From Oscillospiraceae bacterium (lineage in GTDB: Bacteria > Bacillota > Clostridia > Oscillospirales > Oscillospiraceae): a DNA stretch of 64,000 bases. Each line of letters starts with the position of its first letter. The first letter of the stretch is position 1. The translations under genes were made by a program, and so were the position numbers. The DNA lies in NCBI GenBank assembly GCA_017458335.1, contig JAFTFT010000029.1, positions 62,001 to 126,000 on the forward strand, in the 5' to 3' direction. The notes below the pieces were generated by a model that searched no databases, had not been told where the DNA came from, and saw only the letters and a program-made list of their open reading frames with translations. Of the stretch, positions 1 through 64,000 are shown piece after piece.

Positions 1-963
1 CTGCCGGAAAAGGGTCTGGTCGCGCCGGGAGAATGTATCATCGGCGCTGACAGCCATACCTGCACCTACGGCGCTCTGGGGGCATTTTCCACCGGGGTCG
101 GCTCCACGGACATGGCCGCGGGCATCGCCGCCGGGGAAAACTGGTTCAAAGTGCCTGCCGCGATCAAAGTCACACTGACCGGGACTCTTCCGAAGCACGT
201 GTGCGGCAAGGACGTGATTCTGCACCTGATCGGAGAGATCGGCGTGGACGGAGCACTCTACCGTTCGCTTGAATTTATGGGAGATGGCGTCGCCTCGCTC
301 TCCATGGACGACCGCTTCACCATCTCCAACATGGCCATCGAAGCCGGCGCAAAGAACGGCATCTTCCCGGTGGATGAAAAGACCGTCGCTTATGTATCCG
401 GCCGGGTCACCCGTCCGTATAAGGTCTACGAAGCCGACCCGGATGCGGTCTATGAGAGGGAAGTCGTCATCGACCTTTCCGCGCTGAGGCCGACCGTGTC
501 CATGCCGCACCTGCCCAGCAACACCAAAACCATCGACCAGGTCAAAGGCCTCCCCATCGATCAGGTGGTGATCGGCTCCTGCACAAACGGACGCATCTCC
601 GATCTGCGCGCCGCCGCGGCGATTCTGAAGGGGCGCAAGGTTTCTGCCGGTGTCCGCTGCATTGTCATTCCCGCCACCCAGGCCGTCAGCCTGCAGTGCC
701 TGCGGGAAGGCCTCACCGAGATATTTCTGGAAGCCGGCTGTGCCTTTTCGACGCCGACCTGCGGGCCGTGTCTTGGCGGGCATATGGGCTGCATGGCCGC
801 GGGGGAGCGCGCCGTCTCCACCACCAACCGCAATTTTGTCGGCCGGATGGGGCATACCGGAAGCGAAGTGATTCTGGCTTCGCCGGAGGTCGCCGCGGCC
901 AGCGCCGTGGCTGGCTGCCTTGCCGACCCGGCAGACTATGACAGAGGAGGAGAAGAAGCATGA
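1..963 (+). CDS. leuC: 3-isopropylmalate dehydratase large subunit (5' end outside window)
   Basis: The reading frame is open from base 1, so the N-terminus lies outside the window. It encodes the [4Fe-4S] subunit of the isomerase that converts 2-isopropylmalate to 3-isopropylmalate in leucine synthesis. Aconitase-family signatures are visible: [20 protein letters not shown] near the start of the visible part, GSCTNGR, and the two cluster cysteines in TCGPCLGG. The sequence resembles the short clostridial/archaeal LeuC type of about 420 residues, so roughly the last three quarters are present. The stop overlaps the leuD start (ATGA at 960-963), which indicates translational coupling. A homoaconitase-like or other hydro-lyase substrate cannot be excluded because the dehydrogenase partner downstream is atypical. 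Confidence 0.93.
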
Positions 964-1457
964 TTACCGGAACGGTTCATCGCTATGGTGACAACATTGA
1001 CACGGACGTCATCATTCCTGCGCGCTATCTGAACGCACCCTCTCCGGAGGAGCTGGCAAAACACTGCATGGAGGACATCGACGCCGCGTTTGTCTCTTCC
1101 GTCAGGCCGGGAGACATCATGGTCGGCGGTTGGAACTTCGGCTGCGGCTCCTCCCGGGAACACGCCCCCATCGCGATCGAAGCCAGCGGCATCGCCTGCG
1201 TGATTGCGGCGAGCTTTGCGAGAATTTTCTACCGGAATTCCATCAACATCGGTTTTCCCATTCTGGAATGCCCCGAAGCCGCTTTTGCTATCCAGAGCGG
1301 GGATACCGTCAGCGTTGACTTTTCCACCGGCGAGATCTTCGACGAGACCACCGGTCAGCGCTTCCAGGCCGCCGCTTTTCCTCCGTTCATCGGCCGCATC
1401 ATCGAACACGGCGGTTTGCTTGCCTACCTGAAAGCAAAAGAGGAGGTCCGGTCATGA
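960..1457 (+). CDS. leuD: 3-isopropylmalate dehydratase small subunit
   Basis: Swivelling small subunit (165 residues) that completes the active site of LeuC. The N-terminus carries the [14 protein letters not shown] motif, followed by the [14 protein letters not shown] substrate-binding loop, both diagnostic of the LeuD/aconitase-swivel family. The length is normal for the short clostridial form. Its start overlaps the leuC stop by four bases (ATGA) and its stop overlaps the next start in the same way, so leuC, leuD and the dehydrogenase form one translationally coupled unit. The residues after YL are NAP; this loop influences substrate choice in the family, but I cannot assign specificity from it alone. 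Confidence 0.93.
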
Positions 1458-2590
1458 AATGCTACGACATCGCCTGCATTCCCGGAGACGGCATCGGTCC
1501 GGAAATTGTCCGGGAAGGCATCAAAGTTCTGAACGCCGCTGCAGATGTGGAAGGTTTCGCCCTGAACTATACCCATTACCCCTACGGAGGGTCCCATTAT
1601 CTGGAAACCGGAATCGTCATGCCGCAGGACGGTTTTCAGCAGCTGCGGCAACATGACGCGATTTTCTTCGGTGCGGTAGGGGATCCCCGGGTCAAGCCCG
1701 GCATCATCGAACAGGAGCTTCTGCTCGCCATGCGCACGGAGCTGGATCAGTATATCAATCTCCGTCCCGCCCGTCTCTGGCCCGGTGTGGAATCCCCGGT
1801 CAAGGGCGCGGAGCACTTTGATGTTCAGATCGTGCGGGAGAATACCGAGGGCTTCTACATCCGTACCGGCGCGGCCTTCCCGTCCGAAACCGGAGAGCGG
1901 CAGCTCTGTGCCACGGTTTCCCGTGGTCTCTATGACTGCAGCTTCGACATTCGCTCGTCCCTTTCCAGCGGCGACGCCTATGGCTATAACCTGGGTCTGA
2001 TTACCCGCAGCGGCTCCGAACGCATCGCCCGCTATGCCTTCGACCTTGCGCAGCGAAAAGGAATTTCAAAAGTTTCCTGCGTTACAAAGCGCAATGCCGT
2101 GCCGCAGATGTATTCCGTCTGGGAAGATGCCTTTGACGCCGTCGCCGCGGACTATCCCGGGGTCCAAACAGAAAAGATCAACGTGGACGCCGCCGCCATG
2201 TGGCTGATCAAGAAGCCGGCAGACTTCGGCGTGCTGCTGGCTCCCAATCTCTTCGGTGATATTCTCTCCGATCTCGCCGCCGGAATCTGCGGCAGCCTGG
2301 GCTTCGGAGCCGGCGGGAATATCAATCCCAATGGGGTCTCCATGTTTGAGCCGATCCATGGTTCCGCTCCAAAATATGCCGGAAAAAATATCGCCAATCC
2401 TGTTGCCACCATCCTCGCCGGTGCCCTGATGCTGGATGAACTGGGAGAACACGGCGCCGCCCAGCGGATTGAAAATACGGTTGAAACGGCCATGCGGGAA
2501 GGCGCTTTCCGTACCCATGATATCGGGGGCTCGGACGGCACGGATAAGGTCGGTTCCATCATCCGCGACCGACTGCTGCAGGAAGCCTGA
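1454..2590 (+). CDS. LeuB-like isocitrate/isopropylmalate-family dehydrogenase, substrate uncertain
   Basis: NAD-dependent beta-decarboxylating dehydrogenase of 378 residues. It starts with [14 protein letters not shown], and the C-terminal half contains [13 protein letters not shown] (metal-binding aspartates) and EPIHGSAP, all family hallmarks. The position after leuCD suggests 3-isopropylmalate dehydrogenase (LeuB). However, the substrate loop reads [12 protein letters not shown], unlike the RELTGGIYFG pattern of typical LeuB and closer to tartrate, homoisocitrate or isocitrate dehydrogenases. The start ATG overlaps the leuD stop. The family assignment is firm, but the actual substrate is an inference: either a divergent LeuB or an enzyme for another 2-hydroxy-3-carboxy acid. 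Confidence 0.85.
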
Positions 2591-2625
2591 TCTTATCGTC
2601 GATTTCGACTACCATCTCTTTTATA

Positions 2626-2696
2626 AACGAAAACCAGACAGTCGATCCGTTCCATGATGGGAGATGGATTGCTGTCTGGTTCTCGTTTTTCTTTTC
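2626..2696 (+). terminator. Intrinsic terminator after the leu operon
   Basis: An interrupted inverted repeat (AACGA, AACCAGACAG and ATCC pairing with GGAT, CTGTCTGGTT and TCGTT) is followed by a T-rich run at 2686-2696. It ends the leftmost operon and lies 19 bases before the end of the convergent gene at 2715. Confidence 0.8.
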
Positions 2697-2714
2697 GATC
2701 CTTATTCGGGATGA

Positions 2715-3875
2715 TCAGCTCTGCGGGATCTCTTTCAGGTCCCCGCCGTGGGCGGAGGCAAAGTAGATGATATCGCTGATTTCCTTTTCCTGTCCGAACT
2801 GGACGGGGTTGATCAGCTGGCCGCCGAAGACGGTGGTCGCGGTCTGGCCCCCGTCCAGGGCATAGGCCTTCCAGCAGCCGCGCTTCAGCATGGCGTCCGC
2901 CTCCTGGCGCAGCGTCGCGAGATTATAATACTCCGTTCCCGGCTGGGCACAGTTGATGTTCATGGTGAGATAATGGTGCCGCTCCAGCAGCCCCAGCGCC
3001 GCCCGGGCATAGGTGTCCGTAACTTCGCCCCAGGGATAGAGCTCCGGCGTGACGTCCTTCCCCTCGTCGATCAGAACGGGTCCGAAGACCAGGGAAAACA
3101 GTACGTCGTTCTCCGCCGCGAACTGCTCCGCCTGGGCCTGTTCGGTAAACTGGTTCCGGTAGGAAAAGAGCATGTCCCCGTCCGAGGTGATGTAGCAGGT
3201 GTCGCAGGTCTTTGGATCGAAGCGGTAGAACTCCCGCTGGTAAATTCCGATTCCGCAGGCGCGGCCGTGGTAATAGAAGTCTCCGCCGAAGGCCAGCACC
3301 GCGTTGGCGTCCGCGGCAAACTGGCTGGTGGTCTTGAAGGCAAAGCTCCATAGCTCATCCGCGGAAATTTTGCGCCGCAGCTGGGAGCCGTCCGCAATGA
3401 TGACCTCGGAAAAGGTTCCGACCGCCTGCGCTTCCACTTCCTGCCACACGATGCAAAGGATGGTCTCGTCAAAATACCAGCGGACCGGGGTGTCGGGATA
3501 ACGGACGATTTCCGGATTCCAGAGCAGCGTCTTGTCTCCGATCAGCTCCTGCACCTCTTCCAGACGCAGAAAGCTGCTCAGATCGGAAGCATCCATGCTC
3601 TCGTGATAACCCTCCGGATCCGGGATCATTCCCCGGAGCGCGTTCTCCGGAATGGTCTGGACATACACCGGCTCCGGTGTTGGTGTTGGGGTTGGGGTCG
3701 GCGTCGGTGTCGGTTCTGGCTCCGCGGCGGTCGGTTTCGTTGACGGAAGCGGCGTCTCGTTCGGGCGCGTATTCATCACCCTGTTCAGACGCATGTTCTG
3801 ACTCACCACAAAGGCCAGGAACAAAAGCAGGACAATCAGGATCGGCAGCAAAATCAGATTGGTTCGTTTTTTCAT
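2715..3875 (-). CDS. Hypothetical membrane-tethered extracellular protein with Thr-Pro linker
   Basis: Protein of 386 residues that I do not recognise. A short basic start (MKKRTN) is followed by one hydrophobic segment (about residues 7-26), then a Pro/Thr/Glu-rich linker with a (PT)n run around residues 48-70, and a roughly 310-residue domain. There is no lipobox cysteine, so the hydrophobic segment is probably an uncleaved anchor or a Sec signal, with the domain outside the cell. The layout resembles the DUF6273 protein at 44691-45581 (anchor, Pro-rich stalk, domain), but no shared motif was seen. The DNA encoding the linker is a simple GGTGTT/GGCGTC-type repeat at about 3677-3718. A ribosome site (GAGGA) precedes the ATG. 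Confidence 0.75.
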   Translation of the reverse strand: MKKRTNLILLPILIVLLLFLAFVVSQNMRLNRVMNTRPNETPLPSTKPTAAEPEPTPTPTPTPTPTPEPVYVQTIPENALRGMIPDPEGYHESMDASDLSSFLRLEEVQELIGDKTLLWNPEIVRYPDTPVRWYFDETILCIVWQEVEAQAVGTFSEVIIADGSQLRRKISADELWSFAFKTTSQFAADANAVLAFGGDFYYHGRACGIGIYQREFYRFDPKTCDTCYITSDGDMLFSYRNQFTEQAQAEQFAAENDVLFSLVFGPVLIDEGKDVTPELYPWGEVTDTYARAALGLLERHHYLTMNINCAQPGTEYYNLATLRQEADAMLKRGCWKAYALDGGQTATTVFGGQLINPVQFGQEKEISDIIYFASAHGGDLKEIPQS

Positions 3876-3894
3876 GCAGGGTCCTCTGTCTTGG

Positions 3895-3929
3895 AAAAGA
3901 GGCTGTCTCGTTCGGAGGCAGCCTCTTTT
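3895..3929 (-). terminator. Hairpin between asnS and the hypothetical protein
   Basis: AAAAGAGGCTG (3895-3905) pairs perfectly with CAGCCTCTTTT (3919-3929) around a 13-base loop. It lies downstream of asnS and just upstream of the next leftward gene. The 3' run on the minus strand is only TTTT, so termination may be partial. Confidence 0.65.
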
Positions 3930-3935
3930 GATGAT

Positions 3936-3951
3936 TGTTTCACGTGAAACA
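3936..3951. other. parS: parS centromere site (distal copy)
   Basis: The 16-bp palindrome TGTTTCACGTGAAACA fits the Bacillus subtilis Spo0J parS consensus (TGTTNCACGTGAAACA) exactly. It lies in the asnS-hypothetical intergenic region about 3 kb from parAB. An identical copy lies at 6909-6924. ParB is expected to load here and spread to organise the origin for segregation. Confidence 0.95.
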
Positions 3952-4018
3952 TTTTTTCTTTTGGAATTTCACCGTCCCACCGGGGAACAGGTTTCATTTT
4001 TCTCTTCGGTGTACAGAA

Positions 4019-5413
4019 TCAGAAGTCCGCGTTGCCGGTGGTGCGCGGATGGAGCTCCACGTCACGGATGTTGCTGACGCCGGTGAGATACATCACCATG
4101 CGCTCAAAGCCCAGCCCGTATCCCGCGTGACGGCAGCTGCCGTAGCGGCGCAGATCGAGGTACCACCAGTAGTCCTCTTTCTTCAGGCCAAGTTCGTCCA
4201 TTCTCGCCTCGAGCAGATCCAGGCGCTCCTCTCTCTGGCTTCCGCCGATGATCTCTCCGATACCGGGTACCAGGCAGTCTGCCGCGGCAACGGTCTTTCC
4301 GTCGTCATTCAGGCGCATGTAAAAAGCCTTGATGTCCTTGGGATAATCCGTGACGAAAATCGGCTTTTTGAAGACCTCTTCGGTCAGATAGCGCTCATGC
4401 TCGGTCTGGAGGTCGATGCCCCACTTTACCGGGAAGTCGAACTTCTTTCCGCTCTTCTCGAGAATTTCAATCGCTTCCGTATAGGTCACGCGTCCGAACT
4501 CATTGGAAACAACATTCCCAAGGCGATCGAGAAGACCCTTGTCCACAAACTGGTTGAAGAAGGTCATCTCCTGCGGGCAGCGCTCCAGAACCGTGTTGAT
4601 GATGTACTTCACCATCGCCTCAGCGGTGTCCATATAATCATACAGATCCGCGAAGGCCATCTCCGGTTCGATCATCCAGAACTCCGCCGCATGCCGCGGG
4701 GTATAGGATACCTCAGCGCGGAAGGTGGGCCCGAAGGTATAGACGTCACCGAAGGCCATGGCAAAGTTTTCGGCGTTCAGCTGGCCGGAGACCGTAAGGT
4801 TCGTGGCCTTGCCGAAGAAATCCTTGCTGTTGTCAACACTTCCGTCTTCCTTAAGAGGAAGATTGTTGAGGTCCAGCGTCGTAACCCGGAACATTTCGCC
4901 GGCGCCTTCGGCGTCTGAACCCGTGATGATCGGGGTGTGGACATAGACAAACCCGCGGTCCCGGAAAAATTCATGGATGGCCTGCGCTGCGACGCTGCGT
5001 ACGCGAAAGACCGCAGAGAAGAGATTGGTTCTGGGACGCAGATGCTGGATTGTGCGGAGAAATTCCACACTGTGGCGTTTTTTGGACAGCGGATAATCTG
5101 GCGTGGAGACGCCTTCCACCGTGATCTCGCTTGCCTTCAGTTCAAACGGCTGCTTGGCCTCGGGGGTGAGCACCAGCTGACCCTTCACGATTAAAGCCGC
5201 ACCGGTATTCTGTTTGGCTATTTCATCATAATTGGAGAGGGTCTCCCGGGCAAAGACCACCTGCAGGGACTTGAAGCAGCTGCCGTCATTGAGTTCGACG
5301 AAGCCGAAGTTTTTCATGTCACGGACCGTACGGACCCAGCCGCAGACCGTGATCTCCTCTTCCGTAAAACGCTGCGCGTCGGCAAAGATGGCTGCGATTT
5401 TCTCTCTTTTCAT
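4019..5413 (-). CDS. asnS: Asparaginyl-tRNA synthetase
   Basis: Class IIb aminoacyl-tRNA synthetase, 464 residues, charging tRNA-Asn. An N-terminal OB-fold anticodon-binding domain (residues about 15-100; [19 protein letters not shown]) is followed by the class II catalytic core. Motif 2 appears as [16 protein letters not shown], and motif 3 near the C-terminus as [14 protein letters not shown]. The [11 protein letters not shown] segment and the length favour AsnRS over AspRS. A ribosome site (AAAGGAGA) precedes the ATG. It starts only 15 bases after the lipid kinase gene, so it is probably expressed from that leftward operon. No T-box leader was seen. Confidence 0.97.
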
Positions 5414-5428
5414 AGAGCATCGTCTCCT

Positions 5429-6316
5429 TTAAAAAATCAGCTGAACAGGACAGTGGTAATTACAGAGTTCAATTTCCCGGTGTTCTCCGCCGGCTTCTCC
5501 GTCTCTGGTCCAGGCGATTGGTTTTTCAAATGTAAATTTGGCTCGTTTGGTGTGCAGAATGGTCAAATACCTGCTGTCGAAGCTCCTTGAGAGAACCGCC
5601 GCCGCCAGCTCTCCGTACGCATCGATGGTCCCGGGATCACGAACCAGCACCAGCTCGCTCATGCCGTCGCCAAGGCTGACCATCTCCTCGCGAAGGTGAA
5701 CGATTCCTGCCACGGAAGTCGAATTGGACATGCTGCCGTAGACCAGTTCTCCTTCATACACGCCGTCGTCGTATTCGATCCGGGTTGGGATTTTTTCGAT
5801 TTTTCCAAGTTGTGCCGCTCCCTGCAGCACATAGGCAAGGTGACCGAGGGTGCGTTTTTGATCCTGCGGTGTGGCATAACTCACCTCGGTAAAGGCGCCG
5901 AAGGCCGCAATATAGGCAAAGTATTCATCTTTTCCGAATCCGCCGACGTCAAATGGATGCGGCGTTCCGCTCAGTATCCGCTTTGCTGCGCCGATGGTAT
6001 CGTTTTTGGGAAGTCCGAGGGTCGTTGCGACGTCATTTGCCGTGCCCATCGGAAAGTATCCCACGGGAGGAGGATTCTTTACCCGCATCAGGCCGGCCAG
6101 AACCTCGCTCAGGGTTCCGTCCCCGCCGACGCAGGCAACCACATCATATCCGGCCGCATGGTCTGCCGCAAAGACGGTCGCGTCACCGCGGCCCTGCGTA
6201 AAATACAGATCCGGCTGATAGCCGCCCTTGGCAAGCGTCAGCATGGCTTCGCCGAACAGCGTTCTGAAGCCGCCCCGGCCCGCGACAGGATTGACAATGA
6301 GCATCAGCTTCTTCAT
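5429..6316 (-). CDS. Diacylglycerol kinase-family lipid kinase
   Basis: Member of the DagK/YegS lipid kinase family, which phosphorylates diacylglycerol or related lipids at the inner membrane face. The N-terminus MKKLMLIVNPVAGRGG contains the family's NP.aG..g motif. The nucleotide-binding signature VGGDGTLSEVLAGL is present, and PMGTANDVA follows. I chose the ATG at 6316 (295 residues) because GGAGGC lies about 10 bases upstream and the NPVAG motif then falls at the usual place; a longer in-frame extension upstream overlaps the rpsT terminator and has no family similarity. It sits between rpsT and asnS on the same strand. Confidence 0.9.
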   Translation of the reverse strand: MKKLMLIVNPVAGRGGFRTLFGEAMLTLAKGGYQPDLYFTQGRGDATVFAADHAAGYDVVACVGGDGTLSEVLAGLMRVKNPPPVGYFPMGTANDVATTLGLPKNDTIGAAKRILSGTPHPFDVGGFGKDEYFAYIAAFGAFTEVSYATPQDQKRTLGHLAYVLQGAAQLGKIEKIPTRIEYDDGVYEGELVYGSMSNSTSVAGIVHLREEMVSLGDGMSELVLVRDPGTIDAYGELAAAVLSRSFDSRYLTILHTKRAKFTFEKPIAWTRDGEAGGEHREIELCNYHCPVQLIF

Positions 6317-6331
6317 CGTGAAAAGTGCCTC

Positions 6332-6367
6332 CAAAAAAGCCCAAGGGACGCAAAGATTGCGCCCCTT
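6332..6367 (-). terminator. rpsT intrinsic terminator
   Basis: AAGGGACGCAA (6343-6353) and TTGCGCCCCTT (6357-6367) form a long stem with a 3-base loop (one G-T wobble on the RNA). On the minus strand it is followed by GGGCTTTTTT. It probably limits read-through from rpsT into the lipid kinase and asnS genes. Confidence 0.85.
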
Positions 6368-6389
6368 CGTCATCACATCAAGAATGTTC

Positions 6390-6653
6390 TCAGTTCAGGC
6401 CGTTGAGCTTTCCGGCCATCGCGGACTTTTTACGTGCCGCATTGTTCTTGTGCAGCAGGCCCTTGCCGGCAGCACGGTCAACAGTCTTAACAGCAACTTT
6501 ATAGGCATCGGCGGCTGCGTCCTTATTTCCCTCGTTCACAGCTGCCTCGAACTTTTTCATTGTGGTCTTCAGAGCGGTCTTTTCCGCGCGATTCTTCGCA
6601 CGCAGCTCCTTGGACTTCAGATCCCTCTTGGCAGAAGACTTGATATTTGCCAT
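6390..6653 (-). CDS. rpsT: 30S ribosomal protein S20
   Basis: Small, Lys/Ala-rich ribosomal protein of 87 residues that binds 16S rRNA early in 30S assembly. The start MANIKSSAKRDL and the sequence around KNRAEKTALKTTMKKFEAA are typical of S20. The ATG at 6653 is chosen over an in-frame GTG 12 bases upstream because AGGAGG lies about 11 bases before the ATG and would overlap the GTG. It has its own promoter (6710-6738, minus) and terminator, and is divergent from parAB. Confidence 0.95.
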   Translation of the reverse strand: MANIKSSAKRDLKSKELRAKNRAEKTALKTTMKKFEAAVNEGNKDAAADAYKVAVKTVDRAAGKGLLHKNNAARKKSAMAGKLNGLN

Positions 6654-6709
6654 GCAGTTTGCCACCTCCTCCTCTAAAAGATAGCGCGTGAAATCACTCG
6701 CGTTTAGTG

Positions 6710-6738
6710 ATTATAGCAAAGAAAACAAGGAAAAGCAA
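6710..6738 (-). promoter_or_regulatory. rpsT promoter
   Basis: On the minus strand, TTGCTT (6738-6733), a 17-base spacer and TATAAT (6715-6710) form a near-consensus housekeeping promoter about 57 bases before the rpsT ATG. Confidence 0.8.
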
Positions 6739-6908
6739 GCATTTTCTTGAGCTTTTCCCGGTTTTTTTCTGTTTTTTCGGAGATTAACAATTTCTTGTGG
6801 AAAATGCGGTTTTTTGCCACAAGATTTGGGAAAAATCCATCGTCTTTTTTGCTGTTGTTCTGCTGTGTTTTCTGTTTTCCGTGAAATATTTTTGAAAAGT
6901 CCTCTGAT

Positions 6909-6924
6909 TGTTTCACGTGAAACA
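6909..6924. other. parS: parS centromere site (parAB-proximal copy)
   Basis: TGTTTCACGTGAAACA, identical to the copy at 3936-3951. It ends one base before the -35 hexamer of the parAB promoter (6925-6930). Bound ParB would be positioned to occlude or modulate RNA polymerase, so the site may serve both segregation and autoregulation. Confidence 0.95.
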
Positions 6925-6953
6925 TTGCATTCTTTTCCGTTTGCTGGTATAAT
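6925..6953 (+). promoter_or_regulatory. parAB promoter
   Basis: TTGCAT (6925-6930), 17-base spacer, TATAAT (6948-6953). It lies 34 bases upstream of the parA ATG and directly next to parS. Confidence 0.85.
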
Positions 6954-6987
6954 TCACGCGTGATTACAACAGGAGATTCTGAGATCT

Positions 6988-7761
6988 ATGGCAAAAATCA
7001 TTGCATTCGCCAACCAGAAAGGCGGCGTGGGAAAGACCACCAGTTGCGTCAATCTCTGTGCAGCGCTCTCCCTCTCCGGAAAACGCGTTCTTCTGGTTGA
7101 CTGTGATCCTCAGGGAAATGCCAGTTCCGGCATGGGCGTCAGGAAAAGCCGCAGCCCCAACATTTATGACATGCTCATCCATGATGTTCCCAGTGAGGAC
7201 TGTGTCGTCCATACGGACTTCGGAGATATTATTCCCAGCGGCAGAGAATTTGCCGCGGCGACCGTAGAGCTGATTTCCCGCGGCAACCGGGAAAAAGTTC
7301 TCTACACTGCGCTGCAGCGCCTTTATACCGAATACGACTATATGTTTCTGGACTGTCCCCCCTCGCTGGAGCTCATCACGGTGAACGCTCTGGCCGCCGC
7401 GGACAGTGTGTTGATTCCGATGCAGTGCGAATACTACGCCCTGGAGGGCATCGCGGATCTGATCAGCAGCATCCGCATGTGCTCTTCCCGCCTGAACCGG
7501 AGACTTCATATTGAGGGCATCCTGCTCACCATGTATGACGCCCGGGCCAATCTGACCCTGCAGGTGGAAAACGAGCTGCGCCGGTTCATGCCGGACAAGG
7601 TCTACCAGACGGTGATTCCCCGTTCGGTCCGCCTCTCCGAAGCCCCCAGTCACGGTCTTCCCGGTGTGGTATATGACCGCAGCAACAAGGGCAGCAAGGC
7701 CTACTTTGCGCTGGCGGAGGAATTTTTGAACAAGAACGAAGGAAAACGAACATGGCAGTAA
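6988..7761 (+). CDS. parA: Chromosome-partitioning ATPase ParA/Soj
   Basis: Deviant-Walker ATPase of 257 residues that binds nucleoid DNA as an ATP dimer and, with ParB-parS, drives origin segregation. In Bacillus it also regulates DnaA. The N-terminus contains the P-loop KGGVGKTTSCVNL, followed by VDCDPQGNASSGMG (Walker A') and DCPPSLELITVNAL (Walker B). There is no N-terminal HTH, which marks the chromosomal Soj type rather than plasmid ParA. An upstream AGGAGA serves as ribosome site. It overlaps parB by 10 bases. The promoter abuts a parS site. Confidence 0.96.
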   Translation: MAKIIAFANQKGGVGKTTSCVNLCAALSLSGKRVLLVDCDPQGNASSGMGVRKSRSPNIYDMLIHDVPSEDCVVHTDFGDIIPSGREFAAATVELISRGNREKVLYTALQRLYTEYDYMFLDCPPSLELITVNALAAADSVLIPMQCEYYALEGIADLISSIRMCSSRLNRRLHIEGILLTMYDARANLTLQVENELRRFMPDKVYQTVIPRSVRLSEAPSHGLPGVVYDRSNKGSKAYFALAEEFLNKNEGKRTWQ

Positions 7762-8630
7762 AAGAAAAACGAGGTCTCGGCATCGGTCTGGAGGCGCTGT
7801 TTGGAACAGAGCTCCAGATGCTGGAAGATGAAGAGATTCTTACGCTTCCGATCACCAGGGTGGAGCCCCGCCAGGATCAGCCCAGAGACCATTTTGATGA
7901 AGAACGGCTGCAGGATCTCGCCGCATCCATTTCCCGTCACGGTCTGATTCAGCCGGTCATCGTCCGCAGACTGGACTCGGGAGATTATCAGATCATCGCG
8001 GGAGAACGGCGCTGGCGCGCGGCCAGGCTGGCCGGACTGACGGAGATCCCGGTCCGTGTTCTCCACGCGGACGACAAGAGCGTCGCGGAACTGGCCCTGG
8101 TGGAAAATCTCCAGCGCGAGGATCTGAATCCGATGGAAGAAGCGCGCGGTTATCAGAAGCTGATGCAGGATTATTCCCTGACCCAGGAAGAAGCCGCGGC
8201 AGGCGTCGGAAAATCGCGTTCGACGGTTGCCAACGCTCTCCGTCTGCTGAATCTGAGCGCTCCGGTTTCCGACATGGTGGAGAGCGGCATTCTCTCCGCG
8301 GGACACGCCCGTACCCTGCTGGCTCTGGAAGATCCCGCCCTGCAGAAACGCGCTGCGGAACAGGTACTGGCGAAAACCCTCTCCGTTCGGAAAACCGAGC
8401 AGATGGTTTCCCGTCTGAAAAAAGAAGCCGCCAAAGCGCTGGAAGAACGGGATCCGGCTCCGGAGGACGCGGTGGACTACGCCTCCGCGCTGTCGGAAGA
8501 GCTCTCTTCCGTACTGGGTCGGAGAGTTTCTCTCTCAGAAAAGAACAACCGCGGAAAGATTGAGCTCTTCTATGACAATGCCGATGACCGCGAAGCTCTG
8601 GTAACTGTCCTGAGAAATCTTCGATCTTGA
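7752..8630 (+). CDS. parB: Chromosome-partitioning protein ParB/Spo0J
   Basis: CTPase clamp of 292 residues that loads at parS and spreads along the origin region. A basic N-terminus (RGLGIGLEALFG) is typical. The ParB/sulfiredoxin-like domain carries IIAGERRWRAARLAG and LVENLQREDLNPMEEA, which form the CTP-binding motifs. The central HTH segment (SLTQEEAAAGVGKSRSTVANALRL in full, about residues 140-165) reads parS. The C-terminal dimerisation region follows. The ATG lies inside the end of parA (AAGGAA ribosome site), so ParA and ParB synthesis are coupled. Two matching parS sites lie within 4 kb. Confidence 0.96.
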   Translation: MAVKEKRGLGIGLEALFGTELQMLEDEEILTLPITRVEPRQDQPRDHFDEERLQDLAASISRHGLIQPVIVRRLDSGDYQIIAGERRWRAARLAGLTEIPVRVLHADDKSVAELALVENLQREDLNPMEEARGYQKLMQDYSLTQEEAAAGVGKSRSTVANALRLLNLSAPVSDMVESGILSAGHARTLLALEDPALQKRAAEQVLAKTLSVRKTEQMVSRLKKEAAKALEERDPAPEDAVDYASALSEELSSVLGRRVSLSEKNNRGKIELFYDNADDREALVTVLRNLRS

Positions 8631-8745
8631 ATGAAAAAAGAATTCCACCAGTTATTCCACCGGTTCGGCCTCAGCAAAAAGTCAGATCACCCCATTGGAG
8701 AATAAACAGATCATTTCAATAAAACGAGAAAAGAAGGAGAAAAAA

Positions 8746-10065
8746 ATGCTCGATATCCGATTTATTCGGGAAAACCCGGATGTGGTAAAGGAAAACATTC
8801 GAAAGAAATATCAGGACGCAAAACTCCCGCTGGTGGATGAGGTCATCGATCTGGATGCGAAAAACCGCGCCGCCATCACTGAGGCAAGCGAACTGCGCGC
8901 ACAGCGAAACAGGCTCAGCAAGGCAAACGGACCGCTCTTCGGCAAACTGAAGAAGGCCGCCGAGGAAGAAAAAGCCGCCATTCAGGCAGAAATTGACGCC
9001 AATATGGCCGCCGTCAAGGCCGACGATGAACGCCTGGCCGCACTCGAGGAGTTGGAAAAAACCTATAAGGAAGAGCTTCACAAAAGAATGCTTCTGATTC
9101 CGAACATCATCGATCCTTCCGTTCCCCTCGGTCCGGACGACAGCTGCAATGTTGAAGTCGAACGGTTTGGCGAGCCGGTGGTACCGGATTATGAGATTCC
9201 TTATCACACGGAAATTATGGAGCGCTTCGATGGGGTCGACATGGACGCCGCAGGCAGGACTTCCGGCAACGGTTTCTATTATCTTATGGGAGACATTGCC
9301 CGTCTGCACTCCGCCGTGCTGGCCTATGCCCGGGACTTCATGATCAACAAGGGCTTTACCTACTGCATTCCTCCCTTTATGATTCATGGCAACGTCGTGG
9401 AAGGCGTCATGAGTCAGAACGACATGGACGCCATGATGTACAAGATTGAAGGAGAAGATCTCTACCTCATCGGAACTTCCGAGCACTCCATGATCGGCAA
9501 ATTCATCGGCCAGACCCTGAATGAGAATCAGCTGCCCCAGACCCTTACCAGCTATTCTCCCTGCTTTCGGAAGGAAAAAGGCGCCCACGGCATTGAGGAG
9601 CGCGGCGTCTACCGCATTCATCAGTTTGAAAAGCAGGAGATGATCGTCGTCTGCAAGCCGGAGGATTCCATGGCCTGGTATGAGAAGATGTGGCGCCTCT
9701 CGGTGGAACTGTTCCGCAGCATGGAAATTCCCGTACGGCAGCTGGAGTGCTGCTCCGGCGACCTGGCGGATCTGAAGGTTAAGTCCTGCGACATTGAAGC
9801 CTGGTCCCCAAGACAGAAAAAATATTTTGAGGTCTGCTCCTGCTCCAATCTTTCCGACGCCCAGGCACGCCGTCTCGACATTAAAGTCAAGGGCGAGGAC
9901 GGAAAAACCTATCTGCCGCACACGCTGAACAATACCGTCGTCGCGCCGCCGCGTATGCTGATCGCGTTCCTCGAAAACCATCTTCAGGCCGACGGCAGCG
10001 TCACCATCCCAGAGGTGCTCTGGCCCTACATGGGCGGGACCAAAGTTCTGATTCCGAAGAAATAA
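8746..10065 (+). CDS. serS: Seryl-tRNA synthetase
   Basis: Class IIa synthetase of 439 residues, charging tRNA-Ser and tRNA-Sec. It has the N-terminal long coiled-coil arm (residues about 30-105, Lys/Glu/Ala rich with KAAEEEKAAIQAEI) and a catalytic core with TSEHSMIG, FRKEKGAHG (motif 2 region, RIHQFEKQEM) and a C-terminal motif 3. The start at 8746 (MLDIRFIRENPD) is favoured by AAGGAG six bases upstream; an in-frame ATG-less extension from 8695 has no family similarity. It lies between parB and mscL. No T-box or terminator was seen in the 115-base leader. Confidence 0.95.
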   Translation: MLDIRFIRENPDVVKENIRKKYQDAKLPLVDEVIDLDAKNRAAITEASELRAQRNRLSKANGPLFGKLKKAAEEEKAAIQAEIDANMAAVKADDERLAALEELEKTYKEELHKRMLLIPNIIDPSVPLGPDDSCNVEVERFGEPVVPDYEIPYHTEIMERFDGVDMDAAGRTSGNGFYYLMGDIARLHSAVLAYARDFMINKGFTYCIPPFMIHGNVVEGVMSQNDMDAMMYKIEGEDLYLIGTSEHSMIGKFIGQTLNENQLPQTLTSYSPCFRKEKGAHGIEERGVYRIHQFEKQEMIVVCKPEDSMAWYEKMWRLSVELFRSMEIPVRQLECCSGDLADLKVKSCDIEAWSPRQKKYFEVCSCSNLSDAQARRLDIKVKGEDGKTYLPHTLNNTVVAPPRMLIAFLENHLQADGSVTIPEVLWPYMGGTKVLIPKK

Positions 10066-10135
10066 GTCATTTTCCCATACAGTAGTCATTCTGCGGTTTT
10101 GTAAACCGTAAAAATAAAGAAAGAGAGGATTTCCC

Positions 10136-10573
10136 ATGAAAAAGTTTATTGAAGAGTTTAAGCAGTTCATTGCCAAAGGCAATGCGCTGCAGATGGCAAT
10201 CGGTGTTGTCATCGGCGGTGCTTTCGGCGCCATCACCAGTTCCCTGGTCGCAGACGTCATCACCCCGCTGCTCGCCGCCATCTTCAAGAGCCCGAATCCC
10301 GATGCACTGAACATCACCCTGCGCGCGGCAACGGCCGATTCCGATGCGATCGTTCTCGGTCTCGGTACTTTTATCGGCACCGTCATCAACTTCCTCGTCA
10401 TCGCTCTGGTGATCTTCTCAGTCATGAAGGCCGCCAACAAGGCCTCCGAGCTCGCCAAAGCCGCCATGAAGAAGAAGGAAGAAGAGGAAGCCGCAGCGGA
10501 AGAACCCGCCGGCCCCACCACCGAAGAGCTTCTCGCCTCCATTCTCGAAGAACTCAAGAGCCAGAAAAAGTAA
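10136..10573 (+). CDS. mscL: Large-conductance mechanosensitive channel
   Basis: Pentameric emergency release channel opened by membrane tension during osmotic down-shock; 145 residues, a normal length. The amphipathic N-terminus (FIEEFKQFIAKGNALQMAIG) is followed by TM1 with the glycine-rich IGVVIGGAFGAI pore helix, a periplasmic loop and TM2 (about residues 76-98). A charged C-terminal bundle ends in EELLASILEELKSQ. It has an AGAGAGGA ribosome site and its own strong terminator, so it is the last gene before the dnaA promoter. Its place beside dnaA is uncommon. Confidence 0.95.
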   Translation: MKKFIEEFKQFIAKGNALQMAIGVVIGGAFGAITSSLVADVITPLLAAIFKSPNPDALNITLRAATADSDAIVLGLGTFIGTVINFLVIALVIFSVMKAANKASELAKAAMKKKEEEEAAAEEPAGPTTEELLASILEELKSQKK

Positions 10574-10600
10574 TTATTATCCGACAGAAGGAAGGATACG

Positions 10601-10630
10601 GACGGCAGGATCACACCTGCCGTCTTTTTT
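10601..10630 (+). terminator. mscL intrinsic terminator
   Basis: GACGGCAGG (10601-10609) and CCTGCCGTC (10616-10624) form a perfect 9-bp stem followed by T6. Confidence 0.93.
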
Positions 10631-10637
10631 CATCCCC

Positions 10638-10674
10638 ATGTCCCGTTTTGGAACGCTCCTGACGGGGCATTTTT
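10638..10674 (+). terminator. Second hairpin before the dnaA promoter
   Basis: ATGTCCCG (10638-10645) pairs with CGGGGCAT (10663-10670, one G-U pair) and is followed by TTTT. It is a likely back-up terminator insulating dnaA from upstream transcription. Confidence 0.55.
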
Positions 10675-10728
10675 CATATCATAAAAATGAATTCCCTACT
10701 TTATAATAATTTTGTCTGCATTGTTATG

Positions 10729-10757
10729 TTGCAAGTCTTTCCATAATCTGGTATAAT
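10729..10757 (+). promoter_or_regulatory. dnaA promoter
   Basis: TTGCAA (10729-10734), 17-base spacer, TATAAT (10752-10757), about 44 bases before the dnaA ATG. The flanking AT-rich sequence shows no perfect TTATCCACA box. Confidence 0.82.
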
Positions 10758-10800
10758 ATATTGCTTTAGTTTTACCATGGTCTGGAAGGGGGATCTGTTC

Positions 10801-12114
10801 ATGAATTCACTGATGGATATCTGGCAGGAGATTCTGCGTCATCTCTCCTCACAGCTGACTCCGACCGCGATCAACACCTGGTTTTCCGACTGTGAACCGG
10901 TCGCTCTGGAGGAGTGCAGGCTTGTGATCCGCACGCCTTCCGAATTCAAGAAAAGCATCATCTCACAACGTTTTGCCTCTATCATTGTATCCTATCTGTC
11001 CGATCTGTTCTCCTGTGACTTTGACCTTCTGATTCTCGTCGGGGATGAGGAGTATGAAAAAGAGACAACGGCAGAGGACGATGATCTTCCGGAAATGGCC
11101 GGATACACCTTTGACAATTTCATTGTCGGCAACTCCAACAAGTTTGCACACGCCGCCGCGATTTCCGTTGCCGAAAACCCCGGAAAGAACTATAATCCTC
11201 TTTTTATTTACGGCAATTCCGGCCTTGGAAAGACCCACCTGCTCTGGGCGATCGGCCACTCCATCCGGGAACGCTTTCCGGAAAAGAAGATTTCCTATAT
11301 CAAGGGTGACGATTTCACCAACGAGATGGTCAAGTCCATCAAGGAAGGCAAAACGGAGGAATTCCGCAACAAGCACCGCAATGTCGATCTCTTTCTGGTG
11401 GACGACATTCAGTTCATTGCCGGCAAGCAGAGCACGCAGATCGAATTTTTCCACACCTTCAACTACATCTATGAAGCAGGGCATCAGATCGTGATCACCT
11501 CTGACCGGCCGCCGATGGAAATGTCGCTGCTGGATGACCGGCTCCGGACGCGGTTTGAAGGCGGTCTCATGGCCGATATCGCTCCGCCTGATCTGGAAAC
11601 CAGAATGGCTATTGCCCGAAACAAGGCCTCCCGTCTCGGCCTGTTTCTTCCGGATGATATCATTGAATACATCGCCTCCACCATTACCGCCAATGTCCGG
11701 CAGCTGGAAGGCGTGATCAAGCGGCTCACGGCCTATAAAGAAATTCTCAACAGCGATATCACAAGAGCTTCCGTCGACCGTGCCATTGAGGATGTCATCA
11801 AGAAGGGCACCGATATCCCGAAACCAGACAACATTATCCGTGAGACCGCGAAATACTATTCTCTCAAACCAGAGGACCTGAAGGGGAACAACCGATCCAA
11901 AAACACCGCGATGGCGAGGCAGATCTCCATGTACCTCATGCGGCAGCTCACAAATCTCTCCCTCAACGACATCGGAAAGGAACTCGGTCGAAACCATACG
12001 ACTGCGCTCAGCTCCATCCGCAAGATTGAAGAACTTATGCGCAGCGATCCGGATATGACGGGTGTGATTCGCGACATTACATCCAACATCACCACCAGTT
12101 CCGGCTCCGCCTGA
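10801..12114 (+). CDS. dnaA: Chromosomal replication initiator DnaA
   Basis: AAA+ initiator of 437 residues that binds DnaA boxes and melts the origin. Domain I (about residues 1-75) precedes a short linker. Domain III contains Walker A GNSGLGKTHLLWAI and Walker B LFLVDDIQFI, followed by sensor and arginine-finger regions (DDRLRTRFEGGL). Domain IV ends with the DNA-binding signature LGRNHTTALSSIRKI. I chose the ATG at 10801 because a GGGGG ribosome site lies about 8 bases upstream and MNSLMDIWQEIL aligns with family N-termini; an upstream in-frame start at 10777 overlaps that site. DNA-binding residues look standard, so unusual boxes are not explained by an obvious change here. Confidence 0.97.
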   Translation: MNSLMDIWQEILRHLSSQLTPTAINTWFSDCEPVALEECRLVIRTPSEFKKSIISQRFASIIVSYLSDLFSCDFDLLILVGDEEYEKETTAEDDDLPEMAGYTFDNFIVGNSNKFAHAAAISVAENPGKNYNPLFIYGNSGLGKTHLLWAIGHSIRERFPEKKISYIKGDDFTNEMVKSIKEGKTEEFRNKHRNVDLFLVDDIQFIAGKQSTQIEFFHTFNYIYEAGHQIVITSDRPPMEMSLLDDRLRTRFEGGLMADIAPPDLETRMAIARNKASRLGLFLPDDIIEYIASTITANVRQLEGVIKRLTAYKEILNSDITRASVDRAIEDVIKKGTDIPKPDNIIRETAKYYSLKPEDLKGNNRSKNTAMARQISMYLMRQLTNLSLNDIGKELGRNHTTALSSIRKIEELMRSDPDMTGVIRDITSNITTSSGSA

Positions 12115-12327
12115 GTTTTGAACGGTACGCTGTCGAAAAGTTGAAAATCCGCTGTTCATAAAATAAGAGCTTTATTTTTCAACATTGTCGACAAAGTTTT
12201 GAACAATTTTATCGAACGGTACTCTGCCTTATTTTATAAGGCTTTCTCCGGGTTTTCGACAGTTTTTTTCTCTACTACCGTTTCTTCTAAAAAAATATAT
12301 TATCTTTTCTTTTAATGAGGTGATTTT
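12115..12327. other. dnaA-dnaN spacer with ordered repeats, candidate oriC element
   Basis: A 213-base AT-rich gap. CTGTCGAAAA (12130-12139) and TTTTCGACAG (12253-12262) form a perfect 10-base inverted pair, with the self-complementary TTGTCGACAA (12185-12194) between them. GAACGGTAC occurs twice as a direct repeat (12120-12128, 12214-12222). An A/T run at 12289-12310 resembles a DNA-unwinding element. No canonical TTATCCACA is present. TTTTCGACA differs from TTATCCACA at two positions, so these may be divergent DnaA boxes; that is an inference. Confidence 0.55.
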
Positions 12328-13443
12328 TTGAAAATCAGATGCGAAAAAAAGGATCTCCTGACCGCGGTCAGCAATGTTTCCCGTGCAGCACCCGCCAAAA
12401 GCCCGATTCCCGCACTGGAAGGTATTCTGTTTGAAGCGGCGGAGGGAGGCCTGAAGCTGACGGCCTATGATACAAGGATCGGAATCTATACCACCATAGA
12501 GAGCAGTATTTTTGAAGACGGAAGCATCGTCATTCCGGCGAGATTCCTTCTGGAACTGGTCCGCCGTCTTCCGGACGGCATGGTCAGCATCGAGGCAGAC
12601 GAGAGCTTTTCCACCACCATCCGCTGCGGAAAGACCGAAGTACACGTGATGGGCATTGATCCGGAGAGCTTCCCGGAACTGAATGTCGTGAATGCCATCC
12701 AGAACATCAGTATTCCGGAATCCATTCTGAAAAGCATGATCACGCAGACCATCTTCTCCGTCTCCACTTCGGAGAGCAGACCGCTTTATATGGGCATCCT
12801 CTTTGAAGTCGGCGTATCCGACCTGACACTGGTGGCGGTAGACGGATACCGGCTTGCCAAGCGCAGCGAAGAGATGGAAAACGCGCAGATGCAGCCCTGT
12901 AACTTTGTGATTCCCGGATCATCCCTTGCGGAAGTCGAGCGGCTCTGCGGCTCGGACAGCAATGACCCTGTGTCCATTGCGCTGGGAGAGAAGCACGCCT
13001 CCTTCGCCATCGGAAACACGGTTCTGATTACCCGCCGGCTGGAAGGCGAGTTTATGAACTATCGCAAGTCCATCCCTTCCAGCTTCCGGTATGAGATCGT
13101 CGTGGAACGGGAAGAACTGATCCGTGTGATCGACCGTATCGCTCTGGTGATCAAGGACAAACAGAATTCTCCGGTCAAGATGGTCGCCGGGGAAGGCAAT
13201 CTCGAATTCTTCTGCACCACCTCTTTCGGACACGCGGAAGACAGCATCCTCTGCGAAGGAAGCGGAGAGGGCCTGAAGGTCGGCTTCAACGACCGATACT
13301 TTATGGACGCGCTGAAGGCAGCCAGCGATGAAAAGATCCGGATTTCGATGAACACCCCGTCCGCACCCATCGTGATTGAGGCGGCGGAGGGCGGCAAGTA
13401 TCTTTATATGGTGCTTCCGGTCCGACTGAGAGACAGTGAGTAA
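12328..13443 (+). CDS. dnaN: DNA polymerase III beta subunit (sliding clamp)
   Basis: Ring-shaped processivity clamp, 371 residues, with three clamp domains. The N-terminus MKIRCEKKDLLTAVSNVSRA aligns with family starts. The middle contains the FSVSTSESRPLYMGILFEV and DGYRLAKR segments, and the C-terminus ends in YMVLPVRL, the conserved clamp end. The start is TTG at 12328, supported by AGGTGA 5 bases upstream; no better ATG exists. It follows the candidate origin spacer and overlaps the S4 gene if that gene uses its upstream GTG. Confidence 0.96.
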   Translation: MKIRCEKKDLLTAVSNVSRAAPAKSPIPALEGILFEAAEGGLKLTAYDTRIGIYTTIESSIFEDGSIVIPARFLLELVRRLPDGMVSIEADESFSTTIRCGKTEVHVMGIDPESFPELNVVNAIQNISIPESILKSMITQTIFSVSTSESRPLYMGILFEVGVSDLTLVAVDGYRLAKRSEEMENAQMQPCNFVIPGSSLAEVERLCGSDSNDPVSIALGEKHASFAIGNTVLITRRLEGEFMNYRKSIPSSFRYEIVVEREELIRVIDRIALVIKDKQNSPVKMVAGEGNLEFFCTTSFGHAEDSILCEGSGEGLKVGFNDRYFMDALKAASDEKIRISMNTPSAPIVIEAAEGGKYLYMVLPVRLRDSE

Positions 13444-13447
13444 CCCC

Positions 13448-13672
13448 ATGACAGAAACAATCCTGATACAGGGAGACTTCATCAAGCTGGACGCGCTGAT
13501 GAAGTTTGCCTCCCTGGTGGCCTCCGGCGGCGAGGCGAAGATGGCCATTGCAGACGGCCTGGTCTCCGTAAACGGAGAGGTCTGCACCATGCGCGGAAAG
13601 AAAATTCATCCGGGAGATACGGTCTCCTTCTGCGGACAGGATCTTGCGGTCCAGAGCCATGATCATCCATAA
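13448..13672 (+). CDS. S4-domain RNA-binding protein (YaaA/RlbA type)
   Basis: Small S4 RNA-binding protein found between dnaN and recF in many Firmicutes and linked to ribosome function. The S4 fold is visible in LDALMKFASLVASGGEAKM, followed by VSVNGEVCTMRGKKIHPGDTV. I use the ATG at 13448 (74 residues); a GTG at 13436 inside the dnaN end would add four residues and has an equally weak ribosome site. Its end overlaps the start of recF by 14 bases, so dnaN, this gene and recF are translated as a coupled set. Confidence 0.88.
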   Translation: MTETILIQGDFIKLDALMKFASLVASGGEAKMAIADGLVSVNGEVCTMRGKKIHPGDTVSFCGQDLAVQSHDHP

Positions 13673-14768
13673 GATCGCGCTGAACGGATTTCGCAATTAC
13701 GAATGGGAGACCGCGGACTTTTCCTCCGGCACCAATGTGATTACGGGAGAAAATGCCCAGGGGAAGACCAATCTCCTGGAAGCGGTGTATCTGTTGTCCA
13801 GCGGAAAGAGTTTCCGGACGAGATTTGACCGCGAGCTGGTTGGTTTTGACTTTTCCGAGGCGGAGATCCTGGCTGAGGTCTTCAGCCATGAGCGGGAACA
13901 GAGCATCCGAATCCGGATGAGTCCCGGACAGGCCAAGCGAATCACCGTCAACGGCGTCCGGAAAACAGCTGCGGAGCTCTCGGAGACCGTCAACACGGTC
14001 CTCTTCTGTCCGGATGACCTGAATCTCATCAAGGACGGCGCCGCGGTACGCAGAAAAATGATGGATCAGGCGATTTCGCAGATCCGTCCGAAATACGCGG
14101 CTTTGCTCACGGAATTCAACCGTCTGTATGAGCATAAGACGAGGATCCTGAAGGACTGGCGGGAAAAACCGTCGCTGCTGGATACGCTGGACTCGTTTTC
14201 CGACGCGCTCTGCCGGATCTCCGCCCAGATGATCCGCTACCGTGCGTCTTACATGAGCAGACTGAACGAAGCCGTGAAGCCGATCCACGCGGACTTCTCC
14301 GGAAAAGGAGAGGAGATCGAGCTTCTCTATCACACGGTGAGTACGGTGAAAGATCCCTTCGCCCCGGCGAAAGAAATCTACTATGACATCTGCGATCACC
14401 AGGAGAGGCACCGCCAGGCGGAACTGGACAGCGCGCAGTGTCTCACGGGTGCCCATAAGGACGACATCGAGATTCTGATCAATCATCGCTCAGCAAGAAG
14501 TTTTGCCTCTCAGGGACAGACCAGAACCGCCGCGCTTTCCGTCAAGCTGGCGGAACGGGAGATTATCCTGCAGGAAACGGGGGAATATCCGATCCTGCTG
14601 CTGGACGACGTGCTGTCGGAGCTGGATGAGAAGAGACAGGAATTTGTTCTCAACCGCATCGGCGGCGGGCAGACCCTGATCACCTGCTGCGAAGACACGG
14701 ATATTTCCGGTCGGACAGGCGGAAAGGTCTTTTCCATCAACGGAGGAAGAATTCGGGAATGTACCTGA
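13659..14768 (+). CDS. recF: DNA replication and repair protein RecF
   Basis: SMC-like ATPase of 369 residues that helps load RecA at gaps. Walker A is GENAQGKTNLLEAVYLL near residue 35, with the typical N-terminal GFRNYEWE just before. The signature region (FASQGQTRTAALSVKLAE) and Walker B (ILLLDDVLSELD) lie near the C-terminus. The ATG at 13659 is preferred because MIIHKIALNGFRN matches family N-termini. It overlaps the S4 gene upstream and remB downstream. Confidence 0.96.
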   Translation: MIIHKIALNGFRNYEWETADFSSGTNVITGENAQGKTNLLEAVYLLSSGKSFRTRFDRELVGFDFSEAEILAEVFSHEREQSIRIRMSPGQAKRITVNGVRKTAAELSETVNTVLFCPDDLNLIKDGAAVRRKMMDQAISQIRPKYAALLTEFNRLYEHKTRILKDWREKPSLLDTLDSFSDALCRISAQMIRYRASYMSRLNEAVKPIHADFSGKGEEIELLYHTVSTVKDPFAPAKEIYYDICDHQERHRQAELDSAQCLTGAHKDDIEILINHRSARSFASQGQTRTAALSVKLAEREIILQETGEYPILLLDDVLSELDEKRQEFVLNRIGGGQTLITCCEDTDISGRTGGKVFSINGGRIRECT

Positions 14769-15067
14769 ACATCGGAAAAAACGCAGTGATCCGGGATGAC
14801 GAGCTCATCGGAATCTTTGATCTGGACAACTGTTCCCAATCCTTTCTGACAAGAGAGTTTCTCTCCGCGGCGGAAAAGACAGGTCAGGTCGTGAACGCGG
14901 CGGAAGACATCCCGAATTCCTTTCTGATCTGCGCCGGACAGAAGGGACGAACGACAGAGGAGAGCAGCACGGTCTATCTCTCCCAGAGCAGTTCCAGAAC
15001 ACTGGAAAAAAGAATACATCAAATGCAAACAGAACGGAGAAACACATGTCGGATATCAATGAACTGA
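14759..15067 (+). CDS. remB: RemB/DUF370-type regulatory protein
   Basis: Protein of 102 residues beginning [20 protein letters not shown], the DUF370 signature. FDLDNCSQS follows, as in YaaB/RemB proteins encoded between recF and gyrB. In B. subtilis this family (RemA/RemB) regulates extracellular matrix and osmoprotection genes as a DNA-binding oligomer. It overlaps recF by 10 bases and the gyrB start by 22 bases. The extra Arg/Gln-rich C-terminal tail (after about residue 80) may be partly a product of this overlap. Confidence 0.88.
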
Positions 15068-16986
15068 CCCAGAAAGTAACGGAAGAATACGATGCCTCAC
15101 AGATTCAGGTTCTGGAAGGTCTGGAAGCCGTACGAAAGCGCCCCGGTATGTACATCGGTTCCACTTCCTCCTCCGGACTGCATCATCTGGTCTACGAGAT
15201 TGTCGACAACTCCATCGACGAGGCCCTGGCCGGATACTGCACCCACATCGAAGTGAGCATCGAACCGGGAGATATCATCCGTGTATCAGACAACGGACGC
15301 GGCATTCCCGTGGACATTCAGGAACAGACCGGAAAGAGCGCCCTGGAAGTCGTCTTCACGGTGCTGCACGCCGGCGGCAAGTTCGGCGGCGGAGGCTATA
15401 AGGTCTCGGGCGGTCTTCACGGCGTCGGCGCCTCGGTGGTCAATGCGCTTTCCGAATGGCTGGTGGTTCAGGTTCATAAGGACGGAAAAATCCATCAGAT
15501 GCGTTTTTCCCGCGGCGACATCGTCGAAGAAATCCATGTGGTCGGAGAAACGGATCACACCGGCACGACGGTCCGCTTCAAGCCGGATCCGGAGATGTTC
15601 GACGACACGGTGTACGACTATGAGATTCTGCACACCCGCATGCGTGAGCAGGCTTTCCTCAACGGCGGCCTGAAGATCACCCTCGAGGATCTGCGCGAGG
15701 GACAGCAGCAGCGGGAGAGCATGTGCTATGAAGGCGGAATCCGTGAGTTTGTCACCTGGCTCAACAAGCACAAGACGCCGATTCATGAGGATGTCATCTA
15801 TCTCTCCGGCAGCAGGGACGACGCCATCGCCGAAATCGCGATGCAGTATAACGACGGTTTCAATGAGAATCTGATCTCCTTTGCCAACGATATCCATACG
15901 CCGGAAGGCGGCATGCACGAGACCGGATTCAAGACAGCCCTGACCCGTGTCATCAATGCCTACGGCCAGAAGAACAATATCATCAAGGGCGAGGACAAGG
16001 TCTCCGGCGAGGATGTCCGGGAGGGAATCTCGGCGGTCATCTCCGTCAAGCTCCCCGAGGCGCAGTTTGAGGGCCAGACCAAGCAGAAGCTCGGCAACGC
16101 CTATATCCGTACCCTGGTCGACTCCATCGTAAACGAGCAGCTGACAGAGTATTTTGAAGAGCACCCGGCCGCCGCCAAGGCGATTCTGGACAAGGCGATG
16201 ATGGCCAACCGTGCCCGCGAAGCGGCGCGCAAGGCGAGAGAGTCCGTCCGTCGGAAGACCGGCCTGGAGAGCGGGCAGATGCCCGACAAGCTGCAGGACT
16301 GCAACGAGAGAGACCCGTCTCTCTGCGAGATCTACATCGTCGAGGGCGATTCCGCCGCAGGCTCCGCCATCCAGGGCCGTGACAGCCGTTTTCAGGCAAT
16401 CCTTGCCATGTGGGGCAAGATGCTGAACGTCGAAAAGGCCCGCGCGGATAAAATCTACGGCAACGACAAGCTCTATCCGCTGATCGTCGCGCTGGGCGCC
16501 GGAATCGGGGATGAGTTCAACATTGACAAGCTCCGCTATCACAAGATCATCATCATGGCGGATGCCGATGTAGACGGCTCCCACATCCGAACCCTGCTGC
16601 TGACCTTCTTCTTCCGCTATATGCGTCCGCTGATCGAACGGGGCTATGTCTATTCCGCCGTGCCGCCGCTCTATAAGCTTACCAGAGGCAAGACCCAGCG
16701 TGTGGCCTACTCCGACGAGCAGCGCGATCAGATCAGCGCCGAGATGCGCGGGGACAACCCGAATGTAAAGATCGACATCTCACGCTTCAAGGGACTCGGT
16801 GAAATGGACCCGCACGAGCTCTGGGAAACCACCATGGATCCCGAGCAGCGCTCTCTGCGGCGCATCACCCTGGGCGACGCCATCCAGGCCGACCAGGTCT
16901 TCACCGTCCTGATGGGCGAGGAAGTGGAGCCGCGCAAGGAATGGATCGAGCGCAACGCCCAGTATGTGGGCAATCTGGACATCTGA
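15046..16986 (+). CDS. gyrB: DNA gyrase subunit B
   Basis: ATPase subunit of gyrase, 646 residues, the normal short Gram-positive length. The GHKL ATPase domain shows [24 protein letters not shown] and the ATP-lid segment [20 protein letters not shown]. The TOPRIM domain follows with [11 protein letters not shown] and metal-binding [19 protein letters not shown]. The C-terminus carries the [12 protein letters not shown] segment that contacts GyrA. The start lies within the end of remB, and gyrA begins 12 bases after the stop. Confidence 0.97.
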
Positions 16987-16998
16987 GGCTGAAAGAAT

Positions 16999-19548
16999 AT
17001 GGCACATAAGAGAGATTATAAACCCGAGGATATCGCATTTCCGAATCAGGTTATTACCGAGTCCGAGCTGGTCGGCGAGATGCAGCGCAGCTACATCGAC
17101 TATGCCATGAGCGTCATCGTCGGCCGTGCCCTGCCGGACGTGCGCGACGGTCTCAAGCCGGTGCACCGCCGCATTCTTTACACGATGTATGAGTCCGGGC
17201 TGACCTCGGACAAGCCCTTTAAAAAATCCGCCACCTGTGTCGGCGACGTGCTGGGTCATTATCATCCGCACGGCGACGCGTCGGTCTATGACGCGATGGT
17301 GCGTCTGGCGCAGGACTTCTCGATGCGCTACATGCTGGTAGACGGCCACGGCAACTTCGGTTCCGTGGACGGAGATCCTCCCGCCGCCTACCGATACACC
17401 GAGGCGAGGCTGTCGAAGATTTCCAACGAGATGCTCCGGGACATCGAAAAGGATACGGTGGACTGGGATCCGAACTTCGACGAGAGCCGGAAGGAACCCC
17501 GCGTTCTGCCATCCCGCTTCCCGAACCTGCTGGTCAACGGCTCCAGCGGCATCGCCGTCGGCATGGCGACGAACATCCCGCCTCACAACCTGAAGGAAGT
17601 CATCAACGCCTGCGTCTGTGTCCTGGAGAATCCGGACGCGGAGCTGAGCGATCTGATGCAGTACATCACCGGTCCGGATTTTCCGACCAGAGGCATCATC
17701 ATGGGCCGCAGCGGCATCCGCCAGGCCTATCTGACGGGCCGCGGCAAGGTCGTGCTGCGCGCCAGAACGGAGTTTGAGGAACACGGCCAGAACCGTACCC
17801 GCATCATCGTGACGGAGCTGCCCTATCAGGTCAACAAGCGACAGCTCATCCGCAACATCGCCGACCAGGTCCATGAAAAGCGCCTGGAGGGGATCTCGGA
17901 CCTGCGCGACGAGACCGACCGCAACGGTATGCGCATCGTCATCGAACTCAAACGGGACGCCAATCCCCAGGTGGTTCTGAACCGCCTCTTCGCCCAGACG
18001 GCACTGCAGTCCAGCTTCTCCATCAACATGCTGGCCCTGGTCAAGAACCAGACCCAGCCGAAGATTCTGACGCTGCGGAATATTCTGGACGAGTATCTCA
18101 CGTTCCAGGAGGATCTGATCGTTCGCCGCACCCGCTTTGATCTGAAAAAGGCGGAAGAGCGGGCACACCTGCTGGAAGGCCTGCTGATTGCCCAGGACAA
18201 CATCGATGAGGTCATCCGCATCATCCGGTCCAGCTATGACAACGCCAAACAGAATCTGATGGAGCGCTTCGGCTTTTCCGACGTCCAGGCCCAGGCCATC
18301 TGCGACATGCGTCTCATTCAGCTGCAGGGACTCAACCGCGAGAAACTTGAGGCGGAGTACAAGGAACTGGAAGAGAAGATTGCATATTACAAAGACCTTC
18401 TGGCCGATCCCGAGAAGATCAAGGGCGTGCTGAAGGACGAGCTCATCGCCATCCGCGACAAGTTCGGCGACGAGCGTAAGACCGAGATCCAGGATGTCGC
18501 GGATGAGATCGACATCGAAGATCTGATTGAAGAGGAGCAGTGCGTCTTTACCCTGACCCACGGCGGCTACATCAAGCGTCTTCCGGTCAGCGAGTACCGT
18601 GCCCAGGGCCGCGGCGGCAAGGGCGTACGAGCCATGGCGATGAAGGAGGAGGACTATGTCCAGACTGTCTTTACCGCCTCCACCCACGATCACATCCTGT
18701 TCTTCACCTCAAAAGGCCGCGTCTTTGTTCGCAAGGGATATCAGATTCCGGAAGCCGGCCGCAATGCCCGCGGAACGAACATTGTGAACATCCTTCCCAT
18801 CGAAATCGGAGACGAGAATGAGAAGGTCAGCGCCATGATCCGCGGCAGAGGCTATGAAGAGGACAAGTACCTGTTCTTCGTGACCAGAAACGGCACCGTC
18901 AAGCGTATCAGCCAGGCATCTCTGAAGAATCTGCGCAACATCGGCATCCGGGCGATCACGCTTGACGAGGGGGACGAACTCATCTCCGTCATGCCGACGG
19001 AAGGGGACGAGAACATCATGATCGCCACCCGCAACGGCCTTGCCATCCGCTTCCCGGAGAGCGACGTTCGCGTCATGGGCCGTACGGCCGTCGGCGTACG
19101 CGGCATCAGACTCCGCGAAGACGACGTGGTCGTCGGCGCCGGCAGCAGCGCGGAGGGGGAAGACATCCTCAGCATCACCGAAAACGGCTTCGGCAAACGC
19201 ACCGATGTGGGCGAATACCGCTTCCAGAGCCGCGGCGGCTTCGGTGTGACGAACCACCGGGTGACCGAGAAGACCGGCCCGGTCGCGTCTGTCAAGATGG
19301 TCCGGTCCGGCGAGGACATTCTGATTGTCACGGACGACGGCACGATGATCCGCGTGGCGGTGGAGAACATCTCCCGTTACGGCCGTGCCTCCCAGGGCGT
19401 GCGCGTCATGCGCCCGGTGACGGGAAGCCGCGTCATCGATATGGAAAAGACCGAGCGCGAAGAAGCGCCGGAAGCATCGGAAGATCTTCCGCTCCCGCAG
19501 GAGACGGATGACACGGACAGCGGCGAAACGGAACCGATAGAACCATGA
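16999..19548 (+). CDS. gyrA: DNA gyrase subunit A
   Basis: DNA cleavage and wrapping subunit, 849 residues. The N-terminal segment [20 protein letters not shown] and the quinolone-region helix [17 protein letters not shown] precede the catalytic tyrosine context ([12 protein letters not shown]). The C-terminal beta-pinwheel contains the GyrA-box-like sequence [13 protein letters not shown], which marks a true gyrase rather than topoisomerase IV. An acidic tail rich in Glu, Asp, Pro and Thr (about the last 35 residues) follows the pinwheel. The quinolone-pocket residue after GD is Ala followed by Ser, a drug-sensitive-looking pattern. The stop overlaps the rnhA start (ATGA). Confidence 0.97.
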
Positions 19549-19985
19549 AGCAGGTCAGCATCTATACCGACGGCGCCTGCAGCGGTAACCCGGGCCCCGG
19601 CGGCTGGGCCGCTATCCTGATCTACAACGGCGTGGAGAAAGAACTCTCCGGTGGCGAAAAACAGACCACCAACAACCGGATGGAGCTCTCCGGCGTCATC
19701 GCCGCGCTGCAGGCGCTGAAAGAGCCCTGCCGTGTGGATCTCTGGTCCGACTCCCGCTATGTGATCGACGCGCTGGAAAAAGGCTGGGCGGAGAACTGGA
19801 GAAAAAAGGGCTGGATGCGGAACAAAAAAGAACCGGCATTGAATCCGGATCTCTGGGAGACGCTGCTGAACCTGACGGCAAAGCATGAGATGCACTATCA
19901 CTGGGTCAAGGGCCACGCCGACAATCCCTATAACAACCGCTGCGACGCCATGGCGGTGGCGGAGCGGGACCGGTATGCCGGGTGA
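19545..19985 (+). CDS. rnhA: Ribonuclease HI
   Basis: Degrades RNA in RNA-DNA hybrids; 146 residues, similar in length to E. coli RNase HI. The catalytic acidic residues are visible in [30 protein letters not shown] and [12 protein letters not shown], and near the C-terminus in [14 protein letters not shown]. The ATG overlaps the gyrA stop by four bases, so it is co-translated with gyrase, which would link supercoiling with R-loop removal. Confidence 0.95.
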
Positions 19986-20012
19986 AAACGGCGGCAGAAG
20001 GAGAAACGGAAC

Positions 20013-20582
20013 ATGCTCAATGTGAGAGAAGCGACCGCGTCGGAACTCGGCCGCTACTACAACGCAGTGAAGATTGATTTTGACCGGAGAGAGCTTCTGC
20101 CGCTCTCTTCGGTTCGAAGGGCTGTCCGCAGGGGAGATCAGGAATTTCTTCTGTTTTACGACGAGGAAACCGCCATGACGGAAGGCTATGCGCTCTGCGG
20201 CATCCGGAATGTCTACGGCTATGTGCTGCTGAAGTACTTCGGGATCTTTTCCTGGTATCAGGGACAGGGGCGCGGCGTGGAGGCCATGCGCCTGCTGCAC
20301 AAGCGCTACGCCGACCGGCAGGGAATCGTCGCGGAACTCACGGTCTTTGACGACAGCGGGGAAGGGGAGTATCTGCAAAAGCTCCGGCGCTTCTTCCGGC
20401 GCTTCGGCTATGAGGAAGTTCCCTTTGCCTACCGCCTGGGCGGCGCCGAGGTACTGCTCACCGCGAAACCGGTTCGCGGAACGGCGGAAATCAGACCGGT
20501 GGCAAGACGAATCCTGACAGATTTTTATTCCCGCTGTCTCAGCCCGGCAAAACTTCAATCCATGGTCGTTTTTGAGGAATGA
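20013..20582 (+). CDS. GNAT-like acetyltransferase, target unknown
   Basis: Protein of 189 residues resembling the Gcn5-related N-acetyltransferase fold. An N-terminal strand-helix region (VREATASELGRYYNAVKIDF) precedes the acetyl-CoA loop pattern YQGQGRGVEAMRLLHKRYAD around residue 90, close to the Q/R-x-x-G-x-G/A motif. The assignment rests on this motif only, and the substrate is unknown. It begins 27 bases after rnhA with an AGAAGGAG ribosome site and overlaps the mfd start by four bases, so it belongs to the gyrA-rnhA-mfd string. Confidence 0.68.
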   Translation: MLNVREATASELGRYYNAVKIDFDRRELLPLSSVRRAVRRGDQEFLLFYDEETAMTEGYALCGIRNVYGYVLLKYFGIFSWYQGQGRGVEAMRLLHKRYADRQGIVAELTVFDDSGEGEYLQKLRRFFRRFGYEEVPFAYRLGGAEVLLTAKPVRGTAEIRPVARRILTDFYSRCLSPAKLQSMVVFEE

Positions 20583-23500
20583 AGGAATTAGTAAACCAGA
20601 TTCTGAACCATAAGGAACTGGCCGCCCTCCCGTCTTTGCTGGAGGGCGGCGGACTTCCTGCGCTCATTTCCGGACTCTCGGCGGTACACCGGGCAAATCT
20701 GGCGGCGGCGCTCTGCAATACGCTTGAAAAACCGCTGTTTGTGATCTGTCCGGACGACACCGCGGCGGAGAACTTTGCCCGGGACCTGCGCAGCATGCTG
20801 CAGCGCCCGGCGGGCTGCCTGAGCCTGCGGGAATACTGCTTTCTTCCGACTGAGGCGGTCTCACGCAGGGCAGAACAAAAAAGACTGGAAGTCTTCTCGT
20901 CCCTGCTGGAAAAGGCGCAGAAGGGCGAAACAACCGTGACGGTGGCTTCCGTCTCGGCCATGCTGCAGCGCACCATGCCGAAAGAACTGCTGCAGAGGGC
21001 GGCCTTCACCATCTCGTCGGCGGAAACCTATGCCGTCGAGGACCTGGAAGAGGCCCTCATCCGCTGCGGATATGAGCGCACGGAACAGGTGGAGGGCCCC
21101 GGCCAGTTTGCGCGCCGCGGCGGAATCCTCGACCTCTTTTCCCCGGCGGAGGAACAGCCGGTGCGCATGGAATTCTGGGGCGATGAGATCGACTCCATGG
21201 GGTATTTCGACATCTCCAGTCAGCGCCGTGACGAGACCGTCACGGAATGCAGAATTCTTCCCGCGGCGGAGGCGCTGCCGACCCTGACACCCGGCGGGAC
21301 GGAAACCCTGTGCCGGAAGATGGAGGAACTGGCCGAGCGGTATCAGAAGCGGCGTGGCAGCGCCTCGGCCGGGAAAATGGCCGCAACGCTCCGGCAGGAT
21401 GCGGAGAAACTCCGCAATCAGCTTAATATGCCGGATCTGGACCGCTGGCTCCCGCTGCTCTATCCGGCGGCAACCGGGTTTGACTATATCCCGGAGGACG
21501 CGGTCATCTTTGTGGATCAGCCGACCCGCTGCAGCGAGATGGCAAAGGAATACCGGAAGCAGCTGGGAGAGGACCTTCGCTCCCTGCAGAGGGACGGACT
21601 CTGCCCCTTCGAGGCGGAGAGCTTCTGTTTCCCGCCGGATGAGATCTGGAAGGAACTGGAGCAATTTCCCCTTTATGCCGGCGATTCCTTCACCCTCGGC
21701 AGAGGAAGCTTCCAGCCGAAGACGCTTCTCAGCATTCCGGCCAAGCAGCTTCCCTCCTACGCGGGCAATGCCCAGGCCGCGGCGGAGGATCTGAAGGTCT
21801 ATTTGAAGCAGAACTACCGTGTGGTGATTCTTGCGGGAGATGAGCGCCGGGCGAAGGTGCTGCAGGAATTTCTGCATGAGCACGGAACAGACGTGCTGAT
21901 CCTGCCGGAAATGGAGAAACTGCCCGGGCAGGGCGAATGCTGCATCGGTGTCGGTGCCCTCTCCTCCGGAATCGAGTATCCTTCGCTCAAGCTTGCTGTC
22001 CTGACGGATGCACAGCTGATCCGCGGAAAAAACAAAAGGAAAGCAAACAAAAAGCTCCCCGCCGACCGCAAGCGCATTGAGAGCTATTCCGACCTCTCCG
22101 TGGGGGACTATGTCGTCCACGAGACCCACGGCATCGGCCGCTTCGCCGGAATTGTCAAAATGCAGGTGGACGGGTTTGAAAAAGACTACATCAAGCTCAG
22201 CTACGCCGGAACGGATGTGCTTTATGTCCCCGCGACACAGCTGGACATGGTGTCCAAGTACACCGGCGGCGGAGAGGAGCGCCAGGTCAAGCTCTCCAAG
22301 ATGGGCGGAACCGAATGGGCCAAGACCCGCTCCCGGGCCAAGGGAGCGGCCAAAGACATGGCCAGAAAGCTGATTGCCCTCTATGCCGAGCGGCAGCGCC
22401 TGCCGGGTTATGCCTTCTCGCCGGACAGCAGCTGGCAGAGGGAGTTTGAAGAGAACTTCCCCTATACGGAGACAGATGATCAGCTTCGATGCACCGCCGA
22501 GATCAAGCAGGACATGGAGTCCTCCGTCCCGATGGACCGCCTGCTATGCGGCGATGTGGGCTTCGGAAAGACCGAGGTGGCCTTCCGGGCGGTGATGAAG
22601 TGCATCCTGGACGGAAAGCAGGCGGCGATCCTGGTTCCGACCACGGTTCTGGCCCAGCAGCACTACCAGACCGCCATGCAGCGTTTCTTCGGTTTCCCGG
22701 TGGAAATCGGACTGCTGAGCCGGATGGGCGTCGGCGGCGAGAACGGCAGGACCATCAAAAACCTGGAGACAGGCAAATGCGACCTGGTCATCGGAACCCA
22801 CCGCCTGCTCTCCAAGGACGTAAAATTCAAGAATCTCGGGCTTCTGGTGGTGGACGAGGAGCAGCGCTTCGGCGTGACCCACAAGGAGCACATCAAAGAG
22901 CTCTTCCGCGGCGTGGACGTGCTGACGCTCTCCGCAACCCCGATTCCACGCACGCTGAATATGGCCATGAGCGGCATCCGCGACATGTCCAGCATCGAAG
23001 AAGCGCCGGAGGACCGGCTTCCGGTCCAGACCTTTGTCATGGAACACGACTGGGGCATCGTCTGTGAAGCGATCCGAAGGGAGCTGCAGCGCGGCGGCCA
23101 GGTCTACTATCTGCACAACCGGGTGGAGGACATCGACCGCACGGCCTACCGCCTGTCCCAGCAGCTGGAGAATGTCACGGTGGCCGTCGCCCACGGCAAG
23201 ATGGACAAGAACGAACTCTCCCGGGTCATGGACAGCGTGGTGCGGGGTGAGACCCAGGTGCTGGTCTGCACGACCATCATCGAGACCGGCATCGACATTC
23301 CGAATGTCAACACCCTGATCGTGGAAGACGCGGACAAACTGGGCCTGGCGCAGCTTCACCAGATCCGCGGACGCGTGGGCCGTTCGACCCGCAGGGCCTC
23401 GGCCTACCTCACCTTCCGGCGGGACAAGGTCCTGACCGAGATCGCCGAAAAGCGTCTCAGCGCCATGCGGGACTTCGCGCAGTTCGGCGCGGGCATGAAG

Positions 23501-24109
23501 ATCGCCATGCGGGACCTCGAGATCCGCGGCGCGGGAAACCTTCTGGGCGCGGAGCAGTCGGGTCACATGGTGGATGTGGGCTATGACATGTACATGAAGC
23601 TCTTAAACGAGGCGGTGCTGGAAGAGCGGGGCATCCCGGTCCCCCAGCGGGCGGACTGCTCGGCCGACCTCGCGGTGGCGGCAAACATCCCGGACCGCTA
23701 TATTCCGTCCTCGGAGCAGCGGATGGATATCTACCGCCGCATCGCCCTGATCCGGACGGAGGCGGAGGCCGACGACCTGCTGGACGAGCTGATCGACCGC
23801 TACGGCGACCCGCCGCCGGGCGTGAACGCGCTGATCCAGGTGGCGATTCTCCGCGGCGTCGCCGGCAACGCCGGTATCACGGACATTGTGCAGAAACAGG
23901 GCGAGCTGCGCTTTACCCTGAAGGACTTTGATATGGAAAAAGTCTCCCTGCTGTATGCGCGGCCGGAATACAAAGGCAAGCTTCGAGTGGAGGCGGGCTC
24001 CAAACCCTGTCTCAGCCTGAAGATAAAATCCAAAAAGAACGTCATCGACGAGGCGCGTGAGTTTGCCCTTGCGTGGGGCGGCAACGGCCAGGAAAGGAGC
24101 ACAGCATGA
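20579..24109 (+). CDS. mfd: Transcription-repair coupling factor Mfd
   Basis: DNA translocase of 1176 residues that removes stalled RNA polymerase and recruits UvrA. The N-terminal UvrB-homology module (FARRGGILDLFSP) is followed by the RNA-polymerase-interacting domain (YVVHETHGIGRFAGI, DYIKLSYAG). The SF2 helicase motor shows GDVGFGKTEVAFRA (Walker A), VVDEEQRFGV (DEExQ-type Walker B), TLSATPIPRTLNMA and QIRGRVGRS. A C-terminal TRCF domain follows. The length and domain order are complete. Its start overlaps the GNAT-like gene and its stop overlaps the PpiC gene by ATGA. Confidence 0.97.
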   Translation: MKELVNQILNHKELAALPSLLEGGGLPALISGLSAVHRANLAAALCNTLEKPLFVICPDDTAAENFARDLRSMLQRPAGCLSLREYCFLPTEAVSRRAEQKRLEVFSSLLEKAQKGETTVTVASVSAMLQRTMPKELLQRAAFTISSAETYAVEDLEEALIRCGYERTEQVEGPGQFARRGGILDLFSPAEEQPVRMEFWGDEIDSMGYFDISSQRRDETVTECRILPAAEALPTLTPGGTETLCRKMEELAERYQKRRGSASAGKMAATLRQDAEKLRNQLNMPDLDRWLPLLYPAATGFDYIPEDAVIFVDQPTRCSEMAKEYRKQLGEDLRSLQRDGLCPFEAESFCFPPDEIWKELEQFPLYAGDSFTLGRGSFQPKTLLSIPAKQLPSYAGNAQAAAEDLKVYLKQNYRVVILAGDERRAKVLQEFLHEHGTDVLILPEMEKLPGQGECCIGVGALSSGIEYPSLKLAVLTDAQLIRGKNKRKANKKLPADRKRIESYSDLSVGDYVVHETHGIGRFAGIVKMQVDGFEKDYIKLSYAGTDVLYVPATQLDMVSKYTGGGEERQVKLSKMGGTEWAKTRSRAKGAAKDMARKLIALYAERQRLPGYAFSPDSSWQREFEENFPYTETDDQLRCTAEIKQDMESSVPMDRLLCGDVGFGKTEVAFRAVMKCILDGKQAAILVPTTVLAQQHYQTAMQRFFGFPVEIGLLSRMGVGGENGRTIKNLETGKCDLVIGTHRLLSKDVKFKNLGLLVVDEEQRFGVTHKEHIKELFRGVDVLTLSATPIPRTLNMAMSGIRDMSSIEEAPEDRLPVQTFVMEHDWGIVCEAIRRELQRGGQVYYLHNRVEDIDRTAYRLSQQLENVTVAVAHGKMDKNELSRVMDSVVRGETQVLVCTTIIETGIDIPNVNTLIVEDADKLGLAQLHQIRGRVGRSTRRASAYLTFRRDKVLTEIAEKRLSAMRDFAQFGAGMKIAMRDLEIRGAGNLLGAEQSGHMVDVGYDMYMKLLNEAVLEERGIPVPQRADCSADLAVAANIPDRYIPSSEQRMDIYRRIALIRTEAEADDLLDELIDRYGDPPPGVNALIQVAILRGVAGNAGITDIVQKQGELRFTLKDFDMEKVSLLYARPEYKGKLRVEAGSKPCLSLKIKSKKNVIDEAREFALAWGGNGQERSTA

Positions 24110-25458
24110 AAAAATTCTTGATCGGACTTCTGGTTCTCTGTCTTGTGGTGATCGGGGTTCTCGGCCTGACCGGAACCTCCCTCGGCAAATCCCCGGCAGT
24201 CCAGCACATTGTTTCTGAAGACGCAGCGGAAGCGGGAGTGGTCGGCGGAACAGACGGCGAAACCGAAATCCAGGTGACGGATGCAGCCGCCGAAGCACCG
24301 GATGCCGCCGCGGCTGAACCGGAGACCGCAGCAGCGGAAGCGCAGCCGGAGCAGGCGGAAGCGCCTTCTACAGTTCCGGCCGAACCCGCCGTTGCCTCCG
24401 GCAGGATCAACTATGAGGCCCTCTACAGCCTGTATGAGCCGGAGGAGAAGGTCTTGAAGGTCAACGACAAGGAGGAGACCTGGGGAGACTATTTCTATAT
24501 TCTCTTCACCCAGTGCGGCCAGATCGAGCAGTATTTCGACAGCATGGCTGCCTACTATGGGATGCAGTTCCACTGGGATGAGCCCGTTGAAGAGGAAGGC
24601 GAGGGCGACACCTATGCCGATGCCGCGCTGGAAAGCGTGGACAACCTGATGATCCAGCTCGGTGCGCTGGAGAAATTTGCCGCGGAGAACGGCGTCGAGG
24701 TCAGTGAGGAAATGCGCGACATGATCGAAGCGCAGAAGAAGCAGGACATCACCTCTGCCCTCGGAGAAGAGGGAACGGAAGAGGCCTTCTATGAGTATCT
24801 TGAGAAGATCCATCTCTCCCGGGACATGTATGACCGCATCGTGACCCAGAACTATCTGTATCAGGAGAGCTTCAACCGGCTCTACGGTGAAAACGCCGTC
24901 AACCTGCCCGACGAAGCCGCTCTGAAGTATCTGGAAGACAACGGGTACATTACCGCGGCGCACATCCTGCTGCTCAACACGGATGAAGAGAGCGGGGAGA
25001 AGCTGGATGAAGCCGCTCTGGCGGAGAAGAAAGCGGAGCTGGAAGCGCTTGTTTCGGAGCTGAGGGCTATCGAGGATGATACAGAACGCAAAGAGGCCTT
25101 CCTTCAGAAGGTGACGGAACTCAGCGAGGATCCGGGCAGCGCCCGGTATCCGGAGGGCTATACCTATACCGCCGGAACCATGGTGCCGGAGTTTGAAGCC
25201 GCCGCCGAGGCGCTGGAGGACTATGCCGTCTCCGACGTGGTGGAGACCAGCTACGGCTATCACATTCTTCTGCGTCTGCCGCTCTCCCCGGATGCCATCG
25301 TGGAGTTTTCGAGCACCACCGGAGAAGCCAGAACCGCGCGCATGCTGGCTGCCAATCAGGAATACGCTGAGAAACTGCAGGCCACAGCCGATTCCCTTGA
25401 GCTCGAGTGGCTCCCGGGCCATGAGCAGCCGGATCTGCTGAATTACGTTGCCGAGTAA
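24106..25458 (+). CDS. Secreted peptidyl-prolyl isomerase / foldase (PpiC-type)
   Basis: Extracytoplasmic foldase of 450 residues. An N-terminal hydrophobic signal/anchor (about residues 4-24) is followed by an Ala/Glu/Pro-rich linker (about 40-105), a SurA-like helical region and a parvulin domain (about 285-410). That domain is recognised by YITAAHILLLNTDEES and, at its end, VVETSYGYHILLRLP. There is no lipobox cysteine, so it is not a classical PrsA lipoprotein. I use the ATG at 24106, which overlaps the mfd stop; an upstream in-frame extension lacks a signal-like start. A strong bidirectional terminator follows. Confidence 0.88.
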   Translation: MKKFLIGLLVLCLVVIGVLGLTGTSLGKSPAVQHIVSEDAAEAGVVGGTDGETEIQVTDAAAEAPDAAAAEPETAAAEAQPEQAEAPSTVPAEPAVASGRINYEALYSLYEPEEKVLKVNDKEETWGDYFYILFTQCGQIEQYFDSMAAYYGMQFHWDEPVEEEGEGDTYADAALESVDNLMIQLGALEKFAAENGVEVSEEMRDMIEAQKKQDITSALGEEGTEEAFYEYLEKIHLSRDMYDRIVTQNYLYQESFNRLYGENAVNLPDEAALKYLEDNGYITAAHILLLNTDEESGEKLDEAALAEKKAELEALVSELRAIEDDTERKEAFLQKVTELSEDPGSARYPEGYTYTAGTMVPEFEAAAEALEDYAVSDVVETSYGYHILLRLPLSPDAIVEFSSTTGEARTARMLAANQEYAEKLQATADSLELEWLPGHEQPDLLNYVAE

Positions 25459-25490
25459 ACGGCAGGAGACAGCAGCTGCAAAAAAAACAG

Positions 25491-25521
25491 CAGCCCGCCA
25501 TCAGCATTTGATGGCGGGCTG
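25491..25521. terminator. Bidirectional terminator between ppiC-type gene and panE-like gene
   Basis: CAGCCCGCCATCA (25491-25503) and TGATGGCGGGCTG (25509-25521) form a perfect 13-bp stem with a 5-base loop. An A8 run on the 5' side (25480-25487) gives a strong U-tract for the leftward transcript. The rightward tail is weak. Confidence 0.9.
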
Positions 25522-25574
25522 TTCTGCGTCAAAACAAAGCCTGAGGAGAACCGGTCCTGTCAGTGAAGCTTCAA

Positions 25575-26525
25575 TTATTCCCGATACTGTTTTTCATAAT
25601 TGGACTGGATACAGAGGATCATTCGTGTGAGGGCGTCGTTGAGCGGTGTCGGTATGCCGCAGGCAGCTCCGTAACGGGAGATGGCCCCGTTTAGAAGCAG
25701 GATCTCCGTCTGCCGGTGATGGATCAGCACATCCTGCGCCATGGAGGGATAGTATGTGGCGAATCCGCTCTTCAGCCGCGGCAGTTCGTCCTGCAGCTCC
25801 GGCCAGAGGTCGAAGCCCGTCACGGCCCTGCAGACCGCGCAGCCCTCCGCCCAGACGGAGCGCAGAAGCTCGACACCTGCATCCTCTTTCAAATAATCGC
25901 CCACCTTCAGCCGCAGCAGGGCGGAAAGGGTATTGTAGCCGCTGTTGGAAATCGCCTTTTTCCAGACGTAAGGGCGCACGTCCTCATCAAAGACGGCCTC
26001 GCAGCCGCCCGCGCGGAAGAAGCGCTCCAGCTCCGCGCCCATCCGTTCGGAGAGAGGGCTCTTTTTGACTGCACCGAAGCGCATGATCACACCGCTCTCG
26101 GGTTTGCTGACACACTTGCCCGGCTCGGGCAGCTCTGTGCCGATCGTACCGAAGCCGTAGAGAATCTGCTCCGGCGGGAAATATCGGCAAAGCAGTTCGT
26201 CGTTTCCGAGCCCGTTCTGCAGGGAAACCACAGCAGTCTTTGGCCCTACGCAGCCGCGCAGATCGTCGATCAGCGCCTCGGTCTGTGTCGCCTTGACCAT
26301 CAGAATCACAAAATCCTGAATCTCAAGGTTCTTTGCGCTCTCCGCCGTATGAAATCCGGTCAGCAGTTCCTCCCCTTCCGGTGTTACGAAGAGCAGGCCC
26401 CGTTCCCGGCAAATGTCCATATGCGCCTTGTAGTGGTCAACCAGCGTGAGTTCGGCGCCGCCGCGGCGCAGATATGCCGCAAAAACACTTCCGGCCGCGC
26501 CGGACCCTATCATGGCTATTTTCAT
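25575..26525 (-). CDS. Ketopantoate reductase-family oxidoreductase (ApbA/PanE-like)
   Basis: NADPH-dependent reductase-like protein of 316 residues. The Rossmann motif is IGSGAAGSVFAAYLRRGG at the N-terminus. The family segments VVSLQNGLGN (nucleotide/substrate loop) and VWKKAISNSGYNTLSAL (catalytic lysine region) are present. The classic role is 2-dehydropantoate reduction for coenzyme A, but many paralogues act on other 2-keto acids. The start at 26525 overlaps the eda stop (ATGA), so it is translated with the KDPG aldolase. The pairing suggests a 2-keto-acid substrate linked to sugar-acid catabolism rather than CoA synthesis; this is inference. The chosen ATG is preferred over an upstream extension because KIAMIGSG then sits at the N-terminus. 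Confidence 0.83.
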   Translation of the reverse strand: MKIAMIGSGAAGSVFAAYLRRGGAELTLVDHYKAHMDICRERGLLFVTPEGEELLTGFHTAESAKNLEIQDFVILMVKATQTEALIDDLRGCVGPKTAVVSLQNGLGNDELLCRYFPPEQILYGFGTIGTELPEPGKCVSKPESGVIMRFGAVKKSPLSERMGAELERFFRAGGCEAVFDEDVRPYVWKKAISNSGYNTLSALLRLKVGDYLKEDAGVELLRSVWAEGCAVCRAVTGFDLWPELQDELPRLKSGFATYYPSMAQDVLIHHRQTEILLLNGAISRYGAACGIPTPLNDALTRMILCIQSNYEKQYRE

Positions 26526-27169
26526 CTTTGCTTCACCGCATTCACAAATTCTTGGGCCAGGGCTGTAATCCTGTCCCATTCACCGTTTTTGATCCACTCT
26601 TTGTTGACCAGATTCCCGCCGACTCCGAGACCGACGCAGCCGGCTTTCATGAAATCAGCCGCATTCTTCTCATTCACGCCGCCGACGGCCATGAGCGGAA
26701 TATGGGAAAGAGGTCCGCGTACCGCCTTGATATACCCCGGTCCTACGCTGCTGGCCGGGAAGACCTTGACCGCGTCTGCACCTGCCTCCCAGGCGGCCAG
26801 AATCTCAGTCGGACTGAATGCGCCGGGGAACAAACCCATACCGAGCGATTTGCCCATCCGGATGATTTCCGGCTGCGTCGTGGGCGTGACCAGATAATGT
26901 CCCCCGGCGTTGTAGGTCATGGCGACCTGTTCGGGGCGAATGACGGTTCCGGCGCCCACGAGAAGCCGTTCACCGAACTCCTTTTCCACTGCTTCGATGG
27001 CATTCGCGGTATCTTTCCAGGTTTCGGGAGCGCTTTGGTTATAGGTTACCTCCATCAGTCCGATCCCGCCCTCTTCAAAAGCGTGACCGAGCCGAACCAT
27101 ATACTTCGGAGAGAGCCCGCGGACAATCGCGACGATCTTTCTCTGCTGTACGTACTCCAGTGCCGTCAT
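26522..27169 (-). CDS. eda: KDPG/KHG aldolase
   Basis: Class I aldolase of 215 residues that cleaves 2-keto-3-deoxy-6-phosphogluconate to pyruvate and glyceraldehyde 3-phosphate (or 4-hydroxy-2-oxoglutarate to glyoxylate and pyruvate). KIVAIVRGLSP near the N-terminus, GAGTVIRPEQV, and the Schiff-base lysine in AGADAVKVFPASSVGP are visible. The ATG at 27169 has GGAGG 7 bases upstream, so an upstream extension is rejected. A consensus promoter (27247-27275, minus) drives it with the panE-like gene. It supplies the last step for the uxuA/uxuB/kdgK set at 59.4-63.2 kb. Confidence 0.93.
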   Translation of the reverse strand: MTALEYVQQRKIVAIVRGLSPKYMVRLGHAFEEGGIGLMEVTYNQSAPETWKDTANAIEAVEKEFGERLLVGAGTVIRPEQVAMTYNAGGHYLVTPTTQPEIIRMGKSLGMGLFPGAFSPTEILAAWEAGADAVKVFPASSVGPGYIKAVRGPLSHIPLMAVGGVNEKNAADFMKAGCVGLGVGGNLVNKEWIKNGEWDRITALAQEFVNAVKQR

Positions 27170-27246
27170 CTTATAACCTCCTATTTGACGAATTGTTCTT
27201 TTCAAAAAGCAAAGCTGCTGCAGATACATTTTTAAAATTCAAACTT

Positions 27247-27275
27247 AATATACAGAATGCATAAAAGTAAGTCAA
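27247..27275 (-). promoter_or_regulatory. eda promoter
   Basis: On the minus strand, TTGACT (27275-27270), 17-base spacer and TATATT (27252-27247). It is divergent from the M3 peptidase promoter at 27337. No copy of the AGAC-NN-GTCT palindrome was seen between them. Confidence 0.8.
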
Positions 27276-27336
27276 GTTTTCCCGCGGGTGTTTTTCTTAA
27301 AGAACGCATCAGAGGTTAGATTCATAAAAGTTGTCA

Positions 27337-27365
27337 TTGCATGGAAAACGACAAAATGCTATACT
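27337..27365 (+). promoter_or_regulatory. M3 peptidase promoter
   Basis: TTGCAT (27337-27342), 17-base spacer, TATACT (27360-27365), about 96 bases before the start codon. Confidence 0.72.
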
Positions 27366-27461
27366 CTATCGAGTTGATGAGAAGACCTGAGAATCCTCTT
27401 TTGAAAGAGACTGACGATCTTTTTGAAAGAGAGAATTTGACCCTTTGGAAAGGAACACATC

Positions 27462-29147
27462 ATGAAAGTATCCGAACTGCCATATCGCAGAGTCACCATC
27501 GAAGAAGTCAGCTCCGTCATGGAGGACGTAATTGCCCGAATCAGAAACGCCGCCTCTGCCGATGAGATTCTGGCCGCCCGCGAGGATGAGCAGAAACTCA
27601 TGCTGGAATATCAGACCAATACGGCGCTGGCTTATATGCGTTACTCCATCAACACCGTGGATGAATTTTATGTCGCCGAGAACGAATACTACGACGAGAT
27701 CGGCCCCGCGGTGCAGAACTACTCCGTCCAGTATGCCTCTGCCCTCCTGGACTCCCCCTTCCGCGCCGAGCTGGAGGAGAAGCTCTCTCCCGTCCTGTTC
27801 CGGGCGATGGAGGTGGAGCGTAAATCCATGTCCCCGGAGATTGTCGAAGATATGGTCGAGGAGAACAAACTGGTGCGGGAGTACTCCGACCTCATGAGCG
27901 GGATGGAGTTCACCTTCCGCGGCGAGACCATGCCCCGCGCCCTGCTGATGAAGTATGCCAAGAGCGAGGACCGGGAGACCCGGCGGGAGTGCTATGAGGT
28001 TCTCGGAAAGGGTCTCGCCGAACATCAGGAGCAGCTGGACAGCATCTATGACCGCATGGTCCATGTCCGGGACCGCATGGCAAAGAAGATGGGATACCGC
28101 AACTTCATTGAGCTGGGCTATCACCGGATGGGCAGGCTCTGCTACGACGGGGAAAAGGTCCGCGTGTTCCGTGAAAACATCCTGCGGGATGTGGTTCCGG
28201 TGGTCTCCCGCCTGCGCACGGAGAACGCGAAACGCCTCGGCGTGGAGAACTACATGCTCTATGACGACGGCGTTTTCCTGCCGGGTGGAGATCCGAAGCC
28301 TTTTGGGAAAGAAGAGATCTTCGCCGCGGCAGGGGAGATGTATCACACCATGGGAGACGAGACCGGCGCCTTCATCGACATGATGCTGGAAAACGAGGCC
28401 TTCGACGTGGACAGCCGCAAGAACAAATGGGGCGGCGGCTACTGCACGGAGTTTCCAAAGTTCCGGCAGCCCTTTATCCTGGCAAACTTCAACGGCACGG
28501 CCGGGGATGTGGATGTGGTCACCCATGAGGCAGGACATGCTCTGAACGCCTACCTGATCGCGGACAACCGCTTCGCGCTGGACCTGGGCTGCGGCGGTAT
28601 GGAGACCGCGGAAACCCACTCCATGAGCATGGAGTTCTTCGCCTGGCCGTACATGGAGAAGTTCTTCGGCAAAGACGCCGGCCGCTACTGCTTCATGCAC
28701 GCCCTGGAGGCCTTTTCCTTCCTGCCCTACGGCACCATGGTGGATGCTTTCCAGCATATCGTGTATGAAAACCCGGACATGACCCCGGCAGAGCGGGACG
28801 AGGCCTGGCTGGAGCTGGAGAAGCAGTTCCGTCCGCACATCTCCACGGAGGGCATGCCCTATCTGGAGAAGGGAACCCGCTGGCAGTACCAGATGCATAT
28901 CTATGAGAGCCCCTTCTACTACATCGATTATTGTCTGGCCCAGACGGCGGCCTTCTGCTTTCTGCTTGCGTCCCGGGAAGACTATAACGACGCCTTCCGG
29001 CGTTACCTGCGGCTGAGCCGCCAGGGAGGGGAGAAGGTCTGGACCGACCTGCTGGAAGAGGCGGGCTTCCCGTCTCCCTTCGAGCCGGGTGCGCTGAAGA
29101 CGCTCTCCGAGCGGGTCGAAGCCCTGCTGGAACAGATCCGGGTATGA
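27462..29147 (+). CDS. M3-family oligoendopeptidase
   Basis: Cytoplasmic zinc metallopeptidase of 561 residues that degrades short peptides (PepF/thimet family). The zinc site HEAGH lies at residues about 355-359 within VVTHEAGHALNAYL. The downstream glutamate ligand is probably in the METAETHSMSMEFF segment about 25 residues later. There is no signal peptide. An AAAGGA ribosome site precedes the ATG. It has its own promoter and terminator and stands between two sugar-acid genes without an obvious functional link to them. Confidence 0.92.
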   Translation: MKVSELPYRRVTIEEVSSVMEDVIARIRNAASADEILAAREDEQKLMLEYQTNTALAYMRYSINTVDEFYVAENEYYDEIGPAVQNYSVQYASALLDSPFRAELEEKLSPVLFRAMEVERKSMSPEIVEDMVEENKLVREYSDLMSGMEFTFRGETMPRALLMKYAKSEDRETRRECYEVLGKGLAEHQEQLDSIYDRMVHVRDRMAKKMGYRNFIELGYHRMGRLCYDGEKVRVFRENILRDVVPVVSRLRTENAKRLGVENYMLYDDGVFLPGGDPKPFGKEEIFAAAGEMYHTMGDETGAFIDMMLENEAFDVDSRKNKWGGGYCTEFPKFRQPFILANFNGTAGDVDVVTHEAGHALNAYLIADNRFALDLGCGGMETAETHSMSMEFFAWPYMEKFFGKDAGRYCFMHALEAFSFLPYGTMVDAFQHIVYENPDMTPAERDEAWLELEKQFRPHISTEGMPYLEKGTRWQYQMHIYESPFYYIDYCLAQTAAFCFLLASREDYNDAFRRYLRLSRQGGEKVWTDLLEEAGFPSPFEPGALKTLSERVEALLEQIRV

Positions 29148-29182
29148 TGTACGACTTCGGGGAAAAGACAGACACAGAGATT

Positions 29183-29225
29183 GCAGGACAGGGGCTTTGG
29201 AAAAGAACCTCCTGTCTTGCTTTTT
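29183..29225 (+). terminator. M3 peptidase terminator
   Basis: GCAGGACAGG (29183-29192) pairs with CCTGTCTTGC (29211-29220) with one G-U pair and is followed by T5. Confidence 0.85.
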
Positions 29226-29251
29226 AAACGACTCTTTGTGAAAAGAAAACC

Positions 29252-29280
29252 TTGATTAATGATAGAAAGTACTATATAAT
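29252..29280 (+). promoter_or_regulatory. gntR promoter
   Basis: TTGATT (29252-29257), 17-base spacer, TATAAT (29275-29280), 38 bases before the regulator's start codon. Confidence 0.78.
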
Positions 29281-29317
29281 GAGGTAGGATGTCGTATGTA
29301 GCACAGGGGGTGTCGGT

Positions 29318-30052
29318 ATGGAATCCGTATTCAAGGTGGTGCAGAAGCACAAAGAGCTCTCTCTTTCTGAAAGGGTTGCGCAGCAGATCAGCGATCTGAT
29401 CAAAGAACGGAATATCGGTGTGGGGGATAAGCTGCCCAATGAGTTTGAGCTGGCGGAGAGCCTGAATGTCGGACGGGGCACGATCCGGGAAGCCGTGAAG
29501 ATTCTTGTGGCACGAAACTGCCTGGAAATCCGCCGGGGAAAAGGAACCTTTGTGACAGAAAAAATCGGGCAGGTGACAGATCCTCTCGGATTTGAATATA
29601 TCGCCGATAAGGTGAAGCTGACCGAAGAACTGTATGAGGTGCGCTTTCAGATCGAGCCGTGGATTGCGTCCCTGGCGGCCAAGCGCATTCGGGAAGATGA
29701 AAAGGAAGAACTGAGAAGGCGCTGTGCCGCGGTGGAGACCTGCATCGCAGAAGGCGTGGACCACTATGACGCAGACAATGCCTTTCATCAGTACATTGCC
29801 CAGTGCACGCACAACAGCGTGCTTCCGGAAATCATTCCGATCATCACCTACAGTGTACGCCTGTTTACGAGATTTACAGATCCGAAAATTCTGAAGGACA
29901 CCGTCAGAACGCACCGTGCGATCGCGGACGCGATCTGCAGCAATGACGCGGAATGGGCCGAAAAAAGTATGAAGGAGCATATCTCGTCCAATCTTGACTG
30001 CATCAACCAGCTGAAGGAGCGTGAAGCCGCTTCCAAAGCGGAAGTGCGATAA
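29318..30052 (+). CDS. FadR-subfamily GntR transcriptional regulator
   Basis: DNA-binding regulator of 244 residues. A winged HTH at residues about 15-80 (LSERVAQQISDLI, NVGRGTIREAVKIL, RRGKGTFV) is followed by an all-helical FCD ligand domain. That domain has metal-binding-type residues in DADNAFHQYIAQCTHN and near the C-terminal RTHRAIADAI. FCD regulators usually sense small carboxylates and control their catabolism. A GGGGGTG ribosome site precedes the ATG. It lies directly upstream of the TRAP operon, and the palindrome AGAC-AG-GTCT downstream is the natural candidate operator. A similar palindrome lies at 51246-51261, suggesting a two-site regulon. Confidence 0.88.
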   Translation: MESVFKVVQKHKELSLSERVAQQISDLIKERNIGVGDKLPNEFELAESLNVGRGTIREAVKILVARNCLEIRRGKGTFVTEKIGQVTDPLGFEYIADKVKLTEELYEVRFQIEPWIASLAAKRIREDEKEELRRRCAAVETCIAEGVDHYDADNAFHQYIAQCTHNSVLPEIIPIITYSVRLFTRFTDPKILKDTVRTHRAIADAICSNDAEWAEKSMKEHISSNLDCINQLKEREAASKAEVR

Positions 30053-30086
30053 TTGGTCAGAATTCACAAAGCGGCGGGGTAAAATT

Positions 30087-30098
30087 TAGACAGGTCTA
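30087..30098. promoter_or_regulatory. Candidate GntR operator upstream of dctP1
   Basis: TAGAC-AG-GTCTA is a perfect inverted repeat with a 2-base centre, flanked by AATT on both sides. It shares the core AGAC-NN-GTCT with the palindrome upstream of the second dctP (51246-51261). Confidence 0.55.
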
Positions 30099-30120
30099 CA
30101 AATTCGTTCAAGAAGATCAA

Positions 30121-30159
30121 AACACTGTTGACATTAGCGGTCAGCAGTGTTATCTTTTT
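30121..30159 (+). terminator. gntR terminator overlapping a possible dctP1 promoter
   Basis: AACACTGTTGAC (30121-30132) and GTCAGCAGTGTT (30140-30151) form a 12-bp stem with one G-U pair, followed by ATCTTTTT. The same bases contain TTGACA (30128-30133), 17 bases and TATCTT (30151-30156), a plausible promoter for dctP1. Both readings may be true: end of gntR transcription and start of the TRAP operon. Confidence 0.65.
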
Positions 30160-30232
30160 ACCAAGGCAGGACGTCAGACGTCGTTCGTGCTACATCACAC
30201 TATGCGGGATACCCGCAGGAAAGAAGGACACT

Positions 30233-31234
30233 ATGAACAAGCGCATTCTCTCCGCTCTCCTTGCATTGACGCTCGTATTTGCCCTGGCCGGCATGACCCC
30301 GGCTCTGGCAGCAGACAAGCCCATCACCTTCAAGCTTGCCATGGTCGACAATGAGCAGTCCAACTACTATAAGGGCGCTCAGGCCATCGCCGCCTCCGTT
30401 GAAGAAGCCACCGAAGGAAAAATCAAGATCGATGTTGTTGCCGGCGGTACTCTCGGCGGTGAGGCCGATACCCTCGACATGGCAATCCAGGGCGACCTCG
30501 CCATTGCCAGCGCTGCCAACTCCGTTCTTGCCAACTACATCCCCGAAATGGCGATCCTCGACCAGGCTTTCCTCTGGGATTCTCAGGATCAGGCCAACTA
30601 TGCCGTCCAGAATGAGCTGGGCGCTCTGATCAGCGAGAAGGCCGAGGCCCTCGGCATCCATGTCATCGGCTACATGGAATCCGGCTTCCGTGATGTCTTC
30701 TCCAAGAAGCCCATCCAGAGCATTGACGACTTCAAGGGTGTTAAGATCCGCACCATGCAGAACAAGGGCCAGCTGGCTGCCTTCACCTCTTTCGGTGCAA
30801 ACCCGGTCGCTCTGGCCGCCGGTGAGCAGTTTACCGCACTGCAGCAGGGCACCATTGACGCCTGCGAAAACGCTGTTTCCAACTGCTGGGTCAACAAGTT
30901 CTATGAAGCCGGTGTCAATTCTGTTACCACCACCCACCACAGCTTTGTTTACATCCCCCTGTGCATGAGCGACAATGCCTGGAACCAGATTCCCGATGAT
31001 CTGAAAGAGACCTTTGTCGAAGCCGTCTGGGCAGGCTGCGAGCAGCAGTGGCAGTTCCTGAACGAGGCAAACGAAGAGGCTATTGAGCTGCTGAAGGGTG
31101 TCGGCGTCTCCTTCTACGACATCGACATCGATTCCCTGAAGGAAGCTTATGCCGCGAAGGTTGAGGCAGACGGAACGACCTATGACGAAGCCTGGGTTGC
31201 CGCCGTTGAGGCTGCCCGCGCCGCCGTTAAGTAA
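30233..31234 (+). CDS. dctP: TRAP transporter solute-binding protein DctP (cluster 1)
   Basis: Extracytoplasmic receptor of 333 residues that delivers an organic acid to the DctQM membrane pair. The Sec signal (MNKRILSALLALTLVFALAG, cleavage probably after ALA near residue 26) is followed by a DctP fold with GGTLGGEADTLDMA. The ligand-arginine segment is FKGVKIRTMQNKGQ; in this family that Arg binds the substrate carboxylate. No lipobox is present. The start at 30233 has AAGGA upstream and begins the signal peptide. It is followed by a hairpin and then dctQ, dctM and sugar-acid enzymes, so an aldonate or uronate ligand is likely. Confidence 0.93.
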   Translation: MNKRILSALLALTLVFALAGMTPALAADKPITFKLAMVDNEQSNYYKGAQAIAASVEEATEGKIKIDVVAGGTLGGEADTLDMAIQGDLAIASAANSVLANYIPEMAILDQAFLWDSQDQANYAVQNELGALISEKAEALGIHVIGYMESGFRDVFSKKPIQSIDDFKGVKIRTMQNKGQLAAFTSFGANPVALAAGEQFTALQQGTIDACENAVSNCWVNKFYEAGVNSVTTTHHSFVYIPLCMSDNAWNQIPDDLKETFVEAVWAGCEQQWQFLNEANEEAIELLKGVGVSFYDIDIDSLKEAYAAKVEADGTTYDEAWVAAVEAARAAVK

Positions 31235-31256
31235 GACCGAACGGTTAATCCCTCAT

Positions 31257-31286
31257 GATGAGCAGACCCATAGCGGTCTGCTCATC
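31257..31286 (+). repeat. Intercistronic hairpin between dctP1 and dctQ1
   Basis: GATGAGCAGACC (31257-31268) and GGTCTGCTCATC (31275-31286) form a perfect 12-bp stem with a 6-base loop and no T run. Such hairpins can protect the upstream mRNA from 3' decay, giving more binding protein than permease. Confidence 0.8.
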
Positions 31287-31324
31287 GATTAATCAGTCAA
31301 CGGAAAGGAGAAAAGAGAAGACCC

Positions 31325-31885
31325 ATGAAAACCCTAAACAAAGTGGTTCGCGGTCTGACAGCGGTAGAACTTGTCGCATGTGCCCTGACCTTCGCACTCA
31401 TGGTTGTCTGTTATTTTATCAGTGTTGTAAACCGAAACATCATCAAAGGATCAATGCCCTGGACAGAGGAGCTTGCGCTCTATTCCATGGTCTACATGGT
31501 TCTGCTGGGTACGGAGCTCGGTCTTCGTGACGGCACGCAGGTCAGTGTTACTGCGCTGACCAGCAAGCTGGAGGGCAAAACCGCCGGCAAAGTCCTTGGG
31601 ATCATTGCACGCCTTGTGGTGATTTACTTTGTCTATATGATGTTCCGCAACGGAAATGCCCTGGTCGCAAAGCAGATCAAGACTGCACAGACCAGCCCGG
31701 TGATGAACATCCCCATGTATACGCTGTATCTGTCCCTGTCCATCTCCTTCGGGCTCATGATGATCACGCAGGTCCTGATGCTGATCGGCGAAATCTTCAA
31801 CATCCCGATGGATTCCATCACAAAGGTTGACGAGATTATCGATACGGTCTTCGGCAGCAAGAAGAAGGAGGCGGAGAAAGAATGA
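31325..31885 (+). CDS. dctQ: TRAP transporter small permease DctQ (cluster 1)
   Basis: Four-helix membrane subunit, 186 residues, that bridges DctP and DctM. The family pattern is visible: VNRNIIKGSMPWTEELALYSMVYM in the second half of the first third (residues about 37-60), with a conserved W-T-E-E, and MNIPMYTLYLS before the last helix. Its stop overlaps the dctM start by four bases (ATGA). The C-terminus ends in a Lys/Glu tail. Confidence 0.9.
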   Translation: MKTLNKVVRGLTAVELVACALTFALMVVCYFISVVNRNIIKGSMPWTEELALYSMVYMVLLGTELGLRDGTQVSVTALTSKLEGKTAGKVLGIIARLVVIYFVYMMFRNGNALVAKQIKTAQTSPVMNIPMYTLYLSLSISFGLMMITQVLMLIGEIFNIPMDSITKVDEIIDTVFGSKKKEAEKE

Positions 31886-33171
31886 ATGCCGGCATTATTC
31901 TGTTCCTGGTTTTTGCCATCTGCATTGTGATCGGCGTTCCGATCTCCATTTCCCTCGGCGTCGGCTCTCTGGCGGCGGTCATCTTCGGTGACCTCGGGGT
32001 TTCCCCTGCGGTCATTGCCCAGCGCCTGTTCGGCGGTCTCCAGTCCACTTCCATCATGGCGATTGCGTTCTTCATCCTGGCCGGAAACCTGATGGCCGGC
32101 GGAGGAATCTCCCGAAGGATCGTCAACTTTGCAAACTGCCTGATCGGCAATATCCGCGGCGGCATGGGTGTGGCCCTGGTTCTTGCCTGCGCGTTCTTTG
32201 CTGCCCTGTCCGGTTCTGCGCCTGCGACGGTTGTCGCGATCGGCTCGATGCTGTACGCCGAGATGGTCAAGGACGGTTATCCCGAAGCCAGAACGGCAGG
32301 TCTTCTGGTGGTTTCCGGCGGCTTGGGGCCGATAATTCCGCCATCGATCATCATGGTGCTCTACTGCACGCTGACAGGAGCCTCGGTTACCAACATGTTT
32401 ACGGAAGGCCTGATGATCGGCATTGTCATCATGCTGGTTCTCATTGTGGAAGTCATCTTTTTTGCCCATAAAGAGAAGTGGCCGAAGGTACATGTCAAAC
32501 GCAGCGGAAAAGAAATCGGCAAGATCTTCCTCAATGCAATCCCCGCTCTTCTGACTCCGGTCATCATCCTCGGCGGAATCTACTCCGGCCTGCTGACTGC
32601 AACGGAGAGCGCGGCCGTTGCCTGCGTCTGGGCACTCATTGCCGGCGTGTTTATCTATAAGGAACTGACGCTTCGTGATCTGATCCCGATTCTGATGAAG
32701 TCGGCCAAGAGCTCGGCCATGATCCTCTTCATCATCGCGGCATCCACGGCCTTCTCCTGGGTCTTCACCTACTCCGGCGCATCCAAGGCTCTGGTGGACT
32801 TTGTGATCAGCATGAACCTGAACAAGACCCTGTTCTGCCTGGTTGTCGCCATCATCCTGCTCATCTTCGGAACCTTCATGGAAGGCACAGCCATCGCCGT
32901 TCTTCTGGTTCCGGTGCTCTGGCCGATTGCCAGCAGCATGGGAATCGACGTGATTCACTTCGGAATGATCCTCTGCATCTCCAACGTCATCGGAACGATG
33001 ACACCGCCGGTTGCGGTCAATATCTTCTCCGCCGTGCAGGTTTCCCGGTCGGTACGGGAACTCAAAATCGGCGAGATTTCCAAAGCGGAGATTCCGTTCT
33101 TTATCGGCTATACCGCAGTCTTCTTCCTGTGTGTCTTCTCTGAGAAGTTCTGCACCTTCCTGATCAAGTAA
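31882..33171 (+). CDS. dctM: TRAP transporter large permease DctM (cluster 1)
   Basis: Sodium-coupled transport subunit of 429 residues with about 11-12 membrane helices. Family motifs include GGLGPIIPPSIIMVLY and, near the C-terminus, VIGTMTPPVAVNIF, the paired P-P loops of the ion-transporter superfamily. The N-terminal GVPISISLGVGSLAAVIF is also typical. It overlaps dctQ by four bases. The SDR gene begins 41 bases downstream. Confidence 0.93.
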   Translation: MNAGIILFLVFAICIVIGVPISISLGVGSLAAVIFGDLGVSPAVIAQRLFGGLQSTSIMAIAFFILAGNLMAGGGISRRIVNFANCLIGNIRGGMGVALVLACAFFAALSGSAPATVVAIGSMLYAEMVKDGYPEARTAGLLVVSGGLGPIIPPSIIMVLYCTLTGASVTNMFTEGLMIGIVIMLVLIVEVIFFAHKEKWPKVHVKRSGKEIGKIFLNAIPALLTPVIILGGIYSGLLTATESAAVACVWALIAGVFIYKELTLRDLIPILMKSAKSSAMILFIIAASTAFSWVFTYSGASKALVDFVISMNLNKTLFCLVVAIILLIFGTFMEGTAIAVLLVPVLWPIASSMGIDVIHFGMILCISNVIGTMTPPVAVNIFSAVQVSRSVRELKIGEISKAEIPFFIGYTAVFFLCVFSEKFCTFLIK

Positions 33172-33212
33172 TCCCATGATATCTATATAATCTTATGAAG
33201 GAGAATATAATT

Positions 33213-33992
33213 ATGGTTAACAGCATGTTTGACATTTCCGGAAAGAAAGCAATCGTCACGGGCGGCACCAGAGGTCTCGGCAGGGGCATGGCAGAAGGCC
33301 TGATGGAGTCCGGCGTTGAGGTTGCCATCATCGGTACCAGCGACAAGGTTTTCGCGGTTGCGGAAGAGTTCAAGGCCAAGGGATTCAAGTGCCACGGCGT
33401 GAAAGCGAACCTTGCAGACCGCGAGTCCTGCAACGAGGGCTTCAACAAGTGCATGGAGCTGCTGGGCGACCTCGACATTCTGGTTGCTGCCCACGGCATT
33501 CAGCGCCGTCATCCGTCCAACGAGTTCCCCGATCAGGACTGGGACGATGTCATCAACACCAACCTCAACTCCGTGTTCTGGCTTGCACGTGCGGCGGCCA
33601 ACGTCATGAAGCCGAAGGGATACGGCAAGATCATTCTGATTGCGTCCATGTGCTCCTTCTTTGGCGGAAAGACGGTTCCGGCATATTCTGCTGCGAAAGG
33701 CGGCGTTGCCCAGCTGGCAAAAGCCTTCAGCAATGATCTTCTGCAGTATGGCATCAACATCAACGCCTTGGCCCCCGGCTATATGGACACCGAGATGAAC
33801 GTGGCGCTCACCGATCCCAACAACCCGAAGTTCACGCAGCAGCGTTACGATGAATTGACACAGCGGATCCCGGCACACCGCTGGGGCACCGGAAACGACA
33901 TGAAGGGCCCCTGCATCTTCCTCGCATCTCATGCAAGCGATTACCTCGGCGGCGCCATTATCCCCGTCGACGGCGGATACCTTGTCATGTAA
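33213..33992 (+). CDS. SDR-family sugar-acid dehydrogenase (gluconate 5-/KduD-like)
   Basis: Classical short-chain dehydrogenase, 259 residues. The NAD(P) motif TGGTRGLGRGMAEGL, the AHG variant of the NNAG strand, an SMCSFFGG catalytic-serine region, and the YSAAKGG active-site Tyr-x-x-x-Lys are present. The family resemblance is to gluconate 5-dehydrogenase and 2-deoxy-D-gluconate 3-dehydrogenase (KduD), which interconvert keto and hydroxy sugar acids. I use the ATG at 33213 because GAAGGAG lies 9 bases before it; the in-frame ATG at 33195 contains that ribosome site. A terminator follows at 34011. Confidence 0.88.
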   Translation: MVNSMFDISGKKAIVTGGTRGLGRGMAEGLMESGVEVAIIGTSDKVFAVAEEFKAKGFKCHGVKANLADRESCNEGFNKCMELLGDLDILVAAHGIQRRHPSNEFPDQDWDDVINTNLNSVFWLARAAANVMKPKGYGKIILIASMCSFFGGKTVPAYSAAKGGVAQLAKAFSNDLLQYGININALAPGYMDTEMNVALTDPNNPKFTQQRYDELTQRIPAHRWGTGNDMKGPCIFLASHASDYLGGAIIPVDGGYLVM

Positions 33993-34010
33993 ATCAAATA
34001 AAGCCTGGCA

Positions 34011-34042
34011 AAAGGGATATGGAAGCATATCCCTTTCTTTTT
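34011..34042 (+). terminator. Terminator between SDR gene and ManD-like gene
   Basis: AAAGGGATATG (34011-34021) and CATATCCCTTT (34026-34036) form a perfect 11-bp stem with a GAAG tetraloop, followed by CTTTTTC. It lies only 20 bases before the next start codon, so it may reduce or condition expression of the downstream dehydratase genes. Confidence 0.82.
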
Positions 34043-34061
34043 CAGACGGGAGGAAAAAACA

Positions 34062-35312
34062 ATGAATCCGGTTATCCGCGATGTAAAGGTGATCTGCACT
34101 GCTCCGGAAGGGATCAATCTGGTTGTCGTCAAGGTGGAGACCAGCGAACCCGGACTCTACGGCCTGGGCTGTGCGACATTTGCGTATCGGCATCTCACCG
34201 TGCAGCATCTGATCGAAACCTATCTGAAGCCTTTGGTTGTGGGCAGAGAGGTCAGCCGCATCAGTGAACTGTGGCAGCTCATGCATCAGAATGCCTACTG
34301 GCGCACCGGCCCCGTGGTCAACAACGCCATCTCCGGCGTGGACATGGCCCTATGGGATATCAAGGGAAAAATGGCGAATATGCCGGTATATGATCTGTTC
34401 GGCGGAAAAGTCCGCGAAGGCGTTCCCGTGTACCGTCATGTGGACGGCGCGGATGTAAGCGAGATCTGCGACAACATCGACATGTACCGCTCCATCGGCG
34501 TCCGTCATCTGCGCTGCCAGTGCGGCGGATACGGCGGCGGCGGATACGGCGAAGCGCCCGATTGGGCGGCCAAAGGTGCCCTTCCGGGCGTCTATCTGGA
34601 CAGCAAAGAATATATCAAGAGCACGCTGAAGCTCTTTGACGGCATCCGCGCCAGGGAAGGTTTCGAGGTGGACCTGGTCCACGATGTGCATGAACGCATC
34701 CACCCGACGGAAGCGGTGAGCTTTGTCAAGGAGATGGAGCCGTACAAGCTGTTTTTTATGGAGGATGTCGTTCCTCTCGAACAGATTGAATGGCTGGATA
34801 AAATCAAGCAGACCAGTACGACCCCGCTGGCACAGGGCGAGTTGTTCAATAATCCCGCAGAATACCGCCATGCCGTTGAGAAGCGGAGCATCGACTATAT
34901 GAGGGTCCACCTCAGCCAGGTCGGCGGCATTACGCCGGCACGCAAGCTGCAGCTCTTCTGTGAGCAGTACGGTGTGCGGATCTGCTGGCACGGCCCCGGC
35001 GATATGAGCCCGCTGGCACATGCGGCGAATATTCATATTGATCTTGCCGCGCAGAATCTCGGTCTGCAGGAGTGGAGCGGCATTGAACCGCCGAACTTTG
35101 TCATCCAGAAGCTGAGCGGCCCGAAAGGCGCTCTGCTCGACGTGTTCCCCGGCATGCCGGAGTACGGCGGTGACGGATTTGTCTATGCAAATGACAGACC
35201 CGGTCTCGGCGTTGATCTGAACGAAAAGGAAGCAATGAAATATCCCTGTGAGAACACGGTGACCACCTGGACACAGACCAGAAACCGGGACGGCAGCCTG
35301 CAGACGCCGTAA
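34062..35312 (+). CDS. Enolase-superfamily sugar-acid dehydratase (ManD/RspA-like)
   Basis: Protein of 416 residues of the D-mannonate dehydratase group of the enolase superfamily, which removes water from aldonates to give 2-keto-3-deoxy acids using Mg2+. N-terminal capping residues include FAYRHLTVQHLIETYLKPL. Metal-binding and catalytic segments are LVHDVHER, FMEDVVPLEQ and LAQGELFNNP, with HLSQVGGITPARKL and the catalytic-histidine region RICWHGPGDMSPLAHAAN. The group includes high-activity mannonate dehydratases and low-activity RspA proteins, so D-mannonate, D-gluconate or another aldonate is possible. A GGGAGGA ribosome site precedes the ATG. Next gene is 20 bases downstream. Confidence 0.87.
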   Translation: MNPVIRDVKVICTAPEGINLVVVKVETSEPGLYGLGCATFAYRHLTVQHLIETYLKPLVVGREVSRISELWQLMHQNAYWRTGPVVNNAISGVDMALWDIKGKMANMPVYDLFGGKVREGVPVYRHVDGADVSEICDNIDMYRSIGVRHLRCQCGGYGGGGYGEAPDWAAKGALPGVYLDSKEYIKSTLKLFDGIRAREGFEVDLVHDVHERIHPTEAVSFVKEMEPYKLFFMEDVVPLEQIEWLDKIKQTSTTPLAQGELFNNPAEYRHAVEKRSIDYMRVHLSQVGGITPARKLQLFCEQYGVRICWHGPGDMSPLAHAANIHIDLAAQNLGLQEWSGIEPPNFVIQKLSGPKGALLDVFPGMPEYGGDGFVYANDRPGLGVDLNEKEAMKYPCENTVTTWTQTRNRDGSLQTP

Positions 35313-35332
35313 CCGGAACCAAAGGAGACACG

Positions 35333-37120
35333 ATGATGCTGAAAAGTCAGGAAGTACGCAAGCTTGCTCCGGAAATGGATCCGCTTCGGATGGGAATGGG
35401 CTGGAAGGTCGAAGATCTGGAAAAGCCCCAGATCATAGTAGAGAGCACCTTCGGCGACAGCCACCCGGGCTCTGCGCATCTGAACCGCTTTGTCGAGGAG
35501 GCCGTGCAGGGGGTCAATGAGCGCGGCGGCAAGGCCGCACGCTATTTTGCAACCGACATGTGCGACGGGATCGCCCAGGGACATGACGGGATCAACTATT
35601 CTCTGCCGCACCGGGACGCAATCGTCAATCTCGTAGAGGCCCAGGCCAACGCCACCGGATTTGACGGCGGCGTATTCATCGCCAGCTGTGACAAGTCCAT
35701 GCCCGCCATGCTGATGAGCATCGGACGGCTCAAGGAGATGAGCGCCATCGTCATTACCGGCGGCGTCATGGAGGCGCACATGCTGCCGAAGCAGTATGTT
35801 GCGCAGGATCCGGCCTGCGCGATCAACGAATTGCTGACCCTGGAACAGATCGGAAAGTACGACGCCTGGGAAAAAACCGGTGTAATCCCCACCGAACAGC
35901 TCGACTATTACAAACATAACGCCTGCCCCAGCTGCGGCGCCTGCTCCTTTATGGGAACCGCCTCCACCATGCAGATCATGGCCGAGGCCCTGGGCCTGAT
36001 GCTACCGGGCACCGCCCTGATGCCCGCGACAGCGCCGGAGCTGGCCGAGGCCGCCAGGCAGGCGGGCAGACAGCTGATGGAATTGGTGAGGCAGGGCATC
36101 AGAGCCGAAGACATCGTGACGATGAAGAGCTTTGAAAACGCCATCATGGTTCATGCTGCGATCTCCGGCTCGACCAATGCCACGATGCATCTGCCGGCCA
36201 TTGCCCATGAGTTCGGATTCACGATTGACGCCGACACCTTTGACCGGATGCACCGCGGGGCGCATTACCTGCTGAACATCCGACCCTCCGGAGACTGGCC
36301 CGCACAGTATTTCTACTATGCCGGAGGGGTCCCCAGGGTGATGGAGGAAATTAAGTCCATGCTCCATCTGGATGTCCTGACCGTTACCGGAAAAACCCTC
36401 GGAGAAAACCTGGAAGACCTGAAGAGAAACGGTTTCTATGAGCACTGCGATCAAATCCTCCGGGAGAAGACAAAAGCACTGGGCCTGACGGTTTCACGAA
36501 CCGACATCATCCATGACTTTGACCATGCCAAAGGCACCGACGGCAGCATCGCCATTCTGAGAGGCAATCTGGCGCCGGAGGGCTGTGTGATCAAGCATAC
36601 GGCCTGCCCAAAAAACATGTTCAAAGCAACGCTGACGGCGAAGCCTTATGACAGCGAAGAGGAGTGCATCGATGCCGTGCTCCACGGCAAGGTCCGGCCC
36701 GGCGACGCCATCTTTATCCGCTATGAGGGGCCGAGAGGCTCCGGCATGCCGGAGATGTTCTATACCGGGGAGGCCATCTGCGCCGATCCGAAGCTGGCAT
36801 CCAGCGTCGCGCTGATCACCGACGGCCGATTCTCCGGCGCGTCCCGCGGACCGGTCATCGGGCATGTGAGCCCCGAGGCGGCGGCAGGAGGACCCATTGC
36901 TTTCGTGGAAGAGGGCGATCTCATTGAGATCGACGTGGAAGCACGGCGCCTGGAGATTGTCGGAATCCGGGGTGAGCGGAAAACTGCGGAGGAAATCAAT
37001 GCCGCTCTGGCCGAACGCCGGAAGAGCTGGAAGGGATTTACGAGCCGATATCGGCACGGCCTGCTGAAGCTCTATGCCGAGCATGCCGTCAGCGCCATGA
37101 AGGGCGCCTATATGGAATAA
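35333..37120 (+). CDS. IlvD/EDD-family sugar-acid dehydratase
   Basis: Iron-sulfur dehydratase of 595 residues. The three cluster cysteines are visible in ATDMCDGIAQGHDG, ASCDKSMPAMLM and PSCGACSFMGTAST. The C-terminal domain has TDGRFSGASRGPVIGHVSPEA. The ESTFGDSHPGSAHL segment near residue 35 resembles the D-xylonate/aldonate dehydratase branch (YjhG/YagF-like) rather than valine-pathway IlvD. Expected chemistry is aldonate to 2-keto-3-deoxyaldonate. It sits among sugar-acid genes with no branched-chain genes nearby. The substrate is not assignable, and it is odd to find a second, unrelated dehydratase next to the ManD-like enzyme. Confidence 0.87.
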   Translation: MMLKSQEVRKLAPEMDPLRMGMGWKVEDLEKPQIIVESTFGDSHPGSAHLNRFVEEAVQGVNERGGKAARYFATDMCDGIAQGHDGINYSLPHRDAIVNLVEAQANATGFDGGVFIASCDKSMPAMLMSIGRLKEMSAIVITGGVMEAHMLPKQYVAQDPACAINELLTLEQIGKYDAWEKTGVIPTEQLDYYKHNACPSCGACSFMGTASTMQIMAEALGLMLPGTALMPATAPELAEAARQAGRQLMELVRQGIRAEDIVTMKSFENAIMVHAAISGSTNATMHLPAIAHEFGFTIDADTFDRMHRGAHYLLNIRPSGDWPAQYFYYAGGVPRVMEEIKSMLHLDVLTVTGKTLGENLEDLKRNGFYEHCDQILREKTKALGLTVSRTDIIHDFDHAKGTDGSIAILRGNLAPEGCVIKHTACPKNMFKATLTAKPYDSEEECIDAVLHGKVRPGDAIFIRYEGPRGSGMPEMFYTGEAICADPKLASSVALITDGRFSGASRGPVIGHVSPEAAAGGPIAFVEEGDLIEIDVEARRLEIVGIRGERKTAEEINAALAERRKSWKGFTSRYRHGLLKLYAEHAVSAMKGAYME

Positions 37121-37132
37121 CAGGAGGCAGAC

Positions 37133-37939
37133 ATGAGACCAAATCAGGAGGAAATGCAGACCTGGCGAGTGCAGTCGCCCGAAGAACCCGGCTTTCATGC
37201 CGTTATTACACCGGAAAAAGCAGCCTGCAAGGAGACGCAGATCTATCGCCTGAATCTTCCGGAAGGGAAAAGCTATGAACTGAAGACAGGGACGCTGGAA
37301 ATGCACCCGGTTCTGATTCAGGGAACAGCGCAGCTTTCCGGACATGAAACAATTTGCCGGACCATGAAACGCTTCGATGCCTTCTATCTGCCGGGAAATG
37401 ATGCAATCACCCTAACGGCGCTGGAACCCTGCATCTTCTACATTGCGGCGGCTGTCTATGAGGGTTATGGCAAGGCATTCTTCCGGGCATTTGAGAAAGA
37501 CGCACCGGTCGGAGACATCCATCAGATCCATGGAGAGGGAATCGGCCAGCGGGAAGTGTTTATGACACTTTCCGACAAGGACGAGGCTTCCCGTCTGATC
37601 TGCGGTCTGACCTGGGGCGGAGAAGGCGCCTGGACCAGCTGGCCGCCGCATCAGCATGAGAAGGATCTGGAAGAGGTTTACTGCTATTTCGACATGCCGC
37701 TGCCGCATTTTGGCTTTCATATCAGCTATCTGGAATCCGGGGGCGTGGACGATATTGTGACGCATACCGTTCATTCCGGTACCATGGTTCAGGCTCCGCG
37801 CGGGTATCATCCTACGGTCGCAAGCCCCGGCACCAGGAATGCTTATCTATGGGTTCTCGGCGCACTGCGGCATTCGAGCAGACGATATGATCTTGCAATT
37901 CTAGACCCCGCGCTGAAAGAGTTTAATTCTGCAAGGTAA
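37133..37939 (+). CDS. IolB-like 5-deoxyglucuronate isomerase family protein
   Basis: Bicupin of 268 residues. The metal-binding cupin motif appears as WTSWPPHQHEKDLEEVYCYF, the IolB/KduI signature, and the second half contains QAPRGYHPTVASPG. IolB converts 5-deoxy-D-glucuronate to 5-dehydro-2-deoxy-D-gluconate in inositol breakdown, and KduI acts on 5-keto-4-deoxyuronate. No other iol genes are present here, so it may isomerise a uronate or keto-uronate in this pathway (inference). It begins 12 bases after the dehydratase with an AGGAGG site. Confidence 0.85.
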   Translation: MRPNQEEMQTWRVQSPEEPGFHAVITPEKAACKETQIYRLNLPEGKSYELKTGTLEMHPVLIQGTAQLSGHETICRTMKRFDAFYLPGNDAITLTALEPCIFYIAAAVYEGYGKAFFRAFEKDAPVGDIHQIHGEGIGQREVFMTLSDKDEASRLICGLTWGGEGAWTSWPPHQHEKDLEEVYCYFDMPLPHFGFHISYLESGGVDDIVTHTVHSGTMVQAPRGYHPTVASPGTRNAYLWVLGALRHSSRRYDLAILDPALKEFNSAR

Positions 37940-37956
37940 GAGGAGAAGGAATAAAA

Positions 37957-38916
37957 ATGGCAAAAAAAGTGCTGATTGCCAAGCCTGCATTTAAAAAGTT
38001 CAGTCCGACCGGGTATCAGATGCTGCTGGATCAGGGCTATGATGTCATAACCACCGATCTGGATCGGGATTATTTTCTGGAAGAATTGCTGCCTCTGGTG
38101 GGAGATATCGACGGCTGCATCGCCAACTGTGAGCCCTGGGGAGAGGAGGCGATGAGCGCCGCGCCGAAGCTGAAGATTCTGGCCCGCTATGGTACGGGTA
38201 TGAACTCGGTGGATACCGAAGCGGCCAAGCGCCACGGAATCATGGTTACCAACTGCCCGGGCGTAAATGCCAATGCGGTGGCGGAGCATGTGATTGCACT
38301 GATGATGGGGGCAGTCAGAGACCTGGTGCATCTGAATGACATGACCAAACAGGGCCTCTGGAAAAACCTGACCTTCCATGAAGTTGCAGGCGCGACGGTT
38401 GGAATCTTGGGCTTCGGCGCCATCGGACGGCTGGTGGCAAAGAAACTGACCGGCTTCGACTGCCGGGTTCTGGCCTATGATGTCGCGCCGGATTACGAAG
38501 TCGGGGATCAGTATCATGTCAGTTTCACCAGCTTCGAAAAGGTAATGTCGCAGAGCGATATCATTTTCATCCTGGTCCCGCTGCTTCCGGATACGGAAAA
38601 CATGATCAACCGGGAAAGCCTGAAACTGGTGAAGCCAGGTGTGATCTTTGTCACGGACGCACGCGGCGAAGTTGTGGACGAAGAGGCCATGTACGACGCG
38701 CTGGTGGGCGGACAGGTTGGTTTCTTTGCTTCGGATGTGTTTGTCCATGAGCCGGCAACGCCGGAGAATACGCCGCTGCTGAAGCTCCCCAACGTGATTG
38801 CTACGTCGCATAACGGTGCCGAGACCTATGAGAACCTCGAAAAGTGCGGCATAATGACGGCACAGCAGATCATCGACGCACTGGAAGGGCGCGAGCCGGT
38901 CAATCGGCGAGTCTGA
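37957..38916 (+). CDS. D-2-hydroxyacid dehydrogenase
   Basis: NAD-dependent dehydrogenase of the phosphoglycerate/hydroxypyruvate family, 319 residues. The Rossmann motif is VGILGFGAIGRLVAKKL. Catalytic-region segments are ILARYGTGMNSVD, VTDARGEVVDEEAM (Arg), and SHNGAET (His). VFVHEPATPENTPLL carries the expected Glu. It lacks the regulatory ACT domain of SerA, so it is a short form. Likely role: reduce a 2-keto acid or oxidise a 2-hydroxy acid produced by this cluster. It is last in the operon; a 13-bp hairpin follows. Confidence 0.88.
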   Translation: MAKKVLIAKPAFKKFSPTGYQMLLDQGYDVITTDLDRDYFLEELLPLVGDIDGCIANCEPWGEEAMSAAPKLKILARYGTGMNSVDTEAAKRHGIMVTNCPGVNANAVAEHVIALMMGAVRDLVHLNDMTKQGLWKNLTFHEVAGATVGILGFGAIGRLVAKKLTGFDCRVLAYDVAPDYEVGDQYHVSFTSFEKVMSQSDIIFILVPLLPDTENMINRESLKLVKPGVIFVTDARGEVVDEEAMYDALVGGQVGFFASDVFVHEPATPENTPLLKLPNVIATSHNGAETYENLEKCGIMTAQQIIDALEGREPVNRRV

Positions 38917-38943
38917 ACAGGTGCAAAAAAATATTCAAAATAC

Positions 38944-38974
38944 ACAGTCCCACAGAACAGCTCTGTGGGACTGT
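38944..38974 (+). terminator. Hairpin at the end of sugar-acid cluster 1
   Basis: ACAGTCCCACAGA (38944-38956) and TCTGTGGGACTGT (38962-38974) form a perfect 13-bp stem with a 5-base loop. No T run follows, so it is either a factor-assisted terminator or an mRNA-stabilising structure. Confidence 0.7.
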
Positions 38975-39034
38975 CTGCATCTGGGAAAAATATCGTTGTG
39001 ATTCCGGAGCGGCGGTCGGTTTTGAAATTTCCGG

Positions 39035-39063
39035 TTGAAAAAACTTTGGAAACAGACTATGAT
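39035..39063 (+). promoter_or_regulatory. EamA transporter promoter
   Basis: TTGAAA (39035-39040), 17-base spacer, TATGAT (39058-39063), 51 bases before the ATG. Confidence 0.72.
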
Positions 39064-39113
39064 GTGCTGCGATACACTCTTCCATTCACGTTGAACAAAT
39101 CTGGAGCGACAGA

Positions 39114-40070
39114 ATGAAAAAAAGCAGTTTTCTTGATACGGGTCTCGGCGTTTTCCTTGCCGCGATCCTTGCCAATCTCCTGTGGGGAAGCGCATCGCCA
39201 TGCATCAAGCTGGGCTACCAGCTGTTTCAGATTTCCTCGGACGCGGTCATGAGCCAGATTTTCTTCGCCGGGATTCGTTTTACCCTGGCGGGGATTCTGA
39301 CCGTGGTTCTGGGGAGCCTGGTGGAACACAGGGCCCTGCTGCCCCGGAAGGGCAGCGCGGGGATGCTCCTGGCTCTGGCCTTTGCACAGACCGTTGTGCA
39401 GTACACCTTCTTCTATATGGGCCTCTCCAAAGCGCCGGGCTATAAGGGCTCGGTGATCAGCCCCAGCAGCGTCTTCTTTGCCGTGCTTCTGGCCTCGCTG
39501 GTGCTCCACCAGGAGAAGCTCACGGTACGGAAGATGCTCGGCTGTGTGGTCGGGTTTGCCGGGGTGATTCTCGTCAGCCTTCAGAGCAGCGGAGACGCAG
39601 GCGGCTTTCGCTGGGACGGAGAGGGCTTTCTGCTCCTGGCGGCCTTTTCCTATGCCTGCTCCACGGTGTTGATCAAGCGTTTTTCACAGCGGGAGAATCC
39701 CGTCACGCTCAGCGGCTGGCAGTTTATCATCGGCGGGAGCGTGATGGCGGCGGTCAGCTTTCTGGCGGGAGGACGGCTGCGCCCGGTTTCCCCGCAGGCC
39801 TGGCTTCTGATGCTGTATCTCGGCCTGCTCTCCGCCGTGGCCTACACGCTGTGGTCCCTGCTGCTGCAGCGGCACCCGGTCTCCCATATCACGGTCTACA
39901 GTTTTGCAAACCCCGTCTTCGGGGTGATCCTCTCGGCGCTCCTTCTGGGCGAGGGAAAGAATCTGGACGTTCCGCGATGCCTGTTGTCCCTGGTCCTGGT
40001 GAGTCTCGGGGTCTGGATCGTGAACGGAGGACAGAAAGAGAACGGAGAGAAAAAGCCGAAGGCCGCATGA
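39114..40070 (+). CDS. EamA/DMT-superfamily transporter
   Basis: Ten-helix drug/metabolite-type transporter, 318 residues, made of two EamA repeats. The first (LAAILANLLWGSASPCIKLG at about residues 13-32) and the second (FLLLAAFSYACSTVLIKRF at about 176-195) show the repeated pattern. The last helix is followed by a charged cytoplasmic tail rich in Lys and Glu. The substrate is unknown; relatives export amino acids or metabolites. It has its own promoter and a strong terminator, so it is monocistronic. Confidence 0.88.
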   Translation: MKKSSFLDTGLGVFLAAILANLLWGSASPCIKLGYQLFQISSDAVMSQIFFAGIRFTLAGILTVVLGSLVEHRALLPRKGSAGMLLALAFAQTVVQYTFFYMGLSKAPGYKGSVISPSSVFFAVLLASLVLHQEKLTVRKMLGCVVGFAGVILVSLQSSGDAGGFRWDGEGFLLLAAFSYACSTVLIKRFSQRENPVTLSGWQFIIGGSVMAAVSFLAGGRLRPVSPQAWLLMLYLGLLSAVAYTLWSLLLQRHPVSHITVYSFANPVFGVILSALLLGEGKNLDVPRCLLSLVLVSLGVWIVNGGQKENGEKKPKAA

Positions 40071-40089
40071 AAGACAGGGGAAAAAGCGA

Positions 40090-40118
40090 AAATCCCGGAT
40101 TATTTCCGGGATTTTTTT
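40090..40118 (+). terminator. EamA gene terminator
   Basis: AAATCCCGG (40090-40098) and CCGGGATTT (40106-40114), with the T run extending to 40118. Confidence 0.93.
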
Positions 40119-40136
40119 GTACAGCTCCCAAACACA

Positions 40137-40166
40137 AACAATTCTTTAACATTTCCGTGGTATAGT
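40137..40166 (+). promoter_or_regulatory. Two-component operon promoter with 11-bp direct repeats
   Basis: AACAATTCTTT (40137-40147) and AACATTTCCGT (40148-40158) are consecutive 11-bp units, followed after GG by TATAGT (40161-40166). A -35 box is not recognisable, which fits an activated promoter. The same spacing occurs twice upstream of the gene at 43534. OmpR-family regulators typically bind 11-bp-spaced direct repeats, so autoregulation is likely. Confidence 0.6.
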
Positions 40167-40224
40167 ATTCTGCGGCAATAAAAACGGGAATATGATACAG
40201 GGACATTCATGGAGGGACTTGGAG

Positions 40225-40899
40225 ATGTTTAAGCTTTTGGTAGTAGAAGATGACCGGGAGCTCAACCGGGCGGTCTGCTCGTTTCTGAACCGGAACGGGT
40301 ATGAGGCGCTGGGCTGCCTCAGTGCCAACGAGGCCTATGACGCTCTTTACGGCGGCAGTGTGTTTGATCTGATCATTTCGGACATTATGATGCCGGAGAT
40401 CGACGGCTTTGAGTTTGCCCGTACGATCCGCGGCACGGACAAAAACATCCCGATTCTGTTCATGACGGCAAGGGACGACTTCGCCGCCAAGCAGCGGGGC
40501 TTCCGTATGGGCGTCGACGACTATCTGGTCAAACCCATTGATCTGGAGGAACTGCTGCTGCATGTAGAAGCGCTGCTCAGAAGGGTGGGAATCTCCACCA
40601 GCCACAAGCTGGAGGTTGGGTCCCTGGTGCTGGACGCCGATGAGAGAAGCGCGGTCCTGAACGGGGAGGAGATCCCGCTGACCGTGCGGGAGTTCAACCT
40701 CCTGTATAAGCTCCTGAGCTATCCGAAAAAGGCTTTCACCCGCAGCCAGCTGATGGACGAGTTCTGGGACGGAGACACCGGTTCCGGCCCCCGCACAGTA
40801 GACGTTTACATGACGAAACTGCGGCAGAAGTTTGCCGGCTGCGACGACTTTGAGATTGTTACCGTACACGGTCTCGGCTATAAGGCGGTGCTCAAATGA
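40225..40899 (+). CDS. OmpR-family response regulator
   Basis: Two-domain response regulator of 224 residues. The receiver domain has the acidic pocket VVEDD, phospho-acceptor Asp in LIISDIMMPEIDG, the Thr in LFMTARD and the Lys in VDDYLVKP. The C-terminal winged-helix domain begins with LEVGSLVLDADERS and ends with FEIVTVHGLGYKAVL. I choose the ATG at 40225 (MFKLLVVEDD), with GGAGG 9 bases upstream. The stop overlaps the kinase start by four bases. Confidence 0.94.
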   Translation: MFKLLVVEDDRELNRAVCSFLNRNGYEALGCLSANEAYDALYGGSVFDLIISDIMMPEIDGFEFARTIRGTDKNIPILFMTARDDFAAKQRGFRMGVDDYLVKPIDLEELLLHVEALLRRVGISTSHKLEVGSLVLDADERSAVLNGEEIPLTVREFNLLYKLLSYPKKAFTRSQLMDEFWDGDTGSGPRTVDVYMTKLRQKFAGCDDFEIVTVHGLGYKAVLK

Positions 40900-41963
40900 A
40901 GGCGGAGAAGAACCGAAAGAGACTTGCCTTTCTGCAGCTGTTCTGTATTTTCTTTCTGCTGATCGCCTTCGTCCTGACCAGCTCCATGGCTTTGTTCATG
41001 ACCTATCTGGGGGACTCCGCCGCCATCAGCATCAACAACGCAAATGTCCGGATCGCGGCGCTCGTGACGTTTGGAAATACCTTCTTCCTGAGCCTGATCT
41101 GTGCGGCGGTGGATAGCCTGCGGCGAAAAGCCACGGTGGAACGGCCGGTGAAGCGGATCATCGCGGGAGCGGAAAAGGTCATGGACGGGGACCTCTCGGT
41201 GAGGATCGAACCGGTGCGGGGGGCGGAAGAGGGATTCAACGCCATCATCGACTACTTCAACCGCATGGTGCAGGAGCTGAGCGGGATGGAGACCCTGCGG
41301 ACAGACTTCATTGCGAATGTGTCCCATGAGCTGAAGACCCCGCTGGCGGTGATCCAGAACTACGGCGCCCTGCTCCAGCAGCCGGATCTTCCGGAGGAAG
41401 AGCGAAAGGACTACGCCCGGACGGTGACCAGTGCGGCCCGGCGCCTGGCAAATCTCATCACCAACATCCTCAAGCTCAACAAGCTGGAAAACCAGCAGAT
41501 CTATCCGGTAAAAAAACGCTTTGACCTGGGCGAACAGCTGTGCGAATGCCTGCTGACGTTTGAAGACGCCTGGGAGGCCAAGAATCTCGAAATTGAAACC
41601 GAGATGGAAGACGGCGTTACCGTGGAGAGCGACCCGGAACTGCTGAGCCTGGTATGGAACAATCTCTTCTCCAACGCCGTCAAGTTCACCGAGGACAGCG
41701 GAACGGTGGGACTGAAGCTCTACACGGAGAAGGAGCACGCGGTGGTGGAGGTTTCCGACACTGGCTGCGGCATCAGCCCCGAGGTCGGCGCGCACATCTT
41801 TGAAAAGTTCTATCAGGGCGACACCTCTCACGCCACGCAGGGCAACGGACTGGGCCTGGCGCTGGTCAAACGCGTGGTGGACATCGTGGGCGGCGAGATC
41901 GCCGTAAACAGCATTCCCGGCCAGGGCAGCATCTTTACGGTGAAAATCCGGAAAGCCGGATGA
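40896..41963 (+). CDS. Sensor histidine kinase
   Basis: Membrane kinase of 355 residues. There are two membrane helices (about residues 10-36 and 52-72) with only a short external loop of about 15 residues, so it probably senses the membrane or a partner protein rather than a soluble ligand. A HAMP segment (about 75-130) is followed by the HisKA box NVSHELKTPLAVIQNYG. The ATPase domain has LFSNAVKFTED (N box), VSDTGCGISPE (G1) and QGNGLGLALVKRV (G2). It is coupled to the response regulator and followed by a small membrane protein gene. Confidence 0.93.
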   Translation: MKAEKNRKRLAFLQLFCIFFLLIAFVLTSSMALFMTYLGDSAAISINNANVRIAALVTFGNTFFLSLICAAVDSLRRKATVERPVKRIIAGAEKVMDGDLSVRIEPVRGAEEGFNAIIDYFNRMVQELSGMETLRTDFIANVSHELKTPLAVIQNYGALLQQPDLPEEERKDYARTVTSAARRLANLITNILKLNKLENQQIYPVKKRFDLGEQLCECLLTFEDAWEAKNLEIETEMEDGVTVESDPELLSLVWNNLFSNAVKFTEDSGTVGLKLYTEKEHAVVEVSDTGCGISPEVGAHIFEKFYQGDTSHATQGNGLGLALVKRVVDIVGGEIAVNSIPGQGSIFTVKIRKAG

Positions 41964-41991
41964 ATCACGGACCGTTTTGGAGGAGAAAACC

Positions 41992-42360
41992 ATGAGTGAG
42001 AATTTTCATTACAGTTATTCCGCGGAGAAGCAGAACGAGATCGAAGCGATCCGCAAAAAATATCTTCCCCGGGAGGAGCAGGAGGACAAGCTGGAGCAGC
42101 TGCGCAGACTGGATGCCGGAGTGACGACCCCCGGCACGATCGCCGCCATGGCGCTGGGGATTGTGAGCGCGCTTGTCTTCGGCGTCGGGATGTGCTGTTT
42201 TCTGGTCTGGAACCGGTTTGCCCTGGGGGCGCTGCTGTGCGTGGCCGGAGTGGTCGGCATGCTGGCGGCCCCGTGGCTGTACCGCAGGCTGGTGGAGAAG
42301 CGAAAGCAGCAGATCGCGCCGGAGATTCTCCGGCTGAGCGATGAGCTGAGCCGAAAATAG
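41992..42360 (+). CDS. Small two-helix membrane protein of the two-component operon
   Basis: Protein of 122 residues that I do not recognise as a named family. An acidic/basic helical N-terminus (about residues 8-40, Glu/Lys rich, ending in LEQLRRLDAG) precedes two membrane helices (about 48-70 and 74-92). A cytoplasmic basic tail contains RRLVEKRKQQIAPEILRL. The ATG at 41992 has GGAGGA 7 bases upstream; a TTG at 41977 is less likely. It is 28 bases after the kinase and before a bidirectional terminator. It may be an accessory or sensor partner for the short-loop kinase (inference). Confidence 0.8.
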   Translation: MSENFHYSYSAEKQNEIEAIRKKYLPREEQEDKLEQLRRLDAGVTTPGTIAAMALGIVSALVFGVGMCCFLVWNRFALGALLCVAGVVGMLAAPWLYRRLVEKRKQQIAPEILRLSDELSRK

Positions 42361-42396
42361 AAAGGCCTTGCGATAAATGAGAACGGTAAACAAACA

Positions 42397-42416
42397 CGCC
42401 CCTTCGAAAAGGGGCG
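42397..42416. terminator. Bidirectional terminator
   Basis: CGCCCCTT (42397-42404), loop CGAA, AAGGGGCG (42409-42416). T-rich sequence lies on both sides (CATTTGCTTT rightward; TGTTTGTTT leftward), so it serves the two-component operon and the convergent 41-residue membrane protein gene. Confidence 0.85.
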
Positions 42417-42446
42417 CATTTGCTTTATCAGGTTTTTCGTACTCCG

Positions 42447-42572
42447 TTACCGAACGATAAAAATCGTAATAAGCAGGGCCAGAAACATTCCGATCCCGGT
42501 CTCGATTACGATCTTCTTCAACACCCTGTCTTCTTCCTCGACACGTTTCCTGACCTGTTGATAATCCATCAT
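42447..42572 (-). CDS. Very small single-pass membrane protein (41 residues)
   Basis: A short gene easily missed by length cut-offs. On the minus strand, ATG at 42572 opens a 41-residue protein: a charged N-terminus (MMDYQQVRKRVEEEDRVLKK) followed by one hydrophobic helix ending ALLITIFIVR, then TAA. GGGAGG lies 9 bases before the ATG. A consensus promoter (TTGACA, 17 bases, TATAGT) lies 36 bases further upstream, and a bidirectional terminator lies 30 bases downstream. Promoter, ribosome site, coding potential and terminator all agree. No function is recognised; it may act on a membrane partner. Confidence 0.8.
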   Translation of the reverse strand: MMDYQQVRKRVEEEDRVLKKIVIETGIGMFLALLITIFIVR

Positions 42573-42607
42573 GTTTCGTCGCCTCCCGATGTATTTTTGC
42601 CGCTTCT

Positions 42608-42636
42608 ACTATACTTTGCAATTAAGAAGCTGTCAA
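42608..42636 (-). promoter_or_regulatory. Promoter of the 41-residue membrane protein
   Basis: On the minus strand, TTGACA (42636-42631), 17-base spacer and TATAGT (42613-42608): a perfect -35 box with optimal spacing. Confidence 0.85.
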
Positions 42637-42702
42637 TCACCGAATGAATCCAGATCAAAAAAGGTGAAGCGGATCGGATAAACCGGAGAAGAGAGAAGCG
42701 CG

Positions 42703-42730
42703 AAAAAAGGCGCCCCGAAAAATCGGGGCG
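42703..42730 (-). terminator. hsp20 terminator
   Basis: CGCCCCGA (42711-42718), loop AAAA, TCGGGGCG (42723-42730). On the minus strand it is followed by CCTTTTTT. Confidence 0.9.
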
Positions 42731-42755
42731 TCAGTATTCTGCATATGTCTGAATA

Positions 42756-43202
42756 TTATCCTTCGATCATGATCGTTTTCTTTTCGGGCATCTTGATGGT
42801 CTCTTCCTTTGGAAACTCCAATGTCAGGACGCCGTCTTCGAATTTGGCCTTAACATTCTCTTCCGTCACATGATCACCGACATAGAAGCTTCTGGTCATG
42901 GATCCGGAATAACGCTCCTGATGGACGATCTTGCCCTGCTTGTTCTTATCATCTTCCTCCACGCCTTTGGTGGCGGTGATGGTCAGGTAGCCATTCTGCA
43001 GCTGCAGATCGATCTGATCCTTCTTGAATCCCGGCAGATCAACCGCCAGTTCATAGTGATCATCGTGATCCTTCAGGTCGGTCTTCATCACCCGGGCCGC
43101 GTGTTTGCCGTACAGCTTATGATCCACATCGGACTCAAAGCCTCTGAACGGAAAATCGAACCAGTCATCAAACAAACTCTCTCCAAAAATACTCGGTAAC
43201 AT
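42756..43202 (-). CDS. hsp20: Hsp20/alpha-crystallin small heat-shock protein
   Basis: Chaperone of 148 residues that holds unfolding proteins. The N-terminal arm begins MLPSIFGESLFDDWFDFPF. The alpha-crystallin domain (about residues 38-138) contains ELAVDLPGFKKDQIDLQLQN and, near its end, VKAKFEDGVLTLEFPKEE, including the G-V-L motif. The tail includes KKTIMIEG with the I-x-I partner motif. AAAGGAGG precedes the ATG. The promoter overlaps a CIRCE element, so HrcA repression and heat or misfolding induction are expected. Confidence 0.94.
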   Translation of the reverse strand: MLPSIFGESLFDDWFDFPFRGFESDVDHKLYGKHAARVMKTDLKDHDDHYELAVDLPGFKKDQIDLQLQNGYLTITATKGVEEDDKNKQGKIVHQERYSGSMTRSFYVGDHVTEENVKAKFEDGVLTLEFPKEETIKMPEKKTIMIEG

Positions 43203-43303
43203 AAGTCATGCCTCCTTTTATTACACAATCATCATTTTGTTGTTACCAGAGCAAGGGGGAAGGAGGTCATTCATTCGATCTCTATTTCCTCTGTTCGATT
43301 GTT

Positions 43304-43331
43304 ATTATAGCACAATTTTTAGCACTGTCAA
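43304..43331 (-). promoter_or_regulatory. hsp20 promoter
   Basis: On the minus strand, TTGACA (43331-43326), 16-base spacer and TATAAT (43309-43304). Both hexamers are perfect, and the -35 lies inside the CIRCE element. Confidence 0.88.
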
Positions 43332-43345
43332 GGAGAGAGTGCTAA
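43319..43345. promoter_or_regulatory. CIRCE element (HrcA operator)
   Basis: TTAGCACTG (43319-43327), nine bases, GAGTGCTAA (43337-43345). It matches the CIRCE consensus TTAGCACTC-N9-GAGTGCTAA at 17 of 18 arm positions. It covers the hsp20 -35 box, the position expected for HrcA repression. Confidence 0.93.
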
Positions 43346-43353
43346 TATTTATG

Positions 43354-43383
43354 AACAAACCATGAACAAGAATCGCGTATAAT
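43354..43383 (+). promoter_or_regulatory. First 11-bp-repeat promoter upstream of the SDR gene
   Basis: AACAAACCATG (43354-43364) and AACAAGAATCG (43365-43375), then CG and TATAAT (43378-43383). The AACAA units start exactly 24 and 13 bases before the -10 box, as in the two-component promoter at 40137-40166. Confidence 0.5.
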
Positions 43384-43420
43384 TGTGAACATCGTGTTTT
43401 TCTCTCGTTCCCGCGATTTT

Positions 43421-43472
43421 AACATTTCTCAAACATAACGTGAAAAACTCACAAACATTCCTCTGGTATCTT
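43421..43472 (+). promoter_or_regulatory. Second 11-bp-repeat promoter upstream of the SDR gene
   Basis: AACAT units start at 43421, 43432 and 43454, with a degenerate AAAAA unit at 43443, all in an 11-bp frame. They are followed by GG and TATCTT (43467-43472). The last unit is 13 bases before the -10, the same as at 40148/40161. Another AACAT at 43388 is also in phase (33 bases upstream). Confidence 0.55.
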
Positions 43473-43533
43473 ATGACCATCCCAAGGGGATGGAACAAAA
43501 AACAAACAACTTTGATATACGGAGGAATCAATC

Positions 43534-44592
43534 ATGAATACCGCCATCAACACCGTCGCCAATACCAATAACGAGCTCTACATTGTCACCGGAGCGGCCG
43601 GAAACCTCGGCAGCGCCATCGTCCGCAGCCTGGTCAGCAGAAAGCTGCCCGTCCGCGCATTTGTCCTGCGGGGCGAGGAAGCTGCAAAGCATCTTCCCAG
43701 GGAGGCCGAGGTCATTGAGGGCGACGTGACCGATCTCGCTTCTCTCGAAACCCTGTTCGCCGATCTTCCCGAGAACACTTCTGTCTACTGCATCCACTGC
43801 GCCGCCATGGTCTCCGTGAGTACGCTGGTGGCGGAGAAAATCTGGCATGTGAACGTGGACGGTACCCAATACATCGTCGACAAGTGCCGTGAGCACGGCG
43901 TCCGCCTCATCTTCATCGGCTCCACCGGCGCCATCCCCGAGCAGCCCATGGGCACCGCCATCAAAGAGATTGATTACTACGACCCCGACGCGGTCATCGG
44001 GCTCTACGACCAGACCAAGGCGGCCTCCTGCCAGCTGGTGCTGGATGCCATCCATCACGGCGAAATCGACGGCTGCCTGATTCTGCCCAGCGGCATCTCC
44101 GGACCGAGGGACTATACCTTCGGCAACGTGGCCGGCGTTATCCGCGAGTATACCGAGGGAAAGATGCCCGCCGGTGTGGAAGGAACCTTCAACTGTGCCG
44201 ACAACCGCGACATGGCCGAGACCATTCTCCGCGCCTGCAAGGACGGACGCACCGGCGAGAGCTACATCCTGGGCGGAGATATGATCAACATGAAGGAGGT
44301 TTTTGACATTCTCTCCGAACACACCGGCCTTCCCACCATCAAGACCATTCTGCCTGCCTCCGTCGGCAAGGTGCTGGGAAAAATGAGCGACATGGCGGAG
44401 AAGCTGACCCGCAAGCCCCAGCGCATGACCAGTTTCGCCGTGTATAACCTGGTGCGCAACAACGAGTTCGACTCTTCCAAGGCGGTCAGGGAGCTGGGCT
44501 ACAGCCCCCGCCCCATGGCACAGAGCATCGCCGAGGAGATCGACTGGATGATCGAGGAGGGCATCGTTTCGGTCCGGGGCCTGGCGGCATAA
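43534..44592 (+). CDS. Extended-SDR NAD-dependent epimerase/dehydratase-like protein
   Basis: Protein of 352 residues with the Rossmann motif IVTGAAGNLGSAIVRSL, which is the extended-SDR/atypical glycine-rich loop. DVTDLASLETLF binds the cofactor, and GLYDQTKAASCQLVL carries the Tyr-x-x-x-Lys pair. IFIGSTGAIPEQP provides the Ser/Thr region. Relatives include dihydroflavonol-reductase-like and sugar epimerase proteins; the substrate is unknown. It is monocistronic, with GGAGG upstream and a strong hairpin downstream. The unusually long 5' region carries two candidate activated promoters, so it is probably a main target of the two-component system 3 kb away (inference). Confidence 0.85.
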   Translation: MNTAINTVANTNNELYIVTGAAGNLGSAIVRSLVSRKLPVRAFVLRGEEAAKHLPREAEVIEGDVTDLASLETLFADLPENTSVYCIHCAAMVSVSTLVAEKIWHVNVDGTQYIVDKCREHGVRLIFIGSTGAIPEQPMGTAIKEIDYYDPDAVIGLYDQTKAASCQLVLDAIHHGEIDGCLILPSGISGPRDYTFGNVAGVIREYTEGKMPAGVEGTFNCADNRDMAETILRACKDGRTGESYILGGDMINMKEVFDILSEHTGLPTIKTILPASVGKVLGKMSDMAEKLTRKPQRMTSFAVYNLVRNNEFDSSKAVRELGYSPRPMAQSIAEEIDWMIEEGIVSVRGLAA

Positions 44593-44623
44593 AACACCGA
44601 ACCGGCATCCGCCGATTATTGCA

Positions 44624-44666
44624 AACAATCCCCGCTGTGGCTTCCCTTGCCGCAACGGGGATTGTT
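44624..44666 (+). terminator. SDR gene terminator
   Basis: AACAATCCCCG (44624-44634) and CGGGGATTGTT (44656-44666) form a perfect 11-bp stem. The 3' tail has little T, so it may also serve the convergent gene at 44691. Confidence 0.75.
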
Positions 44667-44690
44667 ATCTGCAAGAGGGAGCGGACAGGA

Positions 44691-45581
44691 TTAAGAAAGG
44701 CGGGTGTCCGTCAGAAGGTTCAGGTCCACCCGGATGACGGGCCGGACCGCGGTTAAAATCCGGTTCGCGCTGCCGCTCAGAAAGGCACCGTTGCCGTTCA
44801 CATACGCCGCCAGATCCTGCCTGTATCCGGGAGAGCGCAGCCACCAGCTGCAATAGCCCATCAGAGCGAGACGCTTGATCGGTGCGGTCGGCTGGCACAG
44901 CCTCTCTCCCTCTGTGGGAAAGTACTGCTCGACCTCTTCACGGCTGAGGAGGAAGACCAGGTCCTGTGTGTCGTTCCCTCCGTCGATCTGGAAGATCGGA
45001 TTGCCCTGAGAATTGTCCACCTCGGTCTCCAGGATCGCTGCACGCTCCTCCGGACTGAATGCAGCGTTCAGAAACGTCGTGTTCAGCCAGGTACGCAGAT
45101 CGCAGGTTTCCCAGGTGACAGATCCCGCGGCACCGTGATATTGCTGCGTATCCAGCGCATACCGGCTGATCAGAAGGACACGGTCGTCCTGCTCTTCGAG
45201 AACAAACCACTCGATGGGCGTTTTGCCGTTTCCCTGCTCATAGCTGCCAAACAGAACGCTCTCATAGCTGATCTGCAGAGGCGGAGGCGTCGGAACGGGA
45301 GCGGAGGTTTTCGGTTTGCTGACCTGCGGGAGCTCCGGCGTGCTGAAGGAAGGAATGCTGACCTGAGGCGGTGTGATCTGCGGCGGGGAGGGCGGTGTCA
45401 GATCAAAGGTCGGCGCTGCGGTCTGCTGAGGACGGCTCCAGTGCGGGAGGCTGATATCCGGCAGGCGGAGGGATGGCAATTCTGCAGTTCTGATTTCATA
45501 TACAAGCAATCCGATTGCAATCGGAATCAGGATAACTACGAGAATCAGAGCAATAATGCCGGCTTTCTGATTGCGATCCAT
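44691..45581 (-). CDS. Membrane-anchored DUF6273-domain protein
   Basis: Protein of 296 residues. A hydrophobic anchor (about residues 8-29) is followed by a long Pro-rich stalk (about 35-98, PPSPPQITPPQVS-like) and a C-terminal domain. That domain starts ISYESVLFGSYEQGNGKTPIEW and contains YCSWWLRSPG, the pattern of the DUF6273 family found in many gut Clostridia. It is probably displayed outside the membrane; its function is unknown. It has its own promoter (45624-45652, minus). The anchor-stalk-domain layout parallels the hypothetical protein at 2715-3875. Confidence 0.8.
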   Translation of the reverse strand: MDRNQKAGIIALILVVILIPIAIGLLVYEIRTAELPSLRLPDISLPHWSRPQQTAAPTFDLTPPSPPQITPPQVSIPSFSTPELPQVSKPKTSAPVPTPPPLQISYESVLFGSYEQGNGKTPIEWFVLEEQDDRVLLISRYALDTQQYHGAAGSVTWETCDLRTWLNTTFLNAAFSPEERAAILETEVDNSQGNPIFQIDGGNDTQDLVFLLSREEVEQYFPTEGERLCQPTAPIKRLALMGYCSWWLRSPGYRQDLAAYVNGNGAFLSGSANRILTAVRPVIRVDLNLLTDTRLS

Positions 45582-45623
45582 GAAGGCTCACTCCCCATGT
45601 GTTTTTCATGCTGTGCAGTTAAG

Positions 45624-45652
45624 ATGTTACCACAGAAAGGAGAAACTGTAAA
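45624..45652 (-). promoter_or_regulatory. Promoter of the DUF6273 gene
   Basis: On the minus strand, TTTACA (45652-45647), 17-base spacer, TAACAT (45629-45624). Confidence 0.6.
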
Positions 45653-45691
45653 ACATAAAATCCGGAAGGACGAATTCTTCCTGGCCTGGAG

Positions 45692-45720
45692 TTGACATTC
45701 TCCCAAGAAACGGGTAAGGT
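45692..45720 (+). promoter_or_regulatory. Promoter of the MBL hydrolase gene
   Basis: TTGACA (45692-45697), 17-base spacer, TAAGGT (45715-45720). The -35 is perfect and the -10 is weak. The ATG is 22 bases downstream. Confidence 0.55.
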
Positions 45721-45741
45721 TACGCCGAGGGGGGCGAGGGG

Positions 45742-46581
45742 ATGAACATACATATTCTCCGGTGCGGCAGCATTCAGGTTTCGGAAACGGTTCCCTACGG
45801 AAACGCCATCGGCCTGAAGAATTCGGCAAAACAGCTTACAGCACCGGACCGGGACCGCCTGACGCTGCCGGTCTGTGCATATCTGATCGAACACCCAAGA
45901 GGCCTGATTCTTGTGGATACCGGCTGGTGCCGGGAGATCAGCCCCCGCGGCGTCTACGACCCGAAAGCCGTGCGGGAGATTCTGCCGCCCCATCTCGCGG
46001 CGCTGTTTCACCCCATCCTGCCGGAGGGCATGGCGGTACATGAGCAGCTGGCGGCCATGGACATCCGGCCGGAAGACCTGGACTGCGTTATACTGACACA
46101 CCTTGACCCGGACCATGTGGCGGGGCTCCGGCATGTGAAGGGGGCAAAGCGTATCGTTCTGCCCGAGGACGAATACTTCTGGTCCTGCCGCACGGTGTTT
46201 AAGACCCGGCAGCCCCGGAACCTGTGGTATGATCCGCGAATCGAGCGGCTCTTTTACCGCGGCTCGCCCCTCGGACCCAATCGCTGGTCAATTGATCTGT
46301 TCGGGGATGAGAGCGTCCGTCTGGTGAATGTTCCCGGACATACCGACGGCCAGGCCGCGGTTCTTCTGCAAAATGGCGGACGCTTTGTCCTGCTGGCTGC
46401 CGATGCGGCGTTTTCACCGCGCAACTGGCAGGAGATGATCACGCCGGGATTCGGCTTTTCACGGGACTGGCAGAAAAAAAGCCTGCAATGGATCGCGGAA
46501 ATGGCCGCCGATCCCGCCTGCGCCGCGGTTCTGTGCAGCCACGATCCGGAGGCTGCTGCACGGCGGGTCATCTCAATATAG
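45742..46581 (+). CDS. MBL-fold metallohydrolase (lactonase-like)
   Basis: Metallo-beta-lactamase-fold protein of 279 residues. The metal site appears as ILTHLDPDHVAGL, where the second His of the usual HxHxDH is Asp. Downstream ligands are probably in NVPGHTDGQAAV (His), LLAADAAF (Asp) and CSHDPEA (His). The order and spacing resemble the N-acyl homoserine lactonase/quorum-quenching branch, in which this Asp variant occurs. No signal peptide is present. The substrate is unknown, and lactonase activity is only one possibility. It has a GGGGCGAGGGG-rich leader and its own terminator. Confidence 0.82.
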   Translation: MNIHILRCGSIQVSETVPYGNAIGLKNSAKQLTAPDRDRLTLPVCAYLIEHPRGLILVDTGWCREISPRGVYDPKAVREILPPHLAALFHPILPEGMAVHEQLAAMDIRPEDLDCVILTHLDPDHVAGLRHVKGAKRIVLPEDEYFWSCRTVFKTRQPRNLWYDPRIERLFYRGSPLGPNRWSIDLFGDESVRLVNVPGHTDGQAAVLLQNGGRFVLLAADAAFSPRNWQEMITPGFGFSRDWQKKSLQWIAEMAADPACAAVLCSHDPEAAARRVISI

Positions 46582-46602
46582 GATCATCATGACAGAAAAA
46601 TT

Positions 46603-46634
46603 CCGGCTGTGTGTATTTGCACAGCCGGTTTTTT
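46603..46634 (+). terminator. MBL hydrolase terminator
   Basis: CCGGCTGTG (46603-46611) and CACAGCCGG (46620-46628), followed by T6. Confidence 0.93.
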
Positions 46635-46674
46635 CTGATATACTGCCCAATATTCGGGAAAGGAGCGTAACTGC

Positions 46675-47250
46675 ATGATCTATATCATCCGCCATGGACA
46701 GACCGAACAGAACCACCGCAGGCTTCTTACGGGACGCCGGGACTACCGCCTCAATGAGACCGGCATCCGGCAGGCTCAGGAAGCCGGGGAGTGGTTTCGG
46801 TCACGGGGAATTCACTTCGACCTTGTCTATTCCAGCCCGCTGGGACGGGCGGTTCATACGGCGAAGCTTGCCGCGCCGGAGACGGAGCTCCGGATTGACG
46901 ATCGTCTGATCGAGATGGAGTTCGGCCCGTATGAGGGGATGGACCTCACGCACCCGGCGCCCGAGGTCATGACCTTTTTCCGGGACTTTGAACACAATCC
47001 GGCCCCGGAGGGAATGGAAACGCTGAATCAGGTCACCGAACGGCTCGGCGGGTTTCTGGAATGGCTGAAGCCGGAGGCGGCGGAGAAAAGCATCCTGCTC
47101 TCGACACACGCGATTGCCATGAAGGGCGCACTCTCTTATCTGACGCCGCCGGGCAGGCCGAGCTACTGGCCAAAGACCATCGAGAACTGCGCGGTCTATA
47201 CCAGCGAGCTGGTCGACGGGGCATACACGGAACCGGTGCAGATCCGATAA
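46675..47250 (+). CDS. Histidine phosphatase-superfamily protein
   Basis: Phosphoglycerate-mutase-like phosphatase of 191 residues. The catalytic RHG motif lies at the N-terminus (IYIIRHGQTEQN), with the second Arg in YSSPLGRAVHTA, the proton-donor Glu in LIEMEFGPYEGMD, and the second His in LLSTHAIAMKG. Members act on small phosphate esters, such as alpha-ribazole phosphate (CobC), phosphoglycerate or sugar phosphates; the substrate is not assigned. AAAGGAG lies upstream. It converges on cysE. Confidence 0.9.
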   Translation: MIYIIRHGQTEQNHRRLLTGRRDYRLNETGIRQAQEAGEWFRSRGIHFDLVYSSPLGRAVHTAKLAAPETELRIDDRLIEMEFGPYEGMDLTHPAPEVMTFFRDFEHNPAPEGMETLNQVTERLGGFLEWLKPEAAEKSILLSTHAIAMKGALSYLTPPGRPSYWPKTIENCAVYTSELVDGAYTEPVQIR

Positions 47251-47272
47251 CAGCCTGTATCGGCCGGAGCGC

Positions 47273-48145
47273 TCAGAGCATGGCGCTTTCGAGGGAGGAC
47301 ACGGCCGTGATGTCGCGGGTCAGGGAACTGTCCGTGACGGCGGTTCTGGCCAGAACCATCTTTCCGGCCTCGACGGAGTGGGTCAGCCAGACGCTGCCGC
47401 CGATGACACAGTCGTTGCCGATGTGCGTATTGCCGCCAAGGATGGTGGCGCCGGAGTAGATGACCACCCGGTCGCCGATGTCGGGATGGCGTTTGATTCC
47501 CTTGACGAGGGTTCCGTCTTCCCCGACGTCAAAGCTCTTGGCCCCCAGGGTCACATGCTGATAGAGCTTGACATTCTCGCCGATGGTGGTGGTCTCGCCG
47601 ATGACGACGCCGGTGCCGTGGTCGATAAAGAACGAGTCGCCGATCCGGGCGCCGGGGTGAATGTCGATGCCCGTCAGGCGGTGGGCGTATTCGGTCATGA
47701 CGCGCGGCAGGGTCGGGATACGCTCCTGATACAGCACATGGGCCAGACGGTAGGTGCTGATGGCGAGAAAGGCGGGATAGCAGAGGATGATTTCGTCGAT
47801 GCTGCGTGCGGCGGGATCCCCGCGGTATGCCGCTTCCAGATCCGTACCGAGCTGGCGGCGGATCTCGGGGAGGCTTTCCAGCATGGTACGCACGACGCTC
47901 TCCGGCCTCGCGGACGGAGGCAGAACGACCCGCAGGCAGATATCCAGGAGCTCCGCCGCCTGACGGAGGGCGTCCTCCCGGCGGATCGGTGCCGCGGCAT
48001 GACGGGGAAACAGCGCCTCAATGAAAAGATCGGTCATCTCTGCCGCGTGTTGCCGAAAACCGCAGAAATCCTGAGCCTCCGGCTGCTCGGCCGCATCCAG
48101 ATGGGCAGCGGCCGACTCAATCAGGCGTTCCAGCGTTGTCCCCAT
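47273..48145 (-). CDS. cysE: Serine O-acetyltransferase
   Basis: First committed enzyme of cysteine synthesis, making O-acetylserine from serine and acetyl-CoA; 290 residues. An N-terminal helical domain (about residues 1-150) is followed by a left-handed beta-helix of hexapeptide repeats. Repeats include IDIHPGARIGDSFFIDHG, TGVVIGETTTIGENVKLYQ and the active-site HVTLGAKS. The ATG at 48145 starts two bases after the cysK stop, with GAGGTG upstream; a longer N-terminal extension would lie inside cysK and is rejected. It lacks the terminal Ile that mediates binding to CysK in many species (it ends in ML). It is expected to be controlled with cysK by the upstream attenuator. Confidence 0.93.
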   Translation of the reverse strand: MGTTLERLIESAAAHLDAAEQPEAQDFCGFRQHAAEMTDLFIEALFPRHAAAPIRREDALRQAAELLDICLRVVLPPSARPESVVRTMLESLPEIRRQLGTDLEAAYRGDPAARSIDEIILCYPAFLAISTYRLAHVLYQERIPTLPRVMTEYAHRLTGIDIHPGARIGDSFFIDHGTGVVIGETTTIGENVKLYQHVTLGAKSFDVGEDGTLVKGIKRHPDIGDRVVIYSGATILGGNTHIGNDCVIGGSVWLTHSVEAGKMVLARTAVTDSSLTRDITAVSSLESAML

Positions 48146-48146
48146 C

Positions 48147-49079
48147 TCACACCTCAAACATCGGGGAGGACAGGTAGCGGTCCCCTGTGTCCGGGAGCAG
48201 AACGACGATGGTCTTTTCCTTGTTCTCCGGCCGCTTTGCCAGTTCGACGGCGGCCCAGACCGCGGCTCCGGAAGAGATACCGACGAGGACGCCCTCCGTC
48301 CGGCCGATCTTTCGCCCGGTCTCGAAGGCAGCTTCGTTTTCGACGGTGATGATTTCATCATAGACGGCGGTGTTCAACACTTTCGGTACAAAACCGGCCC
48401 CGATGCCCTGAATCTTATGCGGGCCGGAGATGCCTCTGCTCAGTACCGGAGAAGAGGCAGGCTCTACGGCAACGATGCGGATCTCGGGATTCTTCGCCTT
48501 CAGATACTCGCCCACGCCCGTGATGGTCCCGCCGGTCCCCACACCGGCGACAAACAGATCGACCGTGCCATCCGTATCCTCCCAGATCTCCGGACCGGTG
48601 GTCTCGCGGTGGGCGGCGGCGTTGGCGGGGTTGCCGAACTGATCCGGAATAAAGGCATGAGGAATCTCCTTTGCCAGTTCTTCGGCTTTGGCGATGGCGC
48701 CCTTCATGCCGGCGGTGCCGTCGGTGAGAACCAGCTCCGCACCGTAGGCCTTCATCAGCTGCCGGCGCTCCAGACTCATGGTCTCGGGCATGACGATGAT
48801 CACGCGATACCCGCGGGCCGCGCCCACGGAGGCGAGACCGATGCCGGTGTTGCCGGAGGTGGGTTCAATGATCACGGATTCCTTTGTCAGGAGTCCTTTC
48901 GCTTCCGCGTCGTCGATCATGGCCAGGGCCACACGGTCCTTGACGGAACCGGCGGGGTTGAGATACTCCAGCTTGGCCAGGACCCGGGCTTCGAGACCCT
49001 CCGCCTGCTCCAGATGGGTCAGTTCCAGCAGCGGAGTTTTACCGATCAGCTGATCAACGGACGTAAAGATTGCCGACAT
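48147..49079 (-). CDS. cysK: Cysteine synthase (O-acetylserine sulfhydrylase)
   Basis: PLP enzyme of 310 residues that makes cysteine from O-acetylserine and sulfide. The PLP lysine is in [15 protein letters not shown]. Also visible are the substrate loop [12 protein letters not shown], the phosphate-binding loop [12 protein letters not shown] and the C-terminal [14 protein letters not shown]. The ATG at 49079 has AAGGAGG upstream; a longer in-frame extension would run into the terminator hairpin and is rejected. The gene begins about 20 bases after an intrinsic terminator (49098-49130), which lies after a Cys-rich leader peptide. Expression should therefore depend on cysteine supply. Confidence 0.96.
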
Positions 49080-49097
49080 GTTGTGTTCCTCCTTAAA

Positions 49098-49130
49098 TAA
49101 AAAACCGGAAGGCCCATCGGGCCTTCCGGT
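49098..49130 (-). terminator. Leader terminator (attenuator) of cysK-cysE
   Basis: ACCGGAAGGCCC (49104-49115) and GGGCCTTCCGGT (49119-49130) form a perfect 12-bp stem with a 3-base loop. On the minus strand the stem is followed by a T6 run (49104-49099). It lies between the leader peptide stop (49160) and the cysK ribosome site, so it terminates before the structural genes. Confidence 0.9.
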
Positions 49131-49159
49131 CGAACTTACACTGCAGTCTCCGGGAACGC

Positions 49160-49246
49160 TCAAACGGGCATGACAAAGCGCGTGCGGCCACAGCGCACGT
49201 TACAACACACACAACAGAAAACGAAAGTGCTGCAGGCTTTGTACAT
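49160..49246 (-). CDS. Cysteine-rich leader peptide of cysK-cysE
   Basis: A 28-residue open frame on the minus strand (ATG at 49246, TGA ending at 49160). It contains six Cys codons, at residues 5, 11, 12, 14, 15 and 19, including the run FCCVCC. GGAGG lies about 7 bases upstream of the ATG, and a consensus promoter lies 40 bases upstream. The message can form a hairpin over codons 16-22 (CGTGCG at 49181-49186 with CGCACG at 49194-49199) and a longer-range pair (ACAAAGC with GCTTTGT). A perfect terminator follows 29 bases after the stop. This is the layout of amino-acid attenuation: ribosome stalling at Cys codons when Cys-tRNA is scarce would prevent termination before cysK. I infer the mechanism; the parts are seen directly. 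Confidence 0.82.
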
Positions 49247-49285
49247 GAGAACCCTCCGAACGGACACGGAATGATTTGCTTCCTT

Positions 49286-49314
49286 TTTATACTACTTCAG
49301 GGATGATTTGTCAA
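49286..49314 (-). promoter_or_regulatory. cysK-cysE operon promoter
   Basis: On the minus strand, TTGACA (49314-49309), 17-base spacer, TATAAA (49291-49286). It is followed by the leader peptide and attenuator. Confidence 0.88.
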
Positions 49315-49410
49315 GGGAACGCGGAAAAAGCTGTCTGCGAAACAGCCCGGGCTTTGCCGGGGGGAGTCCCTTTTCGGATTATGATGAGATGCCTTCCCGT
49401 GAAAAAGAGA

Positions 49411-49440
49411 TTGACAGCAAAGCCCGCTGTTTTGTAATAT
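49411..49440 (+). promoter_or_regulatory. Promoter of the YcxB-like gene
   Basis: TTGACA (49411-49416), 18-base spacer, TAATAT (49435-49440), 36 bases before the ATG. Confidence 0.68.
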
Positions 49441-49475
49441 GAAAGAAAAAACGGACTACTGTCGGAGGGACAGCT

Positions 49476-50042
49476 ATGGCGGAGATCTGTTATCGTGCCA
49501 AAATAACACATACGGAAAAAACCGTTGAGCAGCTTTATAAGATGCAATACTATGTATATGAAAAACCGCGCATGTGGCTTCGGATGCTCATCGGCTTCGG
49601 TCTTGTTCTCACCGCGGTTGTGACGGGCATTCCAAACTGGGGCAAAGCCCTTCTGCTTCTTGTCGGCGCATGGCTGCTGGTGAGCCGTGATTTCCCGGCG
49701 GCCGTACGTGCCGACCGGGCCTTATCCGAACGCAAGGCCAGACTGCCGAACATGAACTACAGCTTCGGTCCGGAGGCGGTGCACCTCAGTGGCGAGGGCA
49801 GTATGGATCTCCCTTACAGCAAGCTTACGCGTCTGGTAGAGGACAAACAGTATCTCTACCTTTTTGTGAATCGCAATTCTGTCTGCATGATGGAAAAAGA
49901 TTCCGTAAAACCCGCGGACATCATGGCCTTCGCCAGGTTTATGGAAGACAAAACCGGCCTCAAGTGGCGGGCGGAAAAGCCCTTCCTGAGCATGAGCATC
50001 TACGATCTGCGCCGGGCATTCAGAGACATGCGGGAGAAGTAA
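49476..50042 (+). CDS. YcxB-family membrane protein
   Basis: Protein of 188 residues with two adjacent membrane helices (about residues 37-53 and 56-68) and a C-terminal soluble domain. That domain includes the YcxB-like strand pattern YSKLTRLVEDKQYLYLFVNR followed by CMMEKDSV. The family is widespread in Clostridia and of unknown function. A GGAGGGA ribosome site precedes the ATG. It is monocistronic, with its own promoter and a bidirectional terminator. Confidence 0.75.
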   Translation: MAEICYRAKITHTEKTVEQLYKMQYYVYEKPRMWLRMLIGFGLVLTAVVTGIPNWGKALLLLVGAWLLVSRDFPAAVRADRALSERKARLPNMNYSFGPEAVHLSGEGSMDLPYSKLTRLVEDKQYLYLFVNRNSVCMMEKDSVKPADIMAFARFMEDKTGLKWRAEKPFLSMSIYDLRRAFRDMREK

Positions 50043-50053
50043 GCCGTGTAGGG

Positions 50054-50102
50054 AAAAAAAGAACTTTGTCGTGACGGGCTGTCATGACAAGGTTCTTTTT
50101 TG
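50054..50102. terminator. Bidirectional terminator between YcxB-like gene and AraC gene
   Basis: A long interrupted stem: AAAAAAGAAC, TTGTC and TGAC on the left pair with GTCA, GACAA and GTTCTTTTTT on the right (about 50055-50101). A and T runs on both sides allow termination in both directions. Confidence 0.88.
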
Positions 50103-50115
50103 TTTGACCCGTCCC

Positions 50116-51024
50116 TCAGGTGAGAGGCGTGCGGTTTATGGCATTTTTCAACTGCTCACGGTATTCCGTCGGCGTGATGCCGTAAAGTTTGCGGAAGGAC
50201 TTGACGAAGCTGCTGTAATCGGAAAAGCCGCTTGCGAGACAGGCGTTCAGAACATTTTTGCCTGTCACAAGGCCGTAGCGGAACTCCTGCATCCGAAGAT
50301 CCGTTATGTAATGACGGATGCTCTCGTTGGTGTAGCTCTTGAAGCTGCGGGAAAGATGCTCGCGGCTGATATAAAATTGCTGTGCAATGTCTGCCACATT
50401 GAGCTCCGGATCTCGAAAGTGCTCGAGAATATATGCCGTGACCCCGGAGATGAGCTTGCTCGACGCGTTGGGAGGGACCGACTGGGAGGTGCTTGCGACA
50501 TGCTCAATGGTGAGCATGAGTTCACCGATCTGGCAGCGGTAAAGCTGGTCGCGCAGTCCCGAATCCGTGACAGAGGCAGAGGCGTTGATCCGTTCCAAAA
50601 GCTCCCGCAACCCCCAGCGGCAGACGTCTTCCGCCCGAAGAATATACAGCAGTGGAGAATTGGATATTCTTTCCTGCAGCATACACTCCGAGAGCACCTG
50701 GACCATGAAATCCGCGTCGACCTGGAGAATCAGGCGCTCGTAGCTGGAGGAATCGGAAGGGCAGATCATCGTGTGCACCGTGCCGGGGGCGATCAACAGC
50801 ATCTCATCCGGATGCAGAAGGAAACGCTTGCCGCCGGAGAGATACTCGCAGATCCCACGGCGCACGAGAATAAATTCATAGTAGGGGTGAGAATGTGCGA
50901 TCGAGGAGCGGGTCTGCACGTTGACGTAGTAGCCGACCGAGACAAGATTGCGGCTCAGCTGGAAGTTTGCCGTGTCCTGCGTCAGATGCTGGTCAACGAC
51001 GGATTCAACACGATGGTATGCCAT
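50116..51024 (-). CDS. AraC-family transcriptional regulator
   Basis: Regulator of 302 residues with an N-terminal cupin-type ligand domain (HSHPYYEFILVRRGICEYLS, about residues 45-65; LLIAPGTVHTM). The C-terminal double HTH is NVADIAQQFYISREHLSRSF for the first motif and ACLASGFSDYSSFVKSFRKLYG for the second (spanning about 260-285). I use the ATG at 51024, with GAGG upstream; a longer extension is not family-like. It is divergent from the second TRAP operon and presumably controls that operon in response to a sugar or sugar acid. Confidence 0.9.
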   Translation of the reverse strand: MAYHRVESVVDQHLTQDTANFQLSRNLVSVGYYVNVQTRSSIAHSHPYYEFILVRRGICEYLSGGKRFLLHPDEMLLIAPGTVHTMICPSDSSSYERLILQVDADFMVQVLSECMLQERISNSPLLYILRAEDVCRWGLRELLERINASASVTDSGLRDQLYRCQIGELMLTIEHVASTSQSVPPNASSKLISGVTAYILEHFRDPELNVADIAQQFYISREHLSRSFKSYTNESIRHYITDLRMQEFRYGLVTGKNVLNACLASGFSDYSSFVKSFRKLYGITPTEYREQLKNAINRTPLT

Positions 51025-51107
51025 GGGAAGTGCCTCGCTTTCTCCTACGTCACATTTTGCGGTAATTTCATCACAAAGAAAGGCTTGCAATTGTCTGTAT
51101 ATTTGGT

Positions 51108-51135
51108 ATTATAACCAAGATAGAGAATAAATCAA
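51108..51135 (-). promoter_or_regulatory. AraC regulator promoter
   Basis: On the minus strand, TTGATT (51135-51130), 16-base spacer, TATAAT (51113-51108). No equally good promoter was found for the divergent dctP2, which suggests activation. Confidence 0.7.
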
Positions 51136-51245
51136 GTGCCAGACATCGTGCATTTTCGCTGCTTTTGTATATTCTGCATAAATCAAACATCCGATTTTTG
51201 TGATATTTTCCTATCCGGCGCGAGGAAAATCTTTTTGTATCCACT

Positions 51246-51261
51246 ATCAGACTTGTCTGAT
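51246..51261. promoter_or_regulatory. Candidate operator upstream of dctP2
   Basis: ATCAGAC-TT-GTCTGAT is a perfect 7-bp inverted repeat with a 2-base centre, 33 bases before the dctP2 start. Its core AGAC-NN-GTCT is shared with the palindrome at 30087-30098 next to the GntR gene. Confidence 0.6.
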
Positions 51262-51294
51262 GCGGAAATAAATCATTTTCTATGGAGGAAAAAC

Positions 51295-52284
51295 ATGAAA
51301 CGTACTCTCGCTGCTATCCTGTGCCTGGTTATGATCGTTGCGGTTGCCGCCGCGATGCCCATCAATGCCAGTGCTGCGAACACGGTCTACCTGACCCTCG
51401 CTCACAACATGGCTGAGGACCACGCCATCAACGTTGCGCTGACTGCCTGGGCCGAAGCGGTGGACGAAGCCACTGACGGCGCCATTGTCATCGATGTCAT
51501 GCCCGGCGGCACACTCGGCTCCGAAGCCGACTGCGTCAGCCAGATCCAGGCCGGCCAGCTGGAGATGACCAAGGTCTCTGCCGGTACCCTCTCCAACTTC
51601 AACAGCGCCTGGAACTGCGTCTCCGTCCCCTATGTTTTCAACGACAAGGATCATCTCTACAACGTGATGAACGGCGAAATCGGCCAGGATCTCTACAACC
51701 TGACTGCCGATGACGGTTTCATCGGCCTCGCCTGGCTCGAGTCCGGCACCCGCTGCTTCTACACCGCGAAGACCCCGGTTCGCACTCCCGCTGACCTCAA
51801 GGGTCTGAAGATCCGCACCATGGACAGCCAGATGGCCATCGACATGATGAATGCCTTCGGCGGTTCCGCCACGGTTATGGGCTACGGCGACATCTACACC
51901 GGCATGCAGCAGGGCGTGATCGACGGTGCTGAGAACAACATCACCGCCATGCGCGACCACGCCGACGTGACCAGCTACTACTGCTATGACGAACACACCA
52001 TGATCCCTGACGTCATCATCATCTCCACTGACATCTGGAACGAACTCACCGAAGAGCAGCAGCAGATCATGCGCGATACCGCAGCGGACATGGTTGCAAA
52101 CTATCGCGAGCTGTGGGCCCAGTTTGAGGAAGATGTGAAGGCCCAGGTCGAAGGCAAGGTTGAGTACGTCACCGATGTGGACAAGGCTGCCTTCCAGGAA
52201 GCCGTTCAGGGCATCTATGAGAACCTCGCCGCCAGCGATCCCGACACATACGCCTTTGTCGAGCGCATCCAGGCTGCCGGCTGA
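51295..52284 (+). CDS. dctP: TRAP transporter solute-binding protein DctP (cluster 2)
   Basis: Secreted receptor of 329 residues. The Sec signal (MKRTLAAILCLVMIVAVAAA, cleavage probably after ASA near residue 27) is followed by a DctP fold: GGTLGSEADCVSQIQAGQ, and the carboxylate-binding Arg segment LKGLKIRTMDSQM. No lipobox is present. TATGGAGGA supplies the ribosome site. Its partners downstream (dctQ, dctM, two GH31 glycosidases, uxuA, uxuB, kdgK) imply a uronic-acid-containing ligand, possibly a glycoside of a sugar acid. Sequence similarity to the cluster 1 DctP is clear but moderate, so the two likely take different ligands. Confidence 0.93.
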   Translation: MKRTLAAILCLVMIVAVAAAMPINASAANTVYLTLAHNMAEDHAINVALTAWAEAVDEATDGAIVIDVMPGGTLGSEADCVSQIQAGQLEMTKVSAGTLSNFNSAWNCVSVPYVFNDKDHLYNVMNGEIGQDLYNLTADDGFIGLAWLESGTRCFYTAKTPVRTPADLKGLKIRTMDSQMAIDMMNAFGGSATVMGYGDIYTGMQQGVIDGAENNITAMRDHADVTSYYCYDEHTMIPDVIIISTDIWNELTEEQQQIMRDTAADMVANYRELWAQFEEDVKAQVEGKVEYVTDVDKAAFQEAVQGIYENLAASDPDTYAFVERIQAAG

Positions 52285-52338
52285 TTCAGAGGCACGATAC
52301 TCCCTTCGTTTAACATTACATCTGTTTGTCTGGAACAG

Positions 52339-52384
52339 AGAGCGGCTTACCACCCAGGCGGTGACAAGCCGCTCTTTCTTTTAA
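52339..52384 (+). terminator. Intercistronic hairpin/terminator between dctP2 and dctQ2
   Basis: AGAGCGGCTT (52339-52348) and AAGCCGCTCT (52366-52375) form a 10-bp stem enclosing a second CCACC/GGTG stem, followed by TTCTTTT. It probably causes partial termination, so the binding protein exceeds the permease. Confidence 0.8.
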
Positions 52385-52412
52385 GAAATTACCGGAAACT
52401 GATAGGAGATGG

Positions 52413-52898
52413 TTGTACTTGAAGAAAATTGAGAAAGTACTGGACACCGTGATGCGTTTCCTGATGGCGCTCGCCATGCTGACGCTGCTCGTGTTCGGTA
52501 CCTGGCAGATCTTTACCCGCTGGATCCTCGGAAACCCCTCCACCTTTACCGATGAGCTTTTGCGCTACGTACTGATTATCGCCGGCTTCATCGGCTCGGC
52601 CTACTGCTTCTACCGTGACGAGCATCTGGCGCTGACGCTCATCACCGATAAGGCCAAGGGTCCGTTCAAAGTTGTCCTTGACATTTTCATCGAAATCTGC
52701 ATCCTGTTCTTTGTGATCTATGTCTTTATCTACGGCGGGTGGAAACTCTCTGCAACCGCGACGAACGTGTCCTCGGTCATGCATATTCCGATGAAGACCC
52801 TGTATCTGATTGAGCCCATCTGCGGCGTGCTGATCGTGCTGGCGCGTATTCTGAAGTACGCCGGCATGATCGCCGAAAAGAAAGGAGGGAGCAAATAA
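52413..52898 (+). CDS. dctQ: TRAP transporter small permease DctQ (cluster 2)
   Basis: Four-helix membrane subunit, 161 residues. The family pattern is visible: IFTRWILGNPSTFTDELLRY at about residues 33-52, with the conserved Thr-Asp-Glu, and MHIPMKTLYLIEP before the final helix. The start is a TTG. 52413 is used here, but the TTG at 52419 (LKKIEKVL) is equally possible because AGGAG lies 4 bases before the first and 10 before the second. The stop shares one base with the dctM start. Confidence 0.88.
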   Translation: MYLKKIEKVLDTVMRFLMALAMLTLLVFGTWQIFTRWILGNPSTFTDELLRYVLIIAGFIGSAYCFYRDEHLALTLITDKAKGPFKVVLDIFIEICILFFVIYVFIYGGWKLSATATNVSSVMHIPMKTLYLIEPICGVLIVLARILKYAGMIAEKKGGSK

Positions 52899-54223
52899 TG
52901 GTCGTAACCGCTACAATCGTTCTGTTTGTCTCCTTCTTCGTCATGCTGCTGGCCGGCGTCCCCATTTCGGCGGGCATCGGCATAGCCTCCGTCATCGCCA
53001 TCTGCGCCTCCGGCCGCTCAGACTTCCAGGGCTTCGCGTTCACGGCCGCCCAGAAGTGCTTCTCCGGTCTTGACAGCTTTTCGCTGCTGGCGCTGCCCTT
53101 CTTCTCGCTGGGCGGCAATATCATGAACAAGGGCGGCATCGCCAAGCGCCTGGTGCGTCTGGCAAGGCTCTTGGTGGGCGGAATCCCCGGGTATCTCGCG
53201 GCGACCAACGTCCTTGCCAACATGTTCTTCGGCGCGGTGTCCGGTTCTTCCGTTGCGGCTACCTCCGCCATGGGCTCCATCCTCTCCCCGCTGGAAGCGG
53301 ATGAGGGCTATGATCCCAACTACTCCGCGGCGGTCAACATCTGCTCTGCACCCACCGGAATCCTGATTCCTCCGTCCGGTCCGCTGATCCTCTACTCCAT
53401 CACGGCCGGCGGCGTGTCGGTCGCGGCGCTGTTTATGGGCGGCTACTTTGTGGGCGCGATCCTCGGTATCTGTGTGGCGATTGTCGCCATTATTCTTGCT
53501 GTGCGCAAGGGTTACAAGAAGTCCGAGGTGAAGGATGCCGATCCCGCCTGGAAGATCTGGGTCGAGGCGATCCCGTCCCTGCTTGCGGTTATTATCGTTA
53601 TGGGCGGCATCCTGGCCGGCATTTTCACCGCGACGGAAGCCGGCGTTGTCATGTGCCTGTACTGCGGTGTTCTCGCCGTTATCTACCGTGAGATGGATTT
53701 CAAGACCTTCTATAACCTGCTGGCCGACACCATGAAGTCCTCCGCCACCATTCTCTTCCTGATCGCTGCTTCCTCCATCATGGCCTATGTCATGGCGCGT
53801 ACCAAGATCCCCGGCGCGATCTCCGACATGATCATGAGCGTGTCCGACAACCGCTATGTCATTCTTCTTATCATGAACGTGTTCCTGCTGGTTATGGGCA
53901 TGTTCCTGGATCTGACGCCGGCGGTGCTGATCTTTGTGCCCATCTTCCTGCCCATCGCGCGCAGCATCGGCATGAGCGATGTACACTTCGGCCTGATGCT
54001 CATTACCAACCTCGGCATCGGTTCCGTTACCCCGCCGGTCGGCTCCTGCCTGTTTGTCGGCTGCGGCGTAGCCAAGGTCAAGATCGAGGGCGTCACAAAG
54101 TATATCGTCCCCATCTTCGCCGCAATGGTGGTTGCACTGCTGCTCGTCACCTATATCCCGCAGATTTCCCTCAGCCTGCCCTACTGGACGAAGCTTATCC
54201 CGGCCATGGGCTGGAACAGCTGA
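52898..54223 (+). CDS. dctM: TRAP transporter large permease DctM (cluster 2)
   Basis: Sodium-coupled large subunit, 441 residues with about 12 membrane helices. GVPISAGIGIASVIAICASG at the N-terminus, SAPTGILIPPSGPLILYS in the first half and LGIGSVTPPVGSCLFVGCGV near the C-terminus are the paired ion-transporter loops. AAAGGAGG lies upstream. A 157-base gap with two hairpins separates it from the glycosidase genes, but no new promoter is evident, so the operon may continue. Confidence 0.93.
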   Translation: MVVTATIVLFVSFFVMLLAGVPISAGIGIASVIAICASGRSDFQGFAFTAAQKCFSGLDSFSLLALPFFSLGGNIMNKGGIAKRLVRLARLLVGGIPGYLAATNVLANMFFGAVSGSSVAATSAMGSILSPLEADEGYDPNYSAAVNICSAPTGILIPPSGPLILYSITAGGVSVAALFMGGYFVGAILGICVAIVAIILAVRKGYKKSEVKDADPAWKIWVEAIPSLLAVIIVMGGILAGIFTATEAGVVMCLYCGVLAVIYREMDFKTFYNLLADTMKSSATILFLIAASSIMAYVMARTKIPGAISDMIMSVSDNRYVILLIMNVFLLVMGMFLDLTPAVLIFVPIFLPIARSIGMSDVHFGLMLITNLGIGSVTPPVGSCLFVGCGVAKVKIEGVTKYIVPIFAAMVVALLLVTYIPQISLSLPYWTKLIPAMGWNS

Positions 54224-54252
54224 GCCATCCCTGCCTCGCATTCCTTTTGACG

Positions 54253-54335
54253 GCGGTCTGCCCCTGCCCACGCTTCGCGGCGGCAGCGCGGCAGGCCGCT
54301 GTTTTCGTTCACCCGATGGCGAACCGCTCGGGTGA
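54253..54335 (+). repeat. Two hairpins between dctM2 and the first GH31 gene
   Basis: GCGGTCTGCC (54253-54262) pairs with GGCAGGCCGC (54290-54299, one G-U pair) and is followed by TGTTTTCG. A second stem is TCACCCG (54309-54315) with CGGGTGA (54329-54335). They may attenuate expression from the transporter genes into the catabolic genes. Confidence 0.6.
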
Positions 54336-54380
54336 GGGTATGACACCAGGAGTATCAACGATAGAACAAGGAGCATCAAT

Positions 54381-56876
54381 ATGGATATTTGCAGAAAAAT
54401 CACCGGTCTGGACCGACTCACCGGAGCGACACTCGTCCATACCAATTGCGCCGATCTCAAGATTGTATTTGTCACGGATGAAATCGTGCGGGTGCGGGTC
54501 TCCTTTGATCGGGAGCTTGCAGAGGAATCCTATGTCCTCATGACGACCGCGTGGGAAGACCGTCTCGACCCTCTCTTTGAGGGTCAGCGCACGCGGGTAA
54601 AGCCCGTGGAACCAAAGATCACGGAAGGGGAGAAAACCATCCTTTTTGAAAGCGCCGCGCTGCGTCTGGAACTGGATCGGGATCCCATCTGTATCCGCCT
54701 GTACGACGCAGAGGGCACGGAGCTTTACTCCACCCTTTCCGGAAGCCCCTTCACCCTCGACAGCAATCAGCGCGTTACAGCCTACAGCCGCATGGAAGAG
54801 GAAGACTGCTTCTACGGATTCGGGGAAAAGGGCGGTGCGCTGAATAAGAACAAGGCCTTTCTGCGCGAGCGGGCCACCGACGCCATGGGCTACGACGCCG
54901 AGCTCATGGACACGCTCTACAAGCACATCCCCTTCTACATCCGCCTCAGCCGTACAACGAAAAAAGCGGTGGGACTGTTTTATCACAACTTCTACGAGTC
55001 CGTGTTCAACATGGGCAAGGAGAAGTCCAACTACTGGCCGCGCTACACCTACTGGCAGGCCGATGGGGGGGATATCGACCTGTTCCTGCTGGGCGGCAAT
55101 ACCCTGAGCCGGATCGTTGACAATTACACGCTGCTCACGGGCCGTCCCGCCCTGCTGCCGAAGCGGGCACTGGGCTATCAGGGCTCCAGCATGTACTATC
55201 CGGAGCTGGAAAAGGACAGCGACGACGCGGTGCTCGATTTCATCGACACCATCAAGGACGAGGGCTTCCCCATCGACGGATTCCACCTCTCTTCCGGCTA
55301 TACCAGTGTGAACGGAAAGCGCTGTGTCTTCACCTGGAACACTGAGCGGTTTAAGAATCCACGGGCATATTTTGCCGCCATGAATGAGAAGGGCGCTCAG
55401 AACGTGCCGAACGTCAAGCCCGGCATCCTGCTGTGCCACCCGCTGTTTGATGAATTCAACAAACGGGACGTGTTTGTCAAAGACAGCGAGAATCCCGATG
55501 CCTATGCCGTGGGCTCCTGGTGGGGCGGCGACGGCGCCTTCTGGGACTACACCAAGCCCGAAGCCAGAAGAGCCTGGAAGGATTATCTCATCGAGAATGT
55601 CATCGATGTGGGAACCGACTCCATCTGGGATGACAACTGCGAATACGACAGCCTGCTGGACAAGGACGCCAGGGTGGATTTCGACGGCAAGGGCGGCACC
55701 ATCGGACAGCTGAAACCCCTGATGTGCACGATTATGTGCCGTCTCGGCAATGAAGCCGTGGAGGAGCACAACCCGGATGCGCGGCCTTATGTGGTCTGCC
55801 GCAGTGGCAGCTCCGGCATTCAGAAATACGCCCAGACCTGGTGCGGCGACAACTACACCAGCTGGAAGAGCCTTCAATACAACATCCCCATTATTACGGG
55901 CATGGGCCTTTCGGGCCAGCCCAACGAAGGCGCGGACATCGGCGGCTTTGCCGGCCCTGCGCCGAGTGAGGAGCTCTTTGTCCGCTGGGTACAGAACGGC
56001 ATCTTCCAGCCCCGCTTCTCCATCCACTCCGCCTCCAACGACAACACCGTCACCGAGCCCTGGATGTTCCGGGACTCCGCGCCCCTGATCCGTGACGCCA
56101 TCCTCCTGCGCTACCGCATGACGCCCTACCTCTACTCCGCCGAGTATGAGGCGAGCCAGACCGGCGCGCCCATTATGCGGGCGCTGGTGTACGAGTTCCA
56201 GAATGACGAGAAGGTCTACGACGAGAGCTTCGAGTTCCTGTACGGACGCGACATTCTGGTGGCCAATGTCATCGAGCCGGGCGCAAAGACAAAGAAGGTC
56301 TATCTCCCGTCCGGCTGCAGGTGGTACGACTGGAATGACAAGTTCCGCTGCTATGAGGGCGGCCAGACCATTGAGGTGCCCGTCGACCTGACCACCATCC
56401 CGCTCTTTATCCGTGAGGGCGCCATCATCCCCATGGCGGACAACCAGCTCATGAGCATGGAGCGCGATCACACCACAGCCCTGCATCTGATCCTCGCCCC
56501 CGGTGAGGAGAGAAGCTATACCCTCTACGATGACGACGGTGTTTCCAATGATTACCGCAGGGGCGGTTTCCGCAGGACGGAGATCAGCATGAGCGGAGAG
56601 AGTGTCGTGAAGGTGGCCTTCCGGTCCGAGGGCAGCTACACCGATTTCGTTGAAACCGTCACGGTTGAGATGATCCGCAAGGACCGCAGCCCGTTCTGGG
56701 TTGCCTTGGGCGAGCGGAAGCTGGAACACTACCTCAACCGCCGCAAATTCGAAGCGGCAGAAGAGGGCTGGTATTACAGCCAGTCCAAACGCGCCGTGCT
56801 GGTCAAGTACGCCAATCCGAAGAAAGACGCGACCCTCACGGTCAGCTTCGAAGACTTTGACCTGATCGGAATGTAA
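54381..56876 (+). CDS. GH31 alpha-glycosidase, cytoplasmic (paralogue A)
   Basis: Glycoside hydrolase family 31 enzyme of 831 residues, complete, with no signal peptide, so it acts inside the cell. An N-terminal beta domain (about residues 1-200; YGFGEKGGALNKNK) precedes the TIM barrel. The probable nucleophile is Asp418 in IWDDNCEYD, and the acid/base is Asp490 in WCGDNYTSW. DIGGFAGPAPSEELFVRWVQ, PRFSIHSASND and RDILVANVIEPGAK are further family marks. GH31 includes alpha-glucosidases, alpha-xylosidases, sulfoquinovosidases and others; I cannot assign the sugar. The operon (TRAP importer, uronate enzymes) suggests an alpha-glycoside with a carboxylate. A homologue follows 11 bases downstream. 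Confidence 0.92.
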   Translation: MDICRKITGLDRLTGATLVHTNCADLKIVFVTDEIVRVRVSFDRELAEESYVLMTTAWEDRLDPLFEGQRTRVKPVEPKITEGEKTILFESAALRLELDRDPICIRLYDAEGTELYSTLSGSPFTLDSNQRVTAYSRMEEEDCFYGFGEKGGALNKNKAFLRERATDAMGYDAELMDTLYKHIPFYIRLSRTTKKAVGLFYHNFYESVFNMGKEKSNYWPRYTYWQADGGDIDLFLLGGNTLSRIVDNYTLLTGRPALLPKRALGYQGSSMYYPELEKDSDDAVLDFIDTIKDEGFPIDGFHLSSGYTSVNGKRCVFTWNTERFKNPRAYFAAMNEKGAQNVPNVKPGILLCHPLFDEFNKRDVFVKDSENPDAYAVGSWWGGDGAFWDYTKPEARRAWKDYLIENVIDVGTDSIWDDNCEYDSLLDKDARVDFDGKGGTIGQLKPLMCTIMCRLGNEAVEEHNPDARPYVVCRSGSSGIQKYAQTWCGDNYTSWKSLQYNIPIITGMGLSGQPNEGADIGGFAGPAPSEELFVRWVQNGIFQPRFSIHSASNDNTVTEPWMFRDSAPLIRDAILLRYRMTPYLYSAEYEASQTGAPIMRALVYEFQNDEKVYDESFEFLYGRDILVANVIEPGAKTKKVYLPSGCRWYDWNDKFRCYEGGQTIEVPVDLTTIPLFIREGAIIPMADNQLMSMERDHTTALHLILAPGEERSYTLYDDDGVSNDYRRGGFRRTEISMSGESVVKVAFRSEGSYTDFVETVTVEMIRKDRSPFWVALGERKLEHYLNRRKFEAAEEGWYYSQSKRAVLVKYANPKKDATLTVSFEDFDLIGM

Positions 56877-56887
56877 GGGAGGCCGAA

Positions 56888-59398
56888 ATGCTGGTAAATT
56901 GCCTGCGTTCCTATGAGAAAACCGAAAACGGCTGGCTGCTGCATGCGGATACGGCAGACGCGCTTCTGGTTTTCCTTACGGACGATATCATCCGCATCCG
57001 TGTAAACTTCGACCGGAAATTTGACGAAGCTTCCTACACCCTTGTCACCACCGCGTGGGAAGATCGTCTCGATCCCCTGTTTGAGGGCGAGCGGCAGCGC
57101 ATCAAGGCCCTGGATGTAAGCTGCGCGGAGGACGAAAAGACCCTCAGCTTTGAAACGGCAGCCCTCAGGCTGGTTCTGCTGAAAAAGCCCTTCTCCTTCC
57201 GGCTTTTCGATAAGAACGGAAAGACCCTTTACCGCGATCTGCCTGAGCGGGCCTTCGAAAAGGACCATCTGGGACGCCTCTCCCATTACTCCTGTATGGA
57301 CCGGGAGAAGGATCACTTTTACGGCTTCGGCGAGAAGACGGGACACCTTGACAAAAAGTTCCGTCGTCTCCGCATGAGCCCCAAGGACGCCATCGGCCAC
57401 GATCCCGAGACCGGCGACCCCATGTATAAGCACATCCCCTTCTACATCCGGATAAACGACGGCGACCGCCGCGCGCTCGGCCTGTTCTATCACAATTCCT
57501 ATGACTGTGTGTTCGATCTCGGACAGGAGATCTCCGGTTACTGGGAGAGGTACTGCTACTACCAGACCGACGGCGGCGACATCGACCTGTTCCTCATCAA
57601 CGGCCCCGATATGCGGGACGTGATCGGCCGCTATACCTGGCTTACAGGCCGGACCATCCTGCCCACGAAGCAGTCCCTGGGCTACTGCATGTCCACCATG
57701 TACTACGCGGAACTGGAAAAAGACTGCGACCAGGAGATCTATAAAGTCGTGGACAAACACCTGCAGGAGCAGATCTGGATTGACAACTTCTGGCTGGCCT
57801 CCGGCTACTCCTCCGGTGAGGAGGATAACCTCCGCTACACGTTTAACTGGAACCACAAGCGCTTCCCCGATCCCGAGGGCTTCTTTGAAAAGATGAACGC
57901 CAAGGGAATCAACGTGATCTGTAACCTCAAGCCCGGCGTGCTGAAAAACCACCCCTACGCGAAATACTACGAAGAGCACGACGCCTTCATCAAAACGTCG
58001 GACGGAGCCGCCGACGCGACCGGACGCTGGTGGGGCGGCGAGGGCCGTTTCATCGACTTCACCGGGCCCAAAGGCCGCGAGGCGTGGAAGCATCTGCTGG
58101 AAGAGAACATTCTGAAAAAAGGCACAAAAACCGTCTGGAACGACAACTGTGAAATCGACGGCATCGAAGATCGCCTCTCCCAGTGCGATTATGAGGGCGC
58201 AAAGGGAACGATGGAGGATCTCAAGATCATCCACTCGAACATGATGGCATACACCGCCGTGCAGGCGATCGCGGATGTGTACCCGAATGAACGGCCCTAT
58301 GTCATCAACCGCGCAGGCTTCGCCGGCATTCAGCGCTATGCGCAGGTCTGGGGCGGGGACAATCTGACCGACTGGCGCACGGTGAAGTTCAACCTTGCCA
58401 CCATCATGGGGATGGGGCTCTCCGGCTGCGCCAACATGGGCTGCGATATCGGCGGCTTTGCCGGCGGCGCTCCGGAGGGAGAGCTGCTGCTGCGCTGGAT
58501 TCAGAGCGGTGTGTTCCAGCCCCGCTTTACCATTAACTCCGCCAATTCCGACAACACCGTTACCCAGCCCTGGATGTATGCGGAGAACCTGCCCTATGTG
58601 CGGGAGGCCTATGCGCTGCGCTATCGGATGCTGCCGTACCTCTACTCGCTGATGCGTGAGGCAAGTGTGGACGGCCTGCCCGTCATGCGCCCGCTGTTTC
58701 TTGAATTCCCGGATGACCCCGCGTGCTACAGCGATGAAAACCTGACCTTCCTGTATGGCCCGTCCGTCCTGGTCGCAAACGTTGTGGAGAAGGGCGCAAA
58801 GACCCGTCGGCTCTATCTTCCGAAGGGCTGCACCTGGTATGACATGAACGACAGGCTCCGCGCCTATGAGGGCGGCCAGACCATTGAGGTGCCGGTTGAC
58901 CTCGGCAGCATCCCTATGTTCCTGCGGGGCAGCGCCATTTTCTGCACCTCGGAGGATGTCCGGCGCATTCTTGCCGACAAGGTCAGGCAGCTCGACCTGC
59001 TCATCGCCGCTGAGGAAGATGTGAGCTTCGTCTATTATGACGACGACGGGCACAGCAAGGACTATAAACGCGGACAGTATGCCCAGACAAACATCACCGT
59101 CAAGGCCGGCGACCGCACACGCATCTGCTTTGAAAAGACCGGGGACTATCCGGACAGCATCGAACGATTTACCATCCGCCTCATCAGCAAGAAAAAAGGC
59201 GCATTCTGGGTTACGGCAGACGGAGAACAGATTCCGCGCTATCTTGTACGGGACAACTGGGAGGAGAGCGAGTCCGGCTGGTACTATGAGCTCTCAGACC
59301 GCAGCATTCTGGTGAAATTCCCCAGACCGCACAAGGACAGCTTTGAGATCGTTGTCTCCACGGAAAAATTTGACCTCATCGGCATGGCCGACGAGTAG
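56888..59398 (+). CDS. GH31 alpha-glycosidase, cytoplasmic (paralogue B)
   Basis: Second GH31 enzyme, 836 residues, paralogous to the gene just upstream over its whole length (shared TTAWEDRLDPLFEG, FYGFGEK, GGQTIEVPVDL). No signal peptide. The probable nucleophile is Asp419 in VWNDNCEID, and the acid/base is Asp491 in GGDNLTDWR. Differences around the barrel loops (for example IDNFWLASGYSSGEEDN against the paralogue's GFHLSSGYTSVNG) suggest a different substrate or linkage. Tandem copies in one operon could handle two successive or related glycosidic bonds. It has an AGGGAGG ribosome site and is followed 19 bases later by uxuA. Confidence 0.92.
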   Translation: MLVNCLRSYEKTENGWLLHADTADALLVFLTDDIIRIRVNFDRKFDEASYTLVTTAWEDRLDPLFEGERQRIKALDVSCAEDEKTLSFETAALRLVLLKKPFSFRLFDKNGKTLYRDLPERAFEKDHLGRLSHYSCMDREKDHFYGFGEKTGHLDKKFRRLRMSPKDAIGHDPETGDPMYKHIPFYIRINDGDRRALGLFYHNSYDCVFDLGQEISGYWERYCYYQTDGGDIDLFLINGPDMRDVIGRYTWLTGRTILPTKQSLGYCMSTMYYAELEKDCDQEIYKVVDKHLQEQIWIDNFWLASGYSSGEEDNLRYTFNWNHKRFPDPEGFFEKMNAKGINVICNLKPGVLKNHPYAKYYEEHDAFIKTSDGAADATGRWWGGEGRFIDFTGPKGREAWKHLLEENILKKGTKTVWNDNCEIDGIEDRLSQCDYEGAKGTMEDLKIIHSNMMAYTAVQAIADVYPNERPYVINRAGFAGIQRYAQVWGGDNLTDWRTVKFNLATIMGMGLSGCANMGCDIGGFAGGAPEGELLLRWIQSGVFQPRFTINSANSDNTVTQPWMYAENLPYVREAYALRYRMLPYLYSLMREASVDGLPVMRPLFLEFPDDPACYSDENLTFLYGPSVLVANVVEKGAKTRRLYLPKGCTWYDMNDRLRAYEGGQTIEVPVDLGSIPMFLRGSAIFCTSEDVRRILADKVRQLDLLIAAEEDVSFVYYDDDGHSKDYKRGQYAQTNITVKAGDRTRICFEKTGDYPDSIERFTIRLISKKKGAFWVTADGEQIPRYLVRDNWEESESGWYYELSDRSILVKFPRPHKDSFEIVVSTEKFDLIGMADE

Positions 59399-59417
59399 AA
59401 CAGAAAGGACTTTTAAT

Positions 59418-60506
59418 ATGCCAATGCAAATGGGCTTTCGCTGGTACGGCGAAGGCAACGATAAGATTTCCCTCTCCGATATCCGGCAGATCCCGGGCGT
59501 AAGCACGATCGTCTGGGCTCTGCACGACAAGCTGCCGGGAGAGATCTGGCAGCCGGAAGAAATCAAGACAGTCGTCGATCAGATTGAAGCGGCGGGCTTT
59601 AACGCCGATGTCGTGGAATCGGTCAATGTTCATGATGATATCAAGATCGGATTGCCGACACGTGACGGATACATCGACAATTATATCCAGACGATCCGCA
59701 ATCTCGCGCCCTTCGGCGTCAAGGTCATCTGCTACAACTTCATGCCGATCTTTGACTGGACACGCAGCGACATGTTCCATCCCGTAGGCGACGGATCTAC
59801 AGCGCTGTTTTATCAAAAGGACATGATTCAGGACGACCCCAAAGAGATGGCGGACTACGTCATGGGCCTGACCGAAAAATACCATATGACCTTCCCCGGC
59901 TGGGAGCCGGAGCGCATGGCGAAGCTCGACGAACTGTTTGAAAAGTACAAGCCGGTAACAAAGGAGAAGCTCTGGGAGAACTTCCGGTACTTCCTTGAGC
60001 GGCTGATGCCGGTCTGCCACGAATGCGACATCAAGATGGCCGTGCATATGGACGATCCTCCCTGGGACATTTTCGGCCTGCCCAGGCTGCTGGTGGACGG
60101 CGAAAGCATCGACCGGTTCCTGAAAATGGTGGACGACCCGTATAACTGCCTGACGCTCTGCTCCGGCTCGCTCAATGCCAATCCGGAAAACAACGTGGCG
60201 GCCATCGTGCGCAAACACTGCGACCGCATTGCCTTTGCGCACATCCGCAATGTCAAACATTTCCCGAACGGAGACTTCTCCGAGGCAAGCCACCGCGACT
60301 GTGACGGCGAGACAGGTATTCTCGACATTCTGCGGGCCTATCACGACTGCGGATTTGAGGGCTATATCCGCCCCGACCACGGCCGTCACCTCTGGGACGA
60401 AAAACCCGGCAATGTGCGCCCGGGATACGGACTCTATGACCGCGCCCTCGGCATCATGTACATGCTGGGCGCCTGGGATCTGATGGAGAAGGAGGCTGCG
60501 AAATGA
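59418..60506 (+). CDS. uxuA: D-mannonate dehydratase
   Basis: TIM-barrel dehydratase of 362 residues that converts D-mannonate to 2-keto-3-deoxygluconate. MGFRWYGEGNDKISLSDIRQ and the metal/substrate segments AVHMDDPPWDIFGLPR, CSGSLNANPENN, FAHIRNVKHFP and YIRPDHGRHLW are UxuA signatures. The ATG at 59418 follows AAAGGA; an upstream in-frame extension overlaps the GH31 end and is rejected. The stop overlaps uxuB by four bases. This enzyme is unrelated to the enolase-type ManD-like gene at 34062, so the window has two candidate routes from mannonate. Confidence 0.95.
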   Translation: MPMQMGFRWYGEGNDKISLSDIRQIPGVSTIVWALHDKLPGEIWQPEEIKTVVDQIEAAGFNADVVESVNVHDDIKIGLPTRDGYIDNYIQTIRNLAPFGVKVICYNFMPIFDWTRSDMFHPVGDGSTALFYQKDMIQDDPKEMADYVMGLTEKYHMTFPGWEPERMAKLDELFEKYKPVTKEKLWENFRYFLERLMPVCHECDIKMAVHMDDPPWDIFGLPRLLVDGESIDRFLKMVDDPYNCLTLCSGSLNANPENNVAAIVRKHCDRIAFAHIRNVKHFPNGDFSEASHRDCDGETGILDILRAYHDCGFEGYIRPDHGRHLWDEKPGNVRPGYGLYDRALGIMYMLGAWDLMEKEAAK

Positions 60507-62059
60507 AACTGAACAACGGGGCGCTGAAAAACCGTGCCGAATGGGAAGAGAAGGGCTACCGTCTTCCCGCCTATGACCGCGACGCCGTGGTTGAACGGAC
60601 AAAAGAAAACCCCACATGGCTGCATTTCGGCGCAGGCAACATCTTTAAGGCACTGCACGGAATGGCAGCCCAGCGGCTTCTCAACGAGGGCTTGCTGGAC
60701 CGCGGAATCATCGCCGTGGAACGCATGAATCGCGGCGGCGAGACCTATGACGATCTGGCGGTCGTTGTGACACTCAAAGCCAACGGCAGTGTTGAGAAAA
60801 ATATCCTCGGTGCCATCGCGGAAACCTGTTATCTCTACGGCGGCGAGGAACGCCTGCAGGAGATCTTCCGCAACCCCGCTCTGCAGATGGTGACCTTTAC
60901 CATTACCGAGAAGGGTTACAGCCTGAACGGGGACGATGTGAAAGCCGATCTTGCGGCTGCTCCTTCGGAAGCGAAGAGCTACATGGGCAAAGTGGCCGCC
61001 CTGCTTCTGGAACGCTATCGCGCGGGCGCCTTCCCGATTGCCATGGTGAGTACGGACAACTGCTCGCATAACGGCGATAAGCTCAAGGCAGCCATGTGTG
61101 CTTTCGCTGAGGCCTGGAACGACGAGGGATTCAAGGCCTACATCGAAAATGCAGAGAAGGTCTCCTTCCCCTGGACCATGATCGACAAAATCACCCCGAG
61201 CCCCGACCTCACGGTCGGCGCGATGCTGGAGCGCGACGGCCTCGAGGGCTTTGCCCCGGTACGCAATGCCCGTGGTACCGTCAAGGCCCCCTATGTCAAC
61301 GCGGAAGAGAGCGAATACCTGGTGCTGGAGGACAGCTTCCCGAACGGACGGCCTCCGCTGGAGAAGGCGGGCTTCTTCTTCACGGACCGCGAGACGGTGG
61401 ACAAGGTGGAACGGATGAAAGTCTGCACCTGCCTCAACCCGCTGCATACAGCCCTGGCGGTCTACGGCTGCCTGCTGGGCTTTGAGAAGATCTCACAGGA
61501 GATGCAGGACGAGGATCTCCGTAAGCTGGTGGAGATCATCGGTTATCAGGAAGGGCTGCCGGTGGTGACGGATCCGGGGATTATCAAGCCTCAGGACTTT
61601 ATTGATACGGTGGTCAAGGTGCGTATCCCCAACCCCTTCATGCCGGATACGCCCCAGCGCATTGCAACGGACACATCCCAGAAGCTGCCCATCCGCTTCG
61701 GCGAGACGATCAAGGCCTATCTGGCAGATCCGTCGCTGGATGTTCAGAATCTCAGGCTGATCCCGCTGGTGCATGCCGGCTGGCTGCGCTATCTGATGGC
61801 CGTGGACGACGAGGGAAATGCCTTTGAGCCGTCTCCCGACCCGCTGCTGGAAACGGCACAGGCCTATGTAAAAGCGTTCAAGCTGGGTGAAAAGCCGGAC
61901 TGCACAAAACTGGAAGGCCTGCTGCGAAACAAGACCATCTTCGGCGTCGATCTCATTGAGGCGGGTCTCGCCGACCGGGTCTGCGCCTACTTCACGGAAC
62001 TCACCGCCGGTGTCGGCGCCGTACGTGCGACGCTGCACAGGCATGTGACGGAGTCATAA
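60503..62059 (+). CDS. uxuB: D-fructuronate reductase / D-mannonate oxidoreductase
   Basis: NAD-dependent long-chain dehydrogenase of the mannitol dehydrogenase family, 518 residues. It interconverts D-fructuronate and D-mannonate, the step before UxuA. The N-terminal domain has WLHFGAGNIFKALHG (a variant Rossmann loop) and MVSTDNCSHNGDKL. The C-terminal domain contains the catalytic-lysine-type region ERMKVCTCLNPLHTALAVYG, which includes the family's N-x-x-H. It overlaps uxuA (ATGA). No uronate isomerase (uxaC) is present in the window, so fructuronate must come from a gene elsewhere or from another route. Confidence 0.93.
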   Translation: MKLNNGALKNRAEWEEKGYRLPAYDRDAVVERTKENPTWLHFGAGNIFKALHGMAAQRLLNEGLLDRGIIAVERMNRGGETYDDLAVVVTLKANGSVEKNILGAIAETCYLYGGEERLQEIFRNPALQMVTFTITEKGYSLNGDDVKADLAAAPSEAKSYMGKVAALLLERYRAGAFPIAMVSTDNCSHNGDKLKAAMCAFAEAWNDEGFKAYIENAEKVSFPWTMIDKITPSPDLTVGAMLERDGLEGFAPVRNARGTVKAPYVNAEESEYLVLEDSFPNGRPPLEKAGFFFTDRETVDKVERMKVCTCLNPLHTALAVYGCLLGFEKISQEMQDEDLRKLVEIIGYQEGLPVVTDPGIIKPQDFIDTVVKVRIPNPFMPDTPQRIATDTSQKLPIRFGETIKAYLADPSLDVQNLRLIPLVHAGWLRYLMAVDDEGNAFEPSPDPLLETAQAYVKAFKLGEKPDCTKLEGLLRNKTIFGVDLIEAGLADRVCAYFTELTAGVGAVRATLHRHVTES

Positions 62060-62088
62060 AAGAAACAACATAGAGGAGGAAATTACGG

Positions 62089-63186
62089 ATGGAACTGAAT
62101 TTAAGACCGAAAGAGGAATGCAGGTTTGACGCGGTGTCGCTGGGCGAAATTATGCTGCGCCTGGATCCCGGCGAGGGCCGCATCCGCACGGCGCGCTCGT
62201 TCCGCGCCTGGGAGGGCGGCGGCGAGTATAACGTCATTCGCGGCCTGCACAAGTGCTTCGGCATGAACACCGCGGTCATCACCGCCTTCGCGGACAACGA
62301 GGTCGGCAAGCTGATGAAGGACTTCATCGAGCAGGGCGGAGTCTCCACCGAACTGATCTACTGGAAGAAGACCGACGGCATCGGCCGCATCTGCCGCAAT
62401 GGACTGAACTTCACGGAACGAGGCTTCGGCATCCGGGGCGCGGTTGGCTGCTCCGACCGGGCAAACACCGCCATCTCCCAGGCGACGCCGGAAGATTTCG
62501 ATTTCGATTACATCTTCGGGAAACTCGGTGTGCGCTGGCTGCACACCGGCGGCATCTACGCGGCCCTCTCCGAGCAGTCCTGCCAGACCGTGATCGCGGC
62601 CTGCAAGGCGGCGAAGAAGTACGGCACCGTCATCTCCTATGACCTGAACTACCGCCCCTCCATGTGGAGCGCCATCGGCGGACAGGAGAAGGCCAGGGAA
62701 GTGAACCGCGAAGTCGCAAAGTACGTCGATGTGATGATCGGCAATGAAGAGGACTTCACCGCCTGCCTGGGCTTTGAGATCGAGGGCAACGATGCCAATC
62801 TGAAGGAACTGAATCTGGACGGTTACAAGAAGATGATCGGCAAAGCCGCCGAGACCTATCCCAACTTCAAGGTCGTCGCCACGACGCTACGGACCGTGAA
62901 GACCGCCACCGTCAATGACTGGAAAGCCATCTGCTGGGCAGACGGCGAGATCTACCAGTCCAAGGAATACCCCGGCCTGGAGATCATGGACCGCGTGGGC
63001 GGCGGCGACTCCTTCGCCTCCGGCCTGGTCTACGGCCTGATGACCACAGGCGACGCCGAGAAGGCGGTCAACTACGGCGCGGCTCACGGAGCCCTTGCCA
63101 TGACGACGCCCGGCGACACCTCCATGGCCAGCGTCAATGAGGTCGAGGCCATCATGGGCGGCGCAGGCGCCCGGGTCAAACGGTAA
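62089..63186 (+). CDS. kdgK: 2-keto-3-deoxygluconate kinase (PfkB family)
   Basis: Ribokinase-fold kinase of 365 residues that phosphorylates KDG to KDPG. VSLGEIMLRLDPGEGRI at the N-terminus, WEGGGEYNVIRGL as the substrate-binding glycine run, ISYDLNYRPSMW, and the PfkB signature DRVGGGDSFASGLVYGL with the catalytic Asp are visible. It is the next step after UxuA, and KDPG would be split by Eda encoded at 26522-27169. An AGAGGAGG ribosome site precedes the ATG. It is the last gene of the operon before a terminator. Confidence 0.92.
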   Translation: MELNLRPKEECRFDAVSLGEIMLRLDPGEGRIRTARSFRAWEGGGEYNVIRGLHKCFGMNTAVITAFADNEVGKLMKDFIEQGGVSTELIYWKKTDGIGRICRNGLNFTERGFGIRGAVGCSDRANTAISQATPEDFDFDYIFGKLGVRWLHTGGIYAALSEQSCQTVIAACKAAKKYGTVISYDLNYRPSMWSAIGGQEKAREVNREVAKYVDVMIGNEEDFTACLGFEIEGNDANLKELNLDGYKKMIGKAAETYPNFKVVATTLRTVKTATVNDWKAICWADGEIYQSKEYPGLEIMDRVGGGDSFASGLVYGLMTTGDAEKAVNYGAAHGALAMTTPGDTSMASVNEVEAIMGGAGARVKR

Positions 63187-63291
63187 TCCGCTCCGATGAA
63201 AAACACGGCGCGGGAGTCTGATCCGCAGGAATCTGAACGCTTCCGGCTGCCGTGAAAGAGTCGATAAAAGTTCATAGAAGCGCATAAAAAG

Positions 63292-63346
63292 CAGACCGGG
63301 TGATGGGTTCACATTGATCCATTCCCGGTCTGTTGCTGTTTTGAAG
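63292..63346. terminator. Bidirectional terminator after kdgK
   Basis: CAGACCGGG (63292-63300) and CCCGGTCTG (63324-63332) form a 9-bp stem. The leftward transcript has a TTTTT run after the stem; the rightward one has TTGCTGTTTTG. It separates kdgK from the convergent glycerate kinase gene. Confidence 0.85.
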
Positions 63347-63350
63347 TGTA

Positions 63351-64000
63351 TCAGGGGGTGCGCAGGAGGGCGACGGCGACGTCGTTGACGTTGGTTCCGG
63401 TGGGACCGGTCATGATCAGCCCATCGATGGCTTTCAGCGCGTGATAGGCGTCGTTGTCGGCAAGGACCGCGTGCAGGTTGAGTCCCGCCTCCTTCAGTGC
63501 GGCGAGGCTCTCCCCGTCGGCATAGCCGCCCGCGGCGTCCGTCGGCCCGTCGGTGCCGTCGCTGCCGACGGAGAAGACCGCCGCACCGGGAACACCGTCA
63601 ATGCCCTCGCAGGCCGCGAGAGCCAGTTCCTGGTTCCGCCCGCCGAGGCCTTCTCCGGTGAGATGAACGACCGTCTCGCCGCCCGCGATAAAGGCGAGAG
63701 ACTTCCCGTCTCCAGCATGGCTTTTCAGAATGTCTGCGAGGAAACGCCCGGCTTCCCGCGCCTCACAGGAGAGCCGGTCGGTCAGATAGACCGGTTCATA
63801 TCCGAGCTTTTCTGCGGCGGAAGCCGCCGCGGCGCAGAGCTCCCGGACCGAGCCGTTGATCTGCGTCTCGACATTGTGCAGTTTCTTCGGGGTCTCCTTC
63901 TGCAGCAGCGCGAGCGCCTCCGGCGTGAGGGAGAGATGATACTTTTCCACCACCGCCAGGGCGTCGGCGCAGGTGCTTCCGTCGGGAAAGGCGGGACCGC
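63351..64000 (-). CDS. Glycerate 2-kinase, MOFRL type (5' end outside window)
   Basis: The C-terminal part of a glycerate kinase of the GckA/TtuD (MOFRL) family. The frame is open to the window edge, so the N-terminus is missing. Visible motifs are FIAGGETVVHLTGEGLGGRNQ, SVGSDGTDGPTDAAGGYAD and the C-terminal GPTGTNVNDVAVALL, the MOFRL signature. The upstream in-frame segment beginning GPAFPDGSTCADALAVVEKY matches this family too. It makes 2- or 3-phosphoglycerate from glycerate, a product of aldarate and tartronate routes, in keeping with the neighbouring sugar-acid genes. It is transcribed toward kdgK. Confidence 0.9.
   Translation of the reverse strand, partial: GPAFPDGSTCADALAVVEKYHLSLTPEALALLQKETPKKLHNVETQINGSVRELCAAAASAAEKLGYEPVYLTDRLSCEAREAGRFLADILKSHAGDGKSLAFIAGGETVVHLTGEGLGGRNQELALAACEGIDGVPGAAVFSVGSDGTDGPTDAAGGYADGESLAALKEAGLNLHAVLADNDAYHALKAIDGLIMTGPTGTNVNDVAVALLRTP

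Follow-up and report, generated by a model that had tools for sequence, protein, structure and literature searches.

Candidate cysteine-codon attenuator before cysK–cysE and its family of leaders in one gut Oscillospiraceae genus

What controls cysK–cysE in this Oscillospiraceae bacterium? T-boxes, S-boxes and CymR are the textbook means of sulfur amino-acid control in Clostridia. For the minus strand upstream of cysK in the window (the whole stretch of 64,000 nucleotides analysed), a preliminary description listed a consensus promoter, a 28-codon ORF with a GGAGG site and six Cys codons, an internal 6-bp hairpin and a perfect 12-bp terminator just before the gene, and proposed that together they form a classical ribosome-mediated attenuator. 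All of these elements can be read directly from the DNA (Table 1), with the refinement that the terminator stem has 13 pairs, 12 Watson–Crick and one G-U. The Cys codons of the leader ORF are codons 5, 11, 12, 14, 15 and 19, the last of which lies in the hairpin loop. A GTG at 49267 (35 amino acids) is a possible alternative start, and the ATG has the better Shine–Dalgarno (SD) spacing. The promoter is absent from a simple promoter scan because that scan requires T at the last −10 base.

Table 1. Elements of the leader and the genes behind it, in window coordinates
Feature	Position	Strand	Details and basis
−35 box TTGACA of dedicated leader promoter	49309..49314	−	read from sequence
−10 box TATAAA, 17-nt spacer from −35	49286..49291	−	read from sequence
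Shine–Dalgarno GGAGGG of leader ORF	49252..49257	−	read from sequence
Leader ORF, 28 codons	49160..49246	−	ATG 49246, stop 49162–49160
Pause-type hairpin, 6 bp, 7-nt loop	49181..49199	−	CGUGCG/CGCACG, 49199–49194 with 49186–49181
Predicted RNA polymerase pause	49169..49170	−	U-1 49170, G+1 49169; 10 nt after hairpin, G-10 at 49179; column counts and hisL criteria (PMC9291695)
Hinge, putative antiterminator strand GCGUUCCCGG	49150..49159	−	directly 3' of stop codon; complementarity and folding
Intrinsic terminator	49099..49131	−	stem 49131–49103, T tract 49104–49099; sequence, helix covaries in relatives
cysK, cysteine synthase A, proposed controlled gene	48147..49079	−	ATG 49079; TIGR01139 456.3 bits, cut-off 350.95
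cysE-type serine acetyltransferase	47273..48145	−	ATG 48145; NF041874 EpsC 151.5 bits, cut-off 150

This architecture is far beyond chance. Among 1042 nested small ORFs of 20–40 amino acids in the window, at least five Cys occur in six, and six Cys occur only in the leader ORF and its longer GTG-start form; the leader RNA fold lies 4.6 sd below dinucleotide shuffles. The strongest evidence is the conservation of the leader in related genomes. The genes behind it are also largely as first described: CysK scores above its equivalog cut-off, and the product of the gene that follows, which starts one base after the cysK stop, is only just above the EpsC serine acetyltransferase cut-off and below that of the TIGR01172 cysE model (160.7 versus 210.65 bits). 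The two genes probably form one operon. A gene for a DctP-type TRAP transporter binding protein lies near this operon (51136–52284, plus strand).

A T-box or a metabolite riboswitch could, in principle, account for control of cysK–cysE. The genome that carries the window does contain T-boxes (seven matches, two of them above the cut-off), but by inspection six of the seven ORFs behind these matches look non-Cys and one is ambiguous. No Rfam 15 family, the T-box (RF00230) included, reaches its gathering score in the window, none does so in 20 loci of the genus (mostly cysK), and no T-box reaches that score in the 20 scanned of 29 cysK loci from the family sample. A single SAM riboswitch occurs among these 20 family loci (L159, minus strand). 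We consider riboswitch control of cysK–cysE extremely improbable; the leader belongs to a family specific to this lineage, with no match in Rfam 15.

How widely is the leader shared? A CysK match was present in 60 of 61 genus genomes searched, and 50 CysK-type loci of the genus were read. A covariance model (R1) built from 14 aligned Cys-ORF leaders gave 38 matches of 54 bits or more across 102 genus genomes, in 30 of them, with four such copies in the window's own genome. At E ≤ 0.01, R1 matched 51 of the 102, some by chance, the remaining half giving no match; cysK without the attenuator also occurs in the genus. Outside the genus, strong matches were found in three of 400 family genomes (G417 twice, G349 and G448) and in one further genome among 394 at the order level (G586, of another family, before metY), and none beyond the own genome appeared among 391 at the class level, in samples that overlap and with the stricter filters used for these large searches. 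The set of strong leaders discussed below thus comprises 38 from the genus and four from the family, 42 in all, some near-identical; 14 were used to build R1 and 28 are independent of model building. Weak matches of 27–31 bits also occur in the family and order (G102, G127, G249, G251, G422, G483, G560 and G781). There were also 34 weaker matches within the genus. Sixteen of the 26 that were fetched have Cys- or Met-rich leader ORFs, and ten are chance terminators (L215, L223, L224, L226, L228, L231–L233, L235 and L237); four of the eight left unfetched are the antisense of terminators already counted.

The preliminary description had suggested searching related genomes for short Cys-rich ORFs followed by a terminator upstream of cysK, and had named lack of conservation as one outcome that would count against attenuation. 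That outcome was not observed: in 30 of the 102 genus genomes, ORF, hairpin, terminator and promoter recur together, before cysK or other sulfur amino-acid genes. The family sample supplied 29 cysK loci, 27 of which belong to other genera, and no leader of this type was found in them; Cys-containing short ORFs at three of these loci (L159, L160 and L165) were judged unrelated. A pattern scan of named genomes matched 19 contigs. Their labels name Oscillospiraceae, Ruminococcaceae, Eubacteriaceae, Eubacteriales, Clostridiales or Clostridia bacteria, in most cases as metagenome-assembled, and several mention rumen or other ruminant gut samples. On these searches the candidate attenuator appears to be mainly confined to one genus rather than spread through Firmicutes at large.

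Within the strong set the leader is conserved as a unit. All 42 leaders have an exact TTGACA, followed in 41 by a 17-nt spacer and a TATAAA-like −10 box (40 begin TATA, one reads TACAAA, and L080 has none), and the start codon lies 30 nt upstream of the paired Cys codons in 38 of 42. The relatives retain a CC..RC core in the leader peptide. Among 34 distinct leaders of equal length, the stop codon is always at the same place (TGA in 27, TAG in six, TAA in one), and the CC codons alternate between TGT and TGC with few exceptions. A terminator hairpin can be fitted in all 42. In most relatives the inner hairpin has 7 bp and an 8-nt loop; 97.9% of its cells are paired, with double-sided changes at five of seven pairs, and the terminator helix shows such changes at eight of 13. 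None of 500 shuffles reached any of the five measures of helix covariation, in an alignment that was fitted to the structure and so leans towards it; both helices also appear in a MAFFT alignment. Taken together, these patterns suggest that leader translation and RNA structure are both under selection.

The spacing behind the inner hairpin points to its role. Counting from the end of its 3' arm, the 34 equal-length leaders have G at position 2 in 31 cases and T at position 11 in every case; at position 12, 20 have G and 14 have A. Criteria for the hisL pause, with a G-10 Y-1 G+1 consensus, are given in a published study (PMC9291695). The 8-nt loop of most leaders, the 10 nt from stem to pause, G-10 and U-1 all agree with those criteria, and the consensus is followed except where +1 is A; the stem differs from that of hisL, with 7 bp here (6 bp and a 7-nt loop in the window) instead of 5. 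From these sequence criteria we infer that the 6-bp hairpin of the window is best read as an RNA polymerase pause hairpin.

This bears on a different possibility, that the peptide itself is the sensor. Arrest peptides such as TnaC and SpeFL offer a comparison, and a conserved C-terminal R-F-x-x-P-x might in the same way stall the ribosome in response to a metabolite. C-terminal residues are indeed kept, with Pro as the penultimate residue in all 34 distinct equal-length leaders, but the conservation tracks nucleotides: the Pro codon is CCC in 32 of 34, other C-terminal residues vary while the nucleotides stay, and a pause signal, which fits the invariant U and the G lying ten bases ahead of it, would account for much of the apparent peptide conservation at the C terminus. 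Moreover, residues change where helix pairs do not (in L082 both Arg CGC codons have become Tyr TAC and the helix is intact), L003 and L074 end differently, and the Cys content tracks gene function, as described below. An arrest peptide therefore seems improbable. A slow Pro-x-stop may hold the ribosome on the hinge.

The genes behind the 42 strong leaders are cysK in 20 cases, a gene we take to be of B3/4 type (the NCBIfam search gave no hit) followed by cysK in two, a metY-type sulfhydrylase in 13, an amino-acid ABC permease in four, and a symporter-like protein, an ABC binding protein and a contig end in one case each, where one example of each name was checked and the others were assigned by likeness. 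The metY name rests on a 45-residue protein start; the permease gave hits below cut-off, a cystine permease among them, and the symporter-like and binding proteins gave hits below cut-off only. By inspection, no gene start behind the other leaders resembles cysS, and the gene of the window is cysK. The symporter-like protein, of 462 amino acids and perhaps a cystine transporter, follows a copy in the own genome (L095, G000:C42:31246-31362).

Weak R1 matches extend this series. They include Met-rich leader ORFs with a terminator (L213, L214, L216, L219–L222, L225, L227, L229, L230 and L234), which precede metN or metQ where the contig shows the gene, as with MTRTISNSMMMGMMCMCSMCMMMRAKIAPLTDSIPA and MANRRCNMMMPAMRMWMYMCMMRRACGCSLSAS; one MetN and one MetQ-like protein were checked by HMM, both falling below cut-off, and for L213 and L219 the metN/metQ gene is assumed from the likeness of the leader. 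The mean of internal Met minus Cys is −1.55 before cysK (n = 20), +1.93 before metY (n = 14, one a weak match) and +5.78 before metN/metQ (9 of 12 found), and the Mann–Whitney comparisons with cysK give p = 3.7e-5 for metY and p = 2.2e-5 for metN/metQ, uncorrected for relatedness. The codon content of the leader thus appears to follow the function of the downstream gene.

It is here that another explanation is best weighed, namely that the terminator is constitutive or under protein control, for example by an Rrf2/CymR-type regulator at the promoter, and that the Cys-rich ORF is a by-product. One Rrf2 regulator does score above cut-off in the own genome, and several cysK promoters of the genus combine an ACATA..GGTAGG-like element with what looks by eye like the start of a divergent Rrf2-like gene. 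A by-product, however, would not be expected to conserve its start and stop, its Cys codons, the hairpin and the distance to the pause before different genes, nor to shift to Met codons before Met transport genes, and we regard this explanation as very improbable. As a separate observation, the ACATA...GGTAGG-like element lies near −10 and is often seen in attenuator-free cysK promoters (L002, L005, L007, L009 and L018–L020).

An attenuator also needs an antiterminator, and here the preliminary description had found no convincing pairing by eye. In a scan of the leader by 10-mers, those beginning at the stop codon or immediately 3' of it stood out as complementary to the 5' arm of the terminator: −9.59 versus −6.34 kcal/mol for shuffles at offset +3 from the stop and −7.83 versus −5.38 kcal/mol at offset 0, the next best offset differing from shuffles by only −0.74 kcal/mol. 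None of 500 shuffled hinge sets matched the observed complementarity, and on the alignment 88.0% of hinge–terminator arm cells are paired, versus 38–68% when the two are slid. Covariation does not prove the pairing. Covariation of the hinge with its own leader's terminator arm was looked for and not found (14772 of 20000 permutations were equal or better), 80 of 500 shuffles reach the observed pairing on the alignment, and single-leader spacer folds of the 42 leaders have a mean z of −0.7; the lack of own-leader specificity and the weak spacer folds may be expected because all leaders share one consensus.

Folding in alternative states, which the preliminary description had recommended, gave a similarly divided answer. 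We folded the transcript only up to the terminator 5' arm, took at least three expected hinge pairs as the criterion, and assumed a ribosome footprint reaching 12 nt past the first A-site base. At least three pairs were reached by 33, 37 and 31 of the 42 leaders when the ribosome stood at the first, second or third Cys codon, respectively (five fell below three at the second), versus four with naked RNA and none with the ribosome at the stop, the last because the assumed footprint covers the hinge. The window leader forms this stalled pairing only in part, with 3.3 expected pairs for a ribosome at the second Cys codon and 6.5 for one at the third conserved Cys codon; CCGG of the hinge and GGCC beside the hairpin loop together pair with both halves of the terminator arm. 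When the RNA is naked, the hinge instead has at least three expected pairs around the leader SD in 30 of 42, a count that includes artefactual zeros for L093, L101 and L080, which have longer ORFs; the mean is 4.50 versus 1.81 for shuffled hinges, and the predicted partner in the window lies just upstream of the SD. Thus, hinge pairing depends on ribosome position in these models. In the complete fold at equilibrium, however, the full terminator dominates whatever the ribosome state (mean 0.95–0.96), and read-through must therefore be kinetic. Complementarity and folding together support an antiterminator of 7–10 nt just 3' of the leader stop that would pair with the terminator 5' arm.

Given the conserved unit, the covariation, the pause geometry and the state-dependent folding, the original proposal of classical ribosome-mediated attenuation is supported, and we consider it very probable that the cysK–cysE leader is a transcription attenuator sensing charged tRNA-Cys. 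In such a scheme, transcription would start near 49279, and RNA polymerase would pause near 49170 at the hisL-type hairpin while a ribosome on the leader ORF catches up. When Cys-tRNA is plentiful, the ribosome would reach the stop and cover the 10-nt hinge, so that the terminator forms and cysK–cysE is off. When it is scarce, the ribosome would stall at the Cys codons and leave the hinge free to pair with the terminator 5' arm while the 3' arm has yet to be transcribed, giving read-through. On ribosome-free RNA, pairing of the hinge around the leader SD region would favor termination.

The leader is probably a modular variant of known systems. Like the trp and his attenuators of Proteobacteria, it has a potential leader ORF that repeats codons for the operon's own amino-acid product, an intrinsic terminator between that ORF and the first gene, a pause hairpin as judged by loop, spacing, G-10 and U-1, and a putative antiterminator predicted to compete with the terminator. 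It differs in using Cys instead of Trp or His, in its Oscillospiraceae host lineage, and in an antiterminator strand that lies behind the stop codon and is predicted to pair around the leader SD in naked RNA. Cys-rich leaders have other precedents as well, among them the mycobacterial polycysteine uORFs. In Actinobacteria, short Cys-rich ORFs lie upstream of cys operons, where the Cys runs are near the stop and the published report describes no conserved terminator hairpin and suggests Rho (PMC1262725); here, the stop comes 10–16 codons after the conserved Cys codons and is followed by an intrinsic terminator. The uORFC-8-2 element of Rhodobacterales, upstream of cysS and predicted to act by ribosome-mediated attenuation, is similar in having tandem Cys codons at 14–15, two stems and a terminal U run (PMC8632094). 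It differs in controlling a tRNA synthetase gene in alpha-proteobacteria rather than cysK, and its first stem contains the tandem Cys codons, which here precede the stem (PMC8632094). The His leader peptide of bacilli comes close as a leader-peptide attenuator of Firmicutes that replaces T-boxes, but it has His codons before hisS/hisZ paralogues (PMC2965389). Among the matches listed in the open literature, which covers few subscription papers and little of bioRxiv, we found no account of this leader family, of Cys leader attenuation in Clostridia or of Met-codon attenuators. As to the suggestion of an undescribed mode in this lineage, leader peptides already have a precedent in Firmicutes, the His leader of bacilli (PMC2965389).

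A second device appears at many of the same genes. In 26 of 50 genus loci, a mini-ORF ending in Arg (CGA) and Cys (UGU) lies 57–83 nt before cysK, with CGA as codon 7 in 23 of 26 (examples are L031 at G000:C16 near 3337–3424, L005, L023 and L034). It sometimes stands behind the attenuator: the second cysK of the own genome has both, the window cysK the attenuator only. In a register-free duplex test, CGAUGU and the following bases pair with the SD and start region of the next gene at their own locus better than with those of other loci (−12.83 versus −10.68 when permuted, reached by none of 10000). A fixed-register covariation count was negative (62.4% paired, like shuffles, 321 of 500); bulges shift the register. 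The device is likely a translational attenuator whose codons pair with the SD and start region of the next gene. Peptides of a similar RC type occur at other spacings in family cysK loci (L145, L147 and L151).

A model of this device (R2) also picks up mini-ORFs that end in Arg (CGA) and Trp (UGG) and lie upstream of TrpX-like, trpB and TrpB-like genes (L194/L198, L200, L202, L203, L211, L238, L241, L242, L248, L249 and L251). Counting identical sequences once, the fetched loci hold 42 UGU cases before cysK and 11 UGG cases before Trp genes, in a scan biased by loci having been fetched for CysK or a model match. An HMM check of four among the 11 Trp proteins placed trpB and TrpB-like above cut-off and two TrpX-like below. 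Six of 59 candidates were set aside as chance matches or duplicates (L225, L239, L150, L020 with CGGTGG, L148, and L207 with CGCTGT), and the R2 matches at E ≤ 0.01, in 58 of 102 genomes, include chance matches (L208, L245–L247, L250, L252–L257 and others).

On balance, we think it rather probable that one gut Oscillospiraceae genus has moved much of its Cys and Met control, and part of its Trp control, onto two codon-sensing RNA devices. The first would be a pause-equipped attenuator whose regulatory codons shift from Cys before cysK, through a Cys/Met mixture before metY, to Met before metN and metQ. The second would be a mini-ORF of eight codons, M-x5-Arg(CGA)-[Cys UGU or Trp UGG]; its last codons would be part of a helix hiding the ribosome site of the next gene, and its sensing codon would be swapped to match that gene. 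With both devices in tandem before one cysK, a single amino acid would act on transcription as well as translation. A Clostridia lineage would then be running a group of its sulfur amino-acid genes by leader-peptide attenuation. The natural swaps from Cys to Met and from Cys to Trp by downstream gene would amount to an experiment of nature on codon-specific sensing, and an unusually clean one; they make the mechanism testable with simple reporters. Finally, the isolated strong match in G586 (L141), before metY and with the leader MHPSIGNSMMMCNMRSKMRMCFAVPI, lies in another family, and horizontal transfer of leader and gene together is one possible origin.
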